From: Candidatus Lindowbacteria bacterium RIFCSPLOWO2_12_FULL_62_27
GTDB lineage: Bacteria > Lindowbacteria > 2-12-FULL-62-27
Reading direction: 5' to 3'
DNA: 64,000 nt
Assembly (NCBI GenBank): GCA_001784175.1
Contig: MFPR01000011.1
Location: 1-64,000 of the forward strand
A model generated the notes under the pieces. That model searched no databases. It was given only the letters and a program-made list of their open reading frames with translations, and was not told where the DNA came from. The position numbers and the translations under genes were made by a program. Below are positions 1 to 64,000 of the stretch, in pieces; the first letter of the stretch is position 1, and each line of letters begins with the position of its first letter.

Positions 1-524
1 AACTTTTCCGATGCCGTTGGCAGTCTCATCTCACCTTGCACCAGATGATTATGACTCACAACCTCGAAAATTCACCCACAGGAAAACCGGAAGAGGCAAA
101 CATTCAAACGGGTTCGACTCTCCAAGCACAAACGCTTTCGGATTGCCTCTCTGCCCGTCTTTTTGCCCAAGGTTGGCTGGGTACGTCTCTTTGTTTCCAA
201 AACACCGGAGGCGGCTATCGTTTTTACATCTCCAACAATCTGCTCATGACCGAGGAGGAAATGGTCCGGCTCTACTCCCAGCGCTTCTGGATCGAAACCT
301 TCCATCAGGAAATCAAACAGCATCTCGGATTCCGCGAGGTCTTTATGCGATCTTGGATCGGCGTCCAAACACACTGGACGCTCGTCGCGATCGCGTACAA
401 TCTCATCGGCGTCGGATGTCGTCATTCCTCTGGAAGTTTTCGTCAGAAGATTTTCTCCTTTCGAGAGTCGATCATCCCCCGGGCGCTCTTCATTCTGTCC
501 AAAAAATCGCTCGCGCGGCGGTGA
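1..524 (+). mobile_element. DDE transposase, C-terminal fragment (IS4-like), cut by window edge
   Basis: The frame is open from the left window edge to a stop at 522-524. The recognisable part is the C-terminal half of a DDE transposase: a YRFYISNN strand, then RFWIETFHQEIKQHLGF, which carries the catalytic Glu region of IS4-type enzymes, then a helical HWTLVAIAYNLI segment. The first ~60 residues do not look like a normal transposase core, so the copy is probably degraded or rearranged. The only internal start (TTG at 36) is unlikely to be real. Terminal inverted repeats cannot be seen, because the left end lies outside the window and no matching right end is obvious. Confidence 0.6.
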
Positions 525-527
525 AAT

Positions 528-1088
528 GTGCCAAAGTCGAGTCAAGTAATAGACAATGCTGGACAATTTGGCGATTCCGTTCTGAAGGGTGTTTTACCGA
601 ATCAAAAAGCCAGCGAGAACAGTGTTGGTGGAAAAACATTAGGCCCTGCTGTTCCTCCCACTGAACAAGTGGTTATATGCGACACGTTCATCCTCGACCT
701 GATCGGCCAAGTGCGCGAAGCAGTCGCGGCGGGCTGGATCAAGCGCGACCTGCGGAAAGACCGTGACGACGATGACGACCACGGCCAGCGGAAGGGCGAC
801 GACAAGGGCAAGAAGAAAGGCCACGAGAAGGACGACGACGAAGGCGACGACAACGGGGTCGATGACGACCTGTCCGACGCGGACAAGCAGTTGCCCGGCG
901 TTGCGAAGGCGCTCATCAAGAAATTGACGAAGGCGCGCCGGGAGTGCCTGCGCGGTCGGTTTGGCGATGCGCGGGAGATGCTGCGGGCGCTTCTCAAGCA
1001 GGTGAACGCGCAGCGGGGCAAACACCTGACAGACGAGGCGTATTATCTGATCCGGTTCAACGCGGAGTTTCTGCTCGAGAAAATCTAG
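528..1088 (+). pseudogene. FIMAH-domain C-terminal remnant with Asp/Lys-rich insertion
   Basis: A 186-codon frame starts 3 nt after the transposase stop. The first ~45 residues are unremarkable. From about residue 50 to the end it resembles the helical FIMAH domain found at the C-terminus of secreted multidomain proteins: FILDLIGQVREAVAAGW, later KALIKKLTKARRECLRGRFG, then QRGKHLTDEAYYLI. A highly charged segment rich in Asp, Lys and Gly (about residues 76-117) interrupts the domain between its first and second helices. There is no signal peptide, so this is read as the tail of a larger exported protein whose 5' part was lost with the transposase insertion. Family recognition is from memory of the consensus. 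Confidence 0.45.
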
Positions 1089-1195
1089 TCCTTCTTGTTT
1101 GGGCGCCAATCATCGCCCTTAAGTAACCGCTTTTTTTTTGGTCCCATCTTTGTTAGTCTTTTCCGGAAGAGGGGAACAAAAGGAGAGCCGTCTTC

Positions 1196-1696
1196 ATGCC
1201 CATATCGTCAGCCCAACGGGAGCGACTGTCGATGGGCGTCAGCATATTCGAGGGGCTGGCGCCGTACGAGATTGACATCATCGCCGAGGCGCTGTATCCG
1301 CGCAGTCTCAAGGCCGGCGCCGAAATCATCCGCGAGGGATCCTTCAGCGAATGCATGTTCATTATTCTGAGCGGCAAAGTCCGTGTGGAGAAGGACATCA
1401 ACCGGACGCCGCGGCCGGTGTGGTATCTGAACGCCGGCGACTGTTTCGGCGAGATGTCGCTGTTCGACCGGCTGCCGCGGTCGGCCTCGGTGTATGCGGA
1501 CACGGACGTCGATATCCTTCTGATGTACCGGGTCGAGATGGAGGAGATGTTTGAGAGGCATCCGCACATCGCCTACCGGGTCATGATTCAGTTGTTCCGG
1601 ACCGTGAGCATCCGTATGCGCCAGGTGTTGGCGCAGCTCGGGCCGCCGACGCCCCAAGCGCCGGCGCCGGCCCCGGCCGCGTCGGCGAAGTCGTAG
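1196..1696 (+). CDS. Cyclic nucleotide-binding domain protein (no DNA-binding domain)
   Basis: 166 residues. A single CRP-type cNMP-binding beta-roll spans roughly residues 15-135. It includes the phosphate-binding-cassette-like stretch GDCFGEMSLFDRLPRSASV, with the Glu and Arg expected of nucleotide contacts. No helix-turn-helix follows; the C-terminus is a short Pro/Ala-rich tail. It therefore acts through protein contacts rather than as a transcription factor. An AGGAG ribosome-binding site lies about 10 nt before the ATG. It sits 14 nt upstream of gspE and is probably the first gene of the secretion operon, so a role in controlling secretion assembly or ATPase activity is a reasonable inference. 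The ligand is unknown. Confidence 0.8.
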   Translation: MPISSAQRERLSMGVSIFEGLAPYEIDIIAEALYPRSLKAGAEIIREGSFSECMFIILSGKVRVEKDINRTPRPVWYLNAGDCFGEMSLFDRLPRSASVYADTDVDILLMYRVEMEEMFERHPHIAYRVMIQLFRTVSIRMRQVLAQLGPPTPQAPAPAPAASAKS

Positions 1697-1710
1697 GCGG
1701 ACTCACTCCG

Positions 1711-3393
1711 ATGCCCATGGATCCCGTACATGCGTATCTGATCGAGAAGGGCATCCTCAAGAAAGCCGACTACGAGCGCGCCGCCGAAGCGGTGGAGCGC
1801 GGCGACGCCGAGATCAGCGAGTTGAACGGATACCTGATCAACAAGGAACTCCTCCGCATGGAGGACCTGCTGGCGGCGATGGCCGCCGTGATGAAACTGC
1901 GGCGGGTCGAAATCCGTCCCGGGAGCCTCGATCCGGCCCTCAAGACCATTTTTCCGATCAAACTTCTCACCAAACTCAACGTCGTCCCGGTCCTGCAGGA
2001 CGGCCCTCGGCTGGACGTCGCGATCAGCGATCCGATGCAGCTCATGGCGATCGACGATCTGCGCCTCTCGACCGACCTCGAGGTCCAGGCGGTGCTGGCC
2101 AAGCCCGAGGAGATCGAAGCCGCGCTCATCGAGTTCGGCGCGGACGTCGGCGCGGTGCGGCGGGCGCTGGCGGAACTGCAGGGCATCAGCGTGGGGGAGG
2201 GCGAGGACGATCCGCAGGCGGCGGAACGTCTGGCGAACGAAGCGCCGGTGGTGAAACTGGTGAACGGCATCCTCGAGCAGGCGGTGGAATCGCGGTCGAG
2301 CGACATTCACATCGAGCCGGAGGAGGACGCGCTGAACGTGAAATTCCGGATCGACGGCGTTCTCCAGATCGCGCACCAGCTGGACAAAAATCTGCGGTCG
2401 CTCGTTTCGTCCCGCCTCAAAATCATGGCCGGACTCGACATCGCCGAAAAGCGCCTTCCGCAGGACGGGCACATCCGGCAGAAACTCGGCAACCGCATCA
2501 TCGATTTCCGCATCTCGACGTTGCCGGTCGTCGGCGGCGAGAGCGTCGTGCTCCGCGTCCTCGACCGGCGGTCCGGCGAGGTCCCGCTGGAGAAACTGGG
2601 ACTTTTGCCCGAGATGAAATCTCAATTCGATCGCGTGCTGGGCGCGCCCAACGGCATTGTTCTCGTGACGGGTCCCACGGGCAGCGGCAAGACCACGACG
2701 CTGTACGCGGCGCTTCGGCGGCTGGCCGACGGGACGATGAAAATCCTGACGATCGAGGACCCGGTGGAGTTTCCGCTGAAGGGCGTCGCGCAGATGGAGG
2801 TCAAGCACAAGATCGGTCTCGATTTCGCCTCCGGCCTCCGCGCCGCTCTGCGGCAGGACCCGGACATCATTCTGGTCGGCGAGATCCGGGACAAGGAGAC
2901 AGCGGAGGTCGCGATCCAGGCGTCCCTGACCGGACATCTCGTGCTGGCGACGCTCCACACGAACGACGCGCCCAGCGCGGTCACGCGGCTGCTCGACATG
3001 GGCGTCGAGCCGTTTCTGGTTTCGGCGTCCCTCACGGCGGTCCTGGCACAGCGGCTGGTCCGCCGCGTGTGCGCGTCCTGCGGCGAGCGCGCCACGCCGC
3101 CCGAGCATCTGCTGAAATCGTTCGGCATCGAATCGCCGAATGGCGCGACGTACATGAAAGGCCGGGGCTGCCGGGAGTGCGGCCAGACCGGGTATCGGGG
3201 AAGGGTCGGGATATATGAACTTCTGGTTCTGACGGACGACCTGCGTCCGATGATCCTTCAGCGCGCCGATTACCGGAGGATCGGCGCGGTGGCGCGGCGG
3301 TCCGGATACCGGTATCTGCGGGATGATGGCGTGGAAAAATCCAAACTCGGCTGGACGACGCTGGACGAAATCGTCCAGATGGCGGGCGAGTAA
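1711..3393 (+). CDS. gspE: Type II secretion / type IV pilus assembly ATPase GspE
   Basis: 560 residues, normal length. An N-terminal GspE/MshEN-type domain occupies about residues 1-150. The AAA core has Walker A GPTGSGKT at 321-328, a Walker B region ILVGEIRD around Glu391, and the His-box LATLHTND. The family's tetracysteine zinc motif is intact: C454/C457 and C487/C490. It is the cytoplasmic hexameric motor that powers pseudopilus or pilus assembly through GspL. The stop abuts the start of gspL without a gap. By sequence alone it cannot be told from a PilB/MshE ATPase; the GspL-type neighbour favours type II secretion. No GspF/PilC partner is present in this window. Confidence 0.92.
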   Translation: MPMDPVHAYLIEKGILKKADYERAAEAVERGDAEISELNGYLINKELLRMEDLLAAMAAVMKLRRVEIRPGSLDPALKTIFPIKLLTKLNVVPVLQDGPRLDVAISDPMQLMAIDDLRLSTDLEVQAVLAKPEEIEAALIEFGADVGAVRRALAELQGISVGEGEDDPQAAERLANEAPVVKLVNGILEQAVESRSSDIHIEPEEDALNVKFRIDGVLQIAHQLDKNLRSLVSSRLKIMAGLDIAEKRLPQDGHIRQKLGNRIIDFRISTLPVVGGESVVLRVLDRRSGEVPLEKLGLLPEMKSQFDRVLGAPNGIVLVTGPTGSGKTTTLYAALRRLADGTMKILTIEDPVEFPLKGVAQMEVKHKIGLDFASGLRAALRQDPDIILVGEIRDKETAEVAIQASLTGHLVLATLHTNDAPSAVTRLLDMGVEPFLVSASLTAVLAQRLVRRVCASCGERATPPEHLLKSFGIESPNGATYMKGRGCRECGQTGYRGRVGIYELLVLTDDLRPMILQRADYRRIGAVARRSGYRYLRDDGVEKSKLGWTTLDEIVQMAGE

Positions 3394-4764
3394 ATGGCGC
3401 GGGAGGACCTCACGCTTGGTGTGGCCGTCGGCGAAGAGCAGGTGCATGGCGTGTGGATGGAGGGCGCGACGAAGGTCCGGTCGGAGGCCGTGCCGCTGGG
3501 GTTCCGGTCATTTGCCGACGCGCTGAAGGAACTGGTCGGCAAATCGCCTCGGGCGCCCGACTGCTTGGTTCTGGCGGTGCCGTTTCAACGGCTGCTCATG
3601 CGGAGCATCGAGATTCCGCCGGCGCCGGATTTGCCGCTGGGCCCGTTTGCCGAGCAGTTTGCGGCGACGGAGCTGCCGTATCCGATCGAGGAGGCCATCG
3701 TGGATTATTCGGTGGCGCAGACGCCCGGCGGCCGGCAGCTCATGCTCGTGGCGGGCCAGAAAAAGGATTTTGAGCCGTACCGGACGGCGCTGGAAACCAT
3801 CGAGGTCCCGAAACGCGTATCGATTCCGCTGACGCTGGCCTGTTTCAAGGCGGCGGACCTGCCGAAAGACGCTCCAAACGCGCTGTTCGTTTATTTCTGG
3901 CGTTCGAATCTCGAAATCCTGTGGTATTTTCACGGTCAGCCGAGATACTTGAGACTGGTTCCGATGCCGCTGGCGCGCGTGGTGGCCGGCGTGACGTCGC
4001 GGGACCCGGATTTTGTGGCGGCGCTGGCGGCGGAGCTTCGCGTTTCCGGAGAATTCATCCGCAAGCAGACCGGATCGGATTTGCGGCAGGTCTCGGCCAC
4101 GGTGGTGAGCGTCGATCGGCGGTTCGACGACCTGCCGACGCTGATTCAGCCCGATCTGCCCTTCCCGATCCGCTGCCGGCTTCTTGAGGGGCCGGAGGGA
4201 CTCATGCTGGCATCGGGCGCGTGCAGGGCCGTCCGCGCGGGCGACTGGGATTTGAATTTATTTGAACCGAAGAAATACAAGTCGGCCGAATCGGCGGCGC
4301 CGGCGGCGCGCGGCCGGGAGTGGATGGTCGTGTCGCTGGCGGCGATTCTCATCCTGCTGGTGCTGGCGACGGTCAAGACGCTGGTGGCGTACACGTGGGT
4401 CAAGAACGCGGAGGCGGAATCGCAGGCGATGTCGTCGGGCGGCGCGAACTCCGGAACGGTAGACGCACCCGCAGGCGCGGCCACGCAGCTCGCGGCGTTT
4501 TTGTCCGGCCCGGACGCGGTCGACGTCCTGGACCGGCTTGCCCGGGCTTTGCCGGAAGGCACGCAGATTCAGGACCTGACGATCGACGACGCGCAAGTTT
4601 CCATCCGGGGTCTCGCGGTGCGGTCGATGTCCGTCTATGAGGGTCTTTCCGAGGGCGGCTTTCGCGATATCCGTTTTCTTCAGGATGTCGTTCGCGCCGA
4701 GGGGTCGGACTTGGAGCAGTTCGGGCTGGCGGCGCGGCATCCTTTTGCGGCGGATGCCGAGTGA
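3394..4764 (+). CDS. gspL: GspL-like inner-membrane platform protein (PilM-PilN fusion)
   Basis: 456 residues. The N-terminal ~290 residues form an actin-like PilM/GspL cytoplasmic domain that would dock GspE. A single membrane span covers about residues 310-336. A periplasmic PilN-like segment follows, with the typical line LARALPEGTQIQDLTIDDAQVSIRG. This order (actin-like domain, membrane span, ferredoxin-like domain) is that of GspL, which equals PilM plus PilN in one chain. It begins directly after the gspE stop and ends 7 nt before gspM. Overall similarity to named GspL proteins looks low, so the call rests on architecture and position. Confidence 0.75.
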   Translation: MAREDLTLGVAVGEEQVHGVWMEGATKVRSEAVPLGFRSFADALKELVGKSPRAPDCLVLAVPFQRLLMRSIEIPPAPDLPLGPFAEQFAATELPYPIEEAIVDYSVAQTPGGRQLMLVAGQKKDFEPYRTALETIEVPKRVSIPLTLACFKAADLPKDAPNALFVYFWRSNLEILWYFHGQPRYLRLVPMPLARVVAGVTSRDPDFVAALAAELRVSGEFIRKQTGSDLRQVSATVVSVDRRFDDLPTLIQPDLPFPIRCRLLEGPEGLMLASGACRAVRAGDWDLNLFEPKKYKSAESAAPAARGREWMVVSLAAILILLVLATVKTLVAYTWVKNAEAESQAMSSGGANSGTVDAPAGAATQLAAFLSGPDAVDVLDRLARALPEGTQIQDLTIDDAQVSIRGLAVRSMSVYEGLSEGGFRDIRFLQDVVRAEGSDLEQFGLAARHPFAADAE

Positions 4765-4771
4765 GGCCGCG

Positions 4772-5341
4772 ATGTTCCTGAAACGGCGCGTGAAGGGATT
4801 GGCGGGACCGGCGGCGGCGCCGCCGGCCCACGCGGCCGGCACAGCCGGCGCGTCGAAGGACCGATTGCGGATCATGCTTTTGGCGGGCGTCGGGGTCTTG
4901 TGCCTCGCCTATTGGATCCGTGTACGGCCAATGCAGGTCGAGACGGAAGAAATATTGACTTCGATCGAGTCGGGCGCGGCTGATACCGGCGAACCCGACG
5001 TGGATTTTCCGGCGGCGGCCTATGTCGAATCTCCGGAGAAGGCGCTTGCGATGTTTTATGCGGACGTGGAAGCGCACGTAAAATCGGCCGGGATGTCACT
5101 CGAAAGCCGGCAGGTCCGGGTCGAGCCGGACGATCGATACCCGGCGACGCCGATCATTTTTGAAGGGCGCGCCAAAGGCCGATGGCAGGCCGTGACGCGG
5201 TTTGCGGGCCTTGTGAGGTCCGCCACGCCGCGGATCCGTCTGACGAGGCTGACGCTGAACCGCGGTTCGGACGGGCGGGACGTCGAGATATTCTTCGAAG
5301 CGCGCGCGCTGGCGATGCCCCGCGCCGGCGGTGAGGCGTGA
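4772..5341 (+). CDS. gspM: GspM/PilO-like inner-membrane protein
   Basis: 189 residues from ATG 4772. One membrane helix lies near residues 36-54 (LLAGVGVLCLAYWIRV), followed by a periplasmic domain with predicted alternating helix and strand, as in PilO/GspM. The frame is open further upstream, with an in-frame ATG at 4754 overlapping the gspL stop; 4772 is preferred because it avoids overlapping gspL coding sequence. The position between a GspL-type and a GspC-type protein is the main reason for the call. Sequence conservation in this family is weak. It would stabilise the inner-membrane platform. Confidence 0.6.
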   Translation: MFLKRRVKGLAGPAAAPPAHAAGTAGASKDRLRIMLLAGVGVLCLAYWIRVRPMQVETEEILTSIESGAADTGEPDVDFPAAAYVESPEKALAMFYADVEAHVKSAGMSLESRQVRVEPDDRYPATPIIFEGRAKGRWQAVTRFAGLVRSATPRIRLTRLTLNRGSDGRDVEIFFEARALAMPRAGGEA

Positions 5342-5922
5342 TGAAATTCGGCGCGGGATGGGAGCGGACGGTCCCCGGCGGCGTGGGGTTGGCGGTGCTT
5401 GCGGTATTCGGCTGGTCGGCGATCCGGGAACTGTCGGACCTTTCCGCGCGCATCTCCGGCGCCGGCGCGGTCGAAACGGAAAGGCCGCGGGCTGCCCGTC
5501 CGGCGGAATTTCTTGCCGACGAGATCGACACGCTGACGCTGAAGTGGTTCGGCGGGTCGGCGGTCAGGCCGGCGGACATCGTGCTGGCGCCGGTGGGCCG
5601 AAGAAGGATTCCAGTTCCGGAGCCGCCTCCGGAGGAGATGGCGGTTGTGGCCGAACCGATCGCGGAGACTGTGGCGGAGGTTGCAGCGCCCGAGGAGCCG
5701 GTGGAGCCGGCCGCGCTGTTTCCGGCCATGAAGTTGTCCGGGATATTCATCGGAGGCGCCGTGCAGTCGATCGTGGCGGAATTCGAGGGAACGAAGCGGA
5801 CGTTGGCGCTCGGCCAGGACATTCAGGGCTGGCGGTTGATTGACCTCCAGCGTTCCGCCGCCGTGTTCGAGTCGCCCGGCGGCCAGGTCGAAACCGTGCG
5901 GCTCTTCGCGAGCGCGCGATGA
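5341..5922 (+). CDS. gspC: GspC/PilP-like secretin-coupling protein
   Basis: 193 residues from ATG 5341; a GTG at 5338 is the alternative. The start overlaps the gspM stop (TGATG). There is one N-terminal membrane helix (about residues 14-31), then a Pro/Glu/Val-rich linker (about 95-125). The C-terminal homology-region-like domain runs from GIFIGGAVQSIVAEFEG through LALGQDIQGWRL, the pattern of GspC HR and PilP domains that bind the secretin N0 domain. The stop overlaps the gspD start by four bases. It should link the inner-membrane platform to the secretin. Confidence 0.65.
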   Translation: MKFGAGWERTVPGGVGLAVLAVFGWSAIRELSDLSARISGAGAVETERPRAARPAEFLADEIDTLTLKWFGGSAVRPADIVLAPVGRRRIPVPEPPPEEMAVVAEPIAETVAEVAAPEEPVEPAALFPAMKLSGIFIGGAVQSIVAEFEGTKRTLALGQDIQGWRLIDLQRSAAVFESPGGQVETVRLFASAR

Positions 5923-8888
5923 AAATGTCGTTGCGGGCCGTCGTCGCGTGCGCCGCGTGGTTGGCCCTGTGGCTTTGGCCATGCGGCGTTACGGCCGAGG
6001 TGATCGAGGGCGATGCGGTGCTGGACCAGGCGCGTCTCTTGATCGACGCGGGCCAGCCCGAATCGGCGCGGGAGATTTTGTCATCGTACATTTCAAGCGG
6101 GGGCGTTCAAAAGGATCACGCCGAGTATCTGGCGGCACTGACCTCTTTTGCGGACACCGACCCGGAGGTCCCGCGGCGGGCGGTCGAGACGTTCCGGAAA
6201 AAGTTTCCGAATTCAAAATACGCGCCGATGGCCATGTACCGCCTCGGCCAGTTTTACCGCGTGACGCTCCGGGACCCGGACCGTGCGATTCAGGTCTACT
6301 CGCAGTTCATTCAGCAATTTCCCAAGGAGACGCTGGCGCGCGACGCGCACCTGTGGCTGTCCTCGGCCCTCATCGACGGCGGGCAGTACGACCGCGCAGT
6401 TTCGACGATCCATCAGGCGCTGTCGATTTATGAATATTCGCCTCAGGACAGAAACGTCCTCGAGGGGTTGCTCGATTTTGCGAAGCAGAGCACGCAGAGG
6501 ACCGTTTCGAGCGCCGCCGGCGGCGTGACAGTCGACGTCCGGCCCTCCGTCGCGACCGCGCCGGCAGGCGCCGCGCCAGTCGAACCGGTCGAGGCGCCGG
6601 AACGCGTGCCCGCTCGCGATGTGCGCCCGGACCGGACCGCGCCTTCAGCGCCTACTGCGGACCGGCGCGCGGCGGCGGACAGGCTGGAATCGGAAACAGA
6701 GCCGGGCGTGCTGATGAATTATCGCGACGCCGACATTGATGATGTGTTGAATTCGCTCGCGGAGGAGCTGGGACTGACCTTCATCAAGGACGAGGAGGTT
6801 CAGGGCAAGATCACCGTCATCAACCCGCGCAAACTCACTTCGACCGAGGCCATGCACTTGTTCGAGTCCATTCTGGAACTCAAGGGGTACGCGATGGTCC
6901 GGTCGGGGTCCGTTTACAAGATTTTGCCGGCGCAGAAAAGCCACACGCGCGGCCTCGATGTGTATCCCTCGGAAACGCCGCCGCCGCGCGAGGACCGGCC
7001 GGTCACCAAGATCATCCGCCTGAACCAGGCGCTGGCGCAGGATGTCGTCCAAACGCTTCAGCCCCTCCTCGGCGACGCCGGGACCCTGCAGGCCGACCTT
7101 GCCAAAAATTCCATCATCCTCACCGGCATGGGCTCGAACGTGTTTCGGCTCGAGTCGGTGGCCCGGTCGATCGACGGGGCCGGCGCGTCGGACCAGCACG
7201 AGGCGGTGGCGCTGAAATTTCTGTCGGCCGCCGAGGCGCTGCCTCTGGTGCAGAGGCTTCTGGCGACCACGCAGCCGGAAAATCTTGGATCGCTGAAACT
7301 CGTTGCCGGCCCGACGCCCGTCTATCTGTTCGCGGTCGGCCCGATGGAGATGATTTTCAAAGTCCGCGACATCGTGAAATTGATCGATGTGCCCGGCTAC
7401 AAGGAGGAGTCGCTGAAAGTATACGCGCTCAAGCAGGCCAACGCGGAGAAACTCGCGGGATTTCTGGAGACGCTCCTCGCCAAGGGCCTCGCCGGGACGA
7501 CGCCCGAGGGCGCGCCGAGCCGGCCGGGCGTGGTGAGCGCGGACCGGATGACCAACAGCATCGTGGTCCTGGGCTCGCGCGCGTTTCACGACATCATCGG
7601 CCCGCTCATCGACCGGCTGGACTACGAGGGCTTCGCGGCGTTCCGGGTCCAGGTCATTCCGCTGAAACATGCGGGCGCGGCGGACTTGGCGCAGAAATTT
7701 GAAAACATTGTCGCGCGCGGAATGGGCCCGCGGGGCGAAGCCTACAGCAACCAGATTCTGATCCAGGCCGACGCGCGGCTGAACGCGCTCCTGATCGCGT
7801 CGACGTCGCAGTCTCTGTTGAAAACGCTCGGCAGTCTCGCTTCGGCGCTGGACCGGCCGGCCGAGGAGGGCGGGCCGCGGACGATGGTCTATTATCTGGA
7901 AAACGGCGACGCCACCAAGCTCGTGACGGTCCTGAGCGACATTTTCTCCCGAACCGAGGGGCAGACGGTGCAGCCCGCGAAAATCGTGGCGGACCAGGGG
8001 ACGAATTCGCTGGTCATCGTCGCCATGCGCGAGAATTACGAAGCGGTCATGGAAACGATCATGAAACTCGACATCGCGCCCTACCAGGTCCTCGTCGAAG
8101 CGATCATCCTCGAGGTCACGCTGGATGAGAGCACCGATTTCGGCGTCGACTGGACCTGGAAAAAATCCAACTTCGACGTCAATCTGCGCGACGCGTCACC
8201 GACGACCGGGCTCAAACAGGCGGTCCTCAAGGACCGCAAGACGCTCGACGGCCTCATCTACGCGCTTGTGTCCAAGGCCAACACGCGCGTCCTGGCGACG
8301 CCGCGCATTTTCGCCGCCAACAACCAGGAGGCCTCCATCCTCATCGGCGACGAGGTCCCCGTCAAAACCGGAACGACGACCACCACCACCGGCGTCACGC
8401 AGAACACATTCGAGTACAAGGATGTCGGCATCAAGCTCACCGTCAAGCCCCTCATCAACCGCAAGCGCCAGACGGCGATGACCGTCACGCAGGAGATCAA
8501 GTCGATCCGCGGCACCACCGTCAGCGGCGTCAGCTCGGAAAATCCGGTCTTTCAGTCGCGCCAGACCAAGACCAACGTCATGCTGGAGGACGGCCAGACC
8601 GCCGTCATCAGCGGGCTGATTCGGACCGAACGCACCAAACAGCGGAGCAAGGTCCCGCTCCTGGGTGATCTGCCGCTGGTCGGCGCCGCTTTCCGCAGCA
8701 CCTCGGAGGACGACGTGCGGACCGAACTCATGGTCTTCATCACGCCGACGGTGATCGTCTCCCAGAAGGAAATGAAAGCGGCGGTCAAGGCGCAGAAGAA
8801 GGGCGGCGAGGACGCCGGCTTCGGCCCCGCCGACCTCACCCCGGACACGCCGCGCACGAAGTTTCTGCAGGATTTTATTTTGAAGTAA
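5919..8888 (+). CDS. gspD: Secretin GspD/PilQ-type with N-terminal TPR region
   Basis: 989 residues, clearly longer than typical GspD (about 650-750). A signal peptide (about residues 1-27) precedes a tetratricopeptide-like helical region (about 30-195; e.g. YAPMAMYRLGQFYRV) and a Pro/Ala linker. The secretin N0 domain starts near residue 264 and several N-type domains follow. The pore-forming secretin core spans about 720-947 and contains RVLATPRIFAANN and the signature VPLLGDLPLVGAAFRS. It forms the outer-membrane channel. An ATGA overlap with gspC shows translational coupling. No pilotin gene was recognised. The TPR part may stand in for assembly factors or peptidoglycan contacts; that is inference. 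Confidence 0.9.
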   Translation: MKMSLRAVVACAAWLALWLWPCGVTAEVIEGDAVLDQARLLIDAGQPESAREILSSYISSGGVQKDHAEYLAALTSFADTDPEVPRRAVETFRKKFPNSKYAPMAMYRLGQFYRVTLRDPDRAIQVYSQFIQQFPKETLARDAHLWLSSALIDGGQYDRAVSTIHQALSIYEYSPQDRNVLEGLLDFAKQSTQRTVSSAAGGVTVDVRPSVATAPAGAAPVEPVEAPERVPARDVRPDRTAPSAPTADRRAAADRLESETEPGVLMNYRDADIDDVLNSLAEELGLTFIKDEEVQGKITVINPRKLTSTEAMHLFESILELKGYAMVRSGSVYKILPAQKSHTRGLDVYPSETPPPREDRPVTKIIRLNQALAQDVVQTLQPLLGDAGTLQADLAKNSIILTGMGSNVFRLESVARSIDGAGASDQHEAVALKFLSAAEALPLVQRLLATTQPENLGSLKLVAGPTPVYLFAVGPMEMIFKVRDIVKLIDVPGYKEESLKVYALKQANAEKLAGFLETLLAKGLAGTTPEGAPSRPGVVSADRMTNSIVVLGSRAFHDIIGPLIDRLDYEGFAAFRVQVIPLKHAGAADLAQKFENIVARGMGPRGEAYSNQILIQADARLNALLIASTSQSLLKTLGSLASALDRPAEEGGPRTMVYYLENGDATKLVTVLSDIFSRTEGQTVQPAKIVADQGTNSLVIVAMRENYEAVMETIMKLDIAPYQVLVEAIILEVTLDESTDFGVDWTWKKSNFDVNLRDASPTTGLKQAVLKDRKTLDGLIYALVSKANTRVLATPRIFAANNQEASILIGDEVPVKTGTTTTTTGVTQNTFEYKDVGIKLTVKPLINRKRQTAMTVTQEIKSIRGTTVSGVSSENPVFQSRQTKTNVMLEDGQTAVISGLIRTERTKQRSKVPLLGDLPLVGAAFRSTSEDDVRTELMVFITPTVIVSQKEMKAAVKAQKKGGEDAGFGPADLTPDTPRTKFLQDFILK

Positions 8889-8914
8889 CCCCGGCGGGTA
8901 ATCTTTCAAGGAGG

Positions 8915-8963
8915 GGATCCCCCCTCTCCCGCCATTGGCGGGAGAGGGTCGGGGTGAGGGTGG
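8915..8963. repeat. Dispersed palindromic repeat (copy 1)
   Basis: A 12-nt perfect inverted repeat (arms 8922-8933 and 8937-8948, loop ATT) is followed by a GGGTGAGGGTGG tail. The whole element recurs in reverse orientation at 50871-50917 with only a few differences. It lies between the convergent gspD and surface-protein genes and could work as a bidirectional terminator, but it has no U-tract. Confidence 0.75.
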
Positions 8964-8989
8964 CCCAGATGCTGTTGTCCTCTCACCTC

Positions 8990-11900
8990 TTAACCTTCGT
9001 AATACAAGGACACAAACACGCGGCCGGGAGCCGAATCCAGGAACCGATCCCGGATCGTTCGACAGGCGGCCGCCCACCGGGCCATCTGGGATTGCAATAT
9101 CCTCGTGATCAGACACGCCGCCGGATAGTTGATGGCCGCGTCGTCGCCGCCTGAACTGCCGGAACTGCTCCCGTCCGAAATTTCAAACCCACCGGGATCC
9201 ACCACGACGCCGTTGGCAACACCGTCGAGGTCGCCGGTGCCGCCGTCGGTGAGGGTCAGGAACACCTCGCTGTCGCCGTCGTGGCTGGTCAGGCTGGAGG
9301 TCATGTCGAGCCAGCCGTTGGCGGCGTCGAAGATGAAATACTTGGCCGTGACCGGCACGCTCTCCGGCATGTCGAGCGAGATCGTGATCGTGCCGCCGAT
9401 CGCCACGCCTTCGCATGTGAACGCGATGAGGCCGAATTTGAAATTCGTCGAAGGCTTCTCGGCCCGGCCGGTGTCGGACACCTCGTCCTCGAACTTCACC
9501 CCACCCAGCGTCGTGAACTTTTCGTCGCCGCCATTTTTGAGTTTGAACCCGATGGGTCGCGTGTCGCGCGCGAAGGGATTCGTGTCGAGCCTCTTGGCCG
9601 CTGTTGGCGTGATCGCCAGCGTCTCCGTCGCCGTCGTGAAACTCCGGGTCGTCATCCACGCCGACCACCCGCCGCGCGCATCGCAGAACCGCGCGCGCCA
9701 GTAATGCTTTTGCGCGCCCCGGAGTAGCCCGCGCGGGAATTTGAACCGCAGCCCCGCCATCTCCGCCGGGATCACGACGTTCACGCGCATGTGCATGTTG
9801 TCGAAGATCGACGTGGAGTCCGCCGCCTGCCAGTGCGTGCATTTGTGGGTGTCGCCGTCGGCGTCCGAGTAGCCGGTGATCGTGATCTCACCGCTTGGCG
9901 CGAAACCCACCGCCGCATCTGCGGGGGATGAAGGACTTGGCGCGGACGGACTCGTATTGAGAGACGACACCGCCGTGACGGGTTCGCCGGCGACGGGAAG
10001 GCCCGCAAAGTTGAACGACGCGCCGCTGCTTGCCGTCGCCGTGATATCCGAGGCCGACGCCACCAACGCGACAAAGGTCTGTCCGGCCGTCGCCGTGCCG
10101 GCGAAACTGTACGTCACGACAAGATACATCGGCTTGTCCTTCGTGAGCGACACCGAAAGCCCGCTGAAGGTCACGCTCCCATTGTCCGCCGTGACCGTTC
10201 CACTGCTCCCAAGTTGCGTGTCACCGGTTCCGTTGCCGTCCCCGTCCTGCCAGAGCTTCACGCCGGACGCGGAGAGCGCCGTCACGTCGTTTCCTGAACC
10301 CCCGGCGGTAACCTTGATGGACGACAACGTCCCGTTGCTTTTCGGCCCAATCACGATCTGGATCACCGGCAAGTCGGAGACCGCGCCGAAAACCGATTGC
10401 GGCGGCGGATTCGACGCGCCACGCCGGATAAAGGCGAACGCGGCGTTGCCGGTGTCCGTCGTCAGTATCGAATCCGAGAACCAGGATTCATTCACAATCG
10501 GCCACGTGTCGAAGGACGTGAGGCGATAGTAATAATTGTTCCCGGCGGTCACGCTCGTGTCCGTCCACGTCGTGACCGTTGGTCCGACCTGCGCAACCCT
10601 CCCCGCCGCCCAGTCGGTCGTGTCCGTGCGGTTCACGATTCGATAAATTCGTATGCCGCCGAATCCGGTCAGGACGGTGTTTTCTTCGTCCGCGGCGGGG
10701 TTCGTCCAAGAGAGCACGGGTTGGCCACTCGTGTTTTTGGTGATTGAAATATTCTGTGGGGCTTTCGGTGCGACTGTGTCCGCTCCCGGTGTGGTATCGA
10801 CCAAGCCGAGGCGAAATGGTTTGAATGTGATTTTTTTCGTTGCCGACGTATCGGCGATCATCTTATCAATTCGTTGCTCGTCGGTTGTCCCCCACCAATT
10901 GCGACTAAAATCAAACGGTTTACCTGTGTTGATGAAGACGCCTGAATCAGGCCAATACAACGAAGTTCGGATATTGTTTTTTTGAAAGGTGTCCATGGAC
11001 GCGCTACCCCATATAAACGAGGGTAAACCTTGGGCCAATGTGAATTGGTACGCTGTGTTTGAGTCCATATCGTTTTGATAGAAAAAGCTGTTGTTCGCAT
11101 TTCCGATAGCAAATGCATCGCCGGGTACTGCTGTCGCTCCCAACCCTCCCCCCGTCCCAGTCTCAAGGCCGGGCCACCGCGTCGCCCTTATAAGATTATG
11201 GGCAATTATATTACTGTCACTGCCTCTTCCGATGTTGTAAACGCTGCTTGCGCCCACACAAATACCCGCTCCAAAATTTGACACAATAAAATTCTGCAAA
11301 ATTTTGTTGTCGGAACTTCCGGCGAGCCTGATACCACAGTTTTCATTGTATCGGGCCGTATTGCCACTGACAACATTGCCCGTGCAACCCTCCAGTGCGA
11401 TTCCATTATCCGCATAGTACTCCACAGTGTTGTTGGATATCAAATTATTGGAGGCCCCGGCGGCGGTGAGCACTATTCCAGAAAACGAGCTGCCCATTCC
11501 CTTTCCGGTCATCGTATTGTTGGTGATAGTATTCCACGAACTGTAAATAAGGATCGTCGATCCAGTGCAGACATTGTTGCTGATGAGATTGGAAGTCGAC
11601 ACCCCAGAAACCTCGATGCCTCCTTTGAATATGCTATCCGACGTGATGGTCGATTGCGTCACATTCCGAAAGTCAATCAGCCCCTCAAGCAGACCAATGT
11701 TTTTTATCAATAGACCCGTTTGGGAATCGGCGTATATTCCGGTCCCTGTTCCAGGGGGATCGATGACTGTCGTGGCAGAATCTTTACCTACGAGAGCGAC
11801 ATTGTCCGTATCGATTGCGACGGTTTCCGCATATAGACCAGCATCGACAAAAACAGTGTCCCCAGATTTCACAGTGGCCATTGCCTTTGCGATCGTCCTA

Positions 11901-12061
11901 AAAGGTGCGCTTGCGACACCGGCACTGCCGTCGTTGCCGACGGCGGTCGTGTAAGCGTCGCCTGCGGTTGAAGTGTCGTTGACGTACCAATTTGCGGCGT
12001 AGATTGCCTGACAAAGAAACAAGTGTGACACGAAACCCCAAACCAGCCTACGGGTGACCAT
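8990..12061 (-). CDS. Secreted parallel beta-helix surface protein with choice-of-anchor U-like domain
   Basis: 1023 residues with a signal peptide (about 1-22). Residues ~25-340 are a right-handed parallel beta-helix of the NosD/DUF1565 kind, rich in repeated N-x-I-S-x-N turns. Fibronectin-III-like modules follow (about 425-530 and 700-805). Near 930-990 comes a segment ending LTDGGTGDLDGVANGVVVD, typical of choice-of-anchor U domains. A Ser/Gly linker then leads to a ~40-residue tail, with Cys, then IRDRFLDSAPGRVFVSLYY. That tail resembles the Cys-containing tails often seen after such domains. It is probably outer-membrane attached or released and could be a substrate of the adjacent secretion system. 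The N-terminal half is visibly more AT-rich than its neighbours, which suggests transfer. Confidence 0.8.
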   Translation of the reverse strand: MVTRRLVWGFVSHLFLCQAIYAANWYVNDTSTAGDAYTTAVGNDGSAGVASAPFRTIAKAMATVKSGDTVFVDAGLYAETVAIDTDNVALVGKDSATTVIDPPGTGTGIYADSQTGLLIKNIGLLEGLIDFRNVTQSTITSDSIFKGGIEVSGVSTSNLISNNVCTGSTILIYSSWNTITNNTMTGKGMGSSFSGIVLTAAGASNNLISNNTVEYYADNGIALEGCTGNVVSGNTARYNENCGIRLAGSSDNKILQNFIVSNFGAGICVGASSVYNIGRGSDSNIIAHNLIRATRWPGLETGTGGGLGATAVPGDAFAIGNANNSFFYQNDMDSNTAYQFTLAQGLPSFIWGSASMDTFQKNNIRTSLYWPDSGVFINTGKPFDFSRNWWGTTDEQRIDKMIADTSATKKITFKPFRLGLVDTTPGADTVAPKAPQNISITKNTSGQPVLSWTNPAADEENTVLTGFGGIRIYRIVNRTDTTDWAAGRVAQVGPTVTTWTDTSVTAGNNYYYRLTSFDTWPIVNESWFSDSILTTDTGNAAFAFIRRGASNPPPQSVFGAVSDLPVIQIVIGPKSNGTLSSIKVTAGGSGNDVTALSASGVKLWQDGDGNGTGDTQLGSSGTVTADNGSVTFSGLSVSLTKDKPMYLVVTYSFAGTATAGQTFVALVASASDITATASSGASFNFAGLPVAGEPVTAVSSLNTSPSAPSPSSPADAAVGFAPSGEITITGYSDADGDTHKCTHWQAADSTSIFDNMHMRVNVVIPAEMAGLRFKFPRGLLRGAQKHYWRARFCDARGGWSAWMTTRSFTTATETLAITPTAAKRLDTNPFARDTRPIGFKLKNGGDEKFTTLGGVKFEDEVSDTGRAEKPSTNFKFGLIAFTCEGVAIGGTITISLDMPESVPVTAKYFIFDAANGWLDMTSSLTSHDGDSEVFLTLTDGGTGDLDGVANGVVVDPGGFEISDGSSSGSSGGDDAAINYPAACLITRILQSQMARWAAACRTIRDRFLDSAPGRVFVSLYYEG

Positions 12062-12557
12062 GTTTTCTGAAAAAGTCTCTCTGGTGTTCGTAATTCCTCG
12101 AATCCCGCGCGATGGCGGTGTATCGATCGAATTCGGCCTTGGTTATCCGATTGAGCGTTGGACGATAAACTCGAACAAGTCGTCCCGGTGGGATTCGAAT
12201 CACACTCCCGTTAGGCGGTCGGATTATCCATTTCATTCGTAACAACCTGCCGAAATCACCACCTGGCGTGGTCCCCAAAAGCGGATTCCAGTCGGTGTCT
12301 GTGTAACGGTAATACGACTCCCTTACCAGCCCAACGGCGCCGATTCGCCGGGCAAGAAGATAGGCGATGACGCCGTCGCCTTTCCTAATTTGTCTTGCGC
12401 AATTTTCGAAGGCTTTCCAAGCTTTGGGATGATTGACCTTATAATGCGACTTCGGCGGAAATCCACCAGCACAAACCAATTTCCTTCTACAAATATCCCA
12501 GAGATCATTCCATTCAGGCCTACGAATTGCAGGAATCTCGAATAGCCAGTGATTCAC
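12048..12557 (-). CDS. EVE-like domain protein
   Basis: 169 residues. The start is GTG at 12557, with a strong GGGAGGTGG ribosome-binding site just upstream, which decides the start. The central part (ARQIRKGDGVIAYLLARRI, then GAVGLVRESYY) follows the pattern of EVE/PUA-like modified-base or RNA-binding domains, and the rest is consistent with one compact domain. It overlaps the start of the beta-helix gene by 14 nt, so the two are co-transcribed. EVE domains are often linked to restriction and defence genes, and the toxin-antitoxin island begins on its other side. Assigned by pattern only; no methyltransferase or nuclease partner is present. Confidence 0.5.
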   Translation of the reverse strand: MNHWLFEIPAIRRPEWNDLWDICRRKLVCAGGFPPKSHYKVNHPKAWKAFENCARQIRKGDGVIAYLLARRIGAVGLVRESYYRYTDTDWNPLLGTTPGGDFGRLLRMKWIIRPPNGSVIRIPPGRLVRVYRPTLNRITKAEFDRYTAIARDSRNYEHQRDFFRKHGHP

Positions 12558-12603
12558 GCTCCACCTCCCGACAAAAAAGGGCAGGACGCCCAGAAACTTC
12601 GTC

Positions 12604-12710
12604 CTCGCCGGGAAGACTCAGACGGGTTTCCATTTCGGACGCCCCGCCCACGTGAGTAGGCAGAGCCGTCCCGTCTGAGTAACCTCGATATCCAATCGCT
12701 TCCCGGCGAG
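12604..12710. repeat. Nested inverted repeat at the left edge of the toxin-antitoxin island
   Basis: Outer arms CTCGCCGGGAAG (12604-12615) and its complement (12699-12710) enclose inner arms ACTCAGACGGG (12616-12626) and its complement (12670-12680). The left arms are contiguous; the right arms are split by 18 nt, giving one long bulged hairpin. It lies in the 341-bp gap between the EVE-like gene and the PIN gene. That gap otherwise holds only the first direct repeat. Confidence 0.7.
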
Positions 12711-12743
12711 TTTAGGCGCGGCCGAAGCCGCAACGTGTATATT

Positions 12744-12800
12744 TTCACAAATCCCCGGCCGAAACACAAGGCGAAACGGGATCGAGAAACCGGATTCCGG
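12744..12800 (+). repeat. Direct repeat of the toxin-antitoxin island, copy 1
   Basis: The conserved core runs 12744-12784 and includes ATCCCCGGCCGAAACACAAG, followed by GGCGAAACGGGATCG. A 3' extension, GAAACCGGATTCCGG, is shared with copy 4. It can fold into a small imperfect hairpin, ATCCC/GGGAT plus GCC/GGC. It precedes the PIN toxin gene. Confidence 0.8.
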
Positions 12801-12898
12801 CCGCGGCTTGCCGGATTGATGTTGTTGCGATACAATCAGACTGTGAATTTCCGGAATGTTGAGCGCCTCGTCGATCGGGAAAAAGATAGAGTTTGTAC

Positions 12899-13381
12899 AT
12901 GGCGATGAAACGGGTGTACATTGAGACGACGGTCGTGAGTTACCTCACGGCAAACCCGGCTCGGGATGTAATCGTCGCCGGGCATCAGGAGGCAACCCGT
13001 GAGCTTTGGCCGCGCCTTGCCGCCGGATACGAGGGCTACGTTTCCGCGCTTGTTTACCAGGAGGCGGGGAAGGGGGATCCGGAAAAGGCCGGATTGCGTG
13101 TTGAGGCCATCAGGTCATTCCGCATGCTGGACATTGATGCGGAGTGCCGGACACTCGCCGAAAAGATCATTGCCGGTAAGGGCATACCGGGAGAGTATCC
13201 GGAAGACGCGCTTCACATCGCCGTCGCGGCCGTCAACGGGATGGATGTCGTCATCACATGGAACTTTGCGCACTTAAACAATCCGTTGACCCGCATGGTG
13301 GTCAGGCGGATTGTCGAGAGCGCGGGATATGGGTGTCCGGAGCTGTGCTCACCGGAAGAACTGCTGGAGGCGGACAAATGA
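12899..13381 (+). CDS. PIN-domain (VapC-like) toxin
   Basis: 160 residues from ATG 12899. An in-frame TTG at 12893 and an ATG at 12905 are alternatives. The protein begins RVYIETTVVSYLTANP, with the first PIN acidic residue in IET. It continues with a mid-protein acidic region around VYQEAGKGD and the conserved EDALHIAVAAVNGMDVVITW followed by N-F-H, typical of VapC-type ribonucleases with a DxxH-like second half. Its stop overlaps the next gene by four bases (ATGA), the usual coupling of a type II toxin-antitoxin pair. The substrate is probably RNA; the target is unknown. Confidence 0.8.
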   Translation: MAMKRVYIETTVVSYLTANPARDVIVAGHQEATRELWPRLAAGYEGYVSALVYQEAGKGDPEKAGLRVEAIRSFRMLDIDAECRTLAEKIIAGKGIPGEYPEDALHIAVAAVNGMDVVITWNFAHLNNPLTRMVVRRIVESAGYGCPELCSPEELLEADK

Positions 13382-13566
13382 AAGATCCCATAGTGGAAGA
13401 GGTGCGAAAACACCGAATGGAACACACCCAAAAATTTTCGGGCGATCTTGCGGCCATATGCGCCGACCTGCGCTCTATTCAATCGGCATCGGGATTTCAG
13501 GTCGTCCGTCTCTCCCCGAGGAAAGCCGAGCCGGTTTTCACAGCAGAAAAAAAAGAAACCGCCTGA
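13378..13566 (+). CDS. Small partner of PIN toxin (putative antitoxin)
   Basis: 62 residues, ATG start overlapping the PIN stop. It begins MKDPIVEEVRKHRMEHTQKF and continues with a conserved-looking DLAAICADLRSIQ helix. Small proteins with this DPIVEEVRKHR opening commonly accompany PIN toxins in many genomes. It has no recognisable DNA-binding fold and lies downstream of the toxin, the reverse of the common order. An antitoxin role is inferred from coupling and size. The 234 bp after it contain only direct-repeat copy 2. Confidence 0.6.
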   Translation: MKDPIVEEVRKHRMEHTQKFSGDLAAICADLRSIQSASGFQVVRLSPRKAEPVFTAEKKETA

Positions 13567-13728
13567 TTTCAAAAAAAGGGCCGGTTCGAATTTAAGGTGA
13601 GGCGTGCGAACGGGCAGCGCGGTTTGCGGAAGGAAAAACGATTTTTTTAAGTTGAGGCGGGCGAAGGGATTGACTGCGATTTTTTGTCTGTTTATTTCGG
13701 AAGACGGCAACAGCCGCGGCCATCGGAT

Positions 13729-13769
13729 TTCACAAATCCCCGGCCGAAAGACAAGGCGAATCGGGATCG
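13729..13769 (+). repeat. Direct repeat of the toxin-antitoxin island, copy 2
   Basis: TTCACAAATCCCCGGCCGAA continues to CGGGATCG, with one change (AAAGAC for AAACAC) against copies 1, 3 and 4. It lies 32 nt before the HigB start, in the same orientation as the others. Confidence 0.8.
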
Positions 13770-13800
13770 TAAATCCACATTTGACAATACACCAAAACTG

Positions 13801-14169
13801 ATGTATATTTCCCCTGTGTACGCGGTCATTTACTACAGCACGGAACGCGGAGACCGGCCGGTCCTTGAGTTCCTGGACAACCTGGACAAAAAGTCCCGCG
13901 CGAAGGTCATGGCCCATATCGACCTGTTGGCTCAATACGGTCCCGATCTGAAACGGCCATACGCGGATCATGTCCGGAGGAAGATTCGGGAACTCCGGGT
14001 TCAGATGGGTTCAAAAAAATACCGGATTTTGCATTTCTTCTTTTTTGAAGGGCGAATCGTATTGCTCCATTCTCTGCTCAAGACAACGCCGAAGCTGAAG
14101 GAAAGCGATATCGCCTTGGCGGAAAGCCGGATGGCTGACTGGATCGCCAGACATCCGAGAGGAGGTTGA
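13801..14169 (+). CDS. HigB/RelE-type toxin (phage Gp49-like family)
   Basis: 122 residues from ATG 13801. The family pattern is clear: an N-terminal strand, then RPVLEFLDNLDKKSRAKVMAHIDLLA, a central KIRELRVQMGSKKYRILHFF strand pair, and IVLLHSLLKTTPKLKESDIALA, where the K-T-K residues typical of HigB ribonucleases stand. It is predicted to cleave mRNA on the ribosome. An XRE antitoxin starts 6 nt downstream, the usual higBA order. The frame is open upstream into repeat copy 2, but the ATG at 13801 gives the normal length. Confidence 0.85.
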   Translation: MYISPVYAVIYYSTERGDRPVLEFLDNLDKKSRAKVMAHIDLLAQYGPDLKRPYADHVRRKIRELRVQMGSKKYRILHFFFFEGRIVLLHSLLKTTPKLKESDIALAESRMADWIARHPRGG

Positions 14170-14175
14170 ATTGCG

Positions 14176-14472
14176 ATGAGAAAACCGAAGATCAGAACAT
14201 TTCAGGAACATCTCAAAAAGGAATTGAAAGATCCCGAATTCCGGAAACATTTTGAGGAAGAGCGCCGGGCGCTGGCGCTTGCCATGAAAATCGTCAAACT
14301 CCGGCAAAGACGAGGATTGACCCAGAAAGATTTGGCAAGGGCGATGCGAACGAGCCAGCAGGCGGTTTCCAGGATCGAAAGCGGGGAATACGAAGGCTTT
14401 ACTTTAAAAACGCTTGAAAAGATTGCCGAAGCAACCGGCTCACGTCTGAAGATCGACCTTTTGCCGGCGTAA
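14176..14472 (+). CDS. HigA-type XRE-family antitoxin
   Basis: 98 residues. A helix-turn-helix lies at about 46-92 (LRQRRGLTQKDLARAMRTSQ, then SRIESGEYEG), preceded by an N-terminal helix typical of antitoxins that pair with Gp49-like toxins. It should neutralise the upstream HigB and repress the operon. An AGAGGAGG ribosome-binding site overlaps the end of the toxin gene. Direct-repeat copy 3 begins on the base right after its stop codon. Confidence 0.87.
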   Translation: MRKPKIRTFQEHLKKELKDPEFRKHFEEERRALALAMKIVKLRQRRGLTQKDLARAMRTSQQAVSRIESGEYEGFTLKTLEKIAEATGSRLKIDLLPA

Positions 14473-14511
14473 CACAAATCCCCGGCCGAAACACAAGGCG
14501 ACACGGGATCG
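14473..14511 (+). repeat. Direct repeat of the toxin-antitoxin island, copy 3
   Basis: CACAAATCCCCGGCCGAAAC continues through ACAAGGCGACACGGGATCG and abuts the higA stop codon. It is followed by a purine-rich stretch with imperfect GGAGACAAGG-type tandem units (about 14520-14562). The region to 14651 holds no gene. Confidence 0.8.
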
Positions 14512-14651
14512 TGACAGGACTTGGAGACAAAGGGACAAGGAGACGAGGAGACTTGGGGAGGATGTCCGACGGCGCCGACCAACTCGCATCCGACCGCCGG
14601 CAGTTGCTGCCAAAGCTTGCTTCGCTCCGTTTTGTGCGGTAGCTTGTGGAC

Positions 14652-14897
14652 ATGAACATTCAAATTGATGAGGATACGGCTGGAAGTCTGAACCTGACCG
14701 AAGACCAACTGCGATTTGAGTTGGCGGTGGGGCTCTTCGTCGACAACAAGTTGAGCCTGGGCCGGGCCGCGCGCGTAGCCGGAATGGACAGCATCCAGTT
14801 TCAACGGGAGTTGGCCGCCCGGCGCATCCCATTGCATTACGGGGTCGAGGAATTCCGCCAGGATTTGAGGACCATTGAGAGTCTGTCTGCCCATTGA
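14652..14897 (+). CDS. UPF0175 family antitoxin
   Basis: 81 residues. It has the UPF0175 pattern: a short N-terminal strand, then LTEDQLRFELAVGLFVDNK, LSLGRAARVAGMD and FQRELAARRIPLHYG, a helix-turn-helix-like region. These proteins usually precede a DUF3368 PIN-like toxin. Here the stop (TGA) overlaps a TTG that opens the first ~18 residues of just such a toxin, which then breaks off. It is therefore an orphaned antitoxin. ATG 14652 is preferred over the in-frame GTG at 14646. Confidence 0.8.
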   Translation: MNIQIDEDTAGSLNLTEDQLRFELAVGLFVDNKLSLGRAARVAGMDSIQFQRELAARRIPLHYGVEEFRQDLRTIESLSAH

Positions 14898-14948
14898 TCG
14901 TCGTTAGCGACACGTCACCCTTAACCAATCTGCTCTCCATCGGCGCGG
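14894..14948 (+). pseudogene. DUF3368 PIN-like toxin, truncated after ~18 residues
   Basis: Starting at a TTG that overlaps the UPF0175 stop, the frame reads LIVVSDTSPLTNLLSIGA. This is the characteristic opening of DUF3368 toxins (VVSDTSP with the first catalytic Asp). After that the frame runs into a short tandem GTCAAGAGATGTGGGCC duplication and the 53-bp hairpin, and stops at 15055 with no further PIN motifs. The rest of the toxin gene is missing. The intact UPF0175 gene upstream supports the reading as a once complete module. Confidence 0.75.
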
Positions 14949-14980
14949 AGTCAAGAGATGTGGGCCGTCAAGAGATGTGG

Positions 14981-15033
14981 GCCGCTCTTGACTTTTTGAC
15001 TTTTTGCCACAAAGTCAAAAAGTCAAGAGCGGC
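14981..15033. repeat. 53-bp perfect hairpin element, copy 1
   Basis: Two perfect 23-nt arms (14981-15003 and 15011-15033) flank a 7-nt loop, TTGCCAC. The arm starts GCCGCTCTTGACTTTTTGAC. It is preceded by two tandem units of GTCAAGAGATGTGGGCC and followed by a CGGGCCCGGGCCCG palindrome. A copy differing only in the loop (TTGCCGC) lies at 15968-16020. Confidence 0.9.
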
Positions 15034-15078
15034 ACCGGGCCCGGGCCCGAGATAGACCACGGCCGGCGTAGGTCGGAG

Positions 15079-15135
15079 TTTCAAAATCCCCGGCCGAAAC
15101 ACAAGGCGGATCGGGATCGGGAAACCGGATTCCGG
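15079..15135 (+). repeat. Direct repeat of the toxin-antitoxin island, copy 4
   Basis: AAAATCCCCGGCCGAAACAC continues through AAGGCGGATCGGGATCG, plus the GAAACCGGATTCCGG extension also seen in copy 1. It lies 57 nt before the RelB-like start. Confidence 0.8.
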
Positions 15136-15192
15136 ACGATGTTCAGTGAAAACGCGCTTGCCAAATTCAGCGGAGGCGGGGATAATGGACCC

Positions 15193-15411
15193 ATGAAGAA
15201 CACACTGCAGGATTTAACGTCGTTGTCTGTTGCAGAGCGGATTCAACTCGTCGCCGATCTCTGGGACAGCATCGCCAGAACGCCCGCGAAGGTGCCGGTT
15301 CCGATGTGGCAGAAAAAGGAATTGGACAGGCGGAAGGCCCGATTCCTCAAGAATCCCGGCTCGGGAATGACATGGGAGCAATTCAAACGGTCCGTCAACG
15401 GCCGTAAATGA
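15193..15411 (+). CDS. RelB-like addiction-module antitoxin
   Basis: 72 residues from ATG 15193. The pattern LSVAERIQLVADLWDSIA, followed by a Lys/Arg-rich middle and GMTWEQFKRSV, is that of the small addiction-module antitoxins that pair with ParE/RelE toxins. The frame is open upstream through the hairpin, but those codons only translate the repeats. The stop overlaps the toxin start by four bases. It should bind and neutralise the downstream ParE. Confidence 0.8.
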   Translation: MKNTLQDLTSLSVAERIQLVADLWDSIARTPAKVPVPMWQKKELDRRKARFLKNPGSGMTWEQFKRSVNGRK

Positions 15412-15707
15412 TTCATGATCTGATTCTGTTGCCCGAAGCCTGTCAGGATATTCTCGACGCCGCAACGTGGTACGAGGGACAATCCGACGGACTGGGCACG
15501 GAATTCTTTCGTTGCATAGATGCCTGCGTCAATCTGATTCGCCGGCAACCGTTGATCTACGGGATTCTTCACCGAAATTTTCGACGAGCGCTTGTCCGAC
15601 GTTTTCCCTATGCTGTTTTCTTCGAAGTCGACCGCAACGCGGTCGTCATCTATTCCGTATTCCATTGTGCGCGGAATCCATCCGCATGGCGGAATAGAAT
15701 CCAATAA
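15408..15707 (+). CDS. ParE/RelE-family toxin
   Basis: 99 residues. It shows the ParE/RelE fold pattern: LLPEACQDILDAATWYEGQSDGLG, FFRCIDACVNLIRRQP, and the C-terminal strands RRALVRRFPYAVFFEV and VVIYSVFHCARNP. It is coupled to the RelB-like antitoxin by an ATGA overlap. The target may be gyrase or mRNA and cannot be read from sequence. About 120 bp downstream begins a fragment of lnt on the opposite strand. Confidence 0.85.
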   Translation: MIHDLILLPEACQDILDAATWYEGQSDGLGTEFFRCIDACVNLIRRQPLIYGILHRNFRRALVRRFPYAVFFEVDRNAVVIYSVFHCARNPSAWRNRIQ

Positions 15708-15825
15708 ACGACCGGCGGCCTCCGCTCGCCTCTCCGAGATAAAATAGATCGAAACCCGAACCCGCGCCTGGCGCTCCTGCGGGCGGATCGAGATACTTGC
15801 CTCGGTGGGTGAGTTGTAGTCCCGG

Positions 15826-15934
15826 TCAGCCGGGCCGTCCGGCCCGGAGAAGCACTGCGCCGAACAGGACGACCGTAACGGCGACGCAGAGGTACGGCAG
15901 GACCCATCCGAACCGGTGATAGATCGTCCGGTCC
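15826..15934 (-). pseudogene. Fragment of lnt (C-terminal end), duplicated
   Basis: Bases 15855-15934 match 17419-17498 inside lnt with two differences in 80. On the minus strand they encode DRTIYHRFGWVLPYLCVAVT, followed by VVLFGAVLLRAGRPG and a stop at 15826-15828. A second shared piece, TCGCCTCTCCGAGATAAAATA, sits at 15726-15746 and at 17398-17418. In the intact gene it directly adjoins the 80-mer; here the two are 108 bp apart. The fragment breaks off near the second hairpin element. A GC-rich palindrome (15830-15847) overlies its end. Confidence 0.8.
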
Positions 15935-15967
15935 GAAAAGAAAAAAAAGGGGGCCGCTCAAAAAGGG

Positions 15968-16020
15968 GCCGCTCTTGACTTTTTGACTTTTTGCCGCAAA
16001 GTCAAAAAGTCAAGAGCGGC
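15968..16020. repeat. 53-bp perfect hairpin element, copy 2
   Basis: Perfect 23-nt arms (15968-15990 and 15998-16020) flank loop TTGCCGC, otherwise identical to the copy at 14981-15033. It lies between the lnt fragment and the 5'-truncated DUF4258 gene. It is followed by two CGGCACCGGGCCGCG-like units. Confidence 0.9.
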
Positions 16021-16302
16021 ACCGGGCCGCGGCACCGGGCCGCGCATGCGGACGAAGAGGCGCGCGAAGACGGGCTGACACGCGAGGAAGTTTACGATTC
16101 GGTTATTCGCGGTGAAATCATAGAGGACTATGCGGACGACGAGCCTCATCCAAGCTGTTTGATCTATGGCACGATCAAGGGGAAGCCGGTTCACAGCGTT
16201 TGGTCATACAACGCGAAAAATAAATCCACCGTGCTGGTCACCGTTTATCGGCCTGACCCCAAACAGTGGATCAACTGGAAGGAAAGGAGAAAAGCGAAAT
16301 GA
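15991..16302 (+). CDS. DUF4258 protein, N-terminus replaced by hairpin element
   Basis: From about codon 18 the product follows the DUF4258 toxin-like pattern: HADEEAREDGLTREEVYDSV, then IRGEIIEDYADDEPHPSCLI, and a terminal VLVTVYRPDPKQW. The expected first strand before the conserved His is missing. Instead the frame runs back through the GC-rich repeats into the hairpin, whose loop supplies the only usable start (TTG 15991). The gene is therefore 5'-damaged and may be silent or make a chimeric N-terminus. Its stop overlaps the downstream zinc-finger gene (ATGA), as in intact DUF4258/YgiT pairs. Confidence 0.65.
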   Translation: MPQSQKVKSGTGPRHRAAHADEEAREDGLTREEVYDSVIRGEIIEDYADDEPHPSCLIYGTIKGKPVHSVWSYNAKNKSTVLVTVYRPDPKQWINWKERRKAK

Positions 16303-16544
16303 AACTTTTGGACAAGTGTCCGGTTTGCTCCGGCGAGATCGTAGAAAAAGGAGTTCGAAAACTTTTGGAGGGCGGCAGCAACCACACGGCAATCATGAAA
16401 GTCGCGGCCGAGGTCTGCCTGCACTGCGGCGAACGATTCTATTCCGATGCGACCGTCAAACGATTTGAAGAAATCCGGGCCAAACTGGAGCGGCAAGAAA
16501 CGGCGGGTCTTCAAAAAGTAGGACTGACCTTTCAGGTGGTTTGA
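16299..16544 (+). CDS. YgiT-type zinc-finger protein (MqsA-like N-terminal domain)
   Basis: 81 residues from ATG 16299, preceded by AAGGAGA. Two CxxC pairs are visible (CPVC near the N-terminus, CLHC in the middle), with the YgiT pattern VAAEVCLHCGERFYSDATVK. There is no XRE domain, so it is the short form that accompanies DUF4258 proteins and is thought to be the antitoxin. It is coupled to the upstream gene by a four-base overlap. The 302 bp that follow (16545-16846) contain no convincing intact gene, only a possible UPF0175 remnant. Confidence 0.8.
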   Translation: MKLLDKCPVCSGEIVEKGVRKLLEGGSNHTAIMKVAAEVCLHCGERFYSDATVKRFEEIRAKLERQETAGLQKVGLTFQVV

Positions 16545-16778
16545 TTCGCCCTGATCCTCTGTAAGATATAAGCTGCGGGACCCTGTGTCATTGTTCTACT
16601 TTGCTACTTTCGCCTGCCGTGAAACATTGTCACTGCGAATCATGAAACCGAATCCCGAACCCGCCGCCGGTCGCGGAGGCCGCCGGAACGGGGTGCGGCG
16701 GACGTTTTGCGGACGTTCCCGAATGGTGACCGAATTGCAACGCTTGAAATACTTTCGCCTATGCGGTAAGAATTACAC

Positions 16779-16850
16779 ATGAACGTGCGCATCGAAGGTG
16801 TTGAGATGGACCAATTAAATCTGAGCGAGTCCCAGCGTAGAGCGGTTTGA
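16779..16850 (+). pseudogene. Possible UPF0175 antitoxin remnant
   Basis: ATG 16779 opens a 23-codon frame, MNVRIEGVEMDQLNLSESQ and four more residues, ending in TGA. It resembles the first strand and LxLSEEQ segment of UPF0175. In the next frame the sequence reads ERFEL, matching the RFEL that should follow, so a one-base frameshift after codon 20 would explain the break. The rest of the gene is absent. The signal is short and could be chance. Confidence 0.35.
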
Positions 16851-17140
16851 ACTTGAAGATCGCAGAAATAATCTGGAAGGAGAAATTTGTCGAGAAACTG
16901 GAGGTTCTGCACCCTGTTTCGACGGACGAGGTCGAAGAGATCATTTGCGGAACGGAGAAATTCTTTCGGATGAAAAGGGGCAAGGTCAAAGGCGAGGATG
17001 TATATCGGGCCGGAGGGCAAACGGAGGACGGTCGGTTCCTGACGGTATTCTTCATTTACAAGAAACGACGGAACGCCGCGTTGCCGATCAGCGCGCGGGA
17101 AATGGACGACAAAGAAAGGAGACGATACAAACGTGAATAA
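16847..17140 (+). CDS. BrnT-family toxin
   Basis: 97 residues if TTG 16847 is the start; no ATG or GTG is available near the N-terminus. It shows the BrnT/DUF497 pattern: an N-terminal W with V-EKLE, KVKGEDVYRAGGQTEDGRFL, VFFIYKKR, and the terminal ISAREMDDKERRRYKRE, with the conserved Ser-Ala-Arg and Glu-Arg-Tyr. It is predicted to be a RelE-fold ribonuclease. The stop lies within the 5' end of a CopG antitoxin gene. The TTG start and the antitoxin remnant just upstream suggest that the original 5' end has been disturbed. Confidence 0.75.
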   Translation: MNLKIAEIIWKEKFVEKLEVLHPVSTDEVEEIICGTEKFFRMKRGKVKGEDVYRAGGQTEDGRFLTVFFIYKKRRNAALPISAREMDDKERRRYKRE

Positions 17141-17393
17141 AGTCAAAAAGCTTCCGGACGAGTTCGGCGGTGACGAGGCGGCAGGGAAGTTCTGGGACAC
17201 TCACTCATCCGCCGATTACGAGGATGAAATGACGGAAGTCGAGATGGAAGTCGACATCCGCAGGCGGACGTTTCTTGTCCCGGTCTCGGATCGGATATAT
17301 CGGATAGCCAAAAAGCGGGCCGCGGCCAAACGGTGTTCCGTTCAAGCGATTATCAATACTCTCCTGCGCCGGGATCTGGTTCAAGCAAGGTAA
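17133..17393 (+). CDS. BrnA/CopG-type antitoxin
   Basis: 86 residues, GTG start overlapping the BrnT gene by 8 nt. The N-terminal FWDTHSSADYEDEM line is the hallmark of CopG-type antitoxins that pair with BrnT. A ribbon-helix-helix follows (VPVSDRIYRIAKKRAAAKRC, then AIINTLLRRDL). It should repress the operon and bind the toxin. Its last 13 bases overlap the 3' end of lnt on the opposite strand, so the module is wedged directly against that gene. Confidence 0.82.
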   Translation: MNKVKKLPDEFGGDEAAGKFWDTHSSADYEDEMTEVEMEVDIRRRTFLVPVSDRIYRIAKKRAAAKRCSVQAIINTLLRRDLVQAR

Positions 17394-18799
17394 CCTTTCG
17401 CCTCTCCGAGATAAAATACTGCGCCGAACAGGGCGACCGTAACGGCGACGCAGAGGTACGGCAGGACCCACCCGAACCGGTGATAGATCGTCCGGTCCTT
17501 GCGGGCGGCAATCGTTGCGGTCAGGACGCCCTCCTTATTCAGCGCCAGAGACGCCACACGCCGCCCGGCCGGATCGATCGCTTCCGACGGCCCTGATGAG
17601 GACGCGCGGACGATCCAGCGGCGCGATTCGACCGCGCGGAACGACAGGAGCGCCGCGTGCTGCAGGCGTTCGACGTTTCCCCATTCCGCCGGATCGTAGG
17701 ACGGAACGAGGAAAAATTCGGCGCCGAGACCGGTCAGGCGTCGGGACAGGTCGGTGAAGTTTTCGTCGAAACATATCTGAACGCCCGCGACCCCGTGCGT
17801 CGTCGGAAACACTTCGCGGGCCGGCCGGCGCGCGAATCCTCCTCCGAAAAATGTTTTCTCCATCAGCGGCACGAGATGAACTTTGGTGTGCCGTCCGAGA
17901 TATTTTCCTTCCGGGTCGAAGACGAGCGCGCAATCTTCGGGGTTCTGCCGCGCCATCGGCGAGGACCCCACGATCGCGCCGGCGATCAGATGCGTATTCC
18001 AGCGGCGGGCGAGTCCGGCGAGGGGGTCCAGCGCGGCTGTGTCCAGCGCCGGAATGGACATGGCGCCTTCCGGCCAGATCAGAAAGTCGCGCCGTTCGGC
18101 TGCGGCTTGCTCGGAGAGTTGGTATAGCCGGCCGGACGCGTAGTCCTCGTGTTGGACCGCCGCCACGCGGATGTCGCCGGGTGCGACCTCGGGCGTCAGC
18201 GTCCGGCCGCCCGCGTAGAGGGCGATGGCCATGATCAGCGCGGCCAGACCTGCCGCCCAGGACCCGCCAAGCGCGGCCGCGAGCAGGCCGTTGACAAGGA
18301 CCACGATGAAACTCAGCCCGTACACTCCGATGATGCTTGCCCACTGGAGCACGGCCGGCGTGGAGTGAAAGGCCGACCCGGGCGTGAGCCACGTGAATTC
18401 GAACCACCAGAGTTCCGACCGGAAAAACTCGAGCCCGACCCAGACCGCCGCGGCAGCCACCGCGCGCGGGAGACGCGGCCACGACGCTGTCGAGAAATAC
18501 CAGAGCGCGAACAGCGCGGGCCACAGCGCCAGAAGGACCCACAGGGACACCGCCGCGGGGCCGAACAATCGCGTGAGCCAGAAAAGGCTCAACACGCAGA
18601 GGACGAGTCCCGCCGTCAGGCCCAAATAAAACGCCGTGCGCGCGGAGCCCGCGCGCTGAGCTGCCCACAGGAGGGGCAGGAGCGCAATCCAGATGAGAAT
18701 AGATATGGATCGCGGTGGGAGCGCCAGATGAAGGAGAACCCCTGTACAGACTGCGGCCGCGAATCCTGTCAACGCCGACATCTGAGAGGAGCGAATCAT
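17381..18799 (-). CDS. lnt: Apolipoprotein N-acyltransferase (copy 1)
   Basis: 472 residues. Several N-terminal membrane helices (residues ~1-195) are followed by a nitrilase-type domain with the catalytic triad visible: E244 in WPEGAMS, K306 in HTKVHLVP and C343 in QICFDENF. A final membrane helix is near 448-468. It would add the third acyl chain to lipoproteins in the inner membrane. The last residues (FYLGEAKGYLA) differ from the end encoded by the duplicated fragment at 15826-15934. The C-terminus was therefore probably remodelled when the toxin-antitoxin segment arrived. A second lnt lies at 54169. Confidence 0.88.
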   Translation of the reverse strand: MIRSSQMSALTGFAAAVCTGVLLHLALPPRSISILIWIALLPLLWAAQRAGSARTAFYLGLTAGLVLCVLSLFWLTRLFGPAAVSLWVLLALWPALFALWYFSTASWPRLPRAVAAAAVWVGLEFFRSELWWFEFTWLTPGSAFHSTPAVLQWASIIGVYGLSFIVVLVNGLLAAALGGSWAAGLAALIMAIALYAGGRTLTPEVAPGDIRVAAVQHEDYASGRLYQLSEQAAAERRDFLIWPEGAMSIPALDTAALDPLAGLARRWNTHLIAGAIVGSSPMARQNPEDCALVFDPEGKYLGRHTKVHLVPLMEKTFFGGGFARRPAREVFPTTHGVAGVQICFDENFTDLSRRLTGLGAEFFLVPSYDPAEWGNVERLQHAALLSFRAVESRRWIVRASSSGPSEAIDPAGRRVASLALNKEGVLTATIAARKDRTIYHRFGWVLPYLCVAVTVALFGAVFYLGEAKGYLA

Positions 18800-18872
18800 G
18801 GGCGCGGGGAATGGTCAACGAAGCGAATCCGGCGGATGCTGATTGCGAGTTTTCTTGATATGGTAGCCGCCC

Positions 18873-20738
18873 ATGTGCGGGATAGCAGGATTTTTTGATT
18901 CCGCCCGGCGGGTGAGCCGGCCGGATGAGACGTTGCTTCGGATGACCCAGACGCTCAAGCGTCGGGGGCCGAACGATATGGGGGTGCTTCACAGCGGGCC
19001 GTGGCATCTGGGGCACCGGCGGCTGTCGATCCTGGATTTGTCGGCCGCCGGGCGGCAGCCGATGGTGAGCGACGACGGGAAGCTTGCGGTGGTGTTCAAC
19101 GGAGAGATTTACAATTTCCAGGAACTGCGGCAGTGGCTCGAAAGCCGCGGGTACCGGTTCCGGACGCGCACCGACACCGAAGTGCTTCTCCATATATATA
19201 AGGAGGAGGGCGAGGCGGCGCTGGCGAGGCTCAACGGGATGTTCGGGTTTGCGCTGCTGGACCTGGAACGGCAGCGGTTGCTCCTGGCCCGCGACCGCGC
19301 CGGCAAGAAGCCCCTGTATTATACGGTCCAGAACGGTGTCTTCGCGTTCGCCTCCGAACTCAAGGCGCTGACGGCGATGGCTGAATTGGATCGGACGGTC
19401 GATCCAGAAAGCGTGCGGCTGTTTTTCGGTTTGGACTACATTCCGTCGCCGAAAACCATCTACCGGGAATTCAGGAAACTGCGGTCGGGGCACTATCTGA
19501 TCTTCGACGGTCGAACTGTGACCGAAGAGCCGTACTGGCGCCTGCGGTACGTCCCCAAGGCCAAGGGCCACCCGCGAGAAATGGCCGTGGAGATGGCCGA
19601 CCGGATCCGCTCGGCGGTCAAGGCGAGGCTGGTGGCCGACGTGCCTGTGGGGGTGCTGCTCTCGGGCGGGATCGACTCGTCGTGCGTCGCGTATTTTGCG
19701 CAGGAACACGCCACACAGCGCGTTCGGACATTCTCGATCCACTTCGACGATCCGTCCTACGACGAATCGGGATACGCGCGTCTCGTGGCGGAGCGGTTGG
19801 GAACCGAGCATACGGAATTTTCTTTCACGGCCAGGGACGCACTCGACCGCATGGAAACAGTCTTCGCCTATCTCGACGAGCCCTTCGCCGATCCTTCCAT
19901 TCTTCCGACGGCGCTTTTGTGCGAGAACACCGTCAAGCACGTCACCGTCGCGCTGGGCGGCGACGGCGGCGACGAATTGTTTTACGGCTATCCAACGTAT
20001 CAGGCCGAGGCGGCGGCGAGGGCGCTGGCGCCCGTGCGGTGGGCCGCGCCGGCGTTTCATTATCTGGCACGGCGTCTGCCGGCCTCCGACCGATACATGA
20101 GCTGGCCGTTCAAGCTCGAACGATTCTGCCGGGGTCTTGCGGCCGATCCGGTACGCCGCCATTTTCTGTGGCGCGGTCCATGCGCTCCGGAAACGCTCGA
20201 CCGCCTGATGGGTCGGCCGGCGGCGAACGACCTGTACGGGCCGCTGGCGCGCGAGGTCGGAGAGAACCAACCGTACGACAGCGCGTTCGAGCCGGTGCTT
20301 TACAACGATTTCCGTTTTTATCTGCAGGATGGCGTGCTCGTGAAGGTGGACCGCGCGAGCATGATGCACTCGCTGGAGGTGCGTGCGCCGCTTCTGGACC
20401 AGCGCGTGATCGAATATGCGGCGAGCCTGCCGCGGGAGTTGAACTTTCGCGGATTCAAGACGAAATCTTTTTTCAAGGACATCCTTCGGGGCAAGTTGCC
20501 GGACGAGGTGATCGACCGGCCGAAGCAGGGGTTTGCGGTGCCGGTTTCGGGGTGGCTGAAGAAGGACCTGAGGGACCTGTTTCTGGATCTTTGGACGGGC
20601 CCGGCCGCCGCCGAGGCATGGATCCATCCGAAGGTTGCGACAGAATTATTCGAAGAGCACGCCTCAGGCCGGCGCGATCGCCGCAAGGAACTGTGGGCGC
20701 TCCTGTCCTATCAGATGTGGCGCCGGTCGGCCGGATGA
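18873..20738 (+). CDS. asnB: Asparagine synthetase (glutamine-hydrolysing)
   Basis: 621 residues. It begins MCGIAGFFD, so Cys2 is the amidotransferase nucleophile and fixes the start. The N-terminal class II glutaminase domain (to about 210) has RRGPND and NGEIYN. The synthetase domain carries the PP-loop SGGIDSS near 265 and LGGDGGDELFYGYPTY. It converts aspartate to asparagine with ATP and glutamine, or acts as an amidotransferase in cell-surface sugar metabolism, as many AsnB-like enzymes of this length do. It is divergently placed from lnt (73 bp apart) and overlaps the CPBP protease gene downstream. Confidence 0.9.
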   Translation: MCGIAGFFDSARRVSRPDETLLRMTQTLKRRGPNDMGVLHSGPWHLGHRRLSILDLSAAGRQPMVSDDGKLAVVFNGEIYNFQELRQWLESRGYRFRTRTDTEVLLHIYKEEGEAALARLNGMFGFALLDLERQRLLLARDRAGKKPLYYTVQNGVFAFASELKALTAMAELDRTVDPESVRLFFGLDYIPSPKTIYREFRKLRSGHYLIFDGRTVTEEPYWRLRYVPKAKGHPREMAVEMADRIRSAVKARLVADVPVGVLLSGGIDSSCVAYFAQEHATQRVRTFSIHFDDPSYDESGYARLVAERLGTEHTEFSFTARDALDRMETVFAYLDEPFADPSILPTALLCENTVKHVTVALGGDGGDELFYGYPTYQAEAAARALAPVRWAAPAFHYLARRLPASDRYMSWPFKLERFCRGLAADPVRRHFLWRGPCAPETLDRLMGRPAANDLYGPLAREVGENQPYDSAFEPVLYNDFRFYLQDGVLVKVDRASMMHSLEVRAPLLDQRVIEYAASLPRELNFRGFKTKSFFKDILRGKLPDEVIDRPKQGFAVPVSGWLKKDLRDLFLDLWTGPAAAEAWIHPKVATELFEEHASGRRDRRKELWALLSYQMWRRSAG

Positions 20739-21652
20739 AAAAAACGATCGCGCTGATCGCGCTTTTTGCCGCGCTCTGCCTGGCGCTCTGGGGCCTGAGT
20801 GACTCCGCCGTGCGCGCGGGCAGGGACCTGTTGCCCGAGTCGTGGACGGCGGGCGGTCCGGGCGAAAAAACGGTGTCTCTGAATCTGTACGGCGTCGACC
20901 GGTTTCTTCGTCAGAGTCTGTTCGGTCCGGTTTCGCGGCGGTGGATGTTTCTCGGTCTGGCCGCCTTTTTTGCCGTGACCGGCCTCGTCGCGATCCGTGC
21001 GCTCACGGGAGAATCGCGGCTGGAGACGGAGCCGCGGTGGCGCTGGGCGGATCTCTTCTGGGTATTCGGGGCCGTGATGGTCTTCTGGGAATGCGGCGCG
21101 GGCCCGGCGGAGGACTCGACCGGCCGGCTGTTTCTGAAGGATGCCGCCATCGGCGTGTGGATATGCGCGCTGGCGGCCGCGCGGGGCATTGGCGCGCGCG
21201 CCATGGGTCTGTCGGCGCGCGATCTTATGTCCGCCGTCGCGCGTGGCGTCGCCGCGTCCCTCCTGCTGATCCCGACGCTTGCATTTCTGTCCCTGATCGC
21301 GCTTGCGTCGGCGGGTCCCCCCGGCGTCGTTTCCGATGTCCGCCTGCCGGTGCCGTCCAGCGTGGCGGCGGCGTGGCTGGCAGCTTTGGTCCTGCCATTT
21401 TTTGAAGAGATGTTGTTCCGCGGCTTTTTATACCGGCACCTCCGCGCCCGTTGGCCGGAGGTCCTTGCGAACGTCGGAACGTCGCTGATCTTCGCGGCGA
21501 TTCACGGCGTGGCCGGATCCGTGGGTCTCGCGCGGTTCGTCGGCAGCCTTCTCATGTGCCGGCTCTATGAGCACAGCGGGTCGCTCTGGTCTCCCCTGGC
21601 CGCGCATGCCACCTTCAACGCGATCCTCCTCGTCGGCCCCAAGCTTCTGTAG
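20735..21652 (+). CDS. CPBP-family intramembrane metalloprotease
   Basis: 305 residues, ATG overlapping the asnB stop. It is a multi-span membrane protein with the CPBP/Abi motifs: E224-E225-x3-R229 (FEEMLFRGFLYRH), F-x3-H257 in FAAIHG, and HATFNAI near the end. The N-terminus has a signal-like first helix and a periplasmic stretch before the second helix. Members cleave substrates within the membrane or process prenylated or peptide substrates; some act in exosortase systems. No sorting-signal protein is obvious nearby. Function beyond the family is unknown. Confidence 0.8.
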   Translation: MKKTIALIALFAALCLALWGLSDSAVRAGRDLLPESWTAGGPGEKTVSLNLYGVDRFLRQSLFGPVSRRWMFLGLAAFFAVTGLVAIRALTGESRLETEPRWRWADLFWVFGAVMVFWECGAGPAEDSTGRLFLKDAAIGVWICALAAARGIGARAMGLSARDLMSAVARGVAASLLLIPTLAFLSLIALASAGPPGVVSDVRLPVPSSVAAAWLAALVLPFFEEMLFRGFLYRHLRARWPEVLANVGTSLIFAAIHGVAGSVGLARFVGSLLMCRLYEHSGSLWSPLAAHATFNAILLVGPKLL

Positions 21653-21662
21653 GCCGGCGACC

Positions 21663-22304
21663 TCAGGCGCGGCCGAGCGCGTAGAAAATGAGTTTGATGG
21701 ATTCCTTGAAGACCTGCTGATATGCGTCGGAAGATTCGTTATCGCGCCGCAGGAGGTCGTCGAACGTGGAGGACGCGATGTACAGGACGCGCTGTTCGGC
21801 TGCGGCGTTGGTGCGCGCCATGGAGAGCCGGATCCGCCGCAGGTGATATCCGTCCGAAACCGCGAGCGCCGTGGCCGCCGGCCGCGCCGCCAGAAAATCT
21901 GAAAACAACCGCGCGTCCTGCCACGTGCTGCGGGACTGGCCCAGAAACACAACCTGGGTTTCGCTCACGCCGTGCGACCGCAACAGCTTCAGCACGAGCG
22001 AGCCTTCCGTCAGGTCCTCACCGGCGATGTCCCGCATCTCCCGCCGCCACCGAGGCGGCTCGGTGACCGTCAGCACCAGCGTGTCGCCGAGGCGCCGATC
22101 CATCAGGCCGACGGCGAAGGGCAGCCGATAGAAGAGGCTGCCGGAGGGCACGAGCAGGTAATCGACGCGGCGGGGTTCCTGGGAAACGTCGAGAAACGAA
22201 AAGATCGTCCGGCTGACCGCCTTCGGCATCACGAGGGGCGTCACGAGGATGGCGGTCCAGACAAGGCACGCGGCCAGAAAGCCGTACACGAAACCCTTCC
22301 TCAT
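21663..22304 (-). CDS. DUF218 / YdcF-like membrane-anchored protein
   Basis: 213 residues from ATG 22304. An N-terminal membrane helix (about 5-30) precedes a DUF218-like Rossmann domain: a start strand DYLLVPSGS, a central VVFLGQSRSTWQDARLFSDF and AVSDGYHLRRIRL. These match the ST-x-x-A and YH-x-x-R motifs of YdcF/SanA/ElyC proteins, which are linked to envelope integrity. It overlaps the ntrC-like gene by four bases and ends the serS operon. It is convergent with the CPBP gene with a 10-bp gap and no visible terminator. Confidence 0.6.
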   Translation of the reverse strand: MRKGFVYGFLAACLVWTAILVTPLVMPKAVSRTIFSFLDVSQEPRRVDYLLVPSGSLFYRLPFAVGLMDRRLGDTLVLTVTEPPRWRREMRDIAGEDLTEGSLVLKLLRSHGVSETQVVFLGQSRSTWQDARLFSDFLAARPAATALAVSDGYHLRRIRLSMARTNAAAEQRVLYIASSTFDDLLRRDNESSDAYQQVFKESIKLIFYALGRA

Positions 22305-23686
22305 GCCGGCCGGTCCTCCGCCGGCGTTCCGTAACCGTATTTTTCCATCTTCTTGTACAGGGTGGTGCGATTGATCCCGAGGACGCCGGACGCGCGGCTG
22401 ATGTTCCATTTTTCCGCGTTCAGCACGCTCAGGATGTGGCGCTTTTCCACCTCATCCAGCGACAGGCTCGACTCGTATCCGGCCGCCATCGCCGGCCGGG
22501 GCGCCGGCCGCTGGAGGGGCGCGGGCAGGTGCAACAGTCCGATCTCGCCGGCGTGCTGGGAGAGCGCGATGGCGTATTTGAGCGCGTTTTCGAGTTCGCG
22601 AATGTTGCCCGGCCAGTCGTACTCGAGACAGCGCTGGAGCGCCTCGTCGGAAAACGGTTTCTGCGAAACGTTCAATTCCTTGAACGCCTTCTGCGCCAGG
22701 TGCGAGATCAAGAGGGGGATGTCCTCAGGGCGCTCCCGGAGCGGCGGCATGCGAAGGGGGACGACGCTGAGCCGGAAGAAGAGGTCTTCCCGGAATTTTC
22801 CCTCCTTGACCATCAGCGCGAGGTCGACGTTGGTCGCGGCGATGACGCGGACATCCACCCGCGTTTCCTTGTCGTCGCCGAGCCGGCTGAAAGTGCGCTC
22901 CTGCAGGAAGCGGAGCAGTTTGGCCTGGAGGGTCGGGTCCATGTTTCCGATCTCGTCCAGAAAGACCGTGCCGCGGTCGGCGCTTTCAAAGCGGCCCTTG
23001 TGGCTCCGGACCGCGCCCGTGAACGCGCCGCGCTCGAAGCCGAACAGCTCGCTCTCCAGGAGCGTGCCCGGGATGCTGCCGCAGTCGACCACGACGAAGG
23101 GATTGTCGCGGCGGCCCGACCGGAAGTGGACGGCGCGCGCCACGAGTTCCTTGCCGGTGCCGCTTTCGCCGGTGATGAGGACCGTGACGTCGGTCGAGGC
23201 GACTTCCTGGATGATATGGAAGATTTTCTGCATGACCGCCGTCTTGCCGACGAGATGTTCGAAGCTGTATTTTTCCGCGAGTTCCTCCCGGAGCCGCCGG
23301 TTGGCCGACCGGAGTTCCTTACGTTCAAGGGCCTTGGCCACGACAAGTTCGACGGCCTCCGGGCCGCCGGGGATGGGTTTGGTCAGGTAATCGAACGCGC
23401 CGTCCTTCATCGCCTCGAGGGCCGATTCAACAGTCGCGAAGGCCGTGAGGAGGATGACTTCGGTTTCGTGGCTGCGGCGTTTGACTTCGCGCACAAGCTC
23501 GTTGCCGTTGAGGCCTGGCATCCGGATGTCTGAAATCACCACATCGATCTCGCGCTCGGACAAAATCGACAACGCCGCCGCCGCGTCCGGCGCCTGGTAG
23601 ACGAGGTGGGACGCGCGCTCCAACGCTTTGGCGACCGAATCCCGCATGGACCGGTCGTCGTCGACCACGAGGATGACGGGTCTCAT
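22301..23686 (-). CDS. NtrC-family sigma-54 response regulator
   Basis: 461 residues from ATG 23686. The receiver domain has acidic D9-D11 and phosphoacceptor D53 (VISDIRMPG). The AAA domain has Walker A GESGTGKE and an intact GAFTGA loop (GFERGAFTGAV), so it should remodel sigma-54 RNA polymerase. A Fis-type helix-turn-helix ends the protein (GVLGINRTTLYKKMEKYG). It overlaps its histidine kinase by four bases (ATGA), a cognate pair. Target promoters were not identified in the window. In-frame codons further upstream exist but overlap the kinase and lack homology. Confidence 0.92.
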   Translation of the reverse strand: MRPVILVVDDDRSMRDSVAKALERASHLVYQAPDAAAALSILSEREIDVVISDIRMPGLNGNELVREVKRRSHETEVILLTAFATVESALEAMKDGAFDYLTKPIPGGPEAVELVVAKALERKELRSANRRLREELAEKYSFEHLVGKTAVMQKIFHIIQEVASTDVTVLITGESGTGKELVARAVHFRSGRRDNPFVVVDCGSIPGTLLESELFGFERGAFTGAVRSHKGRFESADRGTVFLDEIGNMDPTLQAKLLRFLQERTFSRLGDDKETRVDVRVIAATNVDLALMVKEGKFREDLFFRLSVVPLRMPPLRERPEDIPLLISHLAQKAFKELNVSQKPFSDEALQRCLEYDWPGNIRELENALKYAIALSQHAGEIGLLHLPAPLQRPAPRPAMAAGYESSLSLDEVEKRHILSVLNAEKWNISRASGVLGINRTTLYKKMEKYGYGTPAEDRPA

Positions 23687-25254
23687 CGTTTGGACCTCAT
23701 GCCGGCGGGCGTTTCGGTTTCGGCCTCCACGGCGCGCGGCAGATAGACGCGGAAGGTACTGCCCTTTTTCCACTCGCTCTCAAACGTGATCTCTCCGCCG
23801 TGGACCTTCACGATTTTCCTGGAAATGGCGAGCCCCAGTCCCGTGCCCTTTTCGCGGGTGGTATAGAAATCCTCGAAGACCCGGCCCTTCTGTTCCTCGG
23901 TCATGCCGACGCCCGTGTCGGTAATCTCGGTCACCACCCACGGCCGGTGTTCTTCGGTCGCTGATTCCTTGTACAGGCCCCGGACCGTCAGGGTCCCGCC
24001 CGTTTCCTGCATCGACTGCGCGCCGTTCAGGAGCAGATTGAGGAACACCTGGCGGAGCTGGTCGAAGTTTCCGGTGACGACGAGGTCGCGCGGCATGACG
24101 CACTTGAATTTCACGCCGATGCGCTGGATTTCGGGTTTCACAAAGTCGCCCGCCGCCTCCAGCACGTCGGCCATCACGATCCGGTCGTTCATCTCGCCGC
24201 GCGCGACCCGGGCGTATCCGAGGAGGTTGCCGACGATCGTGTCGAGCGTTTTGATGCCGTCGAGAATTTTCCCGATGATCTCGATGGCGTCCCCGTTGGA
24301 CGGGGGCGCCGCCTGAAGGTCGCGCTGAAGGATCCGGGCGTACATGTCGAGCCCGCCGAGCGGATTTTTGATTTCGTGCGTGAGACTCGCGGCCATCTCG
24401 CCGAGGGCGGCCAGGGTTTCCGACAAACGCAGTTTTTCCTCCAGTTCCCGCTCGCGTCCGAGCGCCTCGCTGACCTTCAGGCCCAGCGTTTTCGACAGCG
24501 CTTTCTCGCGGTTCAGCAGCCGGACGCGCTGAAGAACCACCGAGACCTGATCGAGGTACGTTCCAAGAAGTCTCATCTCCTCGGGCTCGATCCGCTGGCG
24601 CCGGCGGGCGTGCCGGACGCGGTCGATATACAGCGCGCCGGCGGTCTTGCCCTCCTGCCGCAGCGGGATCAGCGCAAACCGTTCGGGGCGCATCGCCTGG
24701 TCGCCGGCCAGCAAAAGTTCGCGGTCAAAGGCCGCCTCCCCCACGTTGTCGAAGACTTTCGGCAGGCCGGCCTCCACGGCCTGCGGGATGGGCGAGTCGC
24801 GCTTGAGGTCGATCACGGACGCGGCGACCTCCTCCATGGGAAATCCAACACAGGACCGGAGCCCCAGCCGGCCCGGCGGGAGTGCGTCGTCCGTCAGGAA
24901 AATCGCGGCGCGGTCGAATTCGAAAACTTCGAGAATGCTGCTCATCGCGCGTTTCAGCAGCGCCTCCTCTGTCTCCTCCTCCTGGACTTCCCGCGTGATC
25001 CGGTAGACCTCCTCCAACCAGCGCCGCATCCGCGCGTTGCGCTCCACAAAATACTCGATCAGCGTGAACGCGACGTAGTGGATCAGAACGACCAGCAGGG
25101 CGTAGCCGGAGACCTGCCCCAGGTTTTCCTTGAGAAACCACTCGAACGACAGATAGGGCGAGATGAACCAGCCCCAGATGACGACGAGGACGGTCAGCGC
25201 GAGCGTGCTGACCCATTTGATGATGGGAAGCGCGGCCTGGAGCCTCGAGGTCAT
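23683..25254 (-). CDS. Membrane GAF-domain sensor histidine kinase
   Basis: 523 residues from ATG 25254. Two membrane helices near the N-terminus (about 13-33 and 46-67) are followed by a GAF-like sensor (about 90-250) and a coiled linker. The HisKA domain has H293 in [12 protein letters not shown]. The ATPase domain has N-box NLLLNGAQ, G1 DTGVGM and G2 GTGLGLA. It is predicted to phosphorylate the overlapping NtrC-type regulator. The architecture resembles PilS/ZraS-type sensors, but the signal cannot be inferred. It is coupled on its 5' side to serS by another ATGA overlap. Confidence 0.9.
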
Positions 25255-26522
25255 GCGGAGGTCAGGCGGTCGAGGCCGCCCATGTATCCACGCAGCGCGT
25301 CCGGCACCATCACCGATCCGTCGGCCTGCTGGAAGTTCTCGAGAATCGCGACCAGCGTCCGGCCGACCGCGAGGCCCGATCCGTTCAGCGTGTGCACCAG
25401 CGCCGGCGAGCCGCCTTTCGGGCGGTACCGGATCATGGCGCGACGCGCCTGAAAGTCGGTGAAGGTCGAGCAGGACGAAATTTCGCGGTAGGCGTTCTGC
25501 CCGGGCAGCCACACTTCGAGATCGTATGTTTTGGCGGAAGCAAATCCGGTGTCGCCGCTCGACAGCACCACCACGCGGTAATGAAGGCCCAGCCGCCGCA
25601 GCACCTCCTCGGCGTCGGCCCGAAGGCCCTCCAGTTCCGCCTCGCTCTCCTCCGGCCGGCAGAACTTGACGAGTTCCACCTTGTCGAATTGATGCTGCCG
25701 GATCATTCCGCGCGTGTCCTTGCCCGCGGCGCCGGCCTCGGCGCGGAAGCAGGGCGTGTAGGCCGCGTAGCGGATCGGCAGGGCCTCCTCGGAAAGAATC
25801 TCGCCGGCGTGGAGATTGGTCACCGGCACCTCGGCGGTCGGCGCGAGCCAAAGGTCGACGTCTTCGCATTTGAAGAGATCGGCGCGGAATTTGGGCAACT
25901 GGCCCGTGCCGGTGAGAGACGCGGCGTTGATCAGAAACGGCGGCCACACTTCCGTGTAGCCCCGGCCGGCGTGCAGGTCCATCATGAACGATATCAGCGC
26001 ACGCTCCATCCGGGCGCCGGCGCCGAGGAGCGCCGTGAACCGCGACCGCGCGATTTTTGCCGCGCGCTCGAAATCGAGAATCCCCAGCCGCTCGCCGATG
26101 TCCCAGTGCGGTTTGGGCGGAAACGCGAACGCCGGTTTTTCCCCCCACGTCGCAACGACCGGGTTGTCGTCCCCGGTCGCGCCGTCGGGAACATCGGGCA
26201 GGAGAACATTGGGATACAGGAGTGCTTCGGATTCGAATTCGGCGTCCGCCTTGCGCTGTTCCTCCTCCAGCGCGCCGATCTGCGCCGAAAGGTCCCGAAG
26301 CTCGGCGCGGAGGGTATCGGTGTTGACCTTCATCCGCATCGCGCGCGCGAGTTCCTCGGACCGCCGTTTCTGGTGGCTGCGCAGGTCGTCCCCGCGCTTC
26401 TGGAGGTCGCGCCGCGTCTCGTCCTTGCAGATGAGCGCCTGGACGTCCATGTCCATGCGCCGCCGCCGGAGGCTGTCGCGCACCGCGTCGGGGTTTTTCC
26501 TCAACAGTTTCGGATCGATCAT
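25251..26522 (-). CDS. serS: Seryl-tRNA synthetase
   Basis: 423 residues, normal length. The N-terminal antiparallel coiled-coil arm (about 30-105) binds the tRNA extra arm. The class II core has motif 2 ([20 protein letters not shown]) and motif 3 ([19 protein letters not shown]). The start [18 protein letters not shown] is typical. It charges tRNA-Ser and supplies serine for selenocysteine where used. It is unusual that an essential housekeeping gene leads an operon with a two-component system. The divergent gap to the GIY-YIG gene is 82 bp and should hold promoters for both. Confidence 0.95.
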
Positions 26523-26604
26523 CGCCGCGTCCAAATAACCATCTGGCCGGTGAAGGTTCAACGGGCTTTGAATCTTTGAAGTCCTGGGATAGAATCGCCG
26601 TCCT

Positions 26605-26928
26605 GTGAATCCAAAATATCTCAAGATGATCCGGGGGATGAAGAAGGGGCGGAAGCGCGAGTGGGCCGTGTACATTTTGCGGTGCGGGGATGGGTCGCTG
26701 TACACGGGGATCGCCAAGGACGTGGCGGCGCGGGTCGAGCGGCACCGGCGGGGCAAAGGCGCCGCGTACACGCGAACGCACCTCCCCGTCAGGCTTGTCT
26801 ATCAGGAACCCCGTCGCACCCGTTCCTCGGCGCTCATCCGGGAGGCGCAGATCAAGCGAATGTCGCGTTCGTCCAAGAAAAAAATGATATGCGGCAGATA
26901 TGCCGGGATTGACAAAATCCAAAATTGA
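26605..26928 (+). CDS. GIY-YIG nuclease-superfamily protein (UPF0213-like)
   Basis: 107 residues if GTG 26605 is used; ATG 26626 is an alternative with little loss. The core has [19 protein letters not shown], the conserved Arg in VERHRRG and [19 protein letters not shown]. This is the small single-domain GIY-YIG family (YhbQ type), thought to act on nucleic acids. It is followed after 3 nt by fbp. No partner nuclease domains are present. Confidence 0.82.
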
Positions 26929-26931
26929 CCG

Positions 26932-28896
26932 ATGATCGACTCCATGGACGGAAGCCCGCCGAACGACATGGACGCCCAGACGCTGGTCGCGCTTCGCGCG
27001 CTCGGCCGGCAGTATCCGACGATCGACGCCGCGACGGCCGAAATCGCGGGCCTTCGGGCGCGGCTGACCCTGCCCAAAGGCGCCGTTCACGTCATCAGCG
27101 ACATCCACGGGGAATACAGGAAACTCGTCCACGTGATCAACAACGCCTCCGGGAGTCTCCGGCCGCTCGTCGACGAGGTTTTTGGCGACCGGTTGAGCGC
27201 CGAGGACAAACTGGAACTGCTCAGCCTCATTTATTATCCGCGCGAAACCTTCGCGCATCTTTTGGCGCGTCTTTCGGACGAGCCGTCGCGCCGCGCGTTT
27301 GTGCGCCGCGCGCTCGAGAGGGCCTTTGAACTGATGAGGGTCCTGGTGCGGCGCTACAGTCTTGGCGCCGCGGAATCCATTTTTCCGGAAACGTACCGGC
27401 CGCTGTTTCGGGAACTGCTGTTTGAGACGTATCTGGGCCGGAGCGAGGAGTATCTCAACACGATGATCGACCCGTTTGTCGAAGACGGCCGGGACGCGGA
27501 GCTTCTCCGGCAGGTGGCCCACGCGATCCGGGGAATGCAGATTTCAGAGCTGGTCGTCGCGGGGGATCTGGGCGACCGCGGACCCCGGATCGACCGGGTG
27601 ATCGATTTTCTGATGCATCAGCCGAACGTGCGCATCACGTGGGGCAACCACGACGCGTCCTGGATGGGTGCGTGTCTCGGCCACGAGGCCTGCATCGCCA
27701 CGGTCCTGCGCATTTCGCTGCGATACCGGCGGCTGTCGCAGCTTGAGGAAGGGTACGGCATCCCGGTCGCGCCGCTCGAAAAACTGGCGCGGACCGTCTA
27801 CGGCGACGACCCGGCGGCGTGTTTCGAATGCAAAGGCGAGGGACTGCGGGAGGCGCTGCTCATGGCGCGCATGCAAAAGGCGATCGCGATCATCCAGTTC
27901 AAACTGGAGGGGCAGGCAGTTCGGCGGAATCCGGAATTTGAACTCGACCACCGAAACCTCCTGCACCGGATGGATCCTGGCGCGGGGACCGTGACCGTAG
28001 ACGGGAAATCCCATCCGTTGCGCGACCGGAACTTCCCGACGATCGACGGCGCGGATCCATACCGGCTGACGTCCGGGGAGGAAGCGTGCATTGGGCGGAT
28101 GCGCCAGTCGTTCTTGCAAAGCCCCGTGCTCTGGCGGCATATGCAGTACGTGGCGCGGCGCGGCGCCATGCACGTGATCCGCGACGGCCACGTCATATTT
28201 CATGGCTGCGTTCCGGTGGACGACACCGGCCGCTTTCTGTCGATGCGCGTGGCCGGCCGGGAGACATCCGGGCGCGCGCTGTTTGACGGCTTGGGCCGCG
28301 CGGTTCACCGCGCGTTCCGCGAGAAGTCCCCCCGCGATCTCGACCTTCTGTGGTATCTCTGGGCCGGCCCGCGCTCGCCGGTCTTCGGCAAGGACCGGAT
28401 GGCGACGTTTGAAGGGTATTTCATCGAGGACAAGGCGACGCACAAGGAAATCAAGAACCCGTATTTCAAACTGATTCACGACCGCGCCTTTTGCCGCCGG
28501 GTCCTCGAGGAATTCGGCGTCGATCCCGACCGCGGGCTTCTCGTCAACGGCCATGTGCCCGTGAAGGTCGAGAGGGGCGAGTCGCCGATCAAGGACAGCG
28601 GCTGCGCCATCACGATCGACGGCGCGTTTTCCGAGGCCTACGGCGACAAAGGCTACACGCTGGTGCTGGAGGCAGGCCGCACGTATCTCGCGACCCACCA
28701 TCATTTCGAATCCGTCGAGGAGGCGATCACACAGGGCGCCGACATCATTCCCACCGTGCAGGACGTCCGCGTCCACGCGAGCCCGCGAACGGTCGCGGAC
28801 ACCGAAACCGGCGACGAGATCCGCCGGGAGATCGCCGCGCTCGAGCGCCTGATCCGCGCGTACCGGGAGAACGCGATTCTGGAAAATTCCTATTAA
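26932..28896 (+). CDS. fbp: Fructose-1,6-bisphosphatase, class III
   Basis: 654 residues, the expected size of the class III enzyme. Metallophosphoesterase motifs appear in order: DIHGEYRK (about residues 57-64), [15 protein letters not shown] with WMGACLGH, and NGHVPVK near the C-terminus. It removes the 1-phosphate from fructose-1,6-bisphosphate in gluconeogenesis. With pyruvate carboxylase at 57427 it indicates gluconeogenic growth. Several Met codons crowd the N-terminus (26932, 26944, 26968), so the start is uncertain by up to 12 residues. The hemolysin-III gene follows after 2 nt. Confidence 0.92.
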
Positions 28897-28898
28897 GG

Positions 28899-29519
28899 AT
28901 GTATCGGGGCGAACGCTTTAGCGGCATCAGCCACCTGGTGGGTGCGGTTCTGGCCCTGGCCGGCGTGGTGGTATTGATTGTGATGGCGGCTCGACAGGGC
29001 GATGTCTGGAAAATCGTCAGCTTCAGCGTCTATGGCGCCTGCCTTTTCTTCCTGTATCTTGTGTCGACGCTCTACCACAGCCTGCGAGGCAAGGCCAAGA
29101 TATTTTTCCGCGCCATGGACCATTCCGCCATTTATCTTTTGATTGCCGGCAGTTATACGCCGTTCACCCTCGTCACCCTTCGCGGAACGTGGGGCTGGTC
29201 GCTGTTTGGCGTGATTTGGGGTCTGGCCACGGCCGGCATCGTACTGGATGCCGTGCTGCCGAAGAGGGAACCCCGGATCTGGCCGGTGGTGATTTATGTC
29301 ATGATGGGATGGCTCATCGTGATTGCCTTGAAACCGCTCTTGCAGGCGCTCCCGCCGGCCGGATTTGGTTGGCTTCTCGCGGGCGGCCTATTCTATACGG
29401 TGGGGGTAATTTTTTTCGCTCTGGACGAAAAAATGCGCCATGCGCACGGCGTGTGGCATCTTTTCGTTCTGGCAGGCAGCGCCAGTCACTATTTTGCCAT
29501 CCTGTTTTATGTGGGATGA
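28899..29519 (+). CDS. Hemolysin III / PAQR-family membrane protein
   Basis: 206 residues with about seven membrane helices. The PAQR/HlyIII motifs are present: GERFSGISHLVGAVLA at the start, STLYHSLRGKAK, FRAMDHSAIYLLIAGSYTPF and the C-terminal HAHGVWHLFVLAGSASHYFA, whose His residues with the Ser/Asp form the metal site of the family. The ceramidase-like or membrane-fluidity role known for some relatives is not proven here. It sits 2 nt after fbp and 40 nt before sat. Confidence 0.9.
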   Translation: MYRGERFSGISHLVGAVLALAGVVVLIVMAARQGDVWKIVSFSVYGACLFFLYLVSTLYHSLRGKAKIFFRAMDHSAIYLLIAGSYTPFTLVTLRGTWGWSLFGVIWGLATAGIVLDAVLPKREPRIWPVVIYVMMGWLIVIALKPLLQALPPAGFGWLLAGGLFYTVGVIFFALDEKMRHAHGVWHLFVLAGSASHYFAILFYVG

Positions 29520-29559
29520 GGGTTTACGATCCCTGCCCGGAGTGCTACACATACACGTG

Positions 29560-30735
29560 ATGAAACAGGCGGTTTTTGCGCGGGGGCTTCCGCACGGCGG
29601 GAAGCTGGCGAAGAATTTCGTGTCCGACGAGAAGCGCCGGAAGGCGCTCCAACAGAAGGCCGGCTGGATGCCGGCCCTGACGGTGCCGGACAGGATTGTT
29701 TCAGACATCGAGATGCTGGCGTCCGGCGCGCTGTCTCCCCTGGCGGGATTCATGGGCAAGAAGCAGCTCCTTTCGGTGCTCAAGACGATGCACCTGCCGG
29801 ATGGCCTTCCGTGGACGATCCCGATTGTTCTTCCCGTGGACGGCCCGACGGCCGATTCCTTCAAGACGGGCCGGCCGGTTGCGCTTAAAAGCGAAAACGG
29901 CAGGATCCTCGCTGTCCTCGATGTGGAGGAAAAATATCCCTACGACAAGGACACGTATGCCGAATCCGTCTACCGGACGAAATCGGCGGAACATCCGGCG
30001 GTCCAGATCCTGATGGAGCAGGGCGAGATCTTTTTGGGCGGCCGTGTCCGCGTGATCGACCGATATCCCTACGGAAACTTCGAGGCCTACCGGCTGGACC
30101 CGGAGGAGACGCGCCGGCGTTTTTTGGAGCGCGGATGGAAACGGATCGTCGGGTTTCAGACGCGCAACCCGGTCCACCGCGCGCACGAATTCATCCAGAA
30201 ATGTGCGATGGAGATCGTCGACGGCCTGCTCCTTCATCCGCTCGTGGGCGAGACCAAGTCCGACGACATTCCGGCCGATGTGCGGATGAGATGCTATGTG
30301 GCCCTCCTGGAGAATTATTATCCAAAAGACCGCGTCCTGCTCAGCGTCAATCCGGCGGCGATGCGGTACGCGGGCCCGCGGGAGGCGATCTTTCACGCCA
30401 TCGTCCGGAAAAATTTCGGCTGCACGCACTTCATCGTCGGCCGGGACCATGCCGGGGTCGGCAATTTCTACGGGCCCTTCGACGCGCACGCCATCTTTGA
30501 CGAGTTTGACCCGCAAAGGCTCGGCATCACGCCGCTGTTTTTCGACAACAGTTTCTACTGCCGGACCTGCGGCAACATGGCGACGCCGAAAACATGCCCC
30601 CATCCGCCCGAATCCCGCGTGACCCTTTCCGGCACGCAGGTGCGGCAGATGCTGGCCGCCGGCCAGATCCCGCCTGTCGAGTTCACGCGTCCCGAAGTCG
30701 CCCGCGTCCTGATTGAAGCCTCCCGCGGGAAGTAG
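29560..30735 (+). CDS. sat: Sulfate adenylyltransferase (ATP sulfurylase)
   Basis: 391 residues from ATG 29560; an in-frame GTG at 29557 is possible. The motifs are QTRNPVHRAHE (about 205-215) and VGRDHAGVGNFYGPFDAH, the ATP and sulfate binding signatures. A CRTCGNMATPKTCPH zinc-type site near residue 340 is like that in the Sat of many sulfate reducers and thermophiles. It makes APS from sulfate and ATP, or runs in reverse in sulfur oxidation. No APS kinase or APS reductase gene is adjacent, so the direction cannot be inferred. Confidence 0.93.
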   Translation: MKQAVFARGLPHGGKLAKNFVSDEKRRKALQQKAGWMPALTVPDRIVSDIEMLASGALSPLAGFMGKKQLLSVLKTMHLPDGLPWTIPIVLPVDGPTADSFKTGRPVALKSENGRILAVLDVEEKYPYDKDTYAESVYRTKSAEHPAVQILMEQGEIFLGGRVRVIDRYPYGNFEAYRLDPEETRRRFLERGWKRIVGFQTRNPVHRAHEFIQKCAMEIVDGLLLHPLVGETKSDDIPADVRMRCYVALLENYYPKDRVLLSVNPAAMRYAGPREAIFHAIVRKNFGCTHFIVGRDHAGVGNFYGPFDAHAIFDEFDPQRLGITPLFFDNSFYCRTCGNMATPKTCPHPPESRVTLSGTQVRQMLAAGQIPPVEFTRPEVARVLIEASRGK

Positions 30736-30739
30736 CAGA

Positions 30740-31423
30740 ATGGACATCATCTGGCTGAAAGAAATGTCGTGCCCCGTCTGCAGTGGGAAGTTCATGTCCG
30801 AAAACATCCGGCAGAACAAGCTGGCGCAGATTCAGGTGGACGAGGATTTCCACACGCACTTTGATCCCCTGAGCCCCCTCTATTACGCCGTGGTCGTCTG
30901 CCCCGACTGCTGCTACGCGGAGCGGCGGCAGAATTTCGAGGAGGTCAAAGGCAAGACGCTGATCGCGGTCAAGGGCGGGATCGGCGCGCTTAAGCAGCTC
31001 AGCGCCGGATTCAACTTCCGGCTCATCCGCACCTTTGAGCTGGCCCTCAAAAGTTTTGAGCTGGGCGCGCTCACGGTCCAGTTCAAGGGCGAGACATCGG
31101 ACGTCATCGGCGGCATGTACCTGCGCGCCGCATGGCTTTGCCGGGAGGCCGCGGACGACAAGCTTGAGCAGGTGTACCTGCGAAAGGCGCTGGAGTTTTA
31201 CGAGAAGGCCTACATGAACGAAGCGACGGAATTCGGCCAGCTCGGCACGTGCGGGTTTCAGTACATGCTCGGCGAAATTTACCGGCGGCTGGGCAACGAC
31301 GAAAAGGCGATGGAGCTGTACATGCGCGCCGTGGCGAACAAGGAGATCCGGCAGAAGCCCCAGGTCGAGCGGCTCGCACGCGAGCAACTGTCGGCGCTCA
31401 AGGAAAAATTAAAAACGCCGTGA
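30740..31423 (+). CDS. DUF2225 protein (zinc-ribbon plus TPR)
   Basis: 227 residues from ATG 30740. An N-terminal CPVC pair and a second CPDCC group (about residues 10-60) make a probable zinc ribbon, typical of DUF2225. The C-terminal half is TPR-like helices (YLRKALEFYEKAYMNEA; YMLGEIYRRLGNDEKAMELY). Function is unknown; it is presumably a cytoplasmic scaffold. It starts 4 nt after sat and overlaps the lipoprotein gene start. Confidence 0.82.
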   Translation: MDIIWLKEMSCPVCSGKFMSENIRQNKLAQIQVDEDFHTHFDPLSPLYYAVVVCPDCCYAERRQNFEEVKGKTLIAVKGGIGALKQLSAGFNFRLIRTFELALKSFELGALTVQFKGETSDVIGGMYLRAAWLCREAADDKLEQVYLRKALEFYEKAYMNEATEFGQLGTCGFQYMLGEIYRRLGNDEKAMELYMRAVANKEIRQKPQVERLAREQLSALKEKLKTP

Positions 31424-31725
31424 CGCGCCCGCTCCGGCTTTTCCTGTGCCTGCTGACTCTCTGCCTGGCCGGATGCACGACCGGTGTGATCCGCGGGACC
31501 GTGGTGGACGCGTGGGGCCGGCCGGTCGAAAACGCGAACATCCAGACGCTCCCGCCGACCCATTCGATCCTCACCACCAAAGACGGCTTCGTGTTCCGCG
31601 ACGTCGAGGACGGCGAGTATTCCCTGATCGTGTCGAAGGAAGGCTACCGGACCGGCTCGGCGAGGGTGGAAGTCCGCGGAAAAAAAATCACATACGCCAA
31701 CATCATCCTTCAGAAAGTCGACTAG
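31420..31725 (+). CDS. Small lipoprotein with carboxypeptidase-regulatory-like domain
   Basis: 101 residues, GTG start overlapping the DUF2225 stop. A signal sequence with lipobox LAGC places the lipidated Cys at residue 19. The rest is one beta-sandwich of the carboxypeptidase-regulatory-like (CarboxypepD_reg) type: GVIRGTVVDAWGRPVENANI, a TKDGFVFRDVEDGEYSLIVS turn and a final strand. It is probably a periplasmic outer-membrane lipoprotein and would be matured by the Lnt enzymes in this window. Its binding partner is unknown. Confidence 0.8.
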   Translation: MTRPLRLFLCLLTLCLAGCTTGVIRGTVVDAWGRPVENANIQTLPPTHSILTTKDGFVFRDVEDGEYSLIVSKEGYRTGSARVEVRGKKITYANIILQKVD

Positions 31726-31730
31726 CCGGC

Positions 31731-33035
31731 ATGCCGGCCGCCCTGTTCTGGGTTTGCGTCACGATCCTCGGCTGGGGACTCGGGGGCGGCGCGGACGCCG
31801 CTGCGGCGGCCGACCGCACGATCGCGGCGCGGCTGGGCGAGCCCGTGGAGATTCCGATGCCGCCGTCCGACGCGCTCGCCGAGTGGATCATCCAAGACAT
31901 GACCGCGGCCATCGTGGAACACGTGGCGGTGCGGCGCCTGCCGGCGGAGACCGTTTTTCTGTTCCGGCCGACGGCTGTGGGAACGACGCTGATCCGGTTT
32001 GCGAAAAAAGCCGTGGGGTCGGCCGGGCCGATGGCGTTGACGGACCGGCAGGAGGTGGAGGTCATCGTGACGGCGGGCCAATCCAAATCGGCGAAACTGG
32101 CCGGGCCCAGGACCATTCCGGCGCTGAAGAAACCGGCGGGCGAAAAGGCCGACGCGGCCCGCGCACCGTCCGCCACAGCGGCGCCGGTACCCGCCAACTA
32201 CTCCGGCGACCCGCTGATCCTCGACATGCTCGAGGGTCAGCTCGGCTTTCCGGCGGAAAATCCACCGCCCTATGTCCCGACCGAAACGGAGCTTGCACTG
32301 ATGGAGAAGTATCCGCTCCCCTTTTCGTATTACTATGTGATTCCGAAAGGCTCGTATCTTCTCAATCCGTCCCACCAGTTGCCGCTGCCCGACACACCGC
32401 CGGCGGTGGACACCCCGCAGTATCCGGCCTACCATCACGCGCTGGCGCTGGCGCGGCGCGGACTCCTGAAACAGGCGTCGGACGCGCTGGAGGAATTGAT
32501 CAAGGAGCAGAGGGGGAAGCCGGAAAAGAATGCGGCCGTGGAGGCGTTCTACCAGTTCGTCAACGCGCACATCAAACTGGCGAACAAGGAATATGGCGAT
32601 GCGGCCAAGAAGTTCAAAACGCTCTACGCCGACCGCGACTACGGCCCGGCTTCGCGATTCTACGCGGCGCTCGCGACCGAATGGTCCGGCGACACGCTGG
32701 GCGCAATTTCCGGATACCAGGGAGCGCTTTCGAGGTATCCAAAAAGTTTTTTTGCGCCCGAAGCCGCGTGGCGGATCGCGCGGATATTTCTAAACGCCCG
32801 GGCCTTCGACCGGGCCAGGCTCGAGTATGAGGAGTTCATCCAGAAAAACGCGCGCACGCCGTTCATCGACGACGCGATCATGGACCTCGCCTACATCCAC
32901 GACCAGATTTACGCCTACCAGGATTTCGAGCTGGCGATCAAACTCTACGACACCCTGGCCACGCAGTACGCCGAAAGCCTCTTCGCGGACACCGCGCAGG
33001 CGCGGAAGAAGTTTATTTTGGAAAATTATTACTGA
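31731..33035 (+). CDS. Exported TPR protein (YbgF/BamD-like repeats)
   Basis: 434 residues from ATG 31731. A signal peptide (about 1-27) is followed by a beta-rich N-terminal domain (about 30-115), a Lys/Ala/Pro linker and a conserved-looking LPFSYYYVIPKGSYLLNP segment. At least five TPR-like helix pairs follow (about 245-430, e.g. YPKSFFAPEAAWRIARIFL). The repeat spacing resembles YbgF/BamD-type outer-envelope assembly factors. It sits 5 nt after the lipoprotein gene and converges with the PpiD-like gene. The N-terminal domain was not recognised. Confidence 0.65.
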   Translation: MPAALFWVCVTILGWGLGGGADAAAAADRTIAARLGEPVEIPMPPSDALAEWIIQDMTAAIVEHVAVRRLPAETVFLFRPTAVGTTLIRFAKKAVGSAGPMALTDRQEVEVIVTAGQSKSAKLAGPRTIPALKKPAGEKADAARAPSATAAPVPANYSGDPLILDMLEGQLGFPAENPPPYVPTETELALMEKYPLPFSYYYVIPKGSYLLNPSHQLPLPDTPPAVDTPQYPAYHHALALARRGLLKQASDALEELIKEQRGKPEKNAAVEAFYQFVNAHIKLANKEYGDAAKKFKTLYADRDYGPASRFYAALATEWSGDTLGAISGYQGALSRYPKSFFAPEAAWRIARIFLNARAFDRARLEYEEFIQKNARTPFIDDAIMDLAYIHDQIYAYQDFELAIKLYDTLATQYAESLFADTAQARKKFILENYY

Positions 33036-33058
33036 GCTGCGGAACCCCCCGGACAGAA

Positions 33059-34531
33059 TCAGCTTTCGATATCTATTTCGTACTTCACTTTCACTTTCTG
33101 CCGCTGGTCTTTCAGCCATTGGTTCAATGTCTGTTCGCTGAGGAGGCGCAGGTAGGTGTTGCGGATGATGGCGGCGTCGGTGTCGGTCGGGGCGGGATCT
33201 CCGATGGGCCGGCGCTCGTGGACTTTCACGATGTGCCATCCAAACACGCTGCGCACGAGTTCCGGCGCGACCGTCCCGGCCGGCGTTTCGAACGCGGCCT
33301 TGCTGATCGCACGGTCGATGGCGGCGCCCTGGGTGACTTCGCCGATGAGGTGTTCGCGCTCGTAATTGGACGGAAACACGAGCCTGGGAATCCAGCCCAC
33401 TCGGCCGCCCGACCTGGCCGAGATCGCCTGGGAATGGACGGACGCCAGGACCGCGAACTGGTCGGGAAATTTCAGGAGCGTGTCGAGGACCCGTTGGGCG
33501 CGGACTTTGGCCCGGTCGACGTGCGAGTCGGTCACAACCGAGGGCCGAAGCTCTTCGAGGAGTTTTTCCGACCAGGGCCGGATGGTGGTCGGAACGCGTT
33601 CCTCCTGTTTGAGGATGTGCAACCCGAATTCGGTGCGGACGAACGTGTCGTGGACCTGTCCGGCCGCCAGCGCGAAGGCGACATTTTCGACTTCCTGGAG
33701 CATGTCGCCGGGGGAATAGAATCCCATGTCGCCGCCGTCTTCGGCGTCCGGCGCCTCCGAATATTTTTTCGCCAGGGCCGCGAAATCCTTCCCGGCTCGC
33801 GCAAGTTCGAGTACGCGATGTGCCTTCGACATCACCTCGACGGCTTCGGTTTCGGCGGCGTCGAACGGCAGCTTGAACAGGATTTGCCGGGTGCGGACTT
33901 TCTCGGGCTCCAGGATGAGATGGCGGTGCGACTCGTAGTAGTCCTGGACTTCCGAATCGGTCACTTCGCGGGCCGCGGTAAACAGGATGTGGGAAAGGTC
34001 CGCCTCCCAGAACATGTCCCCGACGATCTTGGACCATTCCGCGTCCGACACCCACACCGCGTCCAGAATCGGCCATCGCGCGCGGGATATCTTGATCCGC
34101 TTGTCCGTCGACTCCTCCAGCGTCTGCCACCACCTCGGGGACGCCTGGAAGAGGTAGGTCCGATAGACGTCGTCGTTCGGGAACTCCGCGTGCACGTGGC
34201 CCTTCAGCTCCTCCGGCGTCACGTAGATGCCGTTCTTGGTGGACGTCTGCTCCAGGATTTTTTCGTTGATCAGGTCCTCCGCCGCCTGCTTGCGGATCTG
34301 GCGCCGGAAGGACTCGGAGATGTCCTGGCCGCGATAGGACTCCATGTACCGCTCCACGGCCTGCTCGTAGGTGCGGATGGGGATGTCCTCGCCGTTGACG
34401 GAGAAGGCGACATTGCCGCGGAGCTGGCGCGAGTCGATGTCCATGCCCCAAAACGCGAAGATGGTGACAAGGAACGCGGCCGCCACGATCGCAAACACAA
34501 TCTTCATTTTGGATCTCAGGTACGAAAACAT
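33059..34531 (-). CDS. PpiD/SurA-like membrane-anchored parvulin chaperone
   Basis: 490 residues. A single N-terminal membrane anchor (about 9-30) precedes a SurA-N-like helical region (about 40-210, starting NVAFSVNGEDIPIRTYEQAV). Two parvulin-type domains follow: the first about 205-305 (VRTRQILFKL, GGDMGFYSPGDM, TEFGLHILKQEER), the second about 340-455 (SGGRVGWIPRLVF, SVFGWHIVKVHERRP). It should assist folding of exported proteins at the inner membrane. The order matches PpiD more than soluble SurA. The upstream gap to uvrD is 40 bp on the same strand. Confidence 0.88.
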   Translation of the reverse strand: MFSYLRSKMKIVFAIVAAAFLVTIFAFWGMDIDSRQLRGNVAFSVNGEDIPIRTYEQAVERYMESYRGQDISESFRRQIRKQAAEDLINEKILEQTSTKNGIYVTPEELKGHVHAEFPNDDVYRTYLFQASPRWWQTLEESTDKRIKISRARWPILDAVWVSDAEWSKIVGDMFWEADLSHILFTAAREVTDSEVQDYYESHRHLILEPEKVRTRQILFKLPFDAAETEAVEVMSKAHRVLELARAGKDFAALAKKYSEAPDAEDGGDMGFYSPGDMLQEVENVAFALAAGQVHDTFVRTEFGLHILKQEERVPTTIRPWSEKLLEELRPSVVTDSHVDRAKVRAQRVLDTLLKFPDQFAVLASVHSQAISARSGGRVGWIPRLVFPSNYEREHLIGEVTQGAAIDRAISKAAFETPAGTVAPELVRSVFGWHIVKVHERRPIGDPAPTDTDAAIIRNTYLRLLSEQTLNQWLKDQRQKVKVKYEIDIES

Positions 34532-34571
34532 GGTCGCACGTTAATATGGATTGAAACGGATTTTCAAGGGA

Positions 34572-36824
34572 TCAGGCCCGGAAGAGGTCCTTGAAAAACT
34601 GCCGGGTCCGGTGCGCGGCGCGGTCGAGCGCGGAAAGCGCCGATCCGCGCGTGACGACGTCGGCCGGAAGTCTCGCGAGAAACCGCGACGGGCGGTGGGA
34701 CACCACGCGGCCGTAGAGGCGGCGCTGTGCGGCGCTGGTGAGAACGAGCCGTTCCCGGGCGCGGGTGATCGCCACATAGAACAGCCGCCCTTCCTCCTCC
34801 TCTCGTTCCGCGCGGTCCGACTCCGTTTCCTCCGCCGAGCCGCCCGGATGCGAAAACGGCAGGAGGTCCTCCTCGACGCCGACCACAAACACCACGGGAA
34901 ATTCCAGGCCCTTCGACGCGTGGATCGTGAGAAGCCGCACCGCGTTTTCCTGCGTGAGGTCGGTGATCGGCTCGCCCTCGGCGGATGCGTGGAAGGCGGC
35001 CAGCACCAGATCCAGCCCTGGCCGGCCCGGCGGCGCGTAGGGCAGGCGCGAAGCGAGCAGCCGCTGAAGCCACACGAGACCCCGCCGGACCGTCGCGTCT
35101 CCGGTCGCGGCGTCCTTCAGGCCGAACGTGTCGACGAGAAACTTCAAAATATCCTGTGGCGTGTGGATGTCCATGCCGAAGGCCGCGCCGTGGATGCCGG
35201 TCCACATCCGTTCGAGATGCTGCTGGGCCTCTCCGCTCTGGCAGGCGCGGACCGCCTCGACATAGCCCTGCTCGTCGAGCAGAATCCGTTCGGGCGCCGG
35301 CAACGCCAGGAGCATGGCGTGATCGACGCGATTTTTTGGCCCGAGAATTCCCAGCGTCCAGATTTCGCGGAGCGCCTCCTGAAGCAGAAGCGAGTCGCGG
35401 ATGGGGTCCAGCCGGCCCTCTCGTTTCAGCGCCGCCACGTTCACCGCCTGGTACACCGCGCGGAAGGTCCGGACCACGTCATTCTCCAGGAGCGCCGGCC
35501 CGCCGACTTCCACATACGGCACCTGCCGCGCACGCAGCGCCGATGCGACCGGCCCGGACAATTCGTGGACTCGGTAAAAGATCACCATGTCTTCGTGCCG
35601 GAATCCTTCCTGGAGGAATTCCTGAATTTGAAACGCGACGAAATTCATCTCGTCCTGTTCGTCCGACGCCTCGTAGACGACGATCTTCTCGGGCGGCCTC
35701 GCCCCCGCCGGGGCCATGGCTAGAAGCGTCTTGTCGGTCGCGCCGGCCGGCCGGTCGGCCAGGACGGCGTTGGCGGCGCCGAGGATGACGGGCGTGGACC
35801 GGTAATTCCGGATGAGCCGGACGATCCGCGCGTCCGGATAATCCTCCGTGAACGCCCGGATGTTGCGGATGTCGGCGCCGCGAAATCCGTAGATGCTCTG
35901 ATCATCGTCTCCGACGACAAACAGGTTTCGCCGGGCCGCCGCAAGTTCGGTGGCGATGGCGTACTGCGCGACGTTGGTGTCCTGATACTCGTCGATCAGC
36001 ACGTGCGAGAACCGCGTCTTCCACCGCTCGGCGCACATCCGCCGGTCGGCGATCGCCGTGGCGGCGAGATACAGGAGGTCGCCGAAATCGGCCAGCCCGC
36101 GCGACCGCTTGGTCTCCACGTATTTTTTCCATGCCTCCGCCGCCGCCTCGCCCGGAACGCCCTCGTAGGTTTTATGCCGCGCGAGCGTTTCCGGCGTCAA
36201 GAGCTCGTTGACGGCCAGATCGAGGGCGGCGCTGAGGTCCCGCGGGTCACAGGGGACCGCAAGGTCGGCGCAGGATTCCTTCAGGAGCTTCCGGCTGTCG
36301 GCGTCAGAGAGGATGGAGAACGTCGGCGGATAGCCCAATTCCTCCACCGCCGAAAATCCATCCGCGTCTTTTTCCCGGAGCATCCGCAGGCACAGGGAAT
36401 GAAACGTGCCGATCCAGGCCTTCGGCAGCGCCCGCATGAGATCATCGAGCCGCGCCCGGATGGCCGGCGGAACGCGCCCCGCAAGGTCCTGGACCTGCTT
36501 GCCGATTCGCTCCTTCATTTCGCCTGCGGCCTTCACCGTGAACGTCGCGACAAAAATCTGGTCGGCCGGACAGCCGGCCAACAACAGAAGCGCCACGCGC
36601 CGCGTCAGCACCGCGGTCTTGCCGCTGCCCGCGCCGGCCACGATCAGAAGCGGCCGGCCATCCGACAGAGGGTGGGTGAGCGCTGCGACCTGTTCGCGAT
36701 TCAGACCCGCGACGAGCGCGTTGAGCGCCGGGCGGATCTGCGGACCCAGCGCGTCGTACAGTTGTTCAACCTGCTGCAGCTCTTCGAACGATAATCCGGG
36801 TAAGAGGGCGCTGGTCGATTCGAT
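34572..36824 (-). CDS. UvrD/PcrA-type superfamily 1 DNA helicase with apparent ATC start
   Basis: 750 codons if translation begins at the ATC codon 36824-36822. Walker A is AGAGSGKT; motif II (DEYQDTN), motif III (GDDDQSIYGFRGAD) and motif VI (VAITRARERL) are visible. The first ATG/GTG/TTG in frame is a GTG at 36641, but that would start right at Walker A and omit the Q-motif line LNREQVAALTHPL. The frame is open upstream to the preceding methyltransferase. The codon beside that gene's TAA is ATC where a TAATG overlap would give ATG. It is a 3'-5' helicase for repair or replication restart. The C-terminus is complete. Confidence 0.88.
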   Translation of the reverse strand: MESTSALLPGLSFEELQQVEQLYDALGPQIRPALNALVAGLNREQVAALTHPLSDGRPLLIVAGAGSGKTAVLTRRVALLLLAGCPADQIFVATFTVKAAGEMKERIGKQVQDLAGRVPPAIRARLDDLMRALPKAWIGTFHSLCLRMLREKDADGFSAVEELGYPPTFSILSDADSRKLLKESCADLAVPCDPRDLSAALDLAVNELLTPETLARHKTYEGVPGEAAAEAWKKYVETKRSRGLADFGDLLYLAATAIADRRMCAERWKTRFSHVLIDEYQDTNVAQYAIATELAAARRNLFVVGDDDQSIYGFRGADIRNIRAFTEDYPDARIVRLIRNYRSTPVILGAANAVLADRPAGATDKTLLAMAPAGARPPEKIVVYEASDEQDEMNFVAFQIQEFLQEGFRHEDMVIFYRVHELSGPVASALRARQVPYVEVGGPALLENDVVRTFRAVYQAVNVAALKREGRLDPIRDSLLLQEALREIWTLGILGPKNRVDHAMLLALPAPERILLDEQGYVEAVRACQSGEAQQHLERMWTGIHGAAFGMDIHTPQDILKFLVDTFGLKDAATGDATVRRGLVWLQRLLASRLPYAPPGRPGLDLVLAAFHASAEGEPITDLTQENAVRLLTIHASKGLEFPVVFVVGVEEDLLPFSHPGGSAEETESDRAEREEEEGRLFYVAITRARERLVLTSAAQRRLYGRVVSHRPSRFLARLPADVVTRGSALSALDRAAHRTRQFFKDLFRA

Positions 36825-37555
36825 TAGATCTTCACCGCCGAAATGATCATCGAGCCGGCGATCTCGCCCGTCAGCGGCATCCGCTCCAAAAATCGCCCGA
36901 ACGCCGATACCGCCGGGATCAGCCGGTCGGGCGTGCTGGGATGGAGAAAATCAAACGGCCGGGCGCGCGCGTCTCGAAAGCCGTGCTCCTTCAGTTTCCG
37001 GACGATGTGCCAGCGCGTGAACGGCATCTCGTCGGGCGAGTAGGGCCGGAGGCGCCGCACAAACGTTATTCTGTTTTCAATCCAGTTTTGCGGGTTCAGG
37101 AGATTCGGCTCGGCGAACGCCAGCCGGCCGCCGCTCTTGAGCTGCCGCGCGCACACGGGCAGGATGCGGTCGAGTTCCAGATGGTGCAGGATGTTGTTTC
37201 CGCAGACAGCGTCGAACGTGCCCGGCCTGAACGGCAGCCGCTCGCCGTCGGCCAGCACGCCCGCCGCCTGCCCTCCCAGCCTTTGACGAAACCGTTTGAG
37301 CAGCCCAAGCGACACGTCGATGCCCACCACCAGCCTGAAATGCCCCGCCAGGTGCGGCGTCATCTCCCCCGATCCGCAGCCGATCTCCAGCACGAGCTTG
37401 CGCGGATCCGGTCCGAGTGCGTCCCGGACCAGCGCCGAGCGGCGCTCCGTCCGGAGTTTTCCCGCCGGCGTTCCGGCGCCCCACCAACTGTAGCCTTCCG
37501 CCTCCGCGACCTTGTCGAAATGGTCCTGCTCCCGTCGTACGCGATCCGGATCCAT
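36824..37555 (-). CDS. SAM-dependent class I methyltransferase
   Basis: 243 residues from ATG 37555, chosen for the AAGGGA ribosome-binding site just upstream; ATG 37573 is possible. Motif I is LVLEIGCGSGEMTPHLA (about 58-75), with acidic VVGIDVS and the later FDAVCGNNILHHLE, characteristic of UbiE/Ubi-like small-molecule methyltransferases. The C-terminal half (ENRITFVRRLRPYSPDEMPF) suggests a lipid or glycan substrate, but this is not established. Its stop meets the uvrD start. It is divergent from the hybrid kinase, with 44 bp between starts. Confidence 0.8.
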   Translation of the reverse strand: MDPDRVRREQDHFDKVAEAEGYSWWGAGTPAGKLRTERRSALVRDALGPDPRKLVLEIGCGSGEMTPHLAGHFRLVVGIDVSLGLLKRFRQRLGGQAAGVLADGERLPFRPGTFDAVCGNNILHHLELDRILPVCARQLKSGGRLAFAEPNLLNPQNWIENRITFVRRLRPYSPDEMPFTRWHIVRKLKEHGFRDARARPFDFLHPSTPDRLIPAVSAFGRFLERMPLTGEIAGSMIISAVKI

Positions 37556-37599
37556 CCGCGTCCCTTGTAGCATGGCTATGGTGGATATAGAATATCCGC

Positions 37600-40332
37600 A
37601 TGGATTCTGTGTCTTTGCCCCCGCCTGAGCGTCCGACATCCATGTCGGACGGTGGGCGGGGACGGCTGACTTCCGTGTCGCCGGAAGATACGGCGCGCCG
37701 GCCTTCGGCTCCGGGCTGGCGGGATAGAAACATTGCGTGGGTGCCCTGGACGGTGCTGGCCGTCTCCCTCTCGATCTCTGTTTGGGCCTATCAGGCGGCG
37801 GAAACGGCATTGTCGTTGCGCGACATGATCCGATTTGACGGCCGCGTGGAGGACATCCGGACCGCCATCCGGGACCGGATGCAGGTTTACGAGCAGGCCC
37901 TTCACGGCGCCCGCGGGCTGTTTGCCGCTTCCAAGTCGGTCGAACGGCTGGAGTGGCGGGAATATATTTCCTCCATCAATATTTCCAAGAGTTATCCGGG
38001 CGTCAAAGGACTCGCGTTTGTTTCCCATGTGCCGCACGCGAAACTGGAGTCGTTTCTTGCGTGGACCCGCGCGGATGGCGCGCCCAACTTCGAGATACAC
38101 CCCAAACAGATCCGGGACGATTATTATGTCATCACGTACATCGAGCCGGAACCGGAGAACCGCCGGCTCCTGGGGTTTGACATCGGATCCGATACGCTGG
38201 TTCGCCGGCCGGCGGCCGACCTGTCGGTCGAGGAGGGCCGGGCCATTCTCAGCGGCAAGATACTGTCCGAACACGGCGGCTCGCCGTTTCTCGGAAGCAT
38301 TTTCCTGCTTCCTGTGTACCGCACCGGCGCGCCGGTGGGAACCGCCGGCGAGCGGCGTGCGGCGCTCATCGGATGGATTTACGGGCGGCTCGACGCCCAA
38401 GAACTGATGAAAGGCATTCTGGGCGGCGGGCCGGCCGACATCGGGTTTTCCATATATGACGGCATCGAGATGACGGCCGAATCCCGCCTCTACGAAAAGG
38501 CGCCCGACCTTGTCGGCCCACCGGACTACCGTCCCACGTTTTCTCACACGTCGCCGATCGAAGTCGGCCGGCGCGTCTGGATGACCAATTTTTATTCCCG
38601 GCCCGAATTCGACGCGGCCGGCGACCACACCTCCGCGTACCTCGTGCTCATCGCGGGACTCCTCGGCAGCTTTCTGCTCTTCAGCATCACCTGGTCGCTC
38701 GCGACCACGCGCCGACGCGCCCTGGCCGAGGCCGAACTCATGACCGCCCGGTTCCGCGCGGTCCTCGAGACGGCCTCGGACGCCTTCATCGCCGTCGACG
38801 CCGCCGGCCGCATTTCGGACTGGAACCGCCGCGCGGAACTGACGTTCCGATGGCGCCGGCCGGAGGTTCTCGGCCGAAGCCTGGTGGATCTTCTGGCGCC
38901 GCCAAAATACCGGGAAGCGGTTTTGAAACAGATGCAGGAGTTTCAGGCGAAGGGCGAGAGTCCCTATCTCAACCGCCGGATGGAGTTGATCGCCCTGCGC
39001 CGGGACGGCAGCGAGTTTCCGGTGGAGGTTACCGTGTGGCCGATCTGGGACGAGCGGGGGTCCTTCACGTTTAACGCCTTCGTCCACGACATCACCGAAC
39101 GGCAGCGCGCGAGGAAGGATATCCTCATGGCCCGGGATGCGGCCGTGGGGGCCAACCGCGCCAAGAGCGAGTTTCTGGCGAACATGAGCCACGAACTGCG
39201 CGCGCCGCTCAATTCCATCCTCGGATTCGCCAATATCCTGCTTCAGAACAAGACCGGTTCCCTTCAGGACCCGGACCTCGCTTTCGTCGATCGGATCCAG
39301 GAAAATGCCGTGCATCTGTTGAATCTCATCAACCAGGTGCTGGACCTTTCCAAGGTCGAAGCGGGCCAGACGGACCTCGAAATCGAGCCTCTGTACCTCG
39401 ATGTGCTTGTTCAGGAAACGATCCAGCAGATGGAAAGCCGGGTCTTGGGCCGCGACATCAAACTCCTGACGGATCTCCCGCCCGTCCTCGCGCCGATCGA
39501 AACGGATGCGATCAAACTCAAGCAAATCCTGATCAACCTCATCGGAAACGCGATCAAGTTCACCGAAAAGGGCAGCGTCACCGTCCGGGTCATGGACGAT
39601 CCCGAAACACACCACCCGGTCCGGATCGATGTCATCGACACCGGCATCGGCGTCCCCCCCGATTTGCAGGACGCCATCTTCGAGCCTTTTCAGCAGGGCG
39701 ATCGCCGCACGTCGCTCAAATACGGCGGCACCGGCCTCGGGCTCAGCATCACGCGGTCGCTGTGCCAGCTCATGGGCTACAAGATTTCGGTGGAAAGCGT
39801 GCGCGGGAAGGGTTCGGTGTTCATGGTCACGATTCCCGCGGAGTCCCTTCGGCGGACCCGCCCCGTGGATGAGGACACGCCGTCGCGTTCGGCCAGAAAA
39901 ATTTCTCTTTCGAGAGCGCTGCCCGTGGAGGAGAGCGTGGCCCGGAGTCTCTTTGCGGGCAAATGCGTCCTCGTCATCGACGACGACCCGGATTCCCGGC
40001 TGCTCCTCACGCATTATTTCGGAGATTTCGGCATGCGCGTGATTTCCGCCGGTGGCGGCGACCATGGGATCGCGATGGCGCGGCAAGACCGGCCGGACCT
40101 CATCACCGTCGATCTCATGCTGCCCCAAAAAAACGGCTGGCAGGTCATGCTCGACCTCCAGCGCGATCCGGTCCTCCGGGACATCCCGGTGATCGTCATC
40201 AGCACGATCGCCGACGACAACTGGCAGGCCTTCAACGACAAAATCGACCGGCTGAACAAACCGGTCAACCGGGAGGAGCTGTTTCTCGTTCTTCGAAAAA
40301 ATCTCGCCCTGCCCCCTCCGCCCGCCGCTTGA
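37600..40332 (+). CDS. CHASE-PAS hybrid sensor histidine kinase
   Basis: 910 residues. The first membrane helix (about 47-66) is followed by an extracytoplasmic CHASE domain (about 80-300; GVKGLAFVSHVP, DYYVITYIEPEPENRRLLGF). A second helix (about 347-368) leads to a PAS domain (about 380-500). HisKA has H531 in MSHELRAPLNSILGF. The HATPase has NLIGNAIKF and GTGLGLS. The C-terminal receiver (about 788-900) has D838 in ITVDLMLPQKNGW. The kinase and its own receiver suggest a phosphorelay. No output protein lies next to it. The ligand of the CHASE domain is unknown. Confidence 0.92.
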   Translation: MDSVSLPPPERPTSMSDGGRGRLTSVSPEDTARRPSAPGWRDRNIAWVPWTVLAVSLSISVWAYQAAETALSLRDMIRFDGRVEDIRTAIRDRMQVYEQALHGARGLFAASKSVERLEWREYISSINISKSYPGVKGLAFVSHVPHAKLESFLAWTRADGAPNFEIHPKQIRDDYYVITYIEPEPENRRLLGFDIGSDTLVRRPAADLSVEEGRAILSGKILSEHGGSPFLGSIFLLPVYRTGAPVGTAGERRAALIGWIYGRLDAQELMKGILGGGPADIGFSIYDGIEMTAESRLYEKAPDLVGPPDYRPTFSHTSPIEVGRRVWMTNFYSRPEFDAAGDHTSAYLVLIAGLLGSFLLFSITWSLATTRRRALAEAELMTARFRAVLETASDAFIAVDAAGRISDWNRRAELTFRWRRPEVLGRSLVDLLAPPKYREAVLKQMQEFQAKGESPYLNRRMELIALRRDGSEFPVEVTVWPIWDERGSFTFNAFVHDITERQRARKDILMARDAAVGANRAKSEFLANMSHELRAPLNSILGFANILLQNKTGSLQDPDLAFVDRIQENAVHLLNLINQVLDLSKVEAGQTDLEIEPLYLDVLVQETIQQMESRVLGRDIKLLTDLPPVLAPIETDAIKLKQILINLIGNAIKFTEKGSVTVRVMDDPETHHPVRIDVIDTGIGVPPDLQDAIFEPFQQGDRRTSLKYGGTGLGLSITRSLCQLMGYKISVESVRGKGSVFMVTIPAESLRRTRPVDEDTPSRSARKISLSRALPVEESVARSLFAGKCVLVIDDDPDSRLLLTHYFGDFGMRVISAGGGDHGIAMARQDRPDLITVDLMLPQKNGWQVMLDLQRDPVLRDIPVIVISTIADDNWQAFNDKIDRLNKPVNREELFLVLRKNLALPPPPAA

Positions 40333-40339
40333 TTTGCAC

Positions 40340-40368
40340 TTGTGAAGCCCCGCGTGGTCTGCTATAGA
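40340..40368 (+). promoter_or_regulatory. Candidate sigma-70-type promoter for the arginine/lysine run
   Basis: TTGTGA (40340-40345) and TATAGA (40363-40368) are 17 bp apart in the 86-bp gap between the hybrid kinase and argB. It would leave a ~45-nt leader containing a T/A-rich TATTATATATA stretch and a G-run. This is based on matching consensus by eye only; no ArgR-type operator was recognised. Confidence 0.3.
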
Positions 40369-40418
40369 AGGTCGTCCTCTCCATATTATATATAGGGGGG
40401 GGCGGGGGTGGTGACAGT

Positions 40419-41330
40419 ATGACAGCTCGGCCGAAGATCGTGGATGCCGGCCTGCGGGCGAAAATTCTGTCCGAGGCGCTTCCCTACATACGGGCCTTCA
40501 ACGGTAAAACCATCGTCATCAAGTACGGCGGCAGCGCGCAGGTTGCGTCCGACCTCAAGGAGGGCTTTGCGCAGGATATTGTGCTCCTCAAGTATGTCGG
40601 GATCCGCCCGGTCATCGTCCACGGCGGTGGCGAGCAGGTGTCGGACATGATGGAGAAGCTGGGCAAGGACCCGAAATTCGTCGACGGCCTGCGGGTCACG
40701 GACCCGGAAACGATGGAAGTCGTCGAGATGGTCCTGGGCGGGCGGCTCAACAAGGAGATCGTCGCGCGGATCAACAAACACGGCGGGTCGGCCGTCGGAC
40801 TCACCGGCAAGGACGGCCGGCTGATGCAGGCGGTCAAGAAAAAACCGAAACGGCTGGTGGACGTCGAGGGCCGGGAGAAGCTCGTCGATCTGGGGTTGGT
40901 GGGCGACATCGAGAAAATTGATTCGCGCATCCTGGAAATCCTGCTGGCCAACGATTTCATTCCGGTCGTCGCCCCGGTCGGCGTCACGGCCGACGGCGTC
41001 AGCCTCAACGTCAACGCTGACACCGCCGCCGGATCCATCGCCGCCGCGCTCCGGGCGGCCCGGCTCATCTACCTGACGGACGTCCCGGGCTTGTTGAAGG
41101 ACGAAAAGGACGACGACAGCCTCATCTCGACGGTTCGGCTGTCCGAAGTGGACGATCTTCGGGAGGCCGGCGTGATTTCGGGTGGGATGATCCCCAAGAT
41201 CGAGTCGGTGACCCAGGCGATCTACACCGGCGTCGAAAAAGCCCATTTCATCGACGGCCGGGTGCCCCGGTCCCTCCTGCTCGAGCTCTTCACCGATGAG
41301 GGCATCGGCACGGAAATCATCCAGAGCTGA
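40419..41330 (+). CDS. argB: Acetylglutamate kinase
   Basis: 303 residues, normal length. The amino-acid kinase fold has the N-terminal VIKYGGSAQ glycine loop (about 30-38), IVHGGGEQVS and NVNADTAAGSIAAALRAARL. It phosphorylates N-acetylglutamate in the second step of arginine synthesis and in many bacteria is the arginine-inhibited step. The N-terminal extension before the kinase core resembles that of arginine-sensitive enzymes. It heads the run of argD, argF, argG and argH; argC and argJ/argA are not in the window. A GGTGGTGA ribosome-binding site precedes it. Confidence 0.95.
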   Translation: MTARPKIVDAGLRAKILSEALPYIRAFNGKTIVIKYGGSAQVASDLKEGFAQDIVLLKYVGIRPVIVHGGGEQVSDMMEKLGKDPKFVDGLRVTDPETMEVVEMVLGGRLNKEIVARINKHGGSAVGLTGKDGRLMQAVKKKPKRLVDVEGREKLVDLGLVGDIEKIDSRILEILLANDFIPVVAPVGVTADGVSLNVNADTAAGSIAAALRAARLIYLTDVPGLLKDEKDDDSLISTVRLSEVDDLREAGVISGGMIPKIESVTQAIYTGVEKAHFIDGRVPRSLLLELFTDEGIGTEIIQS

Positions 41331-41331
41331 C

Positions 41332-42528
41332 ATGGCCACAAATCTCGCCGCGCGCGCCTCCAGGGTTTTGATGAATACCTACGGCCCGCGCAGTCTTTCG
41401 TTCGTGAGGGGCCGCGGCGTCTGGGTGTGGGACGCGGCCGGAAAAAAATATCTCGACCTTCTGGGCGGCGTCGCCGTCAACGCGCTCGGCCACTGCCATC
41501 CGGCCGTCGTCCGCGCCATTTGCGCGCAGGCGCGGAAAATCCTGCACGTGTCCAACCTCTACCTGATCGAACCCCAGATCCGGCTGGCCGAGGAACTCGT
41601 CGAGTCCACCTTTGCGGACCGCGCCTTCTTCTGCAACAGCGGGACCGAGGCCAACGAGGCGGCGCTGAAACTGGCGCGAAAGTTTTTCTTTCTCAAAAAG
41701 GAAAGCCGCGACCATCTGGTCGCGTTTCAGAATTCCTTTCACGGCCGCACGACCGGGTCCCTCGCGCTGACCGCGCAGGAAAAATATCAGAAGGCCTTCC
41801 GGCCGCTGTTGCCGGTCAACGTCGCGCGCTTTAACGATCTCGGCGACGCGGACCGGATGATCACGCCGGGCACGGCGGCGGTGTTTGTCGAACTGGTCCA
41901 GGGCGAGGGCGGGATGGAAACGGCGACCGCGACGTTCCTGGCCGGCCTTCGGAGAATTTGCTCCCGGCGCGGCGCGCTCCTGGTGTACGACGAAGTCCAG
42001 ACCGGAAACGGCCGCACCGGCGACCTGTTCGCCTACCAGCACTTTGGCGAGCGGTTGGCCCCGGACCTGCTGACCACCGCGAAGGGCTTGGCGGGCGGCG
42101 TGCCCATCGGGGCGCTCCTCGCGCGTCGGCCGTACGCGGACGCGTTCGAGGCGGGGGACCACGCGGCGACGTTCGGCGGAAACTTTCTTGCCTGCGCCTC
42201 CGCGTTGGCGGCGTTTCGCGTGCTGTCGTCGGCGTCGTTTCTGAAGTCCGTCCGGGACCGCTCGGCCGTGCTGTGGGCGCGGTTGAGAGCGGTGAAGGAA
42301 CGCTTTCCGGACAAGATCGAGACGCTGCGAGGGCTGGGCATGATGGCGGGGCTGAAACTTCGGTTACCATTTTCCTCCAAGACACTCCGCGAGCGCCTTC
42401 AGGCGCGGCGGGTCCTCACGGGGATTTCCGGCGAGTCCGTCCTGCGCCTCACACCGCCGCTCGTGATCTCCCGCATGGAAATTCTTCTGGGCGTTCGGGC
42501 TATCGAAGAGGAGGTGGCGGCGCTGTGA
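41332..42528 (+). CDS. argD: Acetylornithine aminotransferase
   Basis: 398 residues from ATG 41332, 1 nt after the argB stop. A class III PLP aminotransferase: FCNSGTEANEAALKLARK, the cofactor Asp in VYDEVQTGNGRTGDLF and the Lys in DLLTTAKGLAGGVPIGALL. It makes N-acetylornithine from the semialdehyde. Such enzymes can also serve as succinyl-DAP aminotransferase, but here DapL makes that unnecessary. The stop overlaps the argF start region. Confidence 0.94.
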   Translation: MATNLAARASRVLMNTYGPRSLSFVRGRGVWVWDAAGKKYLDLLGGVAVNALGHCHPAVVRAICAQARKILHVSNLYLIEPQIRLAEELVESTFADRAFFCNSGTEANEAALKLARKFFFLKKESRDHLVAFQNSFHGRTTGSLALTAQEKYQKAFRPLLPVNVARFNDLGDADRMITPGTAAVFVELVQGEGGMETATATFLAGLRRICSRRGALLVYDEVQTGNGRTGDLFAYQHFGERLAPDLLTTAKGLAGGVPIGALLARRPYADAFEAGDHAATFGGNFLACASALAAFRVLSSASFLKSVRDRSAVLWARLRAVKERFPDKIETLRGLGMMAGLKLRLPFSSKTLRERLQARRVLTGISGESVLRLTPPLVISRMEILLGVRAIEEEVAAL

Positions 42529-43511
42529 TGAAACATCTGGTGTCCCTCAACGACGTGTCGCCGGCCGATCTCCAGGCGCTCCTCGCGGTCTCCCGGAAAG
42601 TCAAAGCGGCCCGGTCCGCGAAAACGGCGCCGCTCTTCCGGCCGCTTCTGAATGCCTCAGTCGCGTTGCTGTTCGAAAAACCGTCGCTCCGGACGCGCGT
42701 GACGTTCGAAGTCGCCGTCACTGAACTTGGCGGTCATCCCATTTACCTCGGCCCGCAGGAGGTGGGCTTGGGCAGGCGCGAGAGCGTTTCAGACATCGCG
42801 CAAAATATGTCCCGCTGGATTCACGCCATCGTCGCGCGCACCTTCCAGCACGAAAGCGTCGCCGGCCTGGCGCGCACCGCGCGGGTCCCGGTCATCAACG
42901 CGCTGACGGACCGCGAGCATCCCTGCCAGGCCGTCGGGGACATTCTGACGATTCTGGAGCGGCGGGGCCGGCTCAAAGGCTTGACGCTGGCGTTTGTCGG
43001 GGACGGGAACAATGTCTGCAATTCTCTCCTGTATGCCGCCGCCAAAACCGGCCTGTCGATGCGCGTCGCCTGTCCCCCGGGCTTTGAGCCGGCGGCGGAT
43101 GTGCTGGCCGCGGCGCGGGCCGCGGCGCGGATTTCCGGCGCGCGCCTCGCGGTGACGCACGATCCGGTCGAGGCGGTGCGCAATGCCGATGCTGTGTATA
43201 CCGATGTGTGGGTGAGCATGGGCTTCGAATCGGAGGCCGCCCCGCGCCGGCAGGCGTTTGAGTTTTACCGCGTCGACGGCCCGCTCATGTCGAGGGCCCG
43301 GCCGGACGCGATCTTTCTCCATTGTCTGCCCGCCCGGCGCGGCGAAGAGGTGACGGACGAGGTCATGGACGGGAAACAATCCGCGGTGCTCGATCAGGCT
43401 GAAAACCGCCTGCACTCGGCCAAGGCGGTCCTGCTGGCCGTGATGGCGCCGGCGGTGTTTGGAAAACTTGCGGCTTTGGGCCGGCGAAAAACGAGAAGGA
43501 GATCAGGATGA
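42528..43511 (+). CDS. argF: Ornithine carbamoyltransferase
   Basis: 327 residues from ATG 42528 (TGATG overlap with argD; GTG 42525 is the alternative). The carbamoyl-phosphate motif EKPSLRTRVTFE, the ornithine-site TDREHPCQ and the catalytic HCLPA are intact. It makes citrulline. It is distinguished from aspartate transcarbamylases by the HPCQ and HCLPA lines. Its last bases overlap argG by four (ATGA). Confidence 0.94.
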   Translation: MKHLVSLNDVSPADLQALLAVSRKVKAARSAKTAPLFRPLLNASVALLFEKPSLRTRVTFEVAVTELGGHPIYLGPQEVGLGRRESVSDIAQNMSRWIHAIVARTFQHESVAGLARTARVPVINALTDREHPCQAVGDILTILERRGRLKGLTLAFVGDGNNVCNSLLYAAAKTGLSMRVACPPGFEPAADVLAAARAAARISGARLAVTHDPVEAVRNADAVYTDVWVSMGFESEAAPRRQAFEFYRVDGPLMSRARPDAIFLHCLPARRGEEVTDEVMDGKQSAVLDQAENRLHSAKAVLLAVMAPAVFGKLAALGRRKTRRRSG

Positions 43512-44725
43512 AAAGGGAAATTCGAAAAGTGGTGCTCGCCTATTCCGGCGGGCTCGACACCAGCGTCATCGTCCGGTGGCTCATCAACAAATACGGCTGC
43601 GAGGTCATCGGCTACAACGCCAACCTCGGCATCGCCGAATCCCGACGCGACCTTGACCGGCGGTTAAAGCTGGCCGGCGGAAAACGGATGGTCATGGAGG
43701 ACATCCGCCGGGAGTTTTTGGAGGACTACTGTTTCCCCGCGATGCGCGCGGGCGCCGTCTACGAGGGGAAATACCTCCTGGCGACGGCCCTGTCCCGGCC
43801 GCTCATCGCGCAAAAGCTCATCGAGATCGCGCGCCGGGAAAAAGCCGATGCGGTCGCGCATGGATGCACGGGCAAGGGAAACGACCAGGTCCGGTTTGAG
43901 ATCACGACCAAGGCCCTCGCGCCGGACGTCGAAGTCCTCGCGCCCGTGCGCGAATGGGAATTCAAAACCCGCGACGAGGAGATCGCCTACGCCCGCGAGT
44001 ACGGCATCCCGGTCACCGCGACCAAGAAAAATCCCTACAGCTATGACCGCAATCTCTGGGGTATCTCCATCGAGTGTGGCCCCCTCGAGGATCCCTACCG
44101 GGAGCCCCCGGAGGGCGCGTTCGTCATCACGTCATCGCCGGCCGGCGCACCCGCAAAATCCGTAGTCATCACCATCGGATTTTCGAAAGGCGTTCCCGTT
44201 TCGCTCAACGGGCGGAACATGGGCCCGGTCGATCTCGTCGAACGGCTCACGGCGCTCGGCGCGCGGCACGGGATCGGCCGCGTGGACCTCGTGGAAAACC
44301 GGCTGGTCGGAATCAAGTCCCGGGAGGTCTATGAACAACCCGCTTCGACGATTCTGCACGCGGCCTACCGCGAGCTTTTGTCGATGGTGGCCGACCGCGA
44401 CACGCTCCATCTCATGCCGGCGCTGTCCGACCGGTACGCCCAGCTCGTCTATGACGGATTCTGGTTCACACCGCTTCGGCATGCGCTCGACGCATTTTTC
44501 GGAAAAATCGCCGCAGGGGTCACGGGCGAGGTCCGGCTCCGTCTCTTGCGCGGCTCTTGCATCCCGATCGGCCGCCGGTCGCCCAACGCGCTCTATCAGG
44601 AAAAACTCGCAACCTACGGAGCGGCGGACGTGTTTGACCAGTCAGCTTCGGTCGGCTTTATCAAGATTCTGGGTTTACCTGTGGAAGTGCGCGCGCGTCT
44701 CAGAAAGGGCCGGCCGCACGCCTGA
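43508..44725 (+). CDS. argG: Argininosuccinate synthase
   Basis: 405 residues, normal length. The N-terminal PP-loop AYSGGLDTSVIVRWL (about 12-26), HGCTGKGNDQVRF and SYDRNLWGISIECGPLEDPY are all family signatures. It joins citrulline and aspartate with ATP. An AAGGAGA ribosome-binding site overlaps the end of argF. The C-terminus is complete. Confidence 0.96.
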   Translation: MKREIRKVVLAYSGGLDTSVIVRWLINKYGCEVIGYNANLGIAESRRDLDRRLKLAGGKRMVMEDIRREFLEDYCFPAMRAGAVYEGKYLLATALSRPLIAQKLIEIARREKADAVAHGCTGKGNDQVRFEITTKALAPDVEVLAPVREWEFKTRDEEIAYAREYGIPVTATKKNPYSYDRNLWGISIECGPLEDPYREPPEGAFVITSSPAGAPAKSVVITIGFSKGVPVSLNGRNMGPVDLVERLTALGARHGIGRVDLVENRLVGIKSREVYEQPASTILHAAYRELLSMVADRDTLHLMPALSDRYAQLVYDGFWFTPLRHALDAFFGKIAAGVTGEVRLRLLRGSCIPIGRRSPNALYQEKLATYGAADVFDQSASVGFIKILGLPVEVRARLRKGRPHA

Positions 44726-44760
44726 CCCATGACTGACCCACAGGCGCCGACGCCGGAATC

Positions 44761-44788
44761 CAAAATCCAAAATCCAAAATCCAAAATC
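44761..44788 (+). repeat. Four tandem copies of CAAAATC between argG and argH
   Basis: Four exact 7-nt units lie just before the conserved argH start. They lie within a frame that would extend ArgH upstream to 44729, where they encode a KIQNPKSKI-type stretch with no homology. This is most likely a non-coding simple repeat. Confidence 0.85.
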
Positions 44789-44794
44789 TCCGGA

Positions 44795-46162
44795 ATGATG
44801 TGGGGCGGCCGCATGAAGGGCAAGCTCGACCGCCGCGCGCTGGAGTTTTCGTCTTCCATCGCGCTGGACATCCGGCTCCTGCCCTACGACGTGTTGGCCA
44901 GCATCGCGTGGGCCGAGGCGATCCGGAAAGCCGGCATTCTCTCTGCGGGAGAGCTTCGGCGCATGAAAGGCGCGCTCCGCCTGATTGCCCGCGAGCCGAT
45001 TCCGTCCCCTGCGGAACTCGCAGTCTACGAGGACGTTCACAGCTTCGTCGAATCCCGCCTGCGCGACCGGATCGGCGACACGGCCGACAAACTGCATACC
45101 GGCCGATCAAGAAACGACCAGGTCCTGACCGACGTCGCGCTCTACATCCGGCGGTCGGCCGACCGGATCGTGCGGGAATTGAAAAATCTTTCGAAGGTTT
45201 TCTTGAACCTCGCGTCCAAAAACAAAAAAGTTCCCATGCCGGGCTTTACGCACTTGCAGCCGGCCCAGGTCGTCACCCTCGGCGCGCATTTCATGGCCTA
45301 CGCCGAAATGTTTCTCCGCGATCTCGGCCGAATCAAGCTGCTCCTCCAGCCGCTCGACGCCTGTCCGCTCGGGTCCGGCGCCATCGGCGGAACCACCATC
45401 CCGGTCGACCGCGACTTTCTCGCGCGCCGGCTTGGCTTTCCGCGGCCGACGGCCAGCGCCATGGAGACGATCGCCGGCCGCGACCTCGCCAGCGATTTCC
45501 TCTACGCGCTGACCATCCTCATGATTCATCTTTCAAGATTCTCGGAGGAGGTCATCCTCTGGTCCAACCCCTACTTCGGATTTGTCCGCCTGCCCGACCG
45601 GTTTTCGACCGGCTCGTCCCTCATGCCGCAAAAACGAAATCCGGATTTGTCGGAACTCACGCGCGGCCGCGCCGCCCGCGCCATCGCCGATCTCACAGGC
45701 ATCTTGACGCTCCAGAAAGGCCTGCCCCTCACGTACAATCGTGACCTGCAGGAGGACAAGGTGTATCTGTTCGATCTCGTCGATCTCGTCACCGCCACCC
45801 TCCGGGTTCACGTCCGCATGGTGCCGCGGTTTAAATTCAACCGCAAACGGCTCCGGGAAGCCTGCTCCGTCGGATACATGGAGGCCACGGACCTTGCGGA
45901 GTATCTCGCCAAAAAAGGCGTGCCCTTCCGCCAGGCCCACGAGATCATCGGCCGGCTGGTCGCGCGCCTCGAGCGCCGCCGCCGGAAATTCCGCGACCTG
46001 ACGCTGAAGGACCTTCAGGCATTTGACCCCCGCTTCGGCCCGGATGTCGTGGCCCTGCTGAACGCCGAGCAATCACCGTGGAGGAAGCAGACCTACGGCT
46101 CCGTGTCGCCGGAATCCGTCGGCCGCCGCGTCATCCGCCTCCGGCTGACGAGGATTTATTAG
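44795..46162 (+). CDS. argH: Argininosuccinate lyase
   Basis: 455 residues from ATG 44795. This start is chosen because the family opens with WGGR (MMWGGRMKGKLDRRALEFSS) and it gives the usual length. The longer frame to 44729 would translate a heptamer repeat. The fumarase-superfamily signature GSSLMPQKRNPD is intact, as are HTGRSRNDQV and MPGFTHLQPAQ. It releases arginine and fumarate. There is a 2-nt gap to lysA. Confidence 0.95.
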   Translation: MMWGGRMKGKLDRRALEFSSSIALDIRLLPYDVLASIAWAEAIRKAGILSAGELRRMKGALRLIAREPIPSPAELAVYEDVHSFVESRLRDRIGDTADKLHTGRSRNDQVLTDVALYIRRSADRIVRELKNLSKVFLNLASKNKKVPMPGFTHLQPAQVVTLGAHFMAYAEMFLRDLGRIKLLLQPLDACPLGSGAIGGTTIPVDRDFLARRLGFPRPTASAMETIAGRDLASDFLYALTILMIHLSRFSEEVILWSNPYFGFVRLPDRFSTGSSLMPQKRNPDLSELTRGRAARAIADLTGILTLQKGLPLTYNRDLQEDKVYLFDLVDLVTATLRVHVRMVPRFKFNRKRLREACSVGYMEATDLAEYLAKKGVPFRQAHEIIGRLVARLERRRRKFRDLTLKDLQAFDPRFGPDVVALLNAEQSPWRKQTYGSVSPESVGRRVIRLRLTRIY

Positions 46163-46164
46163 AG

Positions 46165-47448
46165 ATGGACTTCTTCTCCTACGACCAGGGCGCGTATTGC
46201 TGTGAGGGCATCCCGCTCGATCGGATCGCCGCCGAGTTCGGCACGCCCGCCTACGTCTACAGCGAGAAAACGGTCACGGACCATTACCAGAAACTGGACC
46301 GCGCCCTCGCGCCGGTGCCGCACCTCATCTGCTATTCGGTCAAAACCAATTCCAACCTCGCAATCCTCGCCCACATGGCGCGGCTCGGCAGCGGGTTCGA
46401 CATCGTGTCCGGCGGCGAACTCTATCGCGTCCTCAAGGCGGGCGGAGACGCATCGAAGGTCGTGTTCGCCGGCGTCGGAAAAACGACGGACGAAATGCGG
46501 CGCTCGATCGAGTCCGGTATTTTCATGTTCAACATCGAGTCCCTCCCGGAAGCCGAGGCGCTCTCCGGCGTCGCGCGCGACATGAACCGCGACGTGCGGG
46601 TGGCCGTCCGGATCAATCCCGACGTTTCGCCGGATACGCATCACTACATCACCACCGGAAAGAAGGAGACCAAGTTCGGCCTCCCCATCGACCGCGCGAT
46701 GGACGTCTTTCGGGCCATCGGCCGGATGGACCGGCTGATCCCGACGGCGGTCCATTGCCATATCGGATCGCAGATCACTGAAATCGATCCATACAAGGAA
46801 ACGCTGGAAAAGATCGGGCCGCTGATTCAACAATTGAGAGACGAGGGATTCGACATCCGTTACTTCAATCTCGGCGGAGGGCTCGGCATCATCTACAAGG
46901 AGGAATCCCCGCAGACGGCCGCGCGGTTCGCCGAGTCGATCCTGCCCATGGTCAAACCGATGAACGTGGAACTCCTCATGGAGCCGGGCCGGTTCGTGGT
47001 CGGCAACGCCGGCGTGCTCCTGACCCGCGTCCTTTACATCAAGGACACCGGCAGCAAGTGTTTCGCCATCGTCGACGCCGGCATGAACGATCTGGTCCGG
47101 CCGACCCTCTACGGCGCCTACCACGAGATCTTGCCGGTGCGGCAGAAGAGCGCGAAGAAAAAGACGTACGACGTCGTGGGCCCGGTCTGCGAGACCGGCG
47201 ATTTTTTCGCGAAGGACCGCTCCATCGACGAGATGCATGCCGGGGATTTGCTGGCGATCAAAAGCGCCGGCGCCTATGGATTTGTCATGGCCTCCAATTA
47301 TAATACCCGCCCACGCCCGCCCGAAATCTGGGTGAGCGGCGGCCGGCCGCGCATCGCGCGCCGCCGGGAAACGTACGAGGATCTGGTGTCGGCCGAATGC
47401 GACGGCATCGAATCGGTCCTGTCCGACCGGACAACCTTTGGGGGTTGA
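46165..47448 (+). CDS. lysA: Diaminopimelate decarboxylase
   Basis: 427 residues from ATG 46165. A fold III PLP enzyme with the PLP lysine in CYSVKTNSN, GGGLGI, EPGRFVVGNAG and the C-terminal GPVCETGDFFAKDR, which matches the meso-DAP decarboxylase signature. It makes lysine from meso-DAP. The gene begins right after argH and is followed 1 nt later by dapF, so arginine and lysine genes form one transcription unit. Confidence 0.95.
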   Translation: MDFFSYDQGAYCCEGIPLDRIAAEFGTPAYVYSEKTVTDHYQKLDRALAPVPHLICYSVKTNSNLAILAHMARLGSGFDIVSGGELYRVLKAGGDASKVVFAGVGKTTDEMRRSIESGIFMFNIESLPEAEALSGVARDMNRDVRVAVRINPDVSPDTHHYITTGKKETKFGLPIDRAMDVFRAIGRMDRLIPTAVHCHIGSQITEIDPYKETLEKIGPLIQQLRDEGFDIRYFNLGGGLGIIYKEESPQTAARFAESILPMVKPMNVELLMEPGRFVVGNAGVLLTRVLYIKDTGSKCFAIVDAGMNDLVRPTLYGAYHEILPVRQKSAKKKTYDVVGPVCETGDFFAKDRSIDEMHAGDLLAIKSAGAYGFVMASNYNTRPRPPEIWVSGGRPRIARRRETYEDLVSAECDGIESVLSDRTTFGG

Positions 47449-47449
47449 G

Positions 47450-48286
47450 ATGGCTAAACTTGCGCTGAGCGTCGCCAAAATGCAGGCGGCTGGAAACGAT
47501 TTCGTCGTCGTCAACGACATGGCGCGCCGAATCTCCTCCCCCGCGCGCCTCGCGGCCAGACTCTGCCACCGGCAGTTCGGCGTCGGCGCCGACGGGCTCA
47601 TCCTGCTCCAGCCCGCCCGGAACGGCCGGTCGGCCTACCGCATGCGCATCATCAATTCGGACGGCAGCGAGGCCGAAATGTGCGGCAACGGCTCAAGGTG
47701 CGCGGTGAAGTTCGCCGTCGAGTCCGGCCTGGCGCCCGCGTCCCACATCTTCGAAACGCTGGCCGGCGCCATCGCCGGGCGTTATCTTTCTCCGGCCAAA
47801 GTCCGGGTGGCGCTGACCGAGCCGTCGGAATTCCGGAGCAACGTCGTCGTGCCGCTAAGATCGGGCCGAATCCGCGGCACGTTCATCAACACGGGCGTGC
47901 CGCACTTCGTGACATTCGTGCGCCGGCTGGACGGATTGGACGTGAACGTCCTCGGCCGGGAAATCCGGACGCACCGGATTTTTTCCCCGCGGGGAACCAA
48001 CGTCAATTTCGCGCAGGTCCTCAAATCCGGCCGGCGTAATTCCCGCATCCGCCTGCGAACGTTCGAACGCGGCGTCGAATCGGAAACCCTCGCGTGCGGC
48101 ACGGGCGCCACGGCTTCCGCGATCGTCGCGGCGCTGACGCGGGGACTCTGCCCGCCGGTCGCAGTCGTGACCACGGGGGGATCGGTCCTGACGATCCAGT
48201 TCTGCATTGGAAGTCCAACCGGCGTCTCCACCGTCACCATGGAAGGCCCGGTAGAAAAAGTGTTTGAAACGAGGCTGTCGATATGA
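47450..48286 (+). CDS. dapF: Diaminopimelate epimerase
   Basis: 278 residues from ATG 47450, behind a GGGGG ribosome-binding site; the TTG at 47438 is not needed. Both catalytic Cys motifs are present: C78 in MCGNGSRC and the second in ETLACGTGATA. MQAAGNDFVVVND is the standard opening. It converts LL-DAP, the DapL product, to meso-DAP for lysine and peptidoglycan. Confidence 0.94.
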   Translation: MAKLALSVAKMQAAGNDFVVVNDMARRISSPARLAARLCHRQFGVGADGLILLQPARNGRSAYRMRIINSDGSEAEMCGNGSRCAVKFAVESGLAPASHIFETLAGAIAGRYLSPAKVRVALTEPSEFRSNVVVPLRSGRIRGTFINTGVPHFVTFVRRLDGLDVNVLGREIRTHRIFSPRGTNVNFAQVLKSGRRNSRIRLRTFERGVESETLACGTGATASAIVAALTRGLCPPVAVVTTGGSVLTIQFCIGSPTGVSTVTMEGPVEKVFETRLSI

Positions 48287-48319
48287 TTCGAGAGAGGGTT
48301 AAAGAAAGGGAGTGATTCA

Positions 48320-49237
48320 GTGAAGAAACGAAATCATTTTACACTGCGAGGGTCCATCGTCGCCATGATCACGCCGTTTCGCGAGGGGCGCGTGGACGAG
48401 GAGGCGATCCGGCGGATCGTCGAGTTTCAGATCAGGAACGGCACCGACGCGCTCCTGCCCTGCGGGACCACCGGGGAAAGCGCGACGCTGTCGCATGATG
48501 AGCACCGGCGCGTGGTCGAGCGGACGCACGAGTTTGCCCGCGGCCGGATTCCCGTCATCGCCGGCACCGGTTCGAACTCCACGGACGAAGCGGTCGAGTT
48601 GACGCGGCACGCTGCCGACACCGGCTGCGCCGCGGCCCTGCTCATCTGTCCGTATTACAACAAGCCGACCCAGAGTGGGCTGATCAAGCATTTTACCCGC
48701 GTGGCCGATGAGGTCGACATTCCGCAGGTCCTCTACAACATTCCCGGCCGCACCGGCGTGAACATGGCGCCGGAGACGATCGCGACGCTTGCCGAACATC
48801 CCCGGATCGTCGGCGTCAAGGAGGCCTCGGGCAACATGGCCCAGATCATGCAGCTCATGAGCCTCCTCCGAAGCCGACCCGCGCTCCGGAAAACGAATTT
48901 CTCGGTCGTGTCCGGCGATGACGCTCTGACCTTCTCGATCATGGCAGCCGGCGGAACCGGCGTGATATCGGCGACCGCAAACGTCGTGCCGAAACAAATC
49001 GCGGCCATCGTTCACCATTTTGCCGCCGGCCGCTTCGAGCAGTCGCGCCGGACTCAGCTTGATCTTCTGGAACTGATCGACGTGATGTTCATCGAGACCA
49101 ATCCGATCCCGGCCAAAACCGCCTGCGCCCTCATGGGGCTCTGCGGCCCCGAGTTCCGCCTGCCGCTCTGCGAGATGAGCGCGCCGCATCTCGACAAGCT
49201 CAAAAAGGTCTTGAAACAGTATCATGTCATCCGCTGA
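48320..49237 (+). CDS. dapA: 4-hydroxy-tetrahydrodipicolinate synthase
   Basis: 305 residues, GTG start with an AGGGAG ribosome-binding site. An (alpha/beta)8 aldolase: GTTGESATLSHDEH near 45, the Tyr in YNIPGRTGVNM and the Schiff-base Lys in VGVKEASGNM. It condenses pyruvate with aspartate semialdehyde. The last 14 nt overlap dapB. The 33-bp gap to dapF is the largest in this part of the run. Confidence 0.94.
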   Translation: MKKRNHFTLRGSIVAMITPFREGRVDEEAIRRIVEFQIRNGTDALLPCGTTGESATLSHDEHRRVVERTHEFARGRIPVIAGTGSNSTDEAVELTRHAADTGCAAALLICPYYNKPTQSGLIKHFTRVADEVDIPQVLYNIPGRTGVNMAPETIATLAEHPRIVGVKEASGNMAQIMQLMSLLRSRPALRKTNFSVVSGDDALTFSIMAAGGTGVISATANVVPKQIAAIVHHFAAGRFEQSRRTQLDLLELIDVMFIETNPIPAKTACALMGLCGPEFRLPLCEMSAPHLDKLKKVLKQYHVIR

Positions 49238-50039
49238 TAAAATTTGTGTCGGCGTCAACGGCGCCGCCGGGAAAATGGGCCGCCGACTCGTCGCCCTCAT
49301 CGTCGCCGGGCCCCGCTTCGCGCTCGCCGGCGCCTACGAACGCGCCGGCCACCCCGATCTCGGCAAGGACGTGGGCGTGGTCGTGGGCTGCGCAAAGACG
49401 GGCGTCACGCTCAAACCCCTCGATACCACCGACCGTGCCCTGCAGGTCCTCATCGATTTTTCCAGTCCCGAAGGCGCCGTCCACTGCGTTCAGACGGCTG
49501 CGGCGGCGTGCCGGCCGGCGGTGATCTGCTCCACGGGGATTTCGCCGGACTTGGAAAAGAAAATCCGGGCGGCGGCGAAAAAAATCGCCGTCGTCTACGC
49601 GCCCAACATGAGCCTCGGAATGAACCTGATGGTGTATCTCGCCGAACTCACTTCCAAATACCTGAGCGCGTCCTATGACGTCGAAATCGTCGAAGTTCAC
49701 CACCGGTTGAAAAAAGATGCGCCCTCCGGCAGCGCCCGCGCCCTCGCCGCCGCCGTGCAGTCCGGCCGCGGAGGAAAACTGGACGAAGTCTACGGCCGAT
49801 CCGGCGTCCCCGGCGAGCGCCCGCTCTCCGAAATGGGCGTGCTTGCAGTCCGCGGCGGCGACGTGGTCGGCGATCATACCGTCCATTTTCTGGGCTCGGG
49901 CGAGCGCCTGGAACTCACGCACCGCGCCTCGACCCGCGACACCTTCGCCGCCGGCGCGCTGCAGGCCGCCGAATGGGCGATCCGCGCCAAACCCGGCCTC
50001 TACGGGATGCGCGACGTGTTGGGGTTGCCGACCGCGTGA
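49224..50039 (+). CDS. dapB: 4-hydroxy-tetrahydrodipicolinate reductase
   Basis: 271 residues. An N-terminal dinucleotide-binding GVNGAAGKMGRRLV, then APNMSLGMNLMVYL, the catalytic EVHHRLKKDAPSGSA and a C-terminal tetramer region. It uses NAD(P)H to form tetrahydrodipicolinate. A 14-nt overlap with dapA and a GTGA overlap with the next gene show tight coupling. Confidence 0.94.
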   Translation: MSSADKICVGVNGAAGKMGRRLVALIVAGPRFALAGAYERAGHPDLGKDVGVVVGCAKTGVTLKPLDTTDRALQVLIDFSSPEGAVHCVQTAAAACRPAVICSTGISPDLEKKIRAAAKKIAVVYAPNMSLGMNLMVYLAELTSKYLSASYDVEIVEVHHRLKKDAPSGSARALAAAVQSGRGGKLDEVYGRSGVPGERPLSEMGVLAVRGGDVVGDHTVHFLGSGERLELTHRASTRDTFAAGALQAAEWAIRAKPGLYGMRDVLGLPTA

Positions 50040-50947
50040 CGACATGGGCAAGGTTTCTGAAAGACGGCCGCGCAGTCTATGGAATTGTCGAAGGCGCCGC
50101 AATCCAGCCGGTATCTGGCCATCCGCTCGAAACGTACCGGCTCCTGGACGAGCGATATGATCTCCAATCTGTCCGGCTTCTGGCGCCTTTTGAAAGCTCC
50201 AAAATCATCGGCGTCGGACTCAACTACCGCGACCATATTTTTGAACTCGACCGCAAGGGTGTTCCTTCCAAAATCCCCGACGAGCCTGTCTTGTTTTTCA
50301 AATCTCCGTCCGCGCTCCTCGCGCCAGATGAGCCGATCGTCCTGCCGCCGCAGTCCCGGCGGGTCGAGTACGAGGCGGAGATCGGATTCTACGTCAAGCG
50401 CCGCGCCCGGCGCGTCTCAAAGGAAGAAGCGGCCGATTTTATTTTCGGTTACACCTGCGTCAACGATGTCACCGCCCGCGACCTGCAGCGAACCGACGTC
50501 CAGTGGACCCGGGCCAAATCCTTCGACACCTTCTGCCCGGCCGGCCCGGTGGTGGAAACCGAGTTCGACTGGTCCGGCGCCCGAATCGAAGGCCTTCTCA
50601 ACGGCCACGCTGTCCAGTCTTCAAAAGGCAGCGATATGATTTTCGATCCCCCGGCGCTCCTGTCCTACATCTCGCAGTGTTTCACGCTCGAACCGGGCGA
50701 TCTCGTGGCCACCGGCACGCCGGCCGGCGTGGGCCCGCTGCAGCCCGGCGACCGCTTCACCGTCCGGGTCGAAGGCATCGGCGAGCTGTCGAATCCGGTT
50801 CACCTCCTCTCCCCCCGCAGGGGGGAGAGGATTGAGGTGAGGGGGGTGGACGGCGTCGACCGAAACCTGCCACCCTCACCCCAACCCTCTCCCGCCAGAG
50901 GCGGGAGAGGGGGGATACTTGGACAGCCACAGCGGTGGACTCAATAA
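50036..50947 (+). CDS. Fumarylacetoacetate hydrolase-family protein with repeat-derived tail
   Basis: 303 residues, GTG start overlapping the dapB stop. An FAH C-terminal-type fold: SSKIIGVGLNYRDH (about 55-68), the metal ligands in VEYEAEIGFYV and NDVTARDLQ, the line TRAKSFDTFCPAGP, and TGTPAGVGPL. Such enzymes are often annotated as 2-keto-4-pentenoate hydratase or acylpyruvase/oxaloacetate decarboxylase. It is coupled between dapB and dapL without a known role in lysine synthesis. The last ~45 residues (from about LLSPRRGE on) are encoded by two GC-rich palindromic repeats, not by family sequence. Confidence 0.85.
   Translation: MTTWARFLKDGRAVYGIVEGAAIQPVSGHPLETYRLLDERYDLQSVRLLAPFESSKIIGVGLNYRDHIFELDRKGVPSKIPDEPVLFFKSPSALLAPDEPIVLPPQSRRVEYEAEIGFYVKRRARRVSKEEAADFIFGYTCVNDVTARDLQRTDVQWTRAKSFDTFCPAGPVVETEFDWSGARIEGLLNGHAVQSSKGSDMIFDPPALLSYISQCFTLEPGDLVATGTPAGVGPLQPGDRFTVRVEGIGELSNPVHLLSPRRGERIEVRGVDGVDRNLPPSPQPSPARGGRGGILGQPQRWTQ
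50806..50830. repeat. GC-rich palindrome in the 3' end of the FAH-family gene
   Basis: Arms CCTCTCCCCCC (50806-50816) and its complement (50820-50830) flank a 3-nt loop. It is related in style to, but not the same as, the element 40 bp downstream. Confidence 0.75.
50871..50917. repeat. Dispersed palindromic repeat (copy 2, inverted)
   Basis: Arms CCCTCTCCCGCC (50885-50896) and its complement (50900-50911), loop AGA. The flank CACCCTCACCCCAA makes it the reverse complement of the element at 8915-8963, with few differences. It is read in frame by the FAH-family gene as a Pro/Ser/Arg/Gly-rich tail. Confidence 0.8.
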
Positions 50948-52182
50948 TGCCCAAATCCGTCGCTCGCAAAAAAACGCGCGCTGAGCCTGCAGCGCGTCGC
51001 AGCGCCTTCGCCCGCGCAGATCGCCTCAATGTCCTACCGCCCTACTTGTTCGCGGCGATCGACCGGAAAAAACGGGAGCTTCGGGAAAAGGGCGTCGACC
51101 TCATTGATCTCGGCATCGGCGATCCGGACATTCCGACCGCCCCGCATATCGTCGAGGCGCTGAAGGTCGCGGCCGGGCGGCCGGAGAACCATCGCTATCC
51201 GGCCTACGAGGGTATGCTGTCCTTTCGCGCCGCCGCCGCGAGCTGGTTCAAGAAACGGTTCGGCGTCGACCTCGATCCCAAAACGGAGGTCCTGTCGCTC
51301 ATCGGATCCAAAGAGGGCATCGGTCACATGGTGCTGGCCTTCTGCAACCCCGGCGATGTGGTGCTGGCCACCGAGCCGGGCTATCCGGTCTACAAAATCG
51401 GCACGATCTTTTCCGGCGGCCGCATGTACGAACTGCCGATCCTCGAGGAAAACAGCTTTTTGCCCGACCTCTCCCACATCCCGGCCGGAGTCCTTCGAAA
51501 GGCGAAACTTCTCTTCATCAATTATCCAAATAACCCAACCGGCGCGGTCGCGCCCATCGAATTTTTCGAAGAGGCCGTGGCCTTCTCCCGCAAGCATCGG
51601 ATCATTCTGTGCCACGACGCGGCCTACACCGAAGTCGTCTTTGACGGATACCGTTCGCCGTCCGCGCTCCAGGTGCCGGGCGCGAAGGACGTGACGATCG
51701 AGTTTCATTCGTTGTCCAAAACCTATTGCATGACGGGATGGCGCATTGGGTTCGCGGTCGGCCATCCGGACCTCGTCGCGGGGTTGGGCGCGATCAAAAC
51801 TAATCTCGATTCCGGCGTCTTTCAAGCCGTCCAGGAGGCCGGTATCGCCGCGCTCACGGGCGACCAGTCCCACACGGCCAAAAACAACGAGCGGGTCGGC
51901 CGCCGCCGCGACCTCCTCGTGCAGGCCCTGCGATCGGCCGGATGGCGGATCGATCCGCCCCGCGCCACCTACTACCTGTGGGTCCGCGTTCCCGGCCGCA
52001 TGTCGAGCGCCGACTGCGTCGACCGCCTGATGTCCGAGGCTGGCGTCGTCTGCACGCCGGGCAACGGCTTCGGCCCCAGCGGGGAGGGCTTCGTGCGCTT
52101 TTCCCTCACGGCCCCTGACGATCGCATCGCCGAGGCCGCGCGGCGCCTGTCCAAAATCCGGATCGCGGGACCGGCGAAGTGA
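50947..52182 (+). CDS. dapL: LL-diaminopimelate aminotransferase
   Basis: 411 residues from ATG 50947 (TAATG overlap with the upstream stop); GTG 50935 is possible. A class I PLP aminotransferase of the DapL type: DLGIGDPDIPTAPHIVEAL, NYPNNPTGAVAP, the PLP Lys in SLSKTYCMTGWRIGF. It converts tetrahydrodipicolinate directly to LL-DAP, bypassing the acylated dapD/dapC/dapE steps. With dapA, dapB, dapF and lysA beside it, the DAP branch after aspartate semialdehyde is complete in this window. The gene for the aspartate kinase steps is not here. Confidence 0.88.
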   Translation: MPKSVARKKTRAEPAARRSAFARADRLNVLPPYLFAAIDRKKRELREKGVDLIDLGIGDPDIPTAPHIVEALKVAAGRPENHRYPAYEGMLSFRAAAASWFKKRFGVDLDPKTEVLSLIGSKEGIGHMVLAFCNPGDVVLATEPGYPVYKIGTIFSGGRMYELPILEENSFLPDLSHIPAGVLRKAKLLFINYPNNPTGAVAPIEFFEEAVAFSRKHRIILCHDAAYTEVVFDGYRSPSALQVPGAKDVTIEFHSLSKTYCMTGWRIGFAVGHPDLVAGLGAIKTNLDSGVFQAVQEAGIAALTGDQSHTAKNNERVGRRRDLLVQALRSAGWRIDPPRATYYLWVRVPGRMSSADCVDRLMSEAGVVCTPGNGFGPSGEGFVRFSLTAPDDRIAEAARRLSKIRIAGPAK

Positions 52183-52529
52183 AGCTTCGCGTGTCGGGAA
52201 TCCGGCTGGAGGCGGCGCACGCCGCGTACGAGTGGGAGCAGAAGCTCGGGACGACGCTGGAGGTCGACGTGGAGCTGGCCTACCGCCGCGCGCCGCAATC
52301 GGACCGGCTCGCGCAGGCGGTCCCGGTCGAAACCGTCGTCGACGCGGTCCACCGGATGTCTGCGCGCAAAACCTACACGATCCTCGAATCGCTCGCCGGC
52401 GACATTCTTTCAGCGCTCTGGAAATCGCACCGGTCCAAACTCGCGGAATTGGTTGTCCGCGTCCGGAAAATCCGCCCTGCGTCCGACCGCCGCATCGTTG
52501 GATACGAGGTCGAGGTCAGCAGAAAATGA
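52179..52529 (+). CDS. folB: Dihydroneopterin aldolase
   Basis: 116 residues, GTG start overlapping dapL by four bases. The short FolB fold has a visible VDVELAYRRAPQSDRLAQAV segment, where the D/SD-x-L pattern stands, then YTILESLAGDIL with the substrate-binding Glu, and VVRVRKIRPA. Divergent from the textbook sequences but the length and the folK neighbour support it. It acts in tetrahydrofolate synthesis. Confidence 0.82.
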   Translation: MKLRVSGIRLEAAHAAYEWEQKLGTTLEVDVELAYRRAPQSDRLAQAVPVETVVDAVHRMSARKTYTILESLAGDILSALWKSHRSKLAELVVRVRKIRPASDRRIVGYEVEVSRK

Positions 52530-52996
52530 TGCGAACGTATCACCTCTCCCTCGGGTCCAACATGGGCGACCGCGCGTCGATCCTGCGTTCCGGCCTCGAC
52601 CGGCTGAAGGCCGTCGGGCAGGTGCGAAAGGTTTCTGCGTTCTATGAGACGAAGCCCTGGGGCAATCCAGACCAGGCCGATTTCCTGAACGCGGCGGCGG
52701 AATTTCAAACCGATCTTTTGCCGGAGGGACTGCTCGACACGATCAAGAAAATCGAAATGGAGGCCGGCCGCGATCTGACGGCAGAGCGTTGGGGACCCAG
52801 GCCGCTCGACATCGACATTCTCCTCCAAGGAACCCTCCGGCTCTCCACGCCGCGCCTGACCATTCCCCATCCGCATCTGGCCGACCGCGACTTCGTGCTG
52901 GCGCCTCTCTCTGAAATCGCACCCGAGGTCGAAGTACCTGGCACCGGCAAGACCGCCGCGGAACTTTGGGCCGGAAGGCAGGCGTCGGGACGATGA
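52526..52996 (+). CDS. folK: 2-amino-4-hydroxy-6-hydroxymethyldihydropteridine pyrophosphokinase
   Basis: 156 residues, ATG overlapping the folB stop. Motifs: YHLSLGSNMGDR, SAFYETKPWGNPDQADFLNA and RWGPRPLDIDIL, which carries the magnesium-binding Asp pair, then IPHPHLADRDFVLAPL. It pyrophosphorylates the FolB product. It is followed by a MerR-like gene with another four-base overlap. Confidence 0.93.
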   Translation: MMRTYHLSLGSNMGDRASILRSGLDRLKAVGQVRKVSAFYETKPWGNPDQADFLNAAAEFQTDLLPEGLLDTIKKIEMEAGRDLTAERWGPRPLDIDILLQGTLRLSTPRLTIPHPHLADRDFVLAPLSEIAPEVEVPGTGKTAAELWAGRQASGR

Positions 52997-53355
52997 CCAA
53001 ATGGGAACTCCTGAAAGACCTTGGCATCACCGACCGGCTCCTCAAATTCTGGGTCGCCTGGTACAAACTCCCCGTCAATCGCCGCGGCCGCGGGTCGACC
53101 TATCCCCTCGAAACCATCGAGCGGCTGCGGTGGATCAAACGCCTCGCCGACAGCCGGTACTTCACGATGCGTTTCGTGAGAGAACTCCTGCGCGCGTCCC
53201 AGGGCGGCGACCGCGCCGCCGTCGACGCCAGCCTGTCGCTCTGCCGCTCCGTCCTCAGCCGTCAGCCGATCCCGGCCGCCGCGCGGCCTTCCGGAGCGGC
53301 CGCCCCCGAGGTGGCCGCGCAGCCGCAAAAACGAATCGGAGACGATCTCCTATGA
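52993..53355 (+). CDS. MerR-like helix-turn-helix protein
   Basis: 120 residues from ATG 52993. The N-terminal half reads like a winged MerR-type helix-turn-helix: LLKDLGITDRLLKFWVAWYK, then GRGSTYPLETIERLRWIKRL and FTMRFVRELL. The C-terminal ~45 residues are Ala/Pro-rich without an effector domain. It sits between folK and murI with overlaps at both ends, so it may autoregulate this operon. The specificity is unknown. Confidence 0.6.
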   Translation: MTKWELLKDLGITDRLLKFWVAWYKLPVNRRGRGSTYPLETIERLRWIKRLADSRYFTMRFVRELLRASQGGDRAAVDASLSLCRSVLSRQPIPAAARPSGAAAPEVAAQPQKRIGDDLL

Positions 53356-54194
53356 ATAGAAACCGACCCATCGGCATCTTCGACTCCGGACTCGGGGGAC
53401 TCACGGTCCTGAGGGCCTTCCGCGCAAAATTCGCCAACGAAGAGTTCATCTACTACGCCGATACCAGGCACGTGCCGTACGGGGAGAAATCCCCGGACGA
53501 GATTCGCGCGCTCGCCATGAACATCGTCGACTATCTGGTCCGCCGCAACGTCAAGATGATCGCCTTTGGATGCAACATCTCCTCGGCCGTGGCCCTCGAG
53601 GAGGCGCGGGAAAAATATCCGGACATCCCGATGGCAGGCCTGATTTCCCAGTCGCTGGCCGAAGAGGCGCGAAAGAACTCCGGCGGCAAGATCGGCGTGA
53701 TCGCCACCACCGCCACCGTGTCGACCGGCCGCTATCCACTCGTGCTCAAGTCCGGCGCGGAGAACATCGAGGTCTTCATGTGCGCCTGTCCCGTGTTCGT
53801 CCCGCTCATCGAGTCCGGCAAAACCGCCGGACCCGAGGTGGACGCCGCCGTCGAATCATCGATGGAGATGCTGGTCTCGGCCAGAATCGACACGCTGATC
53901 TACGGCTGTTCGCATTACCTGCTTCTTGAGGAGCCGATCCGCGCGTTTTTTCAACGACACGGCATGGCGCCCCGTCCGGTGGACCCCGCGCTCCCCCTGG
54001 TCGCCGACACCAAAGCGACTCTGCGCAAATCCAAAATCGACAACATCCGGCTCGGATCGGGCGTCACCAAATTCGTGGTCAGTGGGAGCAAGCCGTCCTT
54101 CAAGGAAAATCTTAGAAAACTCTCCACCCCCTTCTTCGAAAGCATGGTGTTCGCCCCCGCCGAAATGGATGAAGAACTCCATCCGATTCTCTAG
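53352..54194 (+). CDS. murI: Glutamate racemase
   Basis: 280 residues from ATG 53352. Motifs: IGIFDSGLGGLTVLRAF with the first catalytic region, YYADTRHVPYGEKS, FGCNISSAVAL with the first Cys, and IYGCSHYLLL with the second Cys. The usual CNTA is CNIS here, and CTHY is CSHY. It supplies D-glutamate for peptidoglycan. Those small changes leave open a related Asp/Glu racemase, but length and context favour MurI. It overlaps the second lnt by 26 nt. Confidence 0.85.
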   Translation: MNRNRPIGIFDSGLGGLTVLRAFRAKFANEEFIYYADTRHVPYGEKSPDEIRALAMNIVDYLVRRNVKMIAFGCNISSAVALEEAREKYPDIPMAGLISQSLAEEARKNSGGKIGVIATTATVSTGRYPLVLKSGAENIEVFMCACPVFVPLIESGKTAGPEVDAAVESSMEMLVSARIDTLIYGCSHYLLLEEPIRAFFQRHGMAPRPVDPALPLVADTKATLRKSKIDNIRLGSGVTKFVVSGSKPSFKENLRKLSTPFFESMVFAPAEMDEELHPIL

Positions 54195-55548
54195 GGTTCT
54201 CTGTTTCGTCCCTCCGCTGGCGTCGGCCGTTCTCCTGTATTACAGCTTCGTCCCCGAATGGGGATTCCTGCTCGCGCATGTGGCGCTCGCGCCGCTGTTT
54301 GTTTCCATCCTGCGCGGATGCGGATTCGCGCCGGTCTGCATGTTTGGTTGCGTCTTCGCCGCCCTGTACTTTTCCTGGTTGACCGTCTTCAGCCCTTTGG
54401 CACCGATTTTGATGACGGCGCTACATGGATTCTGGCTGTGCGCCGGCCTCTGGACTGTCCTTCGGTTCCGGAGCGCCGATACTCCGTGGAAGACACTCAT
54501 CCTCGCCGGCGCCGGCTGGATCGCGTCCGAATGGCTCAGATCCTTCGGACCCTACGGCTACGAGTGGGGCGCACTCGGCTACTCGCAGTACGGGAGCCTC
54601 AAGCTGGCCGCCTACTCATCCATTGGCGGCGTGTGGCTTGTGTCGGCGATCGTGCTGGGGTCGAACGCGATCGTGACGGTCGGCTGGCTGAAGATGCGGC
54701 AGGACTGGATCGGCATCGCCACCCTCTATTGGGTCGCGCTCTGGGTTCTCTCCCCCTCGCACCATCTGTCCGGCGAAGCGCCCGCGGCGAAATCGTTCGC
54801 GCTGGTTCAGACCAACATCAGTCCCTGGCTCAAATCTCTCGAACGCGAGGCCGTCATGCAACAACAACTGGGCGATCTGGCCGTGGAAGCTGCGCGGTCG
54901 CCGGCGCAGAACGTCGTCCTTCCGGAAACCCTCTTCTCGACGGAGATTACCGGCATGCGCGGATTTCTGACCGAGGAGCCCCGCGCGCTTCTCATGGGCT
55001 TTCTCGCCCCCAGCGCCGACCGGCGACTGCTGGTGGGAGCGATCGAAAAGGACGACAGGGGATTCTACAACGCGGCGATCCTCTTCGACGGCCAGGGCGA
55101 GCGCATCGCGTCTTATCGAAAACGCCATCTGGTCCCCTTCGGCGAAACCATCCCGGGCCTCGAAAACGCCGATTGGGCTCGATCCCTTGGAGAGAAACTC
55201 GGCACGCCGTTTTTCTCCGCCGGCGACACCCACGCGCCGATCCTGTTCGGCCATGTCCCGGTGGCGGTCCTCGTCTGTTTCGAAGGCACGTTCTCGCGCC
55301 TCGTGGCCGAGTCCGCCGCCCACGCCCGGCTCATCCTCAACATCTCCAACGACGCATGGTCTGAAAGCGAATTCGGCCACGCCCAGCACGCACGGTTCCT
55401 CCGCTTCCGCGCCATCGAAACGGGCCTCCCGGTCCTCCGCGTCGGCAACAGCGGCCCCACGGCGCTCTTCGCCCCAAACGGCATAATCCTCTACGAAGCC
55501 CACCGCCCCACCCCTGCGGTCCTCGACCTCGACGCGTTCCGTAGCTGA
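54169..55548 (+). CDS. lnt: Apolipoprotein N-acyltransferase (copy 2)
   Basis: 459 residues from ATG 54169, inside the end of murI. Six or so N-terminal membrane helices are followed by a nitrilase-type domain with E253 in VVLPETLFS, K318 in SYRKRHLVPFGE and C370 in AVLVCFEGTF, plus ISNDAWSESEFGHAQHARF. Unlike copy 1 it has no obvious final membrane helix; the chain ends soon after PNGIILYEAH. The two copies differ widely, so they are not a recent duplication. Both catalytic triads are intact. Confidence 0.88.
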   Translation: MKNSIRFSRVLCFVPPLASAVLLYYSFVPEWGFLLAHVALAPLFVSILRGCGFAPVCMFGCVFAALYFSWLTVFSPLAPILMTALHGFWLCAGLWTVLRFRSADTPWKTLILAGAGWIASEWLRSFGPYGYEWGALGYSQYGSLKLAAYSSIGGVWLVSAIVLGSNAIVTVGWLKMRQDWIGIATLYWVALWVLSPSHHLSGEAPAAKSFALVQTNISPWLKSLEREAVMQQQLGDLAVEAARSPAQNVVLPETLFSTEITGMRGFLTEEPRALLMGFLAPSADRRLLVGAIEKDDRGFYNAAILFDGQGERIASYRKRHLVPFGETIPGLENADWARSLGEKLGTPFFSAGDTHAPILFGHVPVAVLVCFEGTFSRLVAESAAHARLILNISNDAWSESEFGHAQHARFLRFRAIETGLPVLRVGNSGPTALFAPNGIILYEAHRPTPAVLDLDAFRS

Positions 55549-55856
55549 GTTTTCTGGGGATGGCGCCGTTTTGAAAAAATGGTGTGTTTTCCGTCAAAGC
55601 AGACCCGGAATCGGTCCAATCCCTGAAATCGACCGAGGAGCGGGGGGACGCGGCTGTCGGATGAGAAAACGACCCGCATCATGAACGCCATCGGCCCGAT
55701 TCGGCACGGGAGAGGTTTTTTGCAAAAATATCCGGCTGCGGATCCTCCGACGCCATGGGATTGGATCGGACGGCAATCTTCTTTCAAGGATATCCCCAGA
55801 ACTTTCGCCAGGTTGTGCGGCAGATACGTCAAATCCGCACCGCTGTCGACGATCAC
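55491..55856 (-). pseudogene. Retropepsin-like aspartic protease without a usable start
   Basis: The minus-strand frame contains the catalytic line VIVDSGADLTYLP (D-S-G triad), a hydrophobic flap-like region and the closing PLLGRFQGLDRFRVCFDG, typical of small clan AA retropepsin-like domains. The domain extends upstream of the first possible start (GTG 55856): the frame reads back to about 56020 through FPPLPQVVVESLKAGFW with no ATG, GTG or TTG. The C-terminal ~40 codons run antisense into lnt and have no homology. It fills most of the 503-bp gap between lnt and the COG0523 gene. Probably decayed, or using a rare start. Confidence 0.5.
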
Positions 55857-56051
55857 ATCGATGTCCTGCCAGAACCCCGCCTTAAGGGACTCTACGACAA
55901 CCTGGGGAAGCGGCGGAAAATCCTGGTGACGGGCAGCGCGCGCCTGGATTTCTATCGCGGCTGATTTAGCTTCGGCAAGGATGAAAAACCCGTCCCTGCA
56001 AGCTAGAGTGGGCGACGTTTTTCAAATCGATCCAAGAAGAGGTGATTTGGC

Positions 56052-57311
56052 ATGAAAGCATCCGTCCGCAAGCGGACCCGAACGAACCCCAAACTGCCCG
56101 TGACCGTGCTGTCCGGTTTTTTGGGCGCCGGAAAAACCACGCTCCTCAATCATGTGTTGAACAATCGCGATGGCCTGCGCGTCGCGGTCATTGTGAACGA
56201 CATGAGCGAAGTGAACATTGACGCGGCGCTGATCCGGAAGGGGGAGGCGGCCGTGACCCGGCTGGATGAGCAGATGGTGACGATGACGAACAGCTGTATC
56301 TGCTGCACGATGCGTGAGGACCTCCTGAAGGAAGTGGCGAAACTCGCGCGGCAGGGGAAATTCGATTACCTGCTGGTGGAGTCGAGCGGGGTTTCGGAGC
56401 CGATGCCGGTGGCGGAGATATTCGACGTCCAGGATCGCGAGGGCAACCGGCTGGGGGACAGCGCCCGGCTGGACACGATGGTGACGGTGGTCGACGCGTA
56501 CCATTTCTGGAAGGACTATAATTCGAAGGAGGACCTGCGCGCGCGGGGGGTGAAGGTCGACAAAGACGACGACCGCAGTCCCGTGGATCTGTTGATCGAG
56601 CAGGTGGAATTCTGCAACGTGATCGTGCTGAACAAGACCGACCTCGTGACCGAGGATCAACTCAAGCGGCTCGAGGGGATTTTGTCCTCGTTGAACCCCG
56701 GCGCGAAACTCCTTCGCGCGGTGAACGCGAGCGTGCCCTTGGCCGAAATCCTGAATACGCGCCGGTACGACTATGAGCGGACCGCCCAGGGCGCCGGCTG
56801 GGTCAAGGCGCTGGAGGCCCACGAGGCCGGCGAACACGGACATGACCACCGGTCGATCGCCGAGAAGATCGGCATCAAGAGTTTTGTCTACAAAGCACGC
56901 CGGCCCTTTCATCCGGCCCGGCTGCGCGGGGTGGTGGAGTCGAGCTCGCTGGACAAGGCCATACGCACAAAAGGCTTTGTGTGGATGGCGTCCCATCACG
57001 ATGACTGCGGTCTCTGGAACCAGGCCGGCCGGCTCATGAAACTCGATCCCATCGGCCGCTGGTGGGCGGCGGTCCCGCAGTCCGGATGGCCGGACAACCC
57101 GGCGCTTCGAAAGGAGATCAAAAAAGACTGGGACATGATGCACGGCGACCGCAGGCAGGAGCTCGTGTTCATCGGAATTCAGATGGATTCGGCGTCGATC
57201 ATCGCGTCTCTCAACGGGGCACTTCTGACGGACGAGGAAATGCTGTTGGGCCCGGGCGGCTGGCGTGGATTCCCCAATCCCTTTGGATGGCCCGCCATAA
57301 TCCGCGCGTAG
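56052..57311 (+). CDS. CobW/COG0523-family metallochaperone GTPase
   Basis: 419 residues with an AGAGGTGA ribosome-binding site. Walker A GFLGAGKT at 22-29, the metal-binding C82-x-C84-C85 (SCICC), the [11 protein letters not shown] line and the GTP-specificity NKTD. A C-terminal CobW_C domain has FHPARLRG. A short His-rich stretch ([12 protein letters not shown]) precedes it, as in zinc-related members. It probably delivers zinc or another metal to a client enzyme; the client is unknown. No Zur-type box was seen upstream. Confidence 0.88.
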
Positions 57312-57426
57312 GACCGAAAATCAGGTGGAATATCATCCCTTGAACGGAGGGTAATCCCGAACCTCCAACCCACCAACCCAAAAAACGAATTAGAACTTTT
57401 CCGCCCCTTCTGCTAGTATCCCCGCC

Positions 57427-60400
57427 ATGTCTCCGACCAGCGGGATCCAAAAACTTCTGGTTGCCAACCGGGGCGAGATCGCCATCCGGATTTTCCGCGC
57501 GGTCAATGAGTTGGGCATCCGGACCGTCGCGATTTATTCCCATGAAGACCGGCTGAGCCAGCACCGCCAGAAGGCCGACGAGGCCTATCTGGTCGGGCGC
57601 GGCAAAGAACCGGTGAAGGCATACCTCGACATCGAGGACATTCTTCGGATTGCCAAAGAGTGCGGGGCCCAGGCGATCCATCCGGGATACGGGTTTTTGT
57701 CCGAGAACGCGGATTTCGCGAGCGCCGTCCAGGACGCCGGATTGATCTTTGTCGGGCCGCCTCCGCCGGTCCTCCGGCAGATGGGGGATAAAACAGCGGC
57801 GCGGAAAGCCGCTCTGAGTGTCGGCATTCCGGTCATTCCGGGGACCGCCCGGTCGACGTTGTCCGTGAAAGTCGCCCGGCAGGAATCCCGGCGGATCGGA
57901 TTTCCGCTGATGCTCAAGGCGGCCTTTGGCGGCGGCGGCCGGGGCATGCGCGTGGTGCGGAGCGCGGCCGATCTCGATGGGGCATTCAAAGAAGCATCGC
58001 GAGAGGCCGCCTCCGCTTTCTGGAACGGCCATCTCTTCATGGAACGGCTCGTGGAAAACGCCAAACACATCGAGGTCCAGATCCTGGCGGACAAGAAGGG
58101 CGCCTGCGTTCATTTGTACGATCGGGACTGCTCCGTCCAGCGCCGGCACCAGAAGATGGTCGAAATCGCGCCGTCGCTCACTCTGCCGACGAAGCTTCGC
58201 GAGGAACTTTGCGAGGCCGCCGTCCGGCTGGCGAAAGAGGTCGGATACGAGAACGCCGGAACGGTTGAGTTTCTCGTGGAGCATGGTCCAAGGCAGGGCG
58301 CCCGCAAGGAGCGCCCCTACTATTTTATTGAAATGAATCCACGGCTCCAGGTCGAACACACGGTCACCGAAATGGTCACCGGCATCGACATTGTGGCGTC
58401 CCAAATCCAGATCGCCGCCGGCCAACGGCTGGCCGATCTGGGCATTGCCGATCAGTCGGTCGTATCGACTCGAGGGGTAGCCATCCAGTGCCGGATCACC
58501 ACCGAGGATCCCTACAACAATTTCATTCCGGACCACGGCCGGCTGACGGTCTACCGGTCGGCCGCCGGGTTTGGTATCCGGCTGGACGGCGGCAACGCAT
58601 TTACGGGAGCCGTGGTTGCGCCCTACTACGATTCGCTTCTGGTCAAGGTGACCGCGCTGGCGCCGACGTTTCCGCTGACGGTCGCGAAGATGTCGCGGGC
58701 GCTGGCTGAATTCCGGGTCCGGGGCGTTCGGACCAACATTCCGTTTCTGCTGAACCTTCTGGCCCATCCGAAATTCCGGTCCGCCGATTTTGCAACGACC
58801 TTTATCGAGGAATCTCCGGAACTGTTCAAGTTCGTTCCGTTCCGCGACCGCGCCAACAAAATCCTGAGATGCATCGCCGATGTCATCGTCAACGGAAATC
58901 CCACGGTCCAGGGCGCTCCGAAACCTCCGAAACTGATCCAGCCGTACCTGCCGCCAATCCCTCCCATCGATCCGCCGGAAGGGATGCGGCAGAGATGGAA
59001 ACAAATGGGCTCGGACGCGTTTTGCGATTGGATCCGGCGGCAGAAAAGATTGCTGATCACGGACACCTCATTCCGCGACGCCCACCAGTCGCTCCTGGCC
59101 ACGCGGATTCGGACCTTTGACATGCTTCGGATCGCGCCGGTCTATGCGCGAACGTCGGCCGGGCTGTTTTCGATCGAGATGTGGGGCGGGGCGACGTTCG
59201 ATGTGGCCATGAGATTTTTGAATGAGGATCCTTGGGAACGGCTCGCGAGCCTTCGGCAGGCCATTCCGAATATTCTGTTTCAGATGCTCCTTCGCGGGGC
59301 CAACGCGGTCGGCTACACCGCCTATCCGGACAATGTGGTCAAAGCGTTTATCCGGCAGTCGGTTGTGTCGGGCATCGATGTTTTCCGGATCTTTGATTCG
59401 CTGAACAATGTTTCCCAGATGCGCAAAGCCATCGCCGCGGTCCGGGCCGCCGGCGGCCTGGCCGAAGGCGCGCTGTGCTACACGGGCGATATCGACGATC
59501 CGTCCCGGCCCAAGTTTGATCTCCGGTACTATGTCCGCATGGCCAAGGAGCTGGAGAAAACCGGCGCGCAAATTCTCGGGATCAAGGACATGTCGGGTCT
59601 CCTCAAACCTTATGCCGCCCAGCGGCTCGTGCGGGCGCTTCGGGAATCTGTTGACCTTCCGATTCATTTTCACACGCACGACACGAACGGCCTGCAAGCG
59701 GCGGCGATCCTCAAAGCCGCCGACGCAGGCGTCCATATCGCCGACGCCGCCGTCGCGTCGCTGTCGGGCCTCACCAGTCAGCCCAACCTGAATTCGATCG
59801 TGGCGTCGCTCCGGCGGCAGACGCGGGATACCGGCCTTTCACTCAATGATCTGAACGACATTTCACAGTACTGGGAGGATGTCCGAACGTATTATTCTCC
59901 TTTTGAGTCGGGCCTTCAGTCGGGCACGGCCGAAGTCTACGAGCACGAAATTCCCGGCGGCCAGTATTCGAACCTGCGGCCACAGGCCGAAGCCATGGGC
60001 CTGGGCGGGCGCATACGGGAACTCAAAAAAATGTACGCGGTGGTGAACCGGATGTTCGGAGACATCGTCAAGGTGACGCCCAGCTCCAAAGTCGTCGGCG
60101 ACATGGCCTGTTTCATGCTGGCCAACAACCTCACGGAAAAAGACGTCCACGACCGGGGCCGGGACATGGCCTTCCCGGAGTCGGTGGTCGGATTCTTCCG
60201 CGGGGAACTCGGCCGGCCCACCGGCGGATTTCCGCCGAAGCTGAGAGACATCATTCTGAAGGGCGCGGATTCCCGCCGAAGCTCACGGGTGCCGCCGGCG
60301 AATTTTACGAAGACGAAGGCCGACGTGGAAAAGAAAGTGCGGCGGCGCATCCGGGACGAGGAACTCATGTCCTATTTCATGTATCCGAAAATTTTTCTGG

Positions 60401-60900
60401 ACAGCGCCCAGCGCCACGCCGAATACGGCGACGAGGGCGTTCTGCCCACCCCCGTCTTTTTCTACGGCATGCAGCCGGGCGAAGAGATCGAATTCGACAT
60501 TGAGAAAGGCAAGACGCTGGTCGTCAAATATCTGGCCGTGTCGGAGCCGGACCACGAGGGCCGCCGGACCGTCTTTTTCGAACTCAACGGCCAGCCGCGG
60601 GAAGTCGTCGTCATCGACCGATCGCTTGGGCGGGAGATCAAAAAGAATCCGAAGGCCGAGCCGTCCAATCCTCTGCATGTCGCGTCGCCCATGCCGGGCC
60701 TCGTGGTGGCGGTGTCGGTCAAACCGGGAGACGCGGTCGAAAAAGACGCGCCGCTGGTGGCGATCCAGGCGATGAAGATGGAGACCACTCTCTACGCCTC
60801 GCGCGCCGGGAAAATGTCCACGGTGCACGTCCGAGTTGGCAGCCGAGTCGAAGGAGGGGATCTCTTGATGGAGTATGAACGCTGGTGCAGAGTCTCATAA
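57427..60900 (+). CDS. pyc: Pyruvate carboxylase (single chain)
   Basis: 1157 residues, full length. The biotin carboxylase domain (about 1-460) has KLLVANRGEIAIRIFRA, GGGGRGMRVV and EMNPRLQVEHTVTE. The carboxyltransferase domain (about 540-810) starts TDTSFRDAHQSLLATR and has the metal-binding HFHTHDTNG. The biotinyl domain at the end carries K1117 in AIQAMKMETT. It makes oxaloacetate from pyruvate and bicarbonate, feeding gluconeogenesis and aspartate for the arginine and lysine pathways upstream. Start and end agree with the family. Confidence 0.95.
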   Translation: MSPTSGIQKLLVANRGEIAIRIFRAVNELGIRTVAIYSHEDRLSQHRQKADEAYLVGRGKEPVKAYLDIEDILRIAKECGAQAIHPGYGFLSENADFASAVQDAGLIFVGPPPPVLRQMGDKTAARKAALSVGIPVIPGTARSTLSVKVARQESRRIGFPLMLKAAFGGGGRGMRVVRSAADLDGAFKEASREAASAFWNGHLFMERLVENAKHIEVQILADKKGACVHLYDRDCSVQRRHQKMVEIAPSLTLPTKLREELCEAAVRLAKEVGYENAGTVEFLVEHGPRQGARKERPYYFIEMNPRLQVEHTVTEMVTGIDIVASQIQIAAGQRLADLGIADQSVVSTRGVAIQCRITTEDPYNNFIPDHGRLTVYRSAAGFGIRLDGGNAFTGAVVAPYYDSLLVKVTALAPTFPLTVAKMSRALAEFRVRGVRTNIPFLLNLLAHPKFRSADFATTFIEESPELFKFVPFRDRANKILRCIADVIVNGNPTVQGAPKPPKLIQPYLPPIPPIDPPEGMRQRWKQMGSDAFCDWIRRQKRLLITDTSFRDAHQSLLATRIRTFDMLRIAPVYARTSAGLFSIEMWGGATFDVAMRFLNEDPWERLASLRQAIPNILFQMLLRGANAVGYTAYPDNVVKAFIRQSVVSGIDVFRIFDSLNNVSQMRKAIAAVRAAGGLAEGALCYTGDIDDPSRPKFDLRYYVRMAKELEKTGAQILGIKDMSGLLKPYAAQRLVRALRESVDLPIHFHTHDTNGLQAAAILKAADAGVHIADAAVASLSGLTSQPNLNSIVASLRRQTRDTGLSLNDLNDISQYWEDVRTYYSPFESGLQSGTAEVYEHEIPGGQYSNLRPQAEAMGLGGRIRELKKMYAVVNRMFGDIVKVTPSSKVVGDMACFMLANNLTEKDVHDRGRDMAFPESVVGFFRGELGRPTGGFPPKLRDIILKGADSRRSSRVPPANFTKTKADVEKKVRRRIRDEELMSYFMYPKIFLDSAQRHAEYGDEGVLPTPVFFYGMQPGEEIEFDIEKGKTLVVKYLAVSEPDHEGRRTVFFELNGQPREVVVIDRSLGREIKKNPKAEPSNPLHVASPMPGLVVAVSVKPGDAVEKDAPLVAIQAMKMETTLYASRAGKMSTVHVRVGSRVEGGDLLMEYERWCRVS

Positions 60901-61023
60901 GTCCCTTTACATTCGTCACCCCCGCGAAAGCTGAGGTCCAGACTGCACGCCTCCTGACTTGAATCCCTCACGGGCGCACCGTATAATGTCTCGGGTACGG
61001 TACCAGGACGAGGAGAGTGGAAC

Positions 61024-62012
<989 letters not shown>

Positions 62013-62016
<4 letters not shown>

Positions 62017-62996
62017 GCGTGCGTAAACTCCTCGTTTTGGTCGCCTGTCTGTCTCCTCTTTGGGCTTCCGCCGAGTCGATGTCCCTGTCCGATGGTGCGG
62101 TCATGTCTGACGCGCCGGCCAAGGGAAAAACGATCGGAAAGCTGAACGGCGGCATTCGCGTCAATCACATTCAGAGCCAGGGTGACCAGGCGCTTGTACA
62201 GGTCGAGGGATGGGTCCACCGCTCGGCCTTCGAAAAAATACCGCCCCTGCTCGCCCGAAACCGCTCCCTCACTCTTTCCCAGGCAAACGCCGATATCCGC
62301 TCGGCGGCCGACGGCGGCCGCGCGATGGGACGGCTCGGCAAGGACGCCAAACCCGAAATGCGCGACATCAAGGGCAAATGGATCAAGGTCACGGTCGGCG
62401 CGTGGGTTCCCGCCGCCCTCCTCGCCGAGGTTTCCGCGGCGGCCCCGTCTTCCGACAAACCCGCGTCTGCGTCCGCGCCGGAAGGCGCCGGCCCTGGACC
62501 GCGCGTGCGCCTCTCGACGTCGATGGGCAACATCCTGATCGAACTCGATCCGGCCCGGGCGCCGAAATCCGCCGCCAATTTTCTCTCGTACGTCGGGAAG
62601 GGCCATTATGACGGCACGATTTTCCACCGCGTGATCGACAATTTCATGGTCCAGGGCGGAGGATACGCCACGGACTACTCGAAGAAGCCGACCGATGCGC
62701 CCGTTCCGATCGAGTCGAGCAACGGATTGAAAAACGCCCGCGGCACGGTCGCCATGGCCCGCACTAACGATCCGAACAGCGCGACCAGCCAGTTTTACAT
62801 CAACGTCGTCGACAACGAGTTCCTCAACTACGTCTCGGACGCCGAGCCCGGCTACACGGTCTTCGGCCGCGTGATCGAGGGGATGGACGTGGTGGACCAG
62901 ATCCGGAAAGTTCCGACGGGCCCCGGCCCCGCGGAGCTTTCCTCCGACGTTCCGAAAACCATGGTGGTGATCACGAAAGCCTCGAAAGTCGATTAG
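62013..62996 (+). CDS. Secreted cyclophilin-type peptidyl-prolyl isomerase with SH3-like domains
   Basis: 327 residues. A signal peptide (about 1-20) is followed by two short SH3-like beta modules (about 22-70 and 85-135, ending [12 protein letters not shown]), a low-complexity Ala/Ser/Pro linker and a cyclophilin domain (about 165-325). The cyclophilin part has [48 protein letters not shown] and [17 protein letters not shown]. It is active-type in that the FHR and Q-x-Y residues remain. It would assist periplasmic protein folding, with the SH3 parts perhaps binding cell wall. Confidence 0.87.
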
Positions 62997-63003
62997 CCGC
63001 GAC

Positions 63004-64000
63004 GTGGACGATATCTCAATCAAGCCCCGGATTCGCCCGGTCGAGGCGTTTCCCATGCGCGAGAACGGTCAGATGTTGATTGTTCTGCGCGACCCCTGTC
63101 ATTATTCGGACGCGGTCCTCACCCTTACACCCGCCGCCGCGCTGACCATTCAGATGCTGGACGGGACGCACACGCTTCTGGACATCCAGGCGGCCCTGAC
63201 CCGGGCGGCCGGGCAGATTTTTCCTTCGGACAAAATTCAGGAACTGGTCCGGATCCTCGACGACTGCTTTTTCCTCGACAACGACCGGTTCGACGCCCAC
63301 AAACGGCGCTGCGATGACGAATTCTCGGCCAGCCCCATCCGCCCGTCCGCGATGGCCGGCAAAAGCTACCCGGCCGATCCCTCCGAAGTCCGCGCGCTCC
63401 TCGACGGCCTCTTCGCGCAATCGGCGCCGTCCGGGCTCCTCTCCACCGGCGAAAACGGTCCCGTCGTCGGCGTCGTGTCGCCCCACATCGACTTCGCGCG
63501 CGGCGGAACGACCTATACGCCTGCATACCGCGCGCTGGCGGAATCAGACGCGGAGACGTACGTGATTTTCGGAATTTCCCACGCCGGCGGCGAGACGCCG
63601 CTCATTCCGACCCGCAAGGATTTTCAAACGCCGTTGGGGCGGGTCGAAGCGGACCACGAGATCCTGGACCTCCTCGAAAAAAATCTCATCGCGCGGGACG
63701 GATGGCCCCGTCCCTACGCCGCCGAATTCGCGCACGCGCACGAGCATTCCATCGAATTCCAGGTCGTCTTTCTCCAGCACCTCCGGCCTTCCCGACCGTT
63801 CAGGATTCTGCCCATCCTCTGCGCGTTTTCCCACGAGGAAGTCCATGCCGAATCTGACCGGACCGGCCCGATCCGCGTCTTTCTGGACGCACTGCGAGTG
63901 GCGATCGAGCAGAGCGGCCGGCGGGTCGGATACATCGCCGGGGTCGATTTCGCGCATGTTGGCGCCCAGTTCGGAGACACGTATCAGGTGAAGGAAAAAG
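63004..64000 (+). CDS. MEMO-family protein (AmmeMemoRadiSam system B-like), cut by window edge
   Basis: Open from GTG 63004 to the right edge, 332 codons so far. An N-terminal PqqD-like small helical domain (about 12-90; LTLTPAAALTIQMLDGTHTL, then a terminal IQELVRILDDCFFLD) precedes the MEMO domain. That opens with AMAGKSYPADPSEVRALLDG and shows the conserved VSPHIDFARGG, FGISHAGG and HEHSIEFQVVFLQH His-rich lines. The third metal-site Cys of MEMO1 would lie outside the window. The MEMO protein is a component of the AmmeMemoRadiSam gene set. It starts 7 nt after the isomerase stop. Confidence 0.85.
   Translation, partial: MDDISIKPRIRPVEAFPMRENGQMLIVLRDPCHYSDAVLTLTPAAALTIQMLDGTHTLLDIQAALTRAAGQIFPSDKIQELVRILDDCFFLDNDRFDAHKRRCDDEFSASPIRPSAMAGKSYPADPSEVRALLDGLFAQSAPSGLLSTGENGPVVGVVSPHIDFARGGTTYTPAYRALAESDAETYVIFGISHAGGETPLIPTRKDFQTPLGRVEADHEILDLLEKNLIARDGWPRPYAAEFAHAHEHSIEFQVVFLQHLRPSRPFRILPILCAFSHEEVHAESDRTGPIRVFLDALRVAIEQSGRRVGYIAGVDFAHVGAQFGDTYQVKEK

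Follow-up and report, generated by a model that had tools for sequence, protein, structure and literature searches.

A 36-bp repeat that separates toxin-antitoxin (TA) modules in a 64,000-nucleotide stretch of a Lindowbacteria genome (the window) coincides at its first copy with the predicted promoter of a neighboring leftward operon, headed by a candidate structured leader RNA that we call E. The explanation we favor, with moderate confidence, is a turnover of TA modules behind E promoters, together with recombination that copied a segment of one such promoter as modules piled up at this site. If so, the locus shows at the level of sequence how a TA island can grow, by turnover behind a fixed promoter with the joints marked by promoter fragments. 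The leader RNA, which covaries strongly and is absent from Rfam, also provides eight loci for tests of function in a sparsely sampled family.

Repeat-led toxin-antitoxin modules

The core of the repeat, AAATCCCCGGCCGAAASACAAGGCGNNNCGGGATCG, occurs four times on the plus strand (Table 1), where shuffled sequences lead one to expect none, and among the four copies its 36 columns vary only at column 17 (in one copy) and in the triplet at columns 26 to 28. Copy 4 also shares its right flank, GAAACCGGATTCCGG, with copy 1. The preliminary description had placed one module after each of four same-strand copies, with a copy abutting the higA stop codon, and this arrangement holds: the modules are unrelated by ORF family, all read on the plus strand, and copy 3 directly follows the TAA at 14470-14472. 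The cassette-like layout is genuine, with the repeat linked to TA modules. When the genome (4.39 Mb in 44 contigs, about 94% complete) was searched at up to three mismatches, these four copies in one island and on one strand were all that was returned, and the repeat is not scattered over random intergenic sites. Exact copies were absent from GTDB genomes and from IMG/VR, copies with up to three mismatches were absent from 97 related genomes, and plasmid and phage records had no similarity to the TA island.

Adjacent genes of the PIN, Gp49/HTH, UPF0175, ParE, and DUF4258/YgiT families identify the modules as type II TA systems; the BrnT and CopG matches are weak, and two small partner ORFs, among them the 62-aa ORF at 13378-13566, match no family. 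The presumed partner of UPF0175 is truncated near a REP-type palindrome (14979-15046). This short ORF had been described as a broken DUF3368, an assignment that Pfam does not support, although its N terminus is DUF3368-like by eye. The extent of the island also needed revision, as the four repeat-led modules stood but the island extends as far as 17393 and includes two further TA modules not preceded by the repeat. Its GC content is lower than that of the surroundings, ten other small ORFs in the window had no TA match, and PADLOC gave only weak matches, mostly driven by HTH domains. Like other type II TA islands, this one clusters PIN, HigBA, ParE, DUF4258/MqsA-type, and BrnT-like modules on one strand at lower GC; unlike them, it has four modules separated by what appear to be promoter segments of the neighboring operon.

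Table 1. Features of the TA island and its neighborhood, with the positions of E elsewhere (window coordinates unless a contig is given)
Feature	Position	Strand	Remarks
NosD/beta-helix protein	8990-12061		After the 169-aa ORF; NosD, E 9e-15
ORF led by E	12048-12557	-	169 aa, no Pfam family
Candidate structured leader RNA E	12565-12716	-	5' of leftward ORF; covariance model match, 142 bits
Small hairpin GCGGC-n-GCCGC	12718-12731	-	Near predicted transcript start; at most E loci, bases changed
Predicted E-operon promoter	12741-12769	-	-35 TTGTGT (12764-12769), 17 nt, -10 GAAAAT (12741-12746), TGT extension
Repeat copy 1	12749-12784	+	Overlaps predicted E promoter
TA module 1	12893-13566	+	PIN toxin 12893-13381 (PF01850, E 1.2e-5) and 62-aa ORF 13378-13566
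Repeat copy 2	13734-13769	+	Without intact -10 on the E-sense strand
Promoter-like site, module 2	13781-13809	+	TTGACA-17-TATATT directly right of copy 2; read from sequence
TA module 2	13801-14472	+	HigB from 13801 or 13816 to 14169 (Gp49, PF05973, E 2e-22)
HigA of module 2	14176-14472	+	HTH_3, E 2e-13; stop TAA 14470-14472
Repeat copy 3	14476-14511	+	Adjoins higA stop codon
TA module 3	14646-14897	+	UPF0175 (PF03683, E 1.5e-19)
Repeat copy 4	15084-15119	+	
TA module 4	15195-15707	+	70-aa ORF 15195-15411 and ParE toxin 15408-15707 (PF05016, E 6.7e-7)
TA modules 5 and 6	16009-17393	+	DUF4258 and YgiT/MqsA-type; BrnT-like and CopG-like; no repeat before them
Other E loci, this genome (G000)	C28:114808-114955, C28:369283-369429, C28:93718-93868, C26:180080-180244		
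E loci, G001	C254:1086-1227, C3:3281-3429, C124:1211-1386		

A covariance model built from the four copies found one more, a diverged copy 5 at C28:114729-114782, which stands before a PIN gene. Its similarity to the window continues leftwards for about 190 bp past the repeat, towards E (75% over 231 bp). A diverged whole repeat also lies at the corresponding E-promoter place on contig C3 of G001, a genome of another genus in the same family (L109:3457-3513; weak on its own, with an E value of 0.03). The recurrence beside variable modules anticipated by the preliminary description is partly seen: at a second locus and in the sister genus a diverged repeat adjoins TA genes, and orthologous sites differ in TA content. 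Weak model matches at C111 and C68 of G001 fell inside coding genes and were discarded, and HigB-family loci in the three genomes of the family yielded no further repeat. The array copies are near-identical among themselves, whereas the C28 copy differs from them by about 25%, which makes it likelier that the array copies arose here than that they were collected from other E loci.

A candidate leader RNA in two genera

The block next to the repeat has a strong predicted fold (z, -5.7) and is found, besides the window and the copy-5 locus, a third time at C28:369288. From these three copies of E, a covariance model recovered a further five, of which two lie in the genome of the window and three in G001. 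In the resulting eight-row alignment, 96.4% of cells are paired and 25 of 43 pairs carry two-sided changes, counts that are inflated by fitting the alignment to the model, although the outer stems covary among the first three copies already. No shuffle attains these values, and slid structures reach 37 to 51% paired cells with 0 to 6 two-sided pairs. Covariation backs a conserved secondary structure for E as predicted from these sequences.

The terminal end of E in the window has a GGGC..GCCC hairpin (12579-12591) and a U-run (12573-12578), and at the clearer loci a ribosome-binding site and an ORF come right after the U-run. The genes that lie 3' of E vary from ORFans before large secreted proteins to a response regulator operon and two proteins of no known family that are 70% identical. 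We rejected the idea that E is a DNA site for recombination, since its terminator and G-U pairs agree with an RNA of the minus strand, and attC boxes are missing from its ends. Among 386 genomes searched, two carry E; its pattern was absent from IMG/VR, and the lone GTDB match, in Jonesia, was judged to be chance. E is a candidate for a new family of structured leader RNAs restricted to two genera within a single bacterial family. It resembles riboswitch-like leaders in its covarying structure, in the terminator-like hairpin and U-run before a ribosome-binding site, and in its varied downstream genes, and it may control the gene that follows through a ligand or other signal. Unlike described leaders of this kind, it occurs in two genera only, has no known ligand, and gave no Rfam match either in the window or at the E loci.

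Predicted promoter segments and proposed module turnover

Each of the eight E loci has a predicted sigma70-like promoter ending 23 to 28 nt before E, in which a TTG hexamer and a -10-like hexamer stand 17 nt apart, with a TGN extension of the -10 in seven of the eight; per locus, a fraction of 0.002 to 0.034 of shuffles (0.2 to 3.4%) equaled the promoter score. By sequence and by place, copy 1 coincides with the predicted promoter of the leftward E operon, and it may well be active as one. In copies 2 to 4, the -35 and the spacer are preserved together with the segment upstream of them, and these copies appear, from their identity with copy 1, to be related to the E promoter. E itself is missing beside them. 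As they lack an intact -10, they probably do not function as promoters.

Five of the eight E loci have a TA or TA-like module on their promoter side. This module is a PIN gene at the window's own locus (C11) and at one of the C28 loci (C28a); at a second C28 locus (C28b), it is a small ORF with a CopG-like ORF (weak; Pfam E 0.055). In G001, a DUF4258 gene and then another ORF lie behind the E promoter of C3, and C254 has an ORF that is AbrB-like by eye together with a PIN gene, in the opposite orientation. Two pairs of these loci are orthologous, C28a and G001:C3 through their secreted proteins (82% across 676 aa), and C28b and G001:C254 through the response regulator and its neighbor (58% and 54%). 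The TA module differs within both pairs, and the small ORF after E is also unlike between C28a and G001:C3.

In the mechanism that we propose, copy 1 as a promoter would drive E, followed by the ribosome-binding site, the small ORF, and the large secreted protein, and gain and loss of TA modules would take place directly upstream of promoters of this kind. At C11, modules would have accumulated rather than replacing one another, each step leaving the promoter-upstream segment between modules. The simplest route would be recombination between related strains whose modules behind that promoter differ, joining these modules in a row; the recombination steps and the manner of copying are inferred. 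Against this explanation, the core is sharply conserved beside flanks that have diverged, and its changes are concentrated in one triplet, which could mean selection on the core.

Other readings of the repeat and side observations

Selection on the core is the substance of a second, unlikely reading, in which every copy would bind a single regulator that governs the TA modules as well as the E operon. Nearly all changes among the four copies fall in one 3-nt stretch, as in a spacer that a protein does not contact, and this concentration suggests some constraint on the core and makes an operator role possible. However, the sample is small at four copies, the core lies at widely varying distances from the TA promoters, and the core has diverged by about a quarter at C28.

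It is more doubtful still that an undescribed site-specific capture system uses the core for recombination, with TA circles inserted by a recombinase acting in trans. Unrelated modules are separated by direct repeats that all lie on one strand, module 2 is tightly bounded by copies 2 and 3 (the latter 3 bp past the stop codon), and the genome holds 14 tyrosine recombinase matches. None of these is on this contig, however, and when ten of the 14 were scanned for integron integrase (TIGR02249), the best scored 188 against a cutoff of 265. On either strand of 12501-17500, there was no RYYYAAC...GTTRRRY pair 30 to 200 nt apart, and the best match of any copy to Escherichia coli dif was 12 to 13 of 28 positions, equal to shuffles. 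The repeat was also considered as an attC-like hairpin and rejected, as the hairpin has no covariation and is broken in copy 5. The genome has no second array, and the promoter position already explains copy 1. The integron reading does not hold, and the recombination-site role that the preliminary description proposed for the repeat is left without support. An equally improbable variant makes the upstream segment of the E promoter a docking site, at which a recombinase in trans inserts TA modules singly and duplicates the segment each time; were this true, a promoter would serve as an attachment site and captured modules would be kept beside an operon with a structured RNA at its head.

Known modular arrays match the island in part. 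Integron and CALIN arrays likewise hold small modules of one orientation between repeats, with no integrase nearby in CALIN (PMC9892861); unlike them, the island has neither attC boxes nor an integrase, its repeat precedes the modules, and copy 1 is a predicted promoter segment. With the dif modules of Acinetobacter (PMC13141974), the island shares discrete modules, often TA systems such as higBA, and short repeated bounding sites. The pdif sites of those modules are 28 bp and alternate between C/D and D/C (PMC13141974), whereas the island copies are all direct and contain no XerC/XerD 11-6-11 site.

A REP- or MITE-like element, as also raised in the preliminary description, is very improbable: a weak ATCCC/GGGAT hairpin can form in each of the four copies and genuine REP-type elements are present in the same island, but the hairpin lacks covariation support and fails in copy 5, this genome's true REP has another sequence, which lies on either side of a transposase-like ORF, and in place of many scattered palindromic copies there are four close ones in 4.39 Mb, on one strand of one island, with one diverged copy elsewhere.

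Several other observations concern recombinases and duplications. In both genera, one orthologous E locus has a tyrosine recombinase about 2 kb upstream of E; recombinases at C26 (L107 10057-11046) and G001:C124 (L110 3180-4148) were considered as shared partners and set aside, being only 24% alike. On C12, two XerC-like tyrosine recombinases (59315-59827 and 68608-69123; L019 and L020) are 63% identical to each other and lie about 9 kb apart. REP-type palindromes of 55 nt occur at 14979-15046 and 15966-16033; the genome has this palindrome at about ten places, and on C1 a TnpA_REP-like ORF (L057:10329-11270) lies between two inverse copies. The minus-strand gene at 17381-18799 is apolipoprotein N-acyltransferase-like, judging from matches in other genomes and by eye, and its 3' end is duplicated at 15854-15934 (98% over 81 nt; see also 15726-15746 and 17398-17498). 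These 3'-end duplicates bound the last two TA modules (DUF4258/MqsA-type and BrnT-like), the left copy having about 108 bp extra. Together, the REP-type palindromes and the duplicated gene end indicate that more than one kind of duplication shaped the island.
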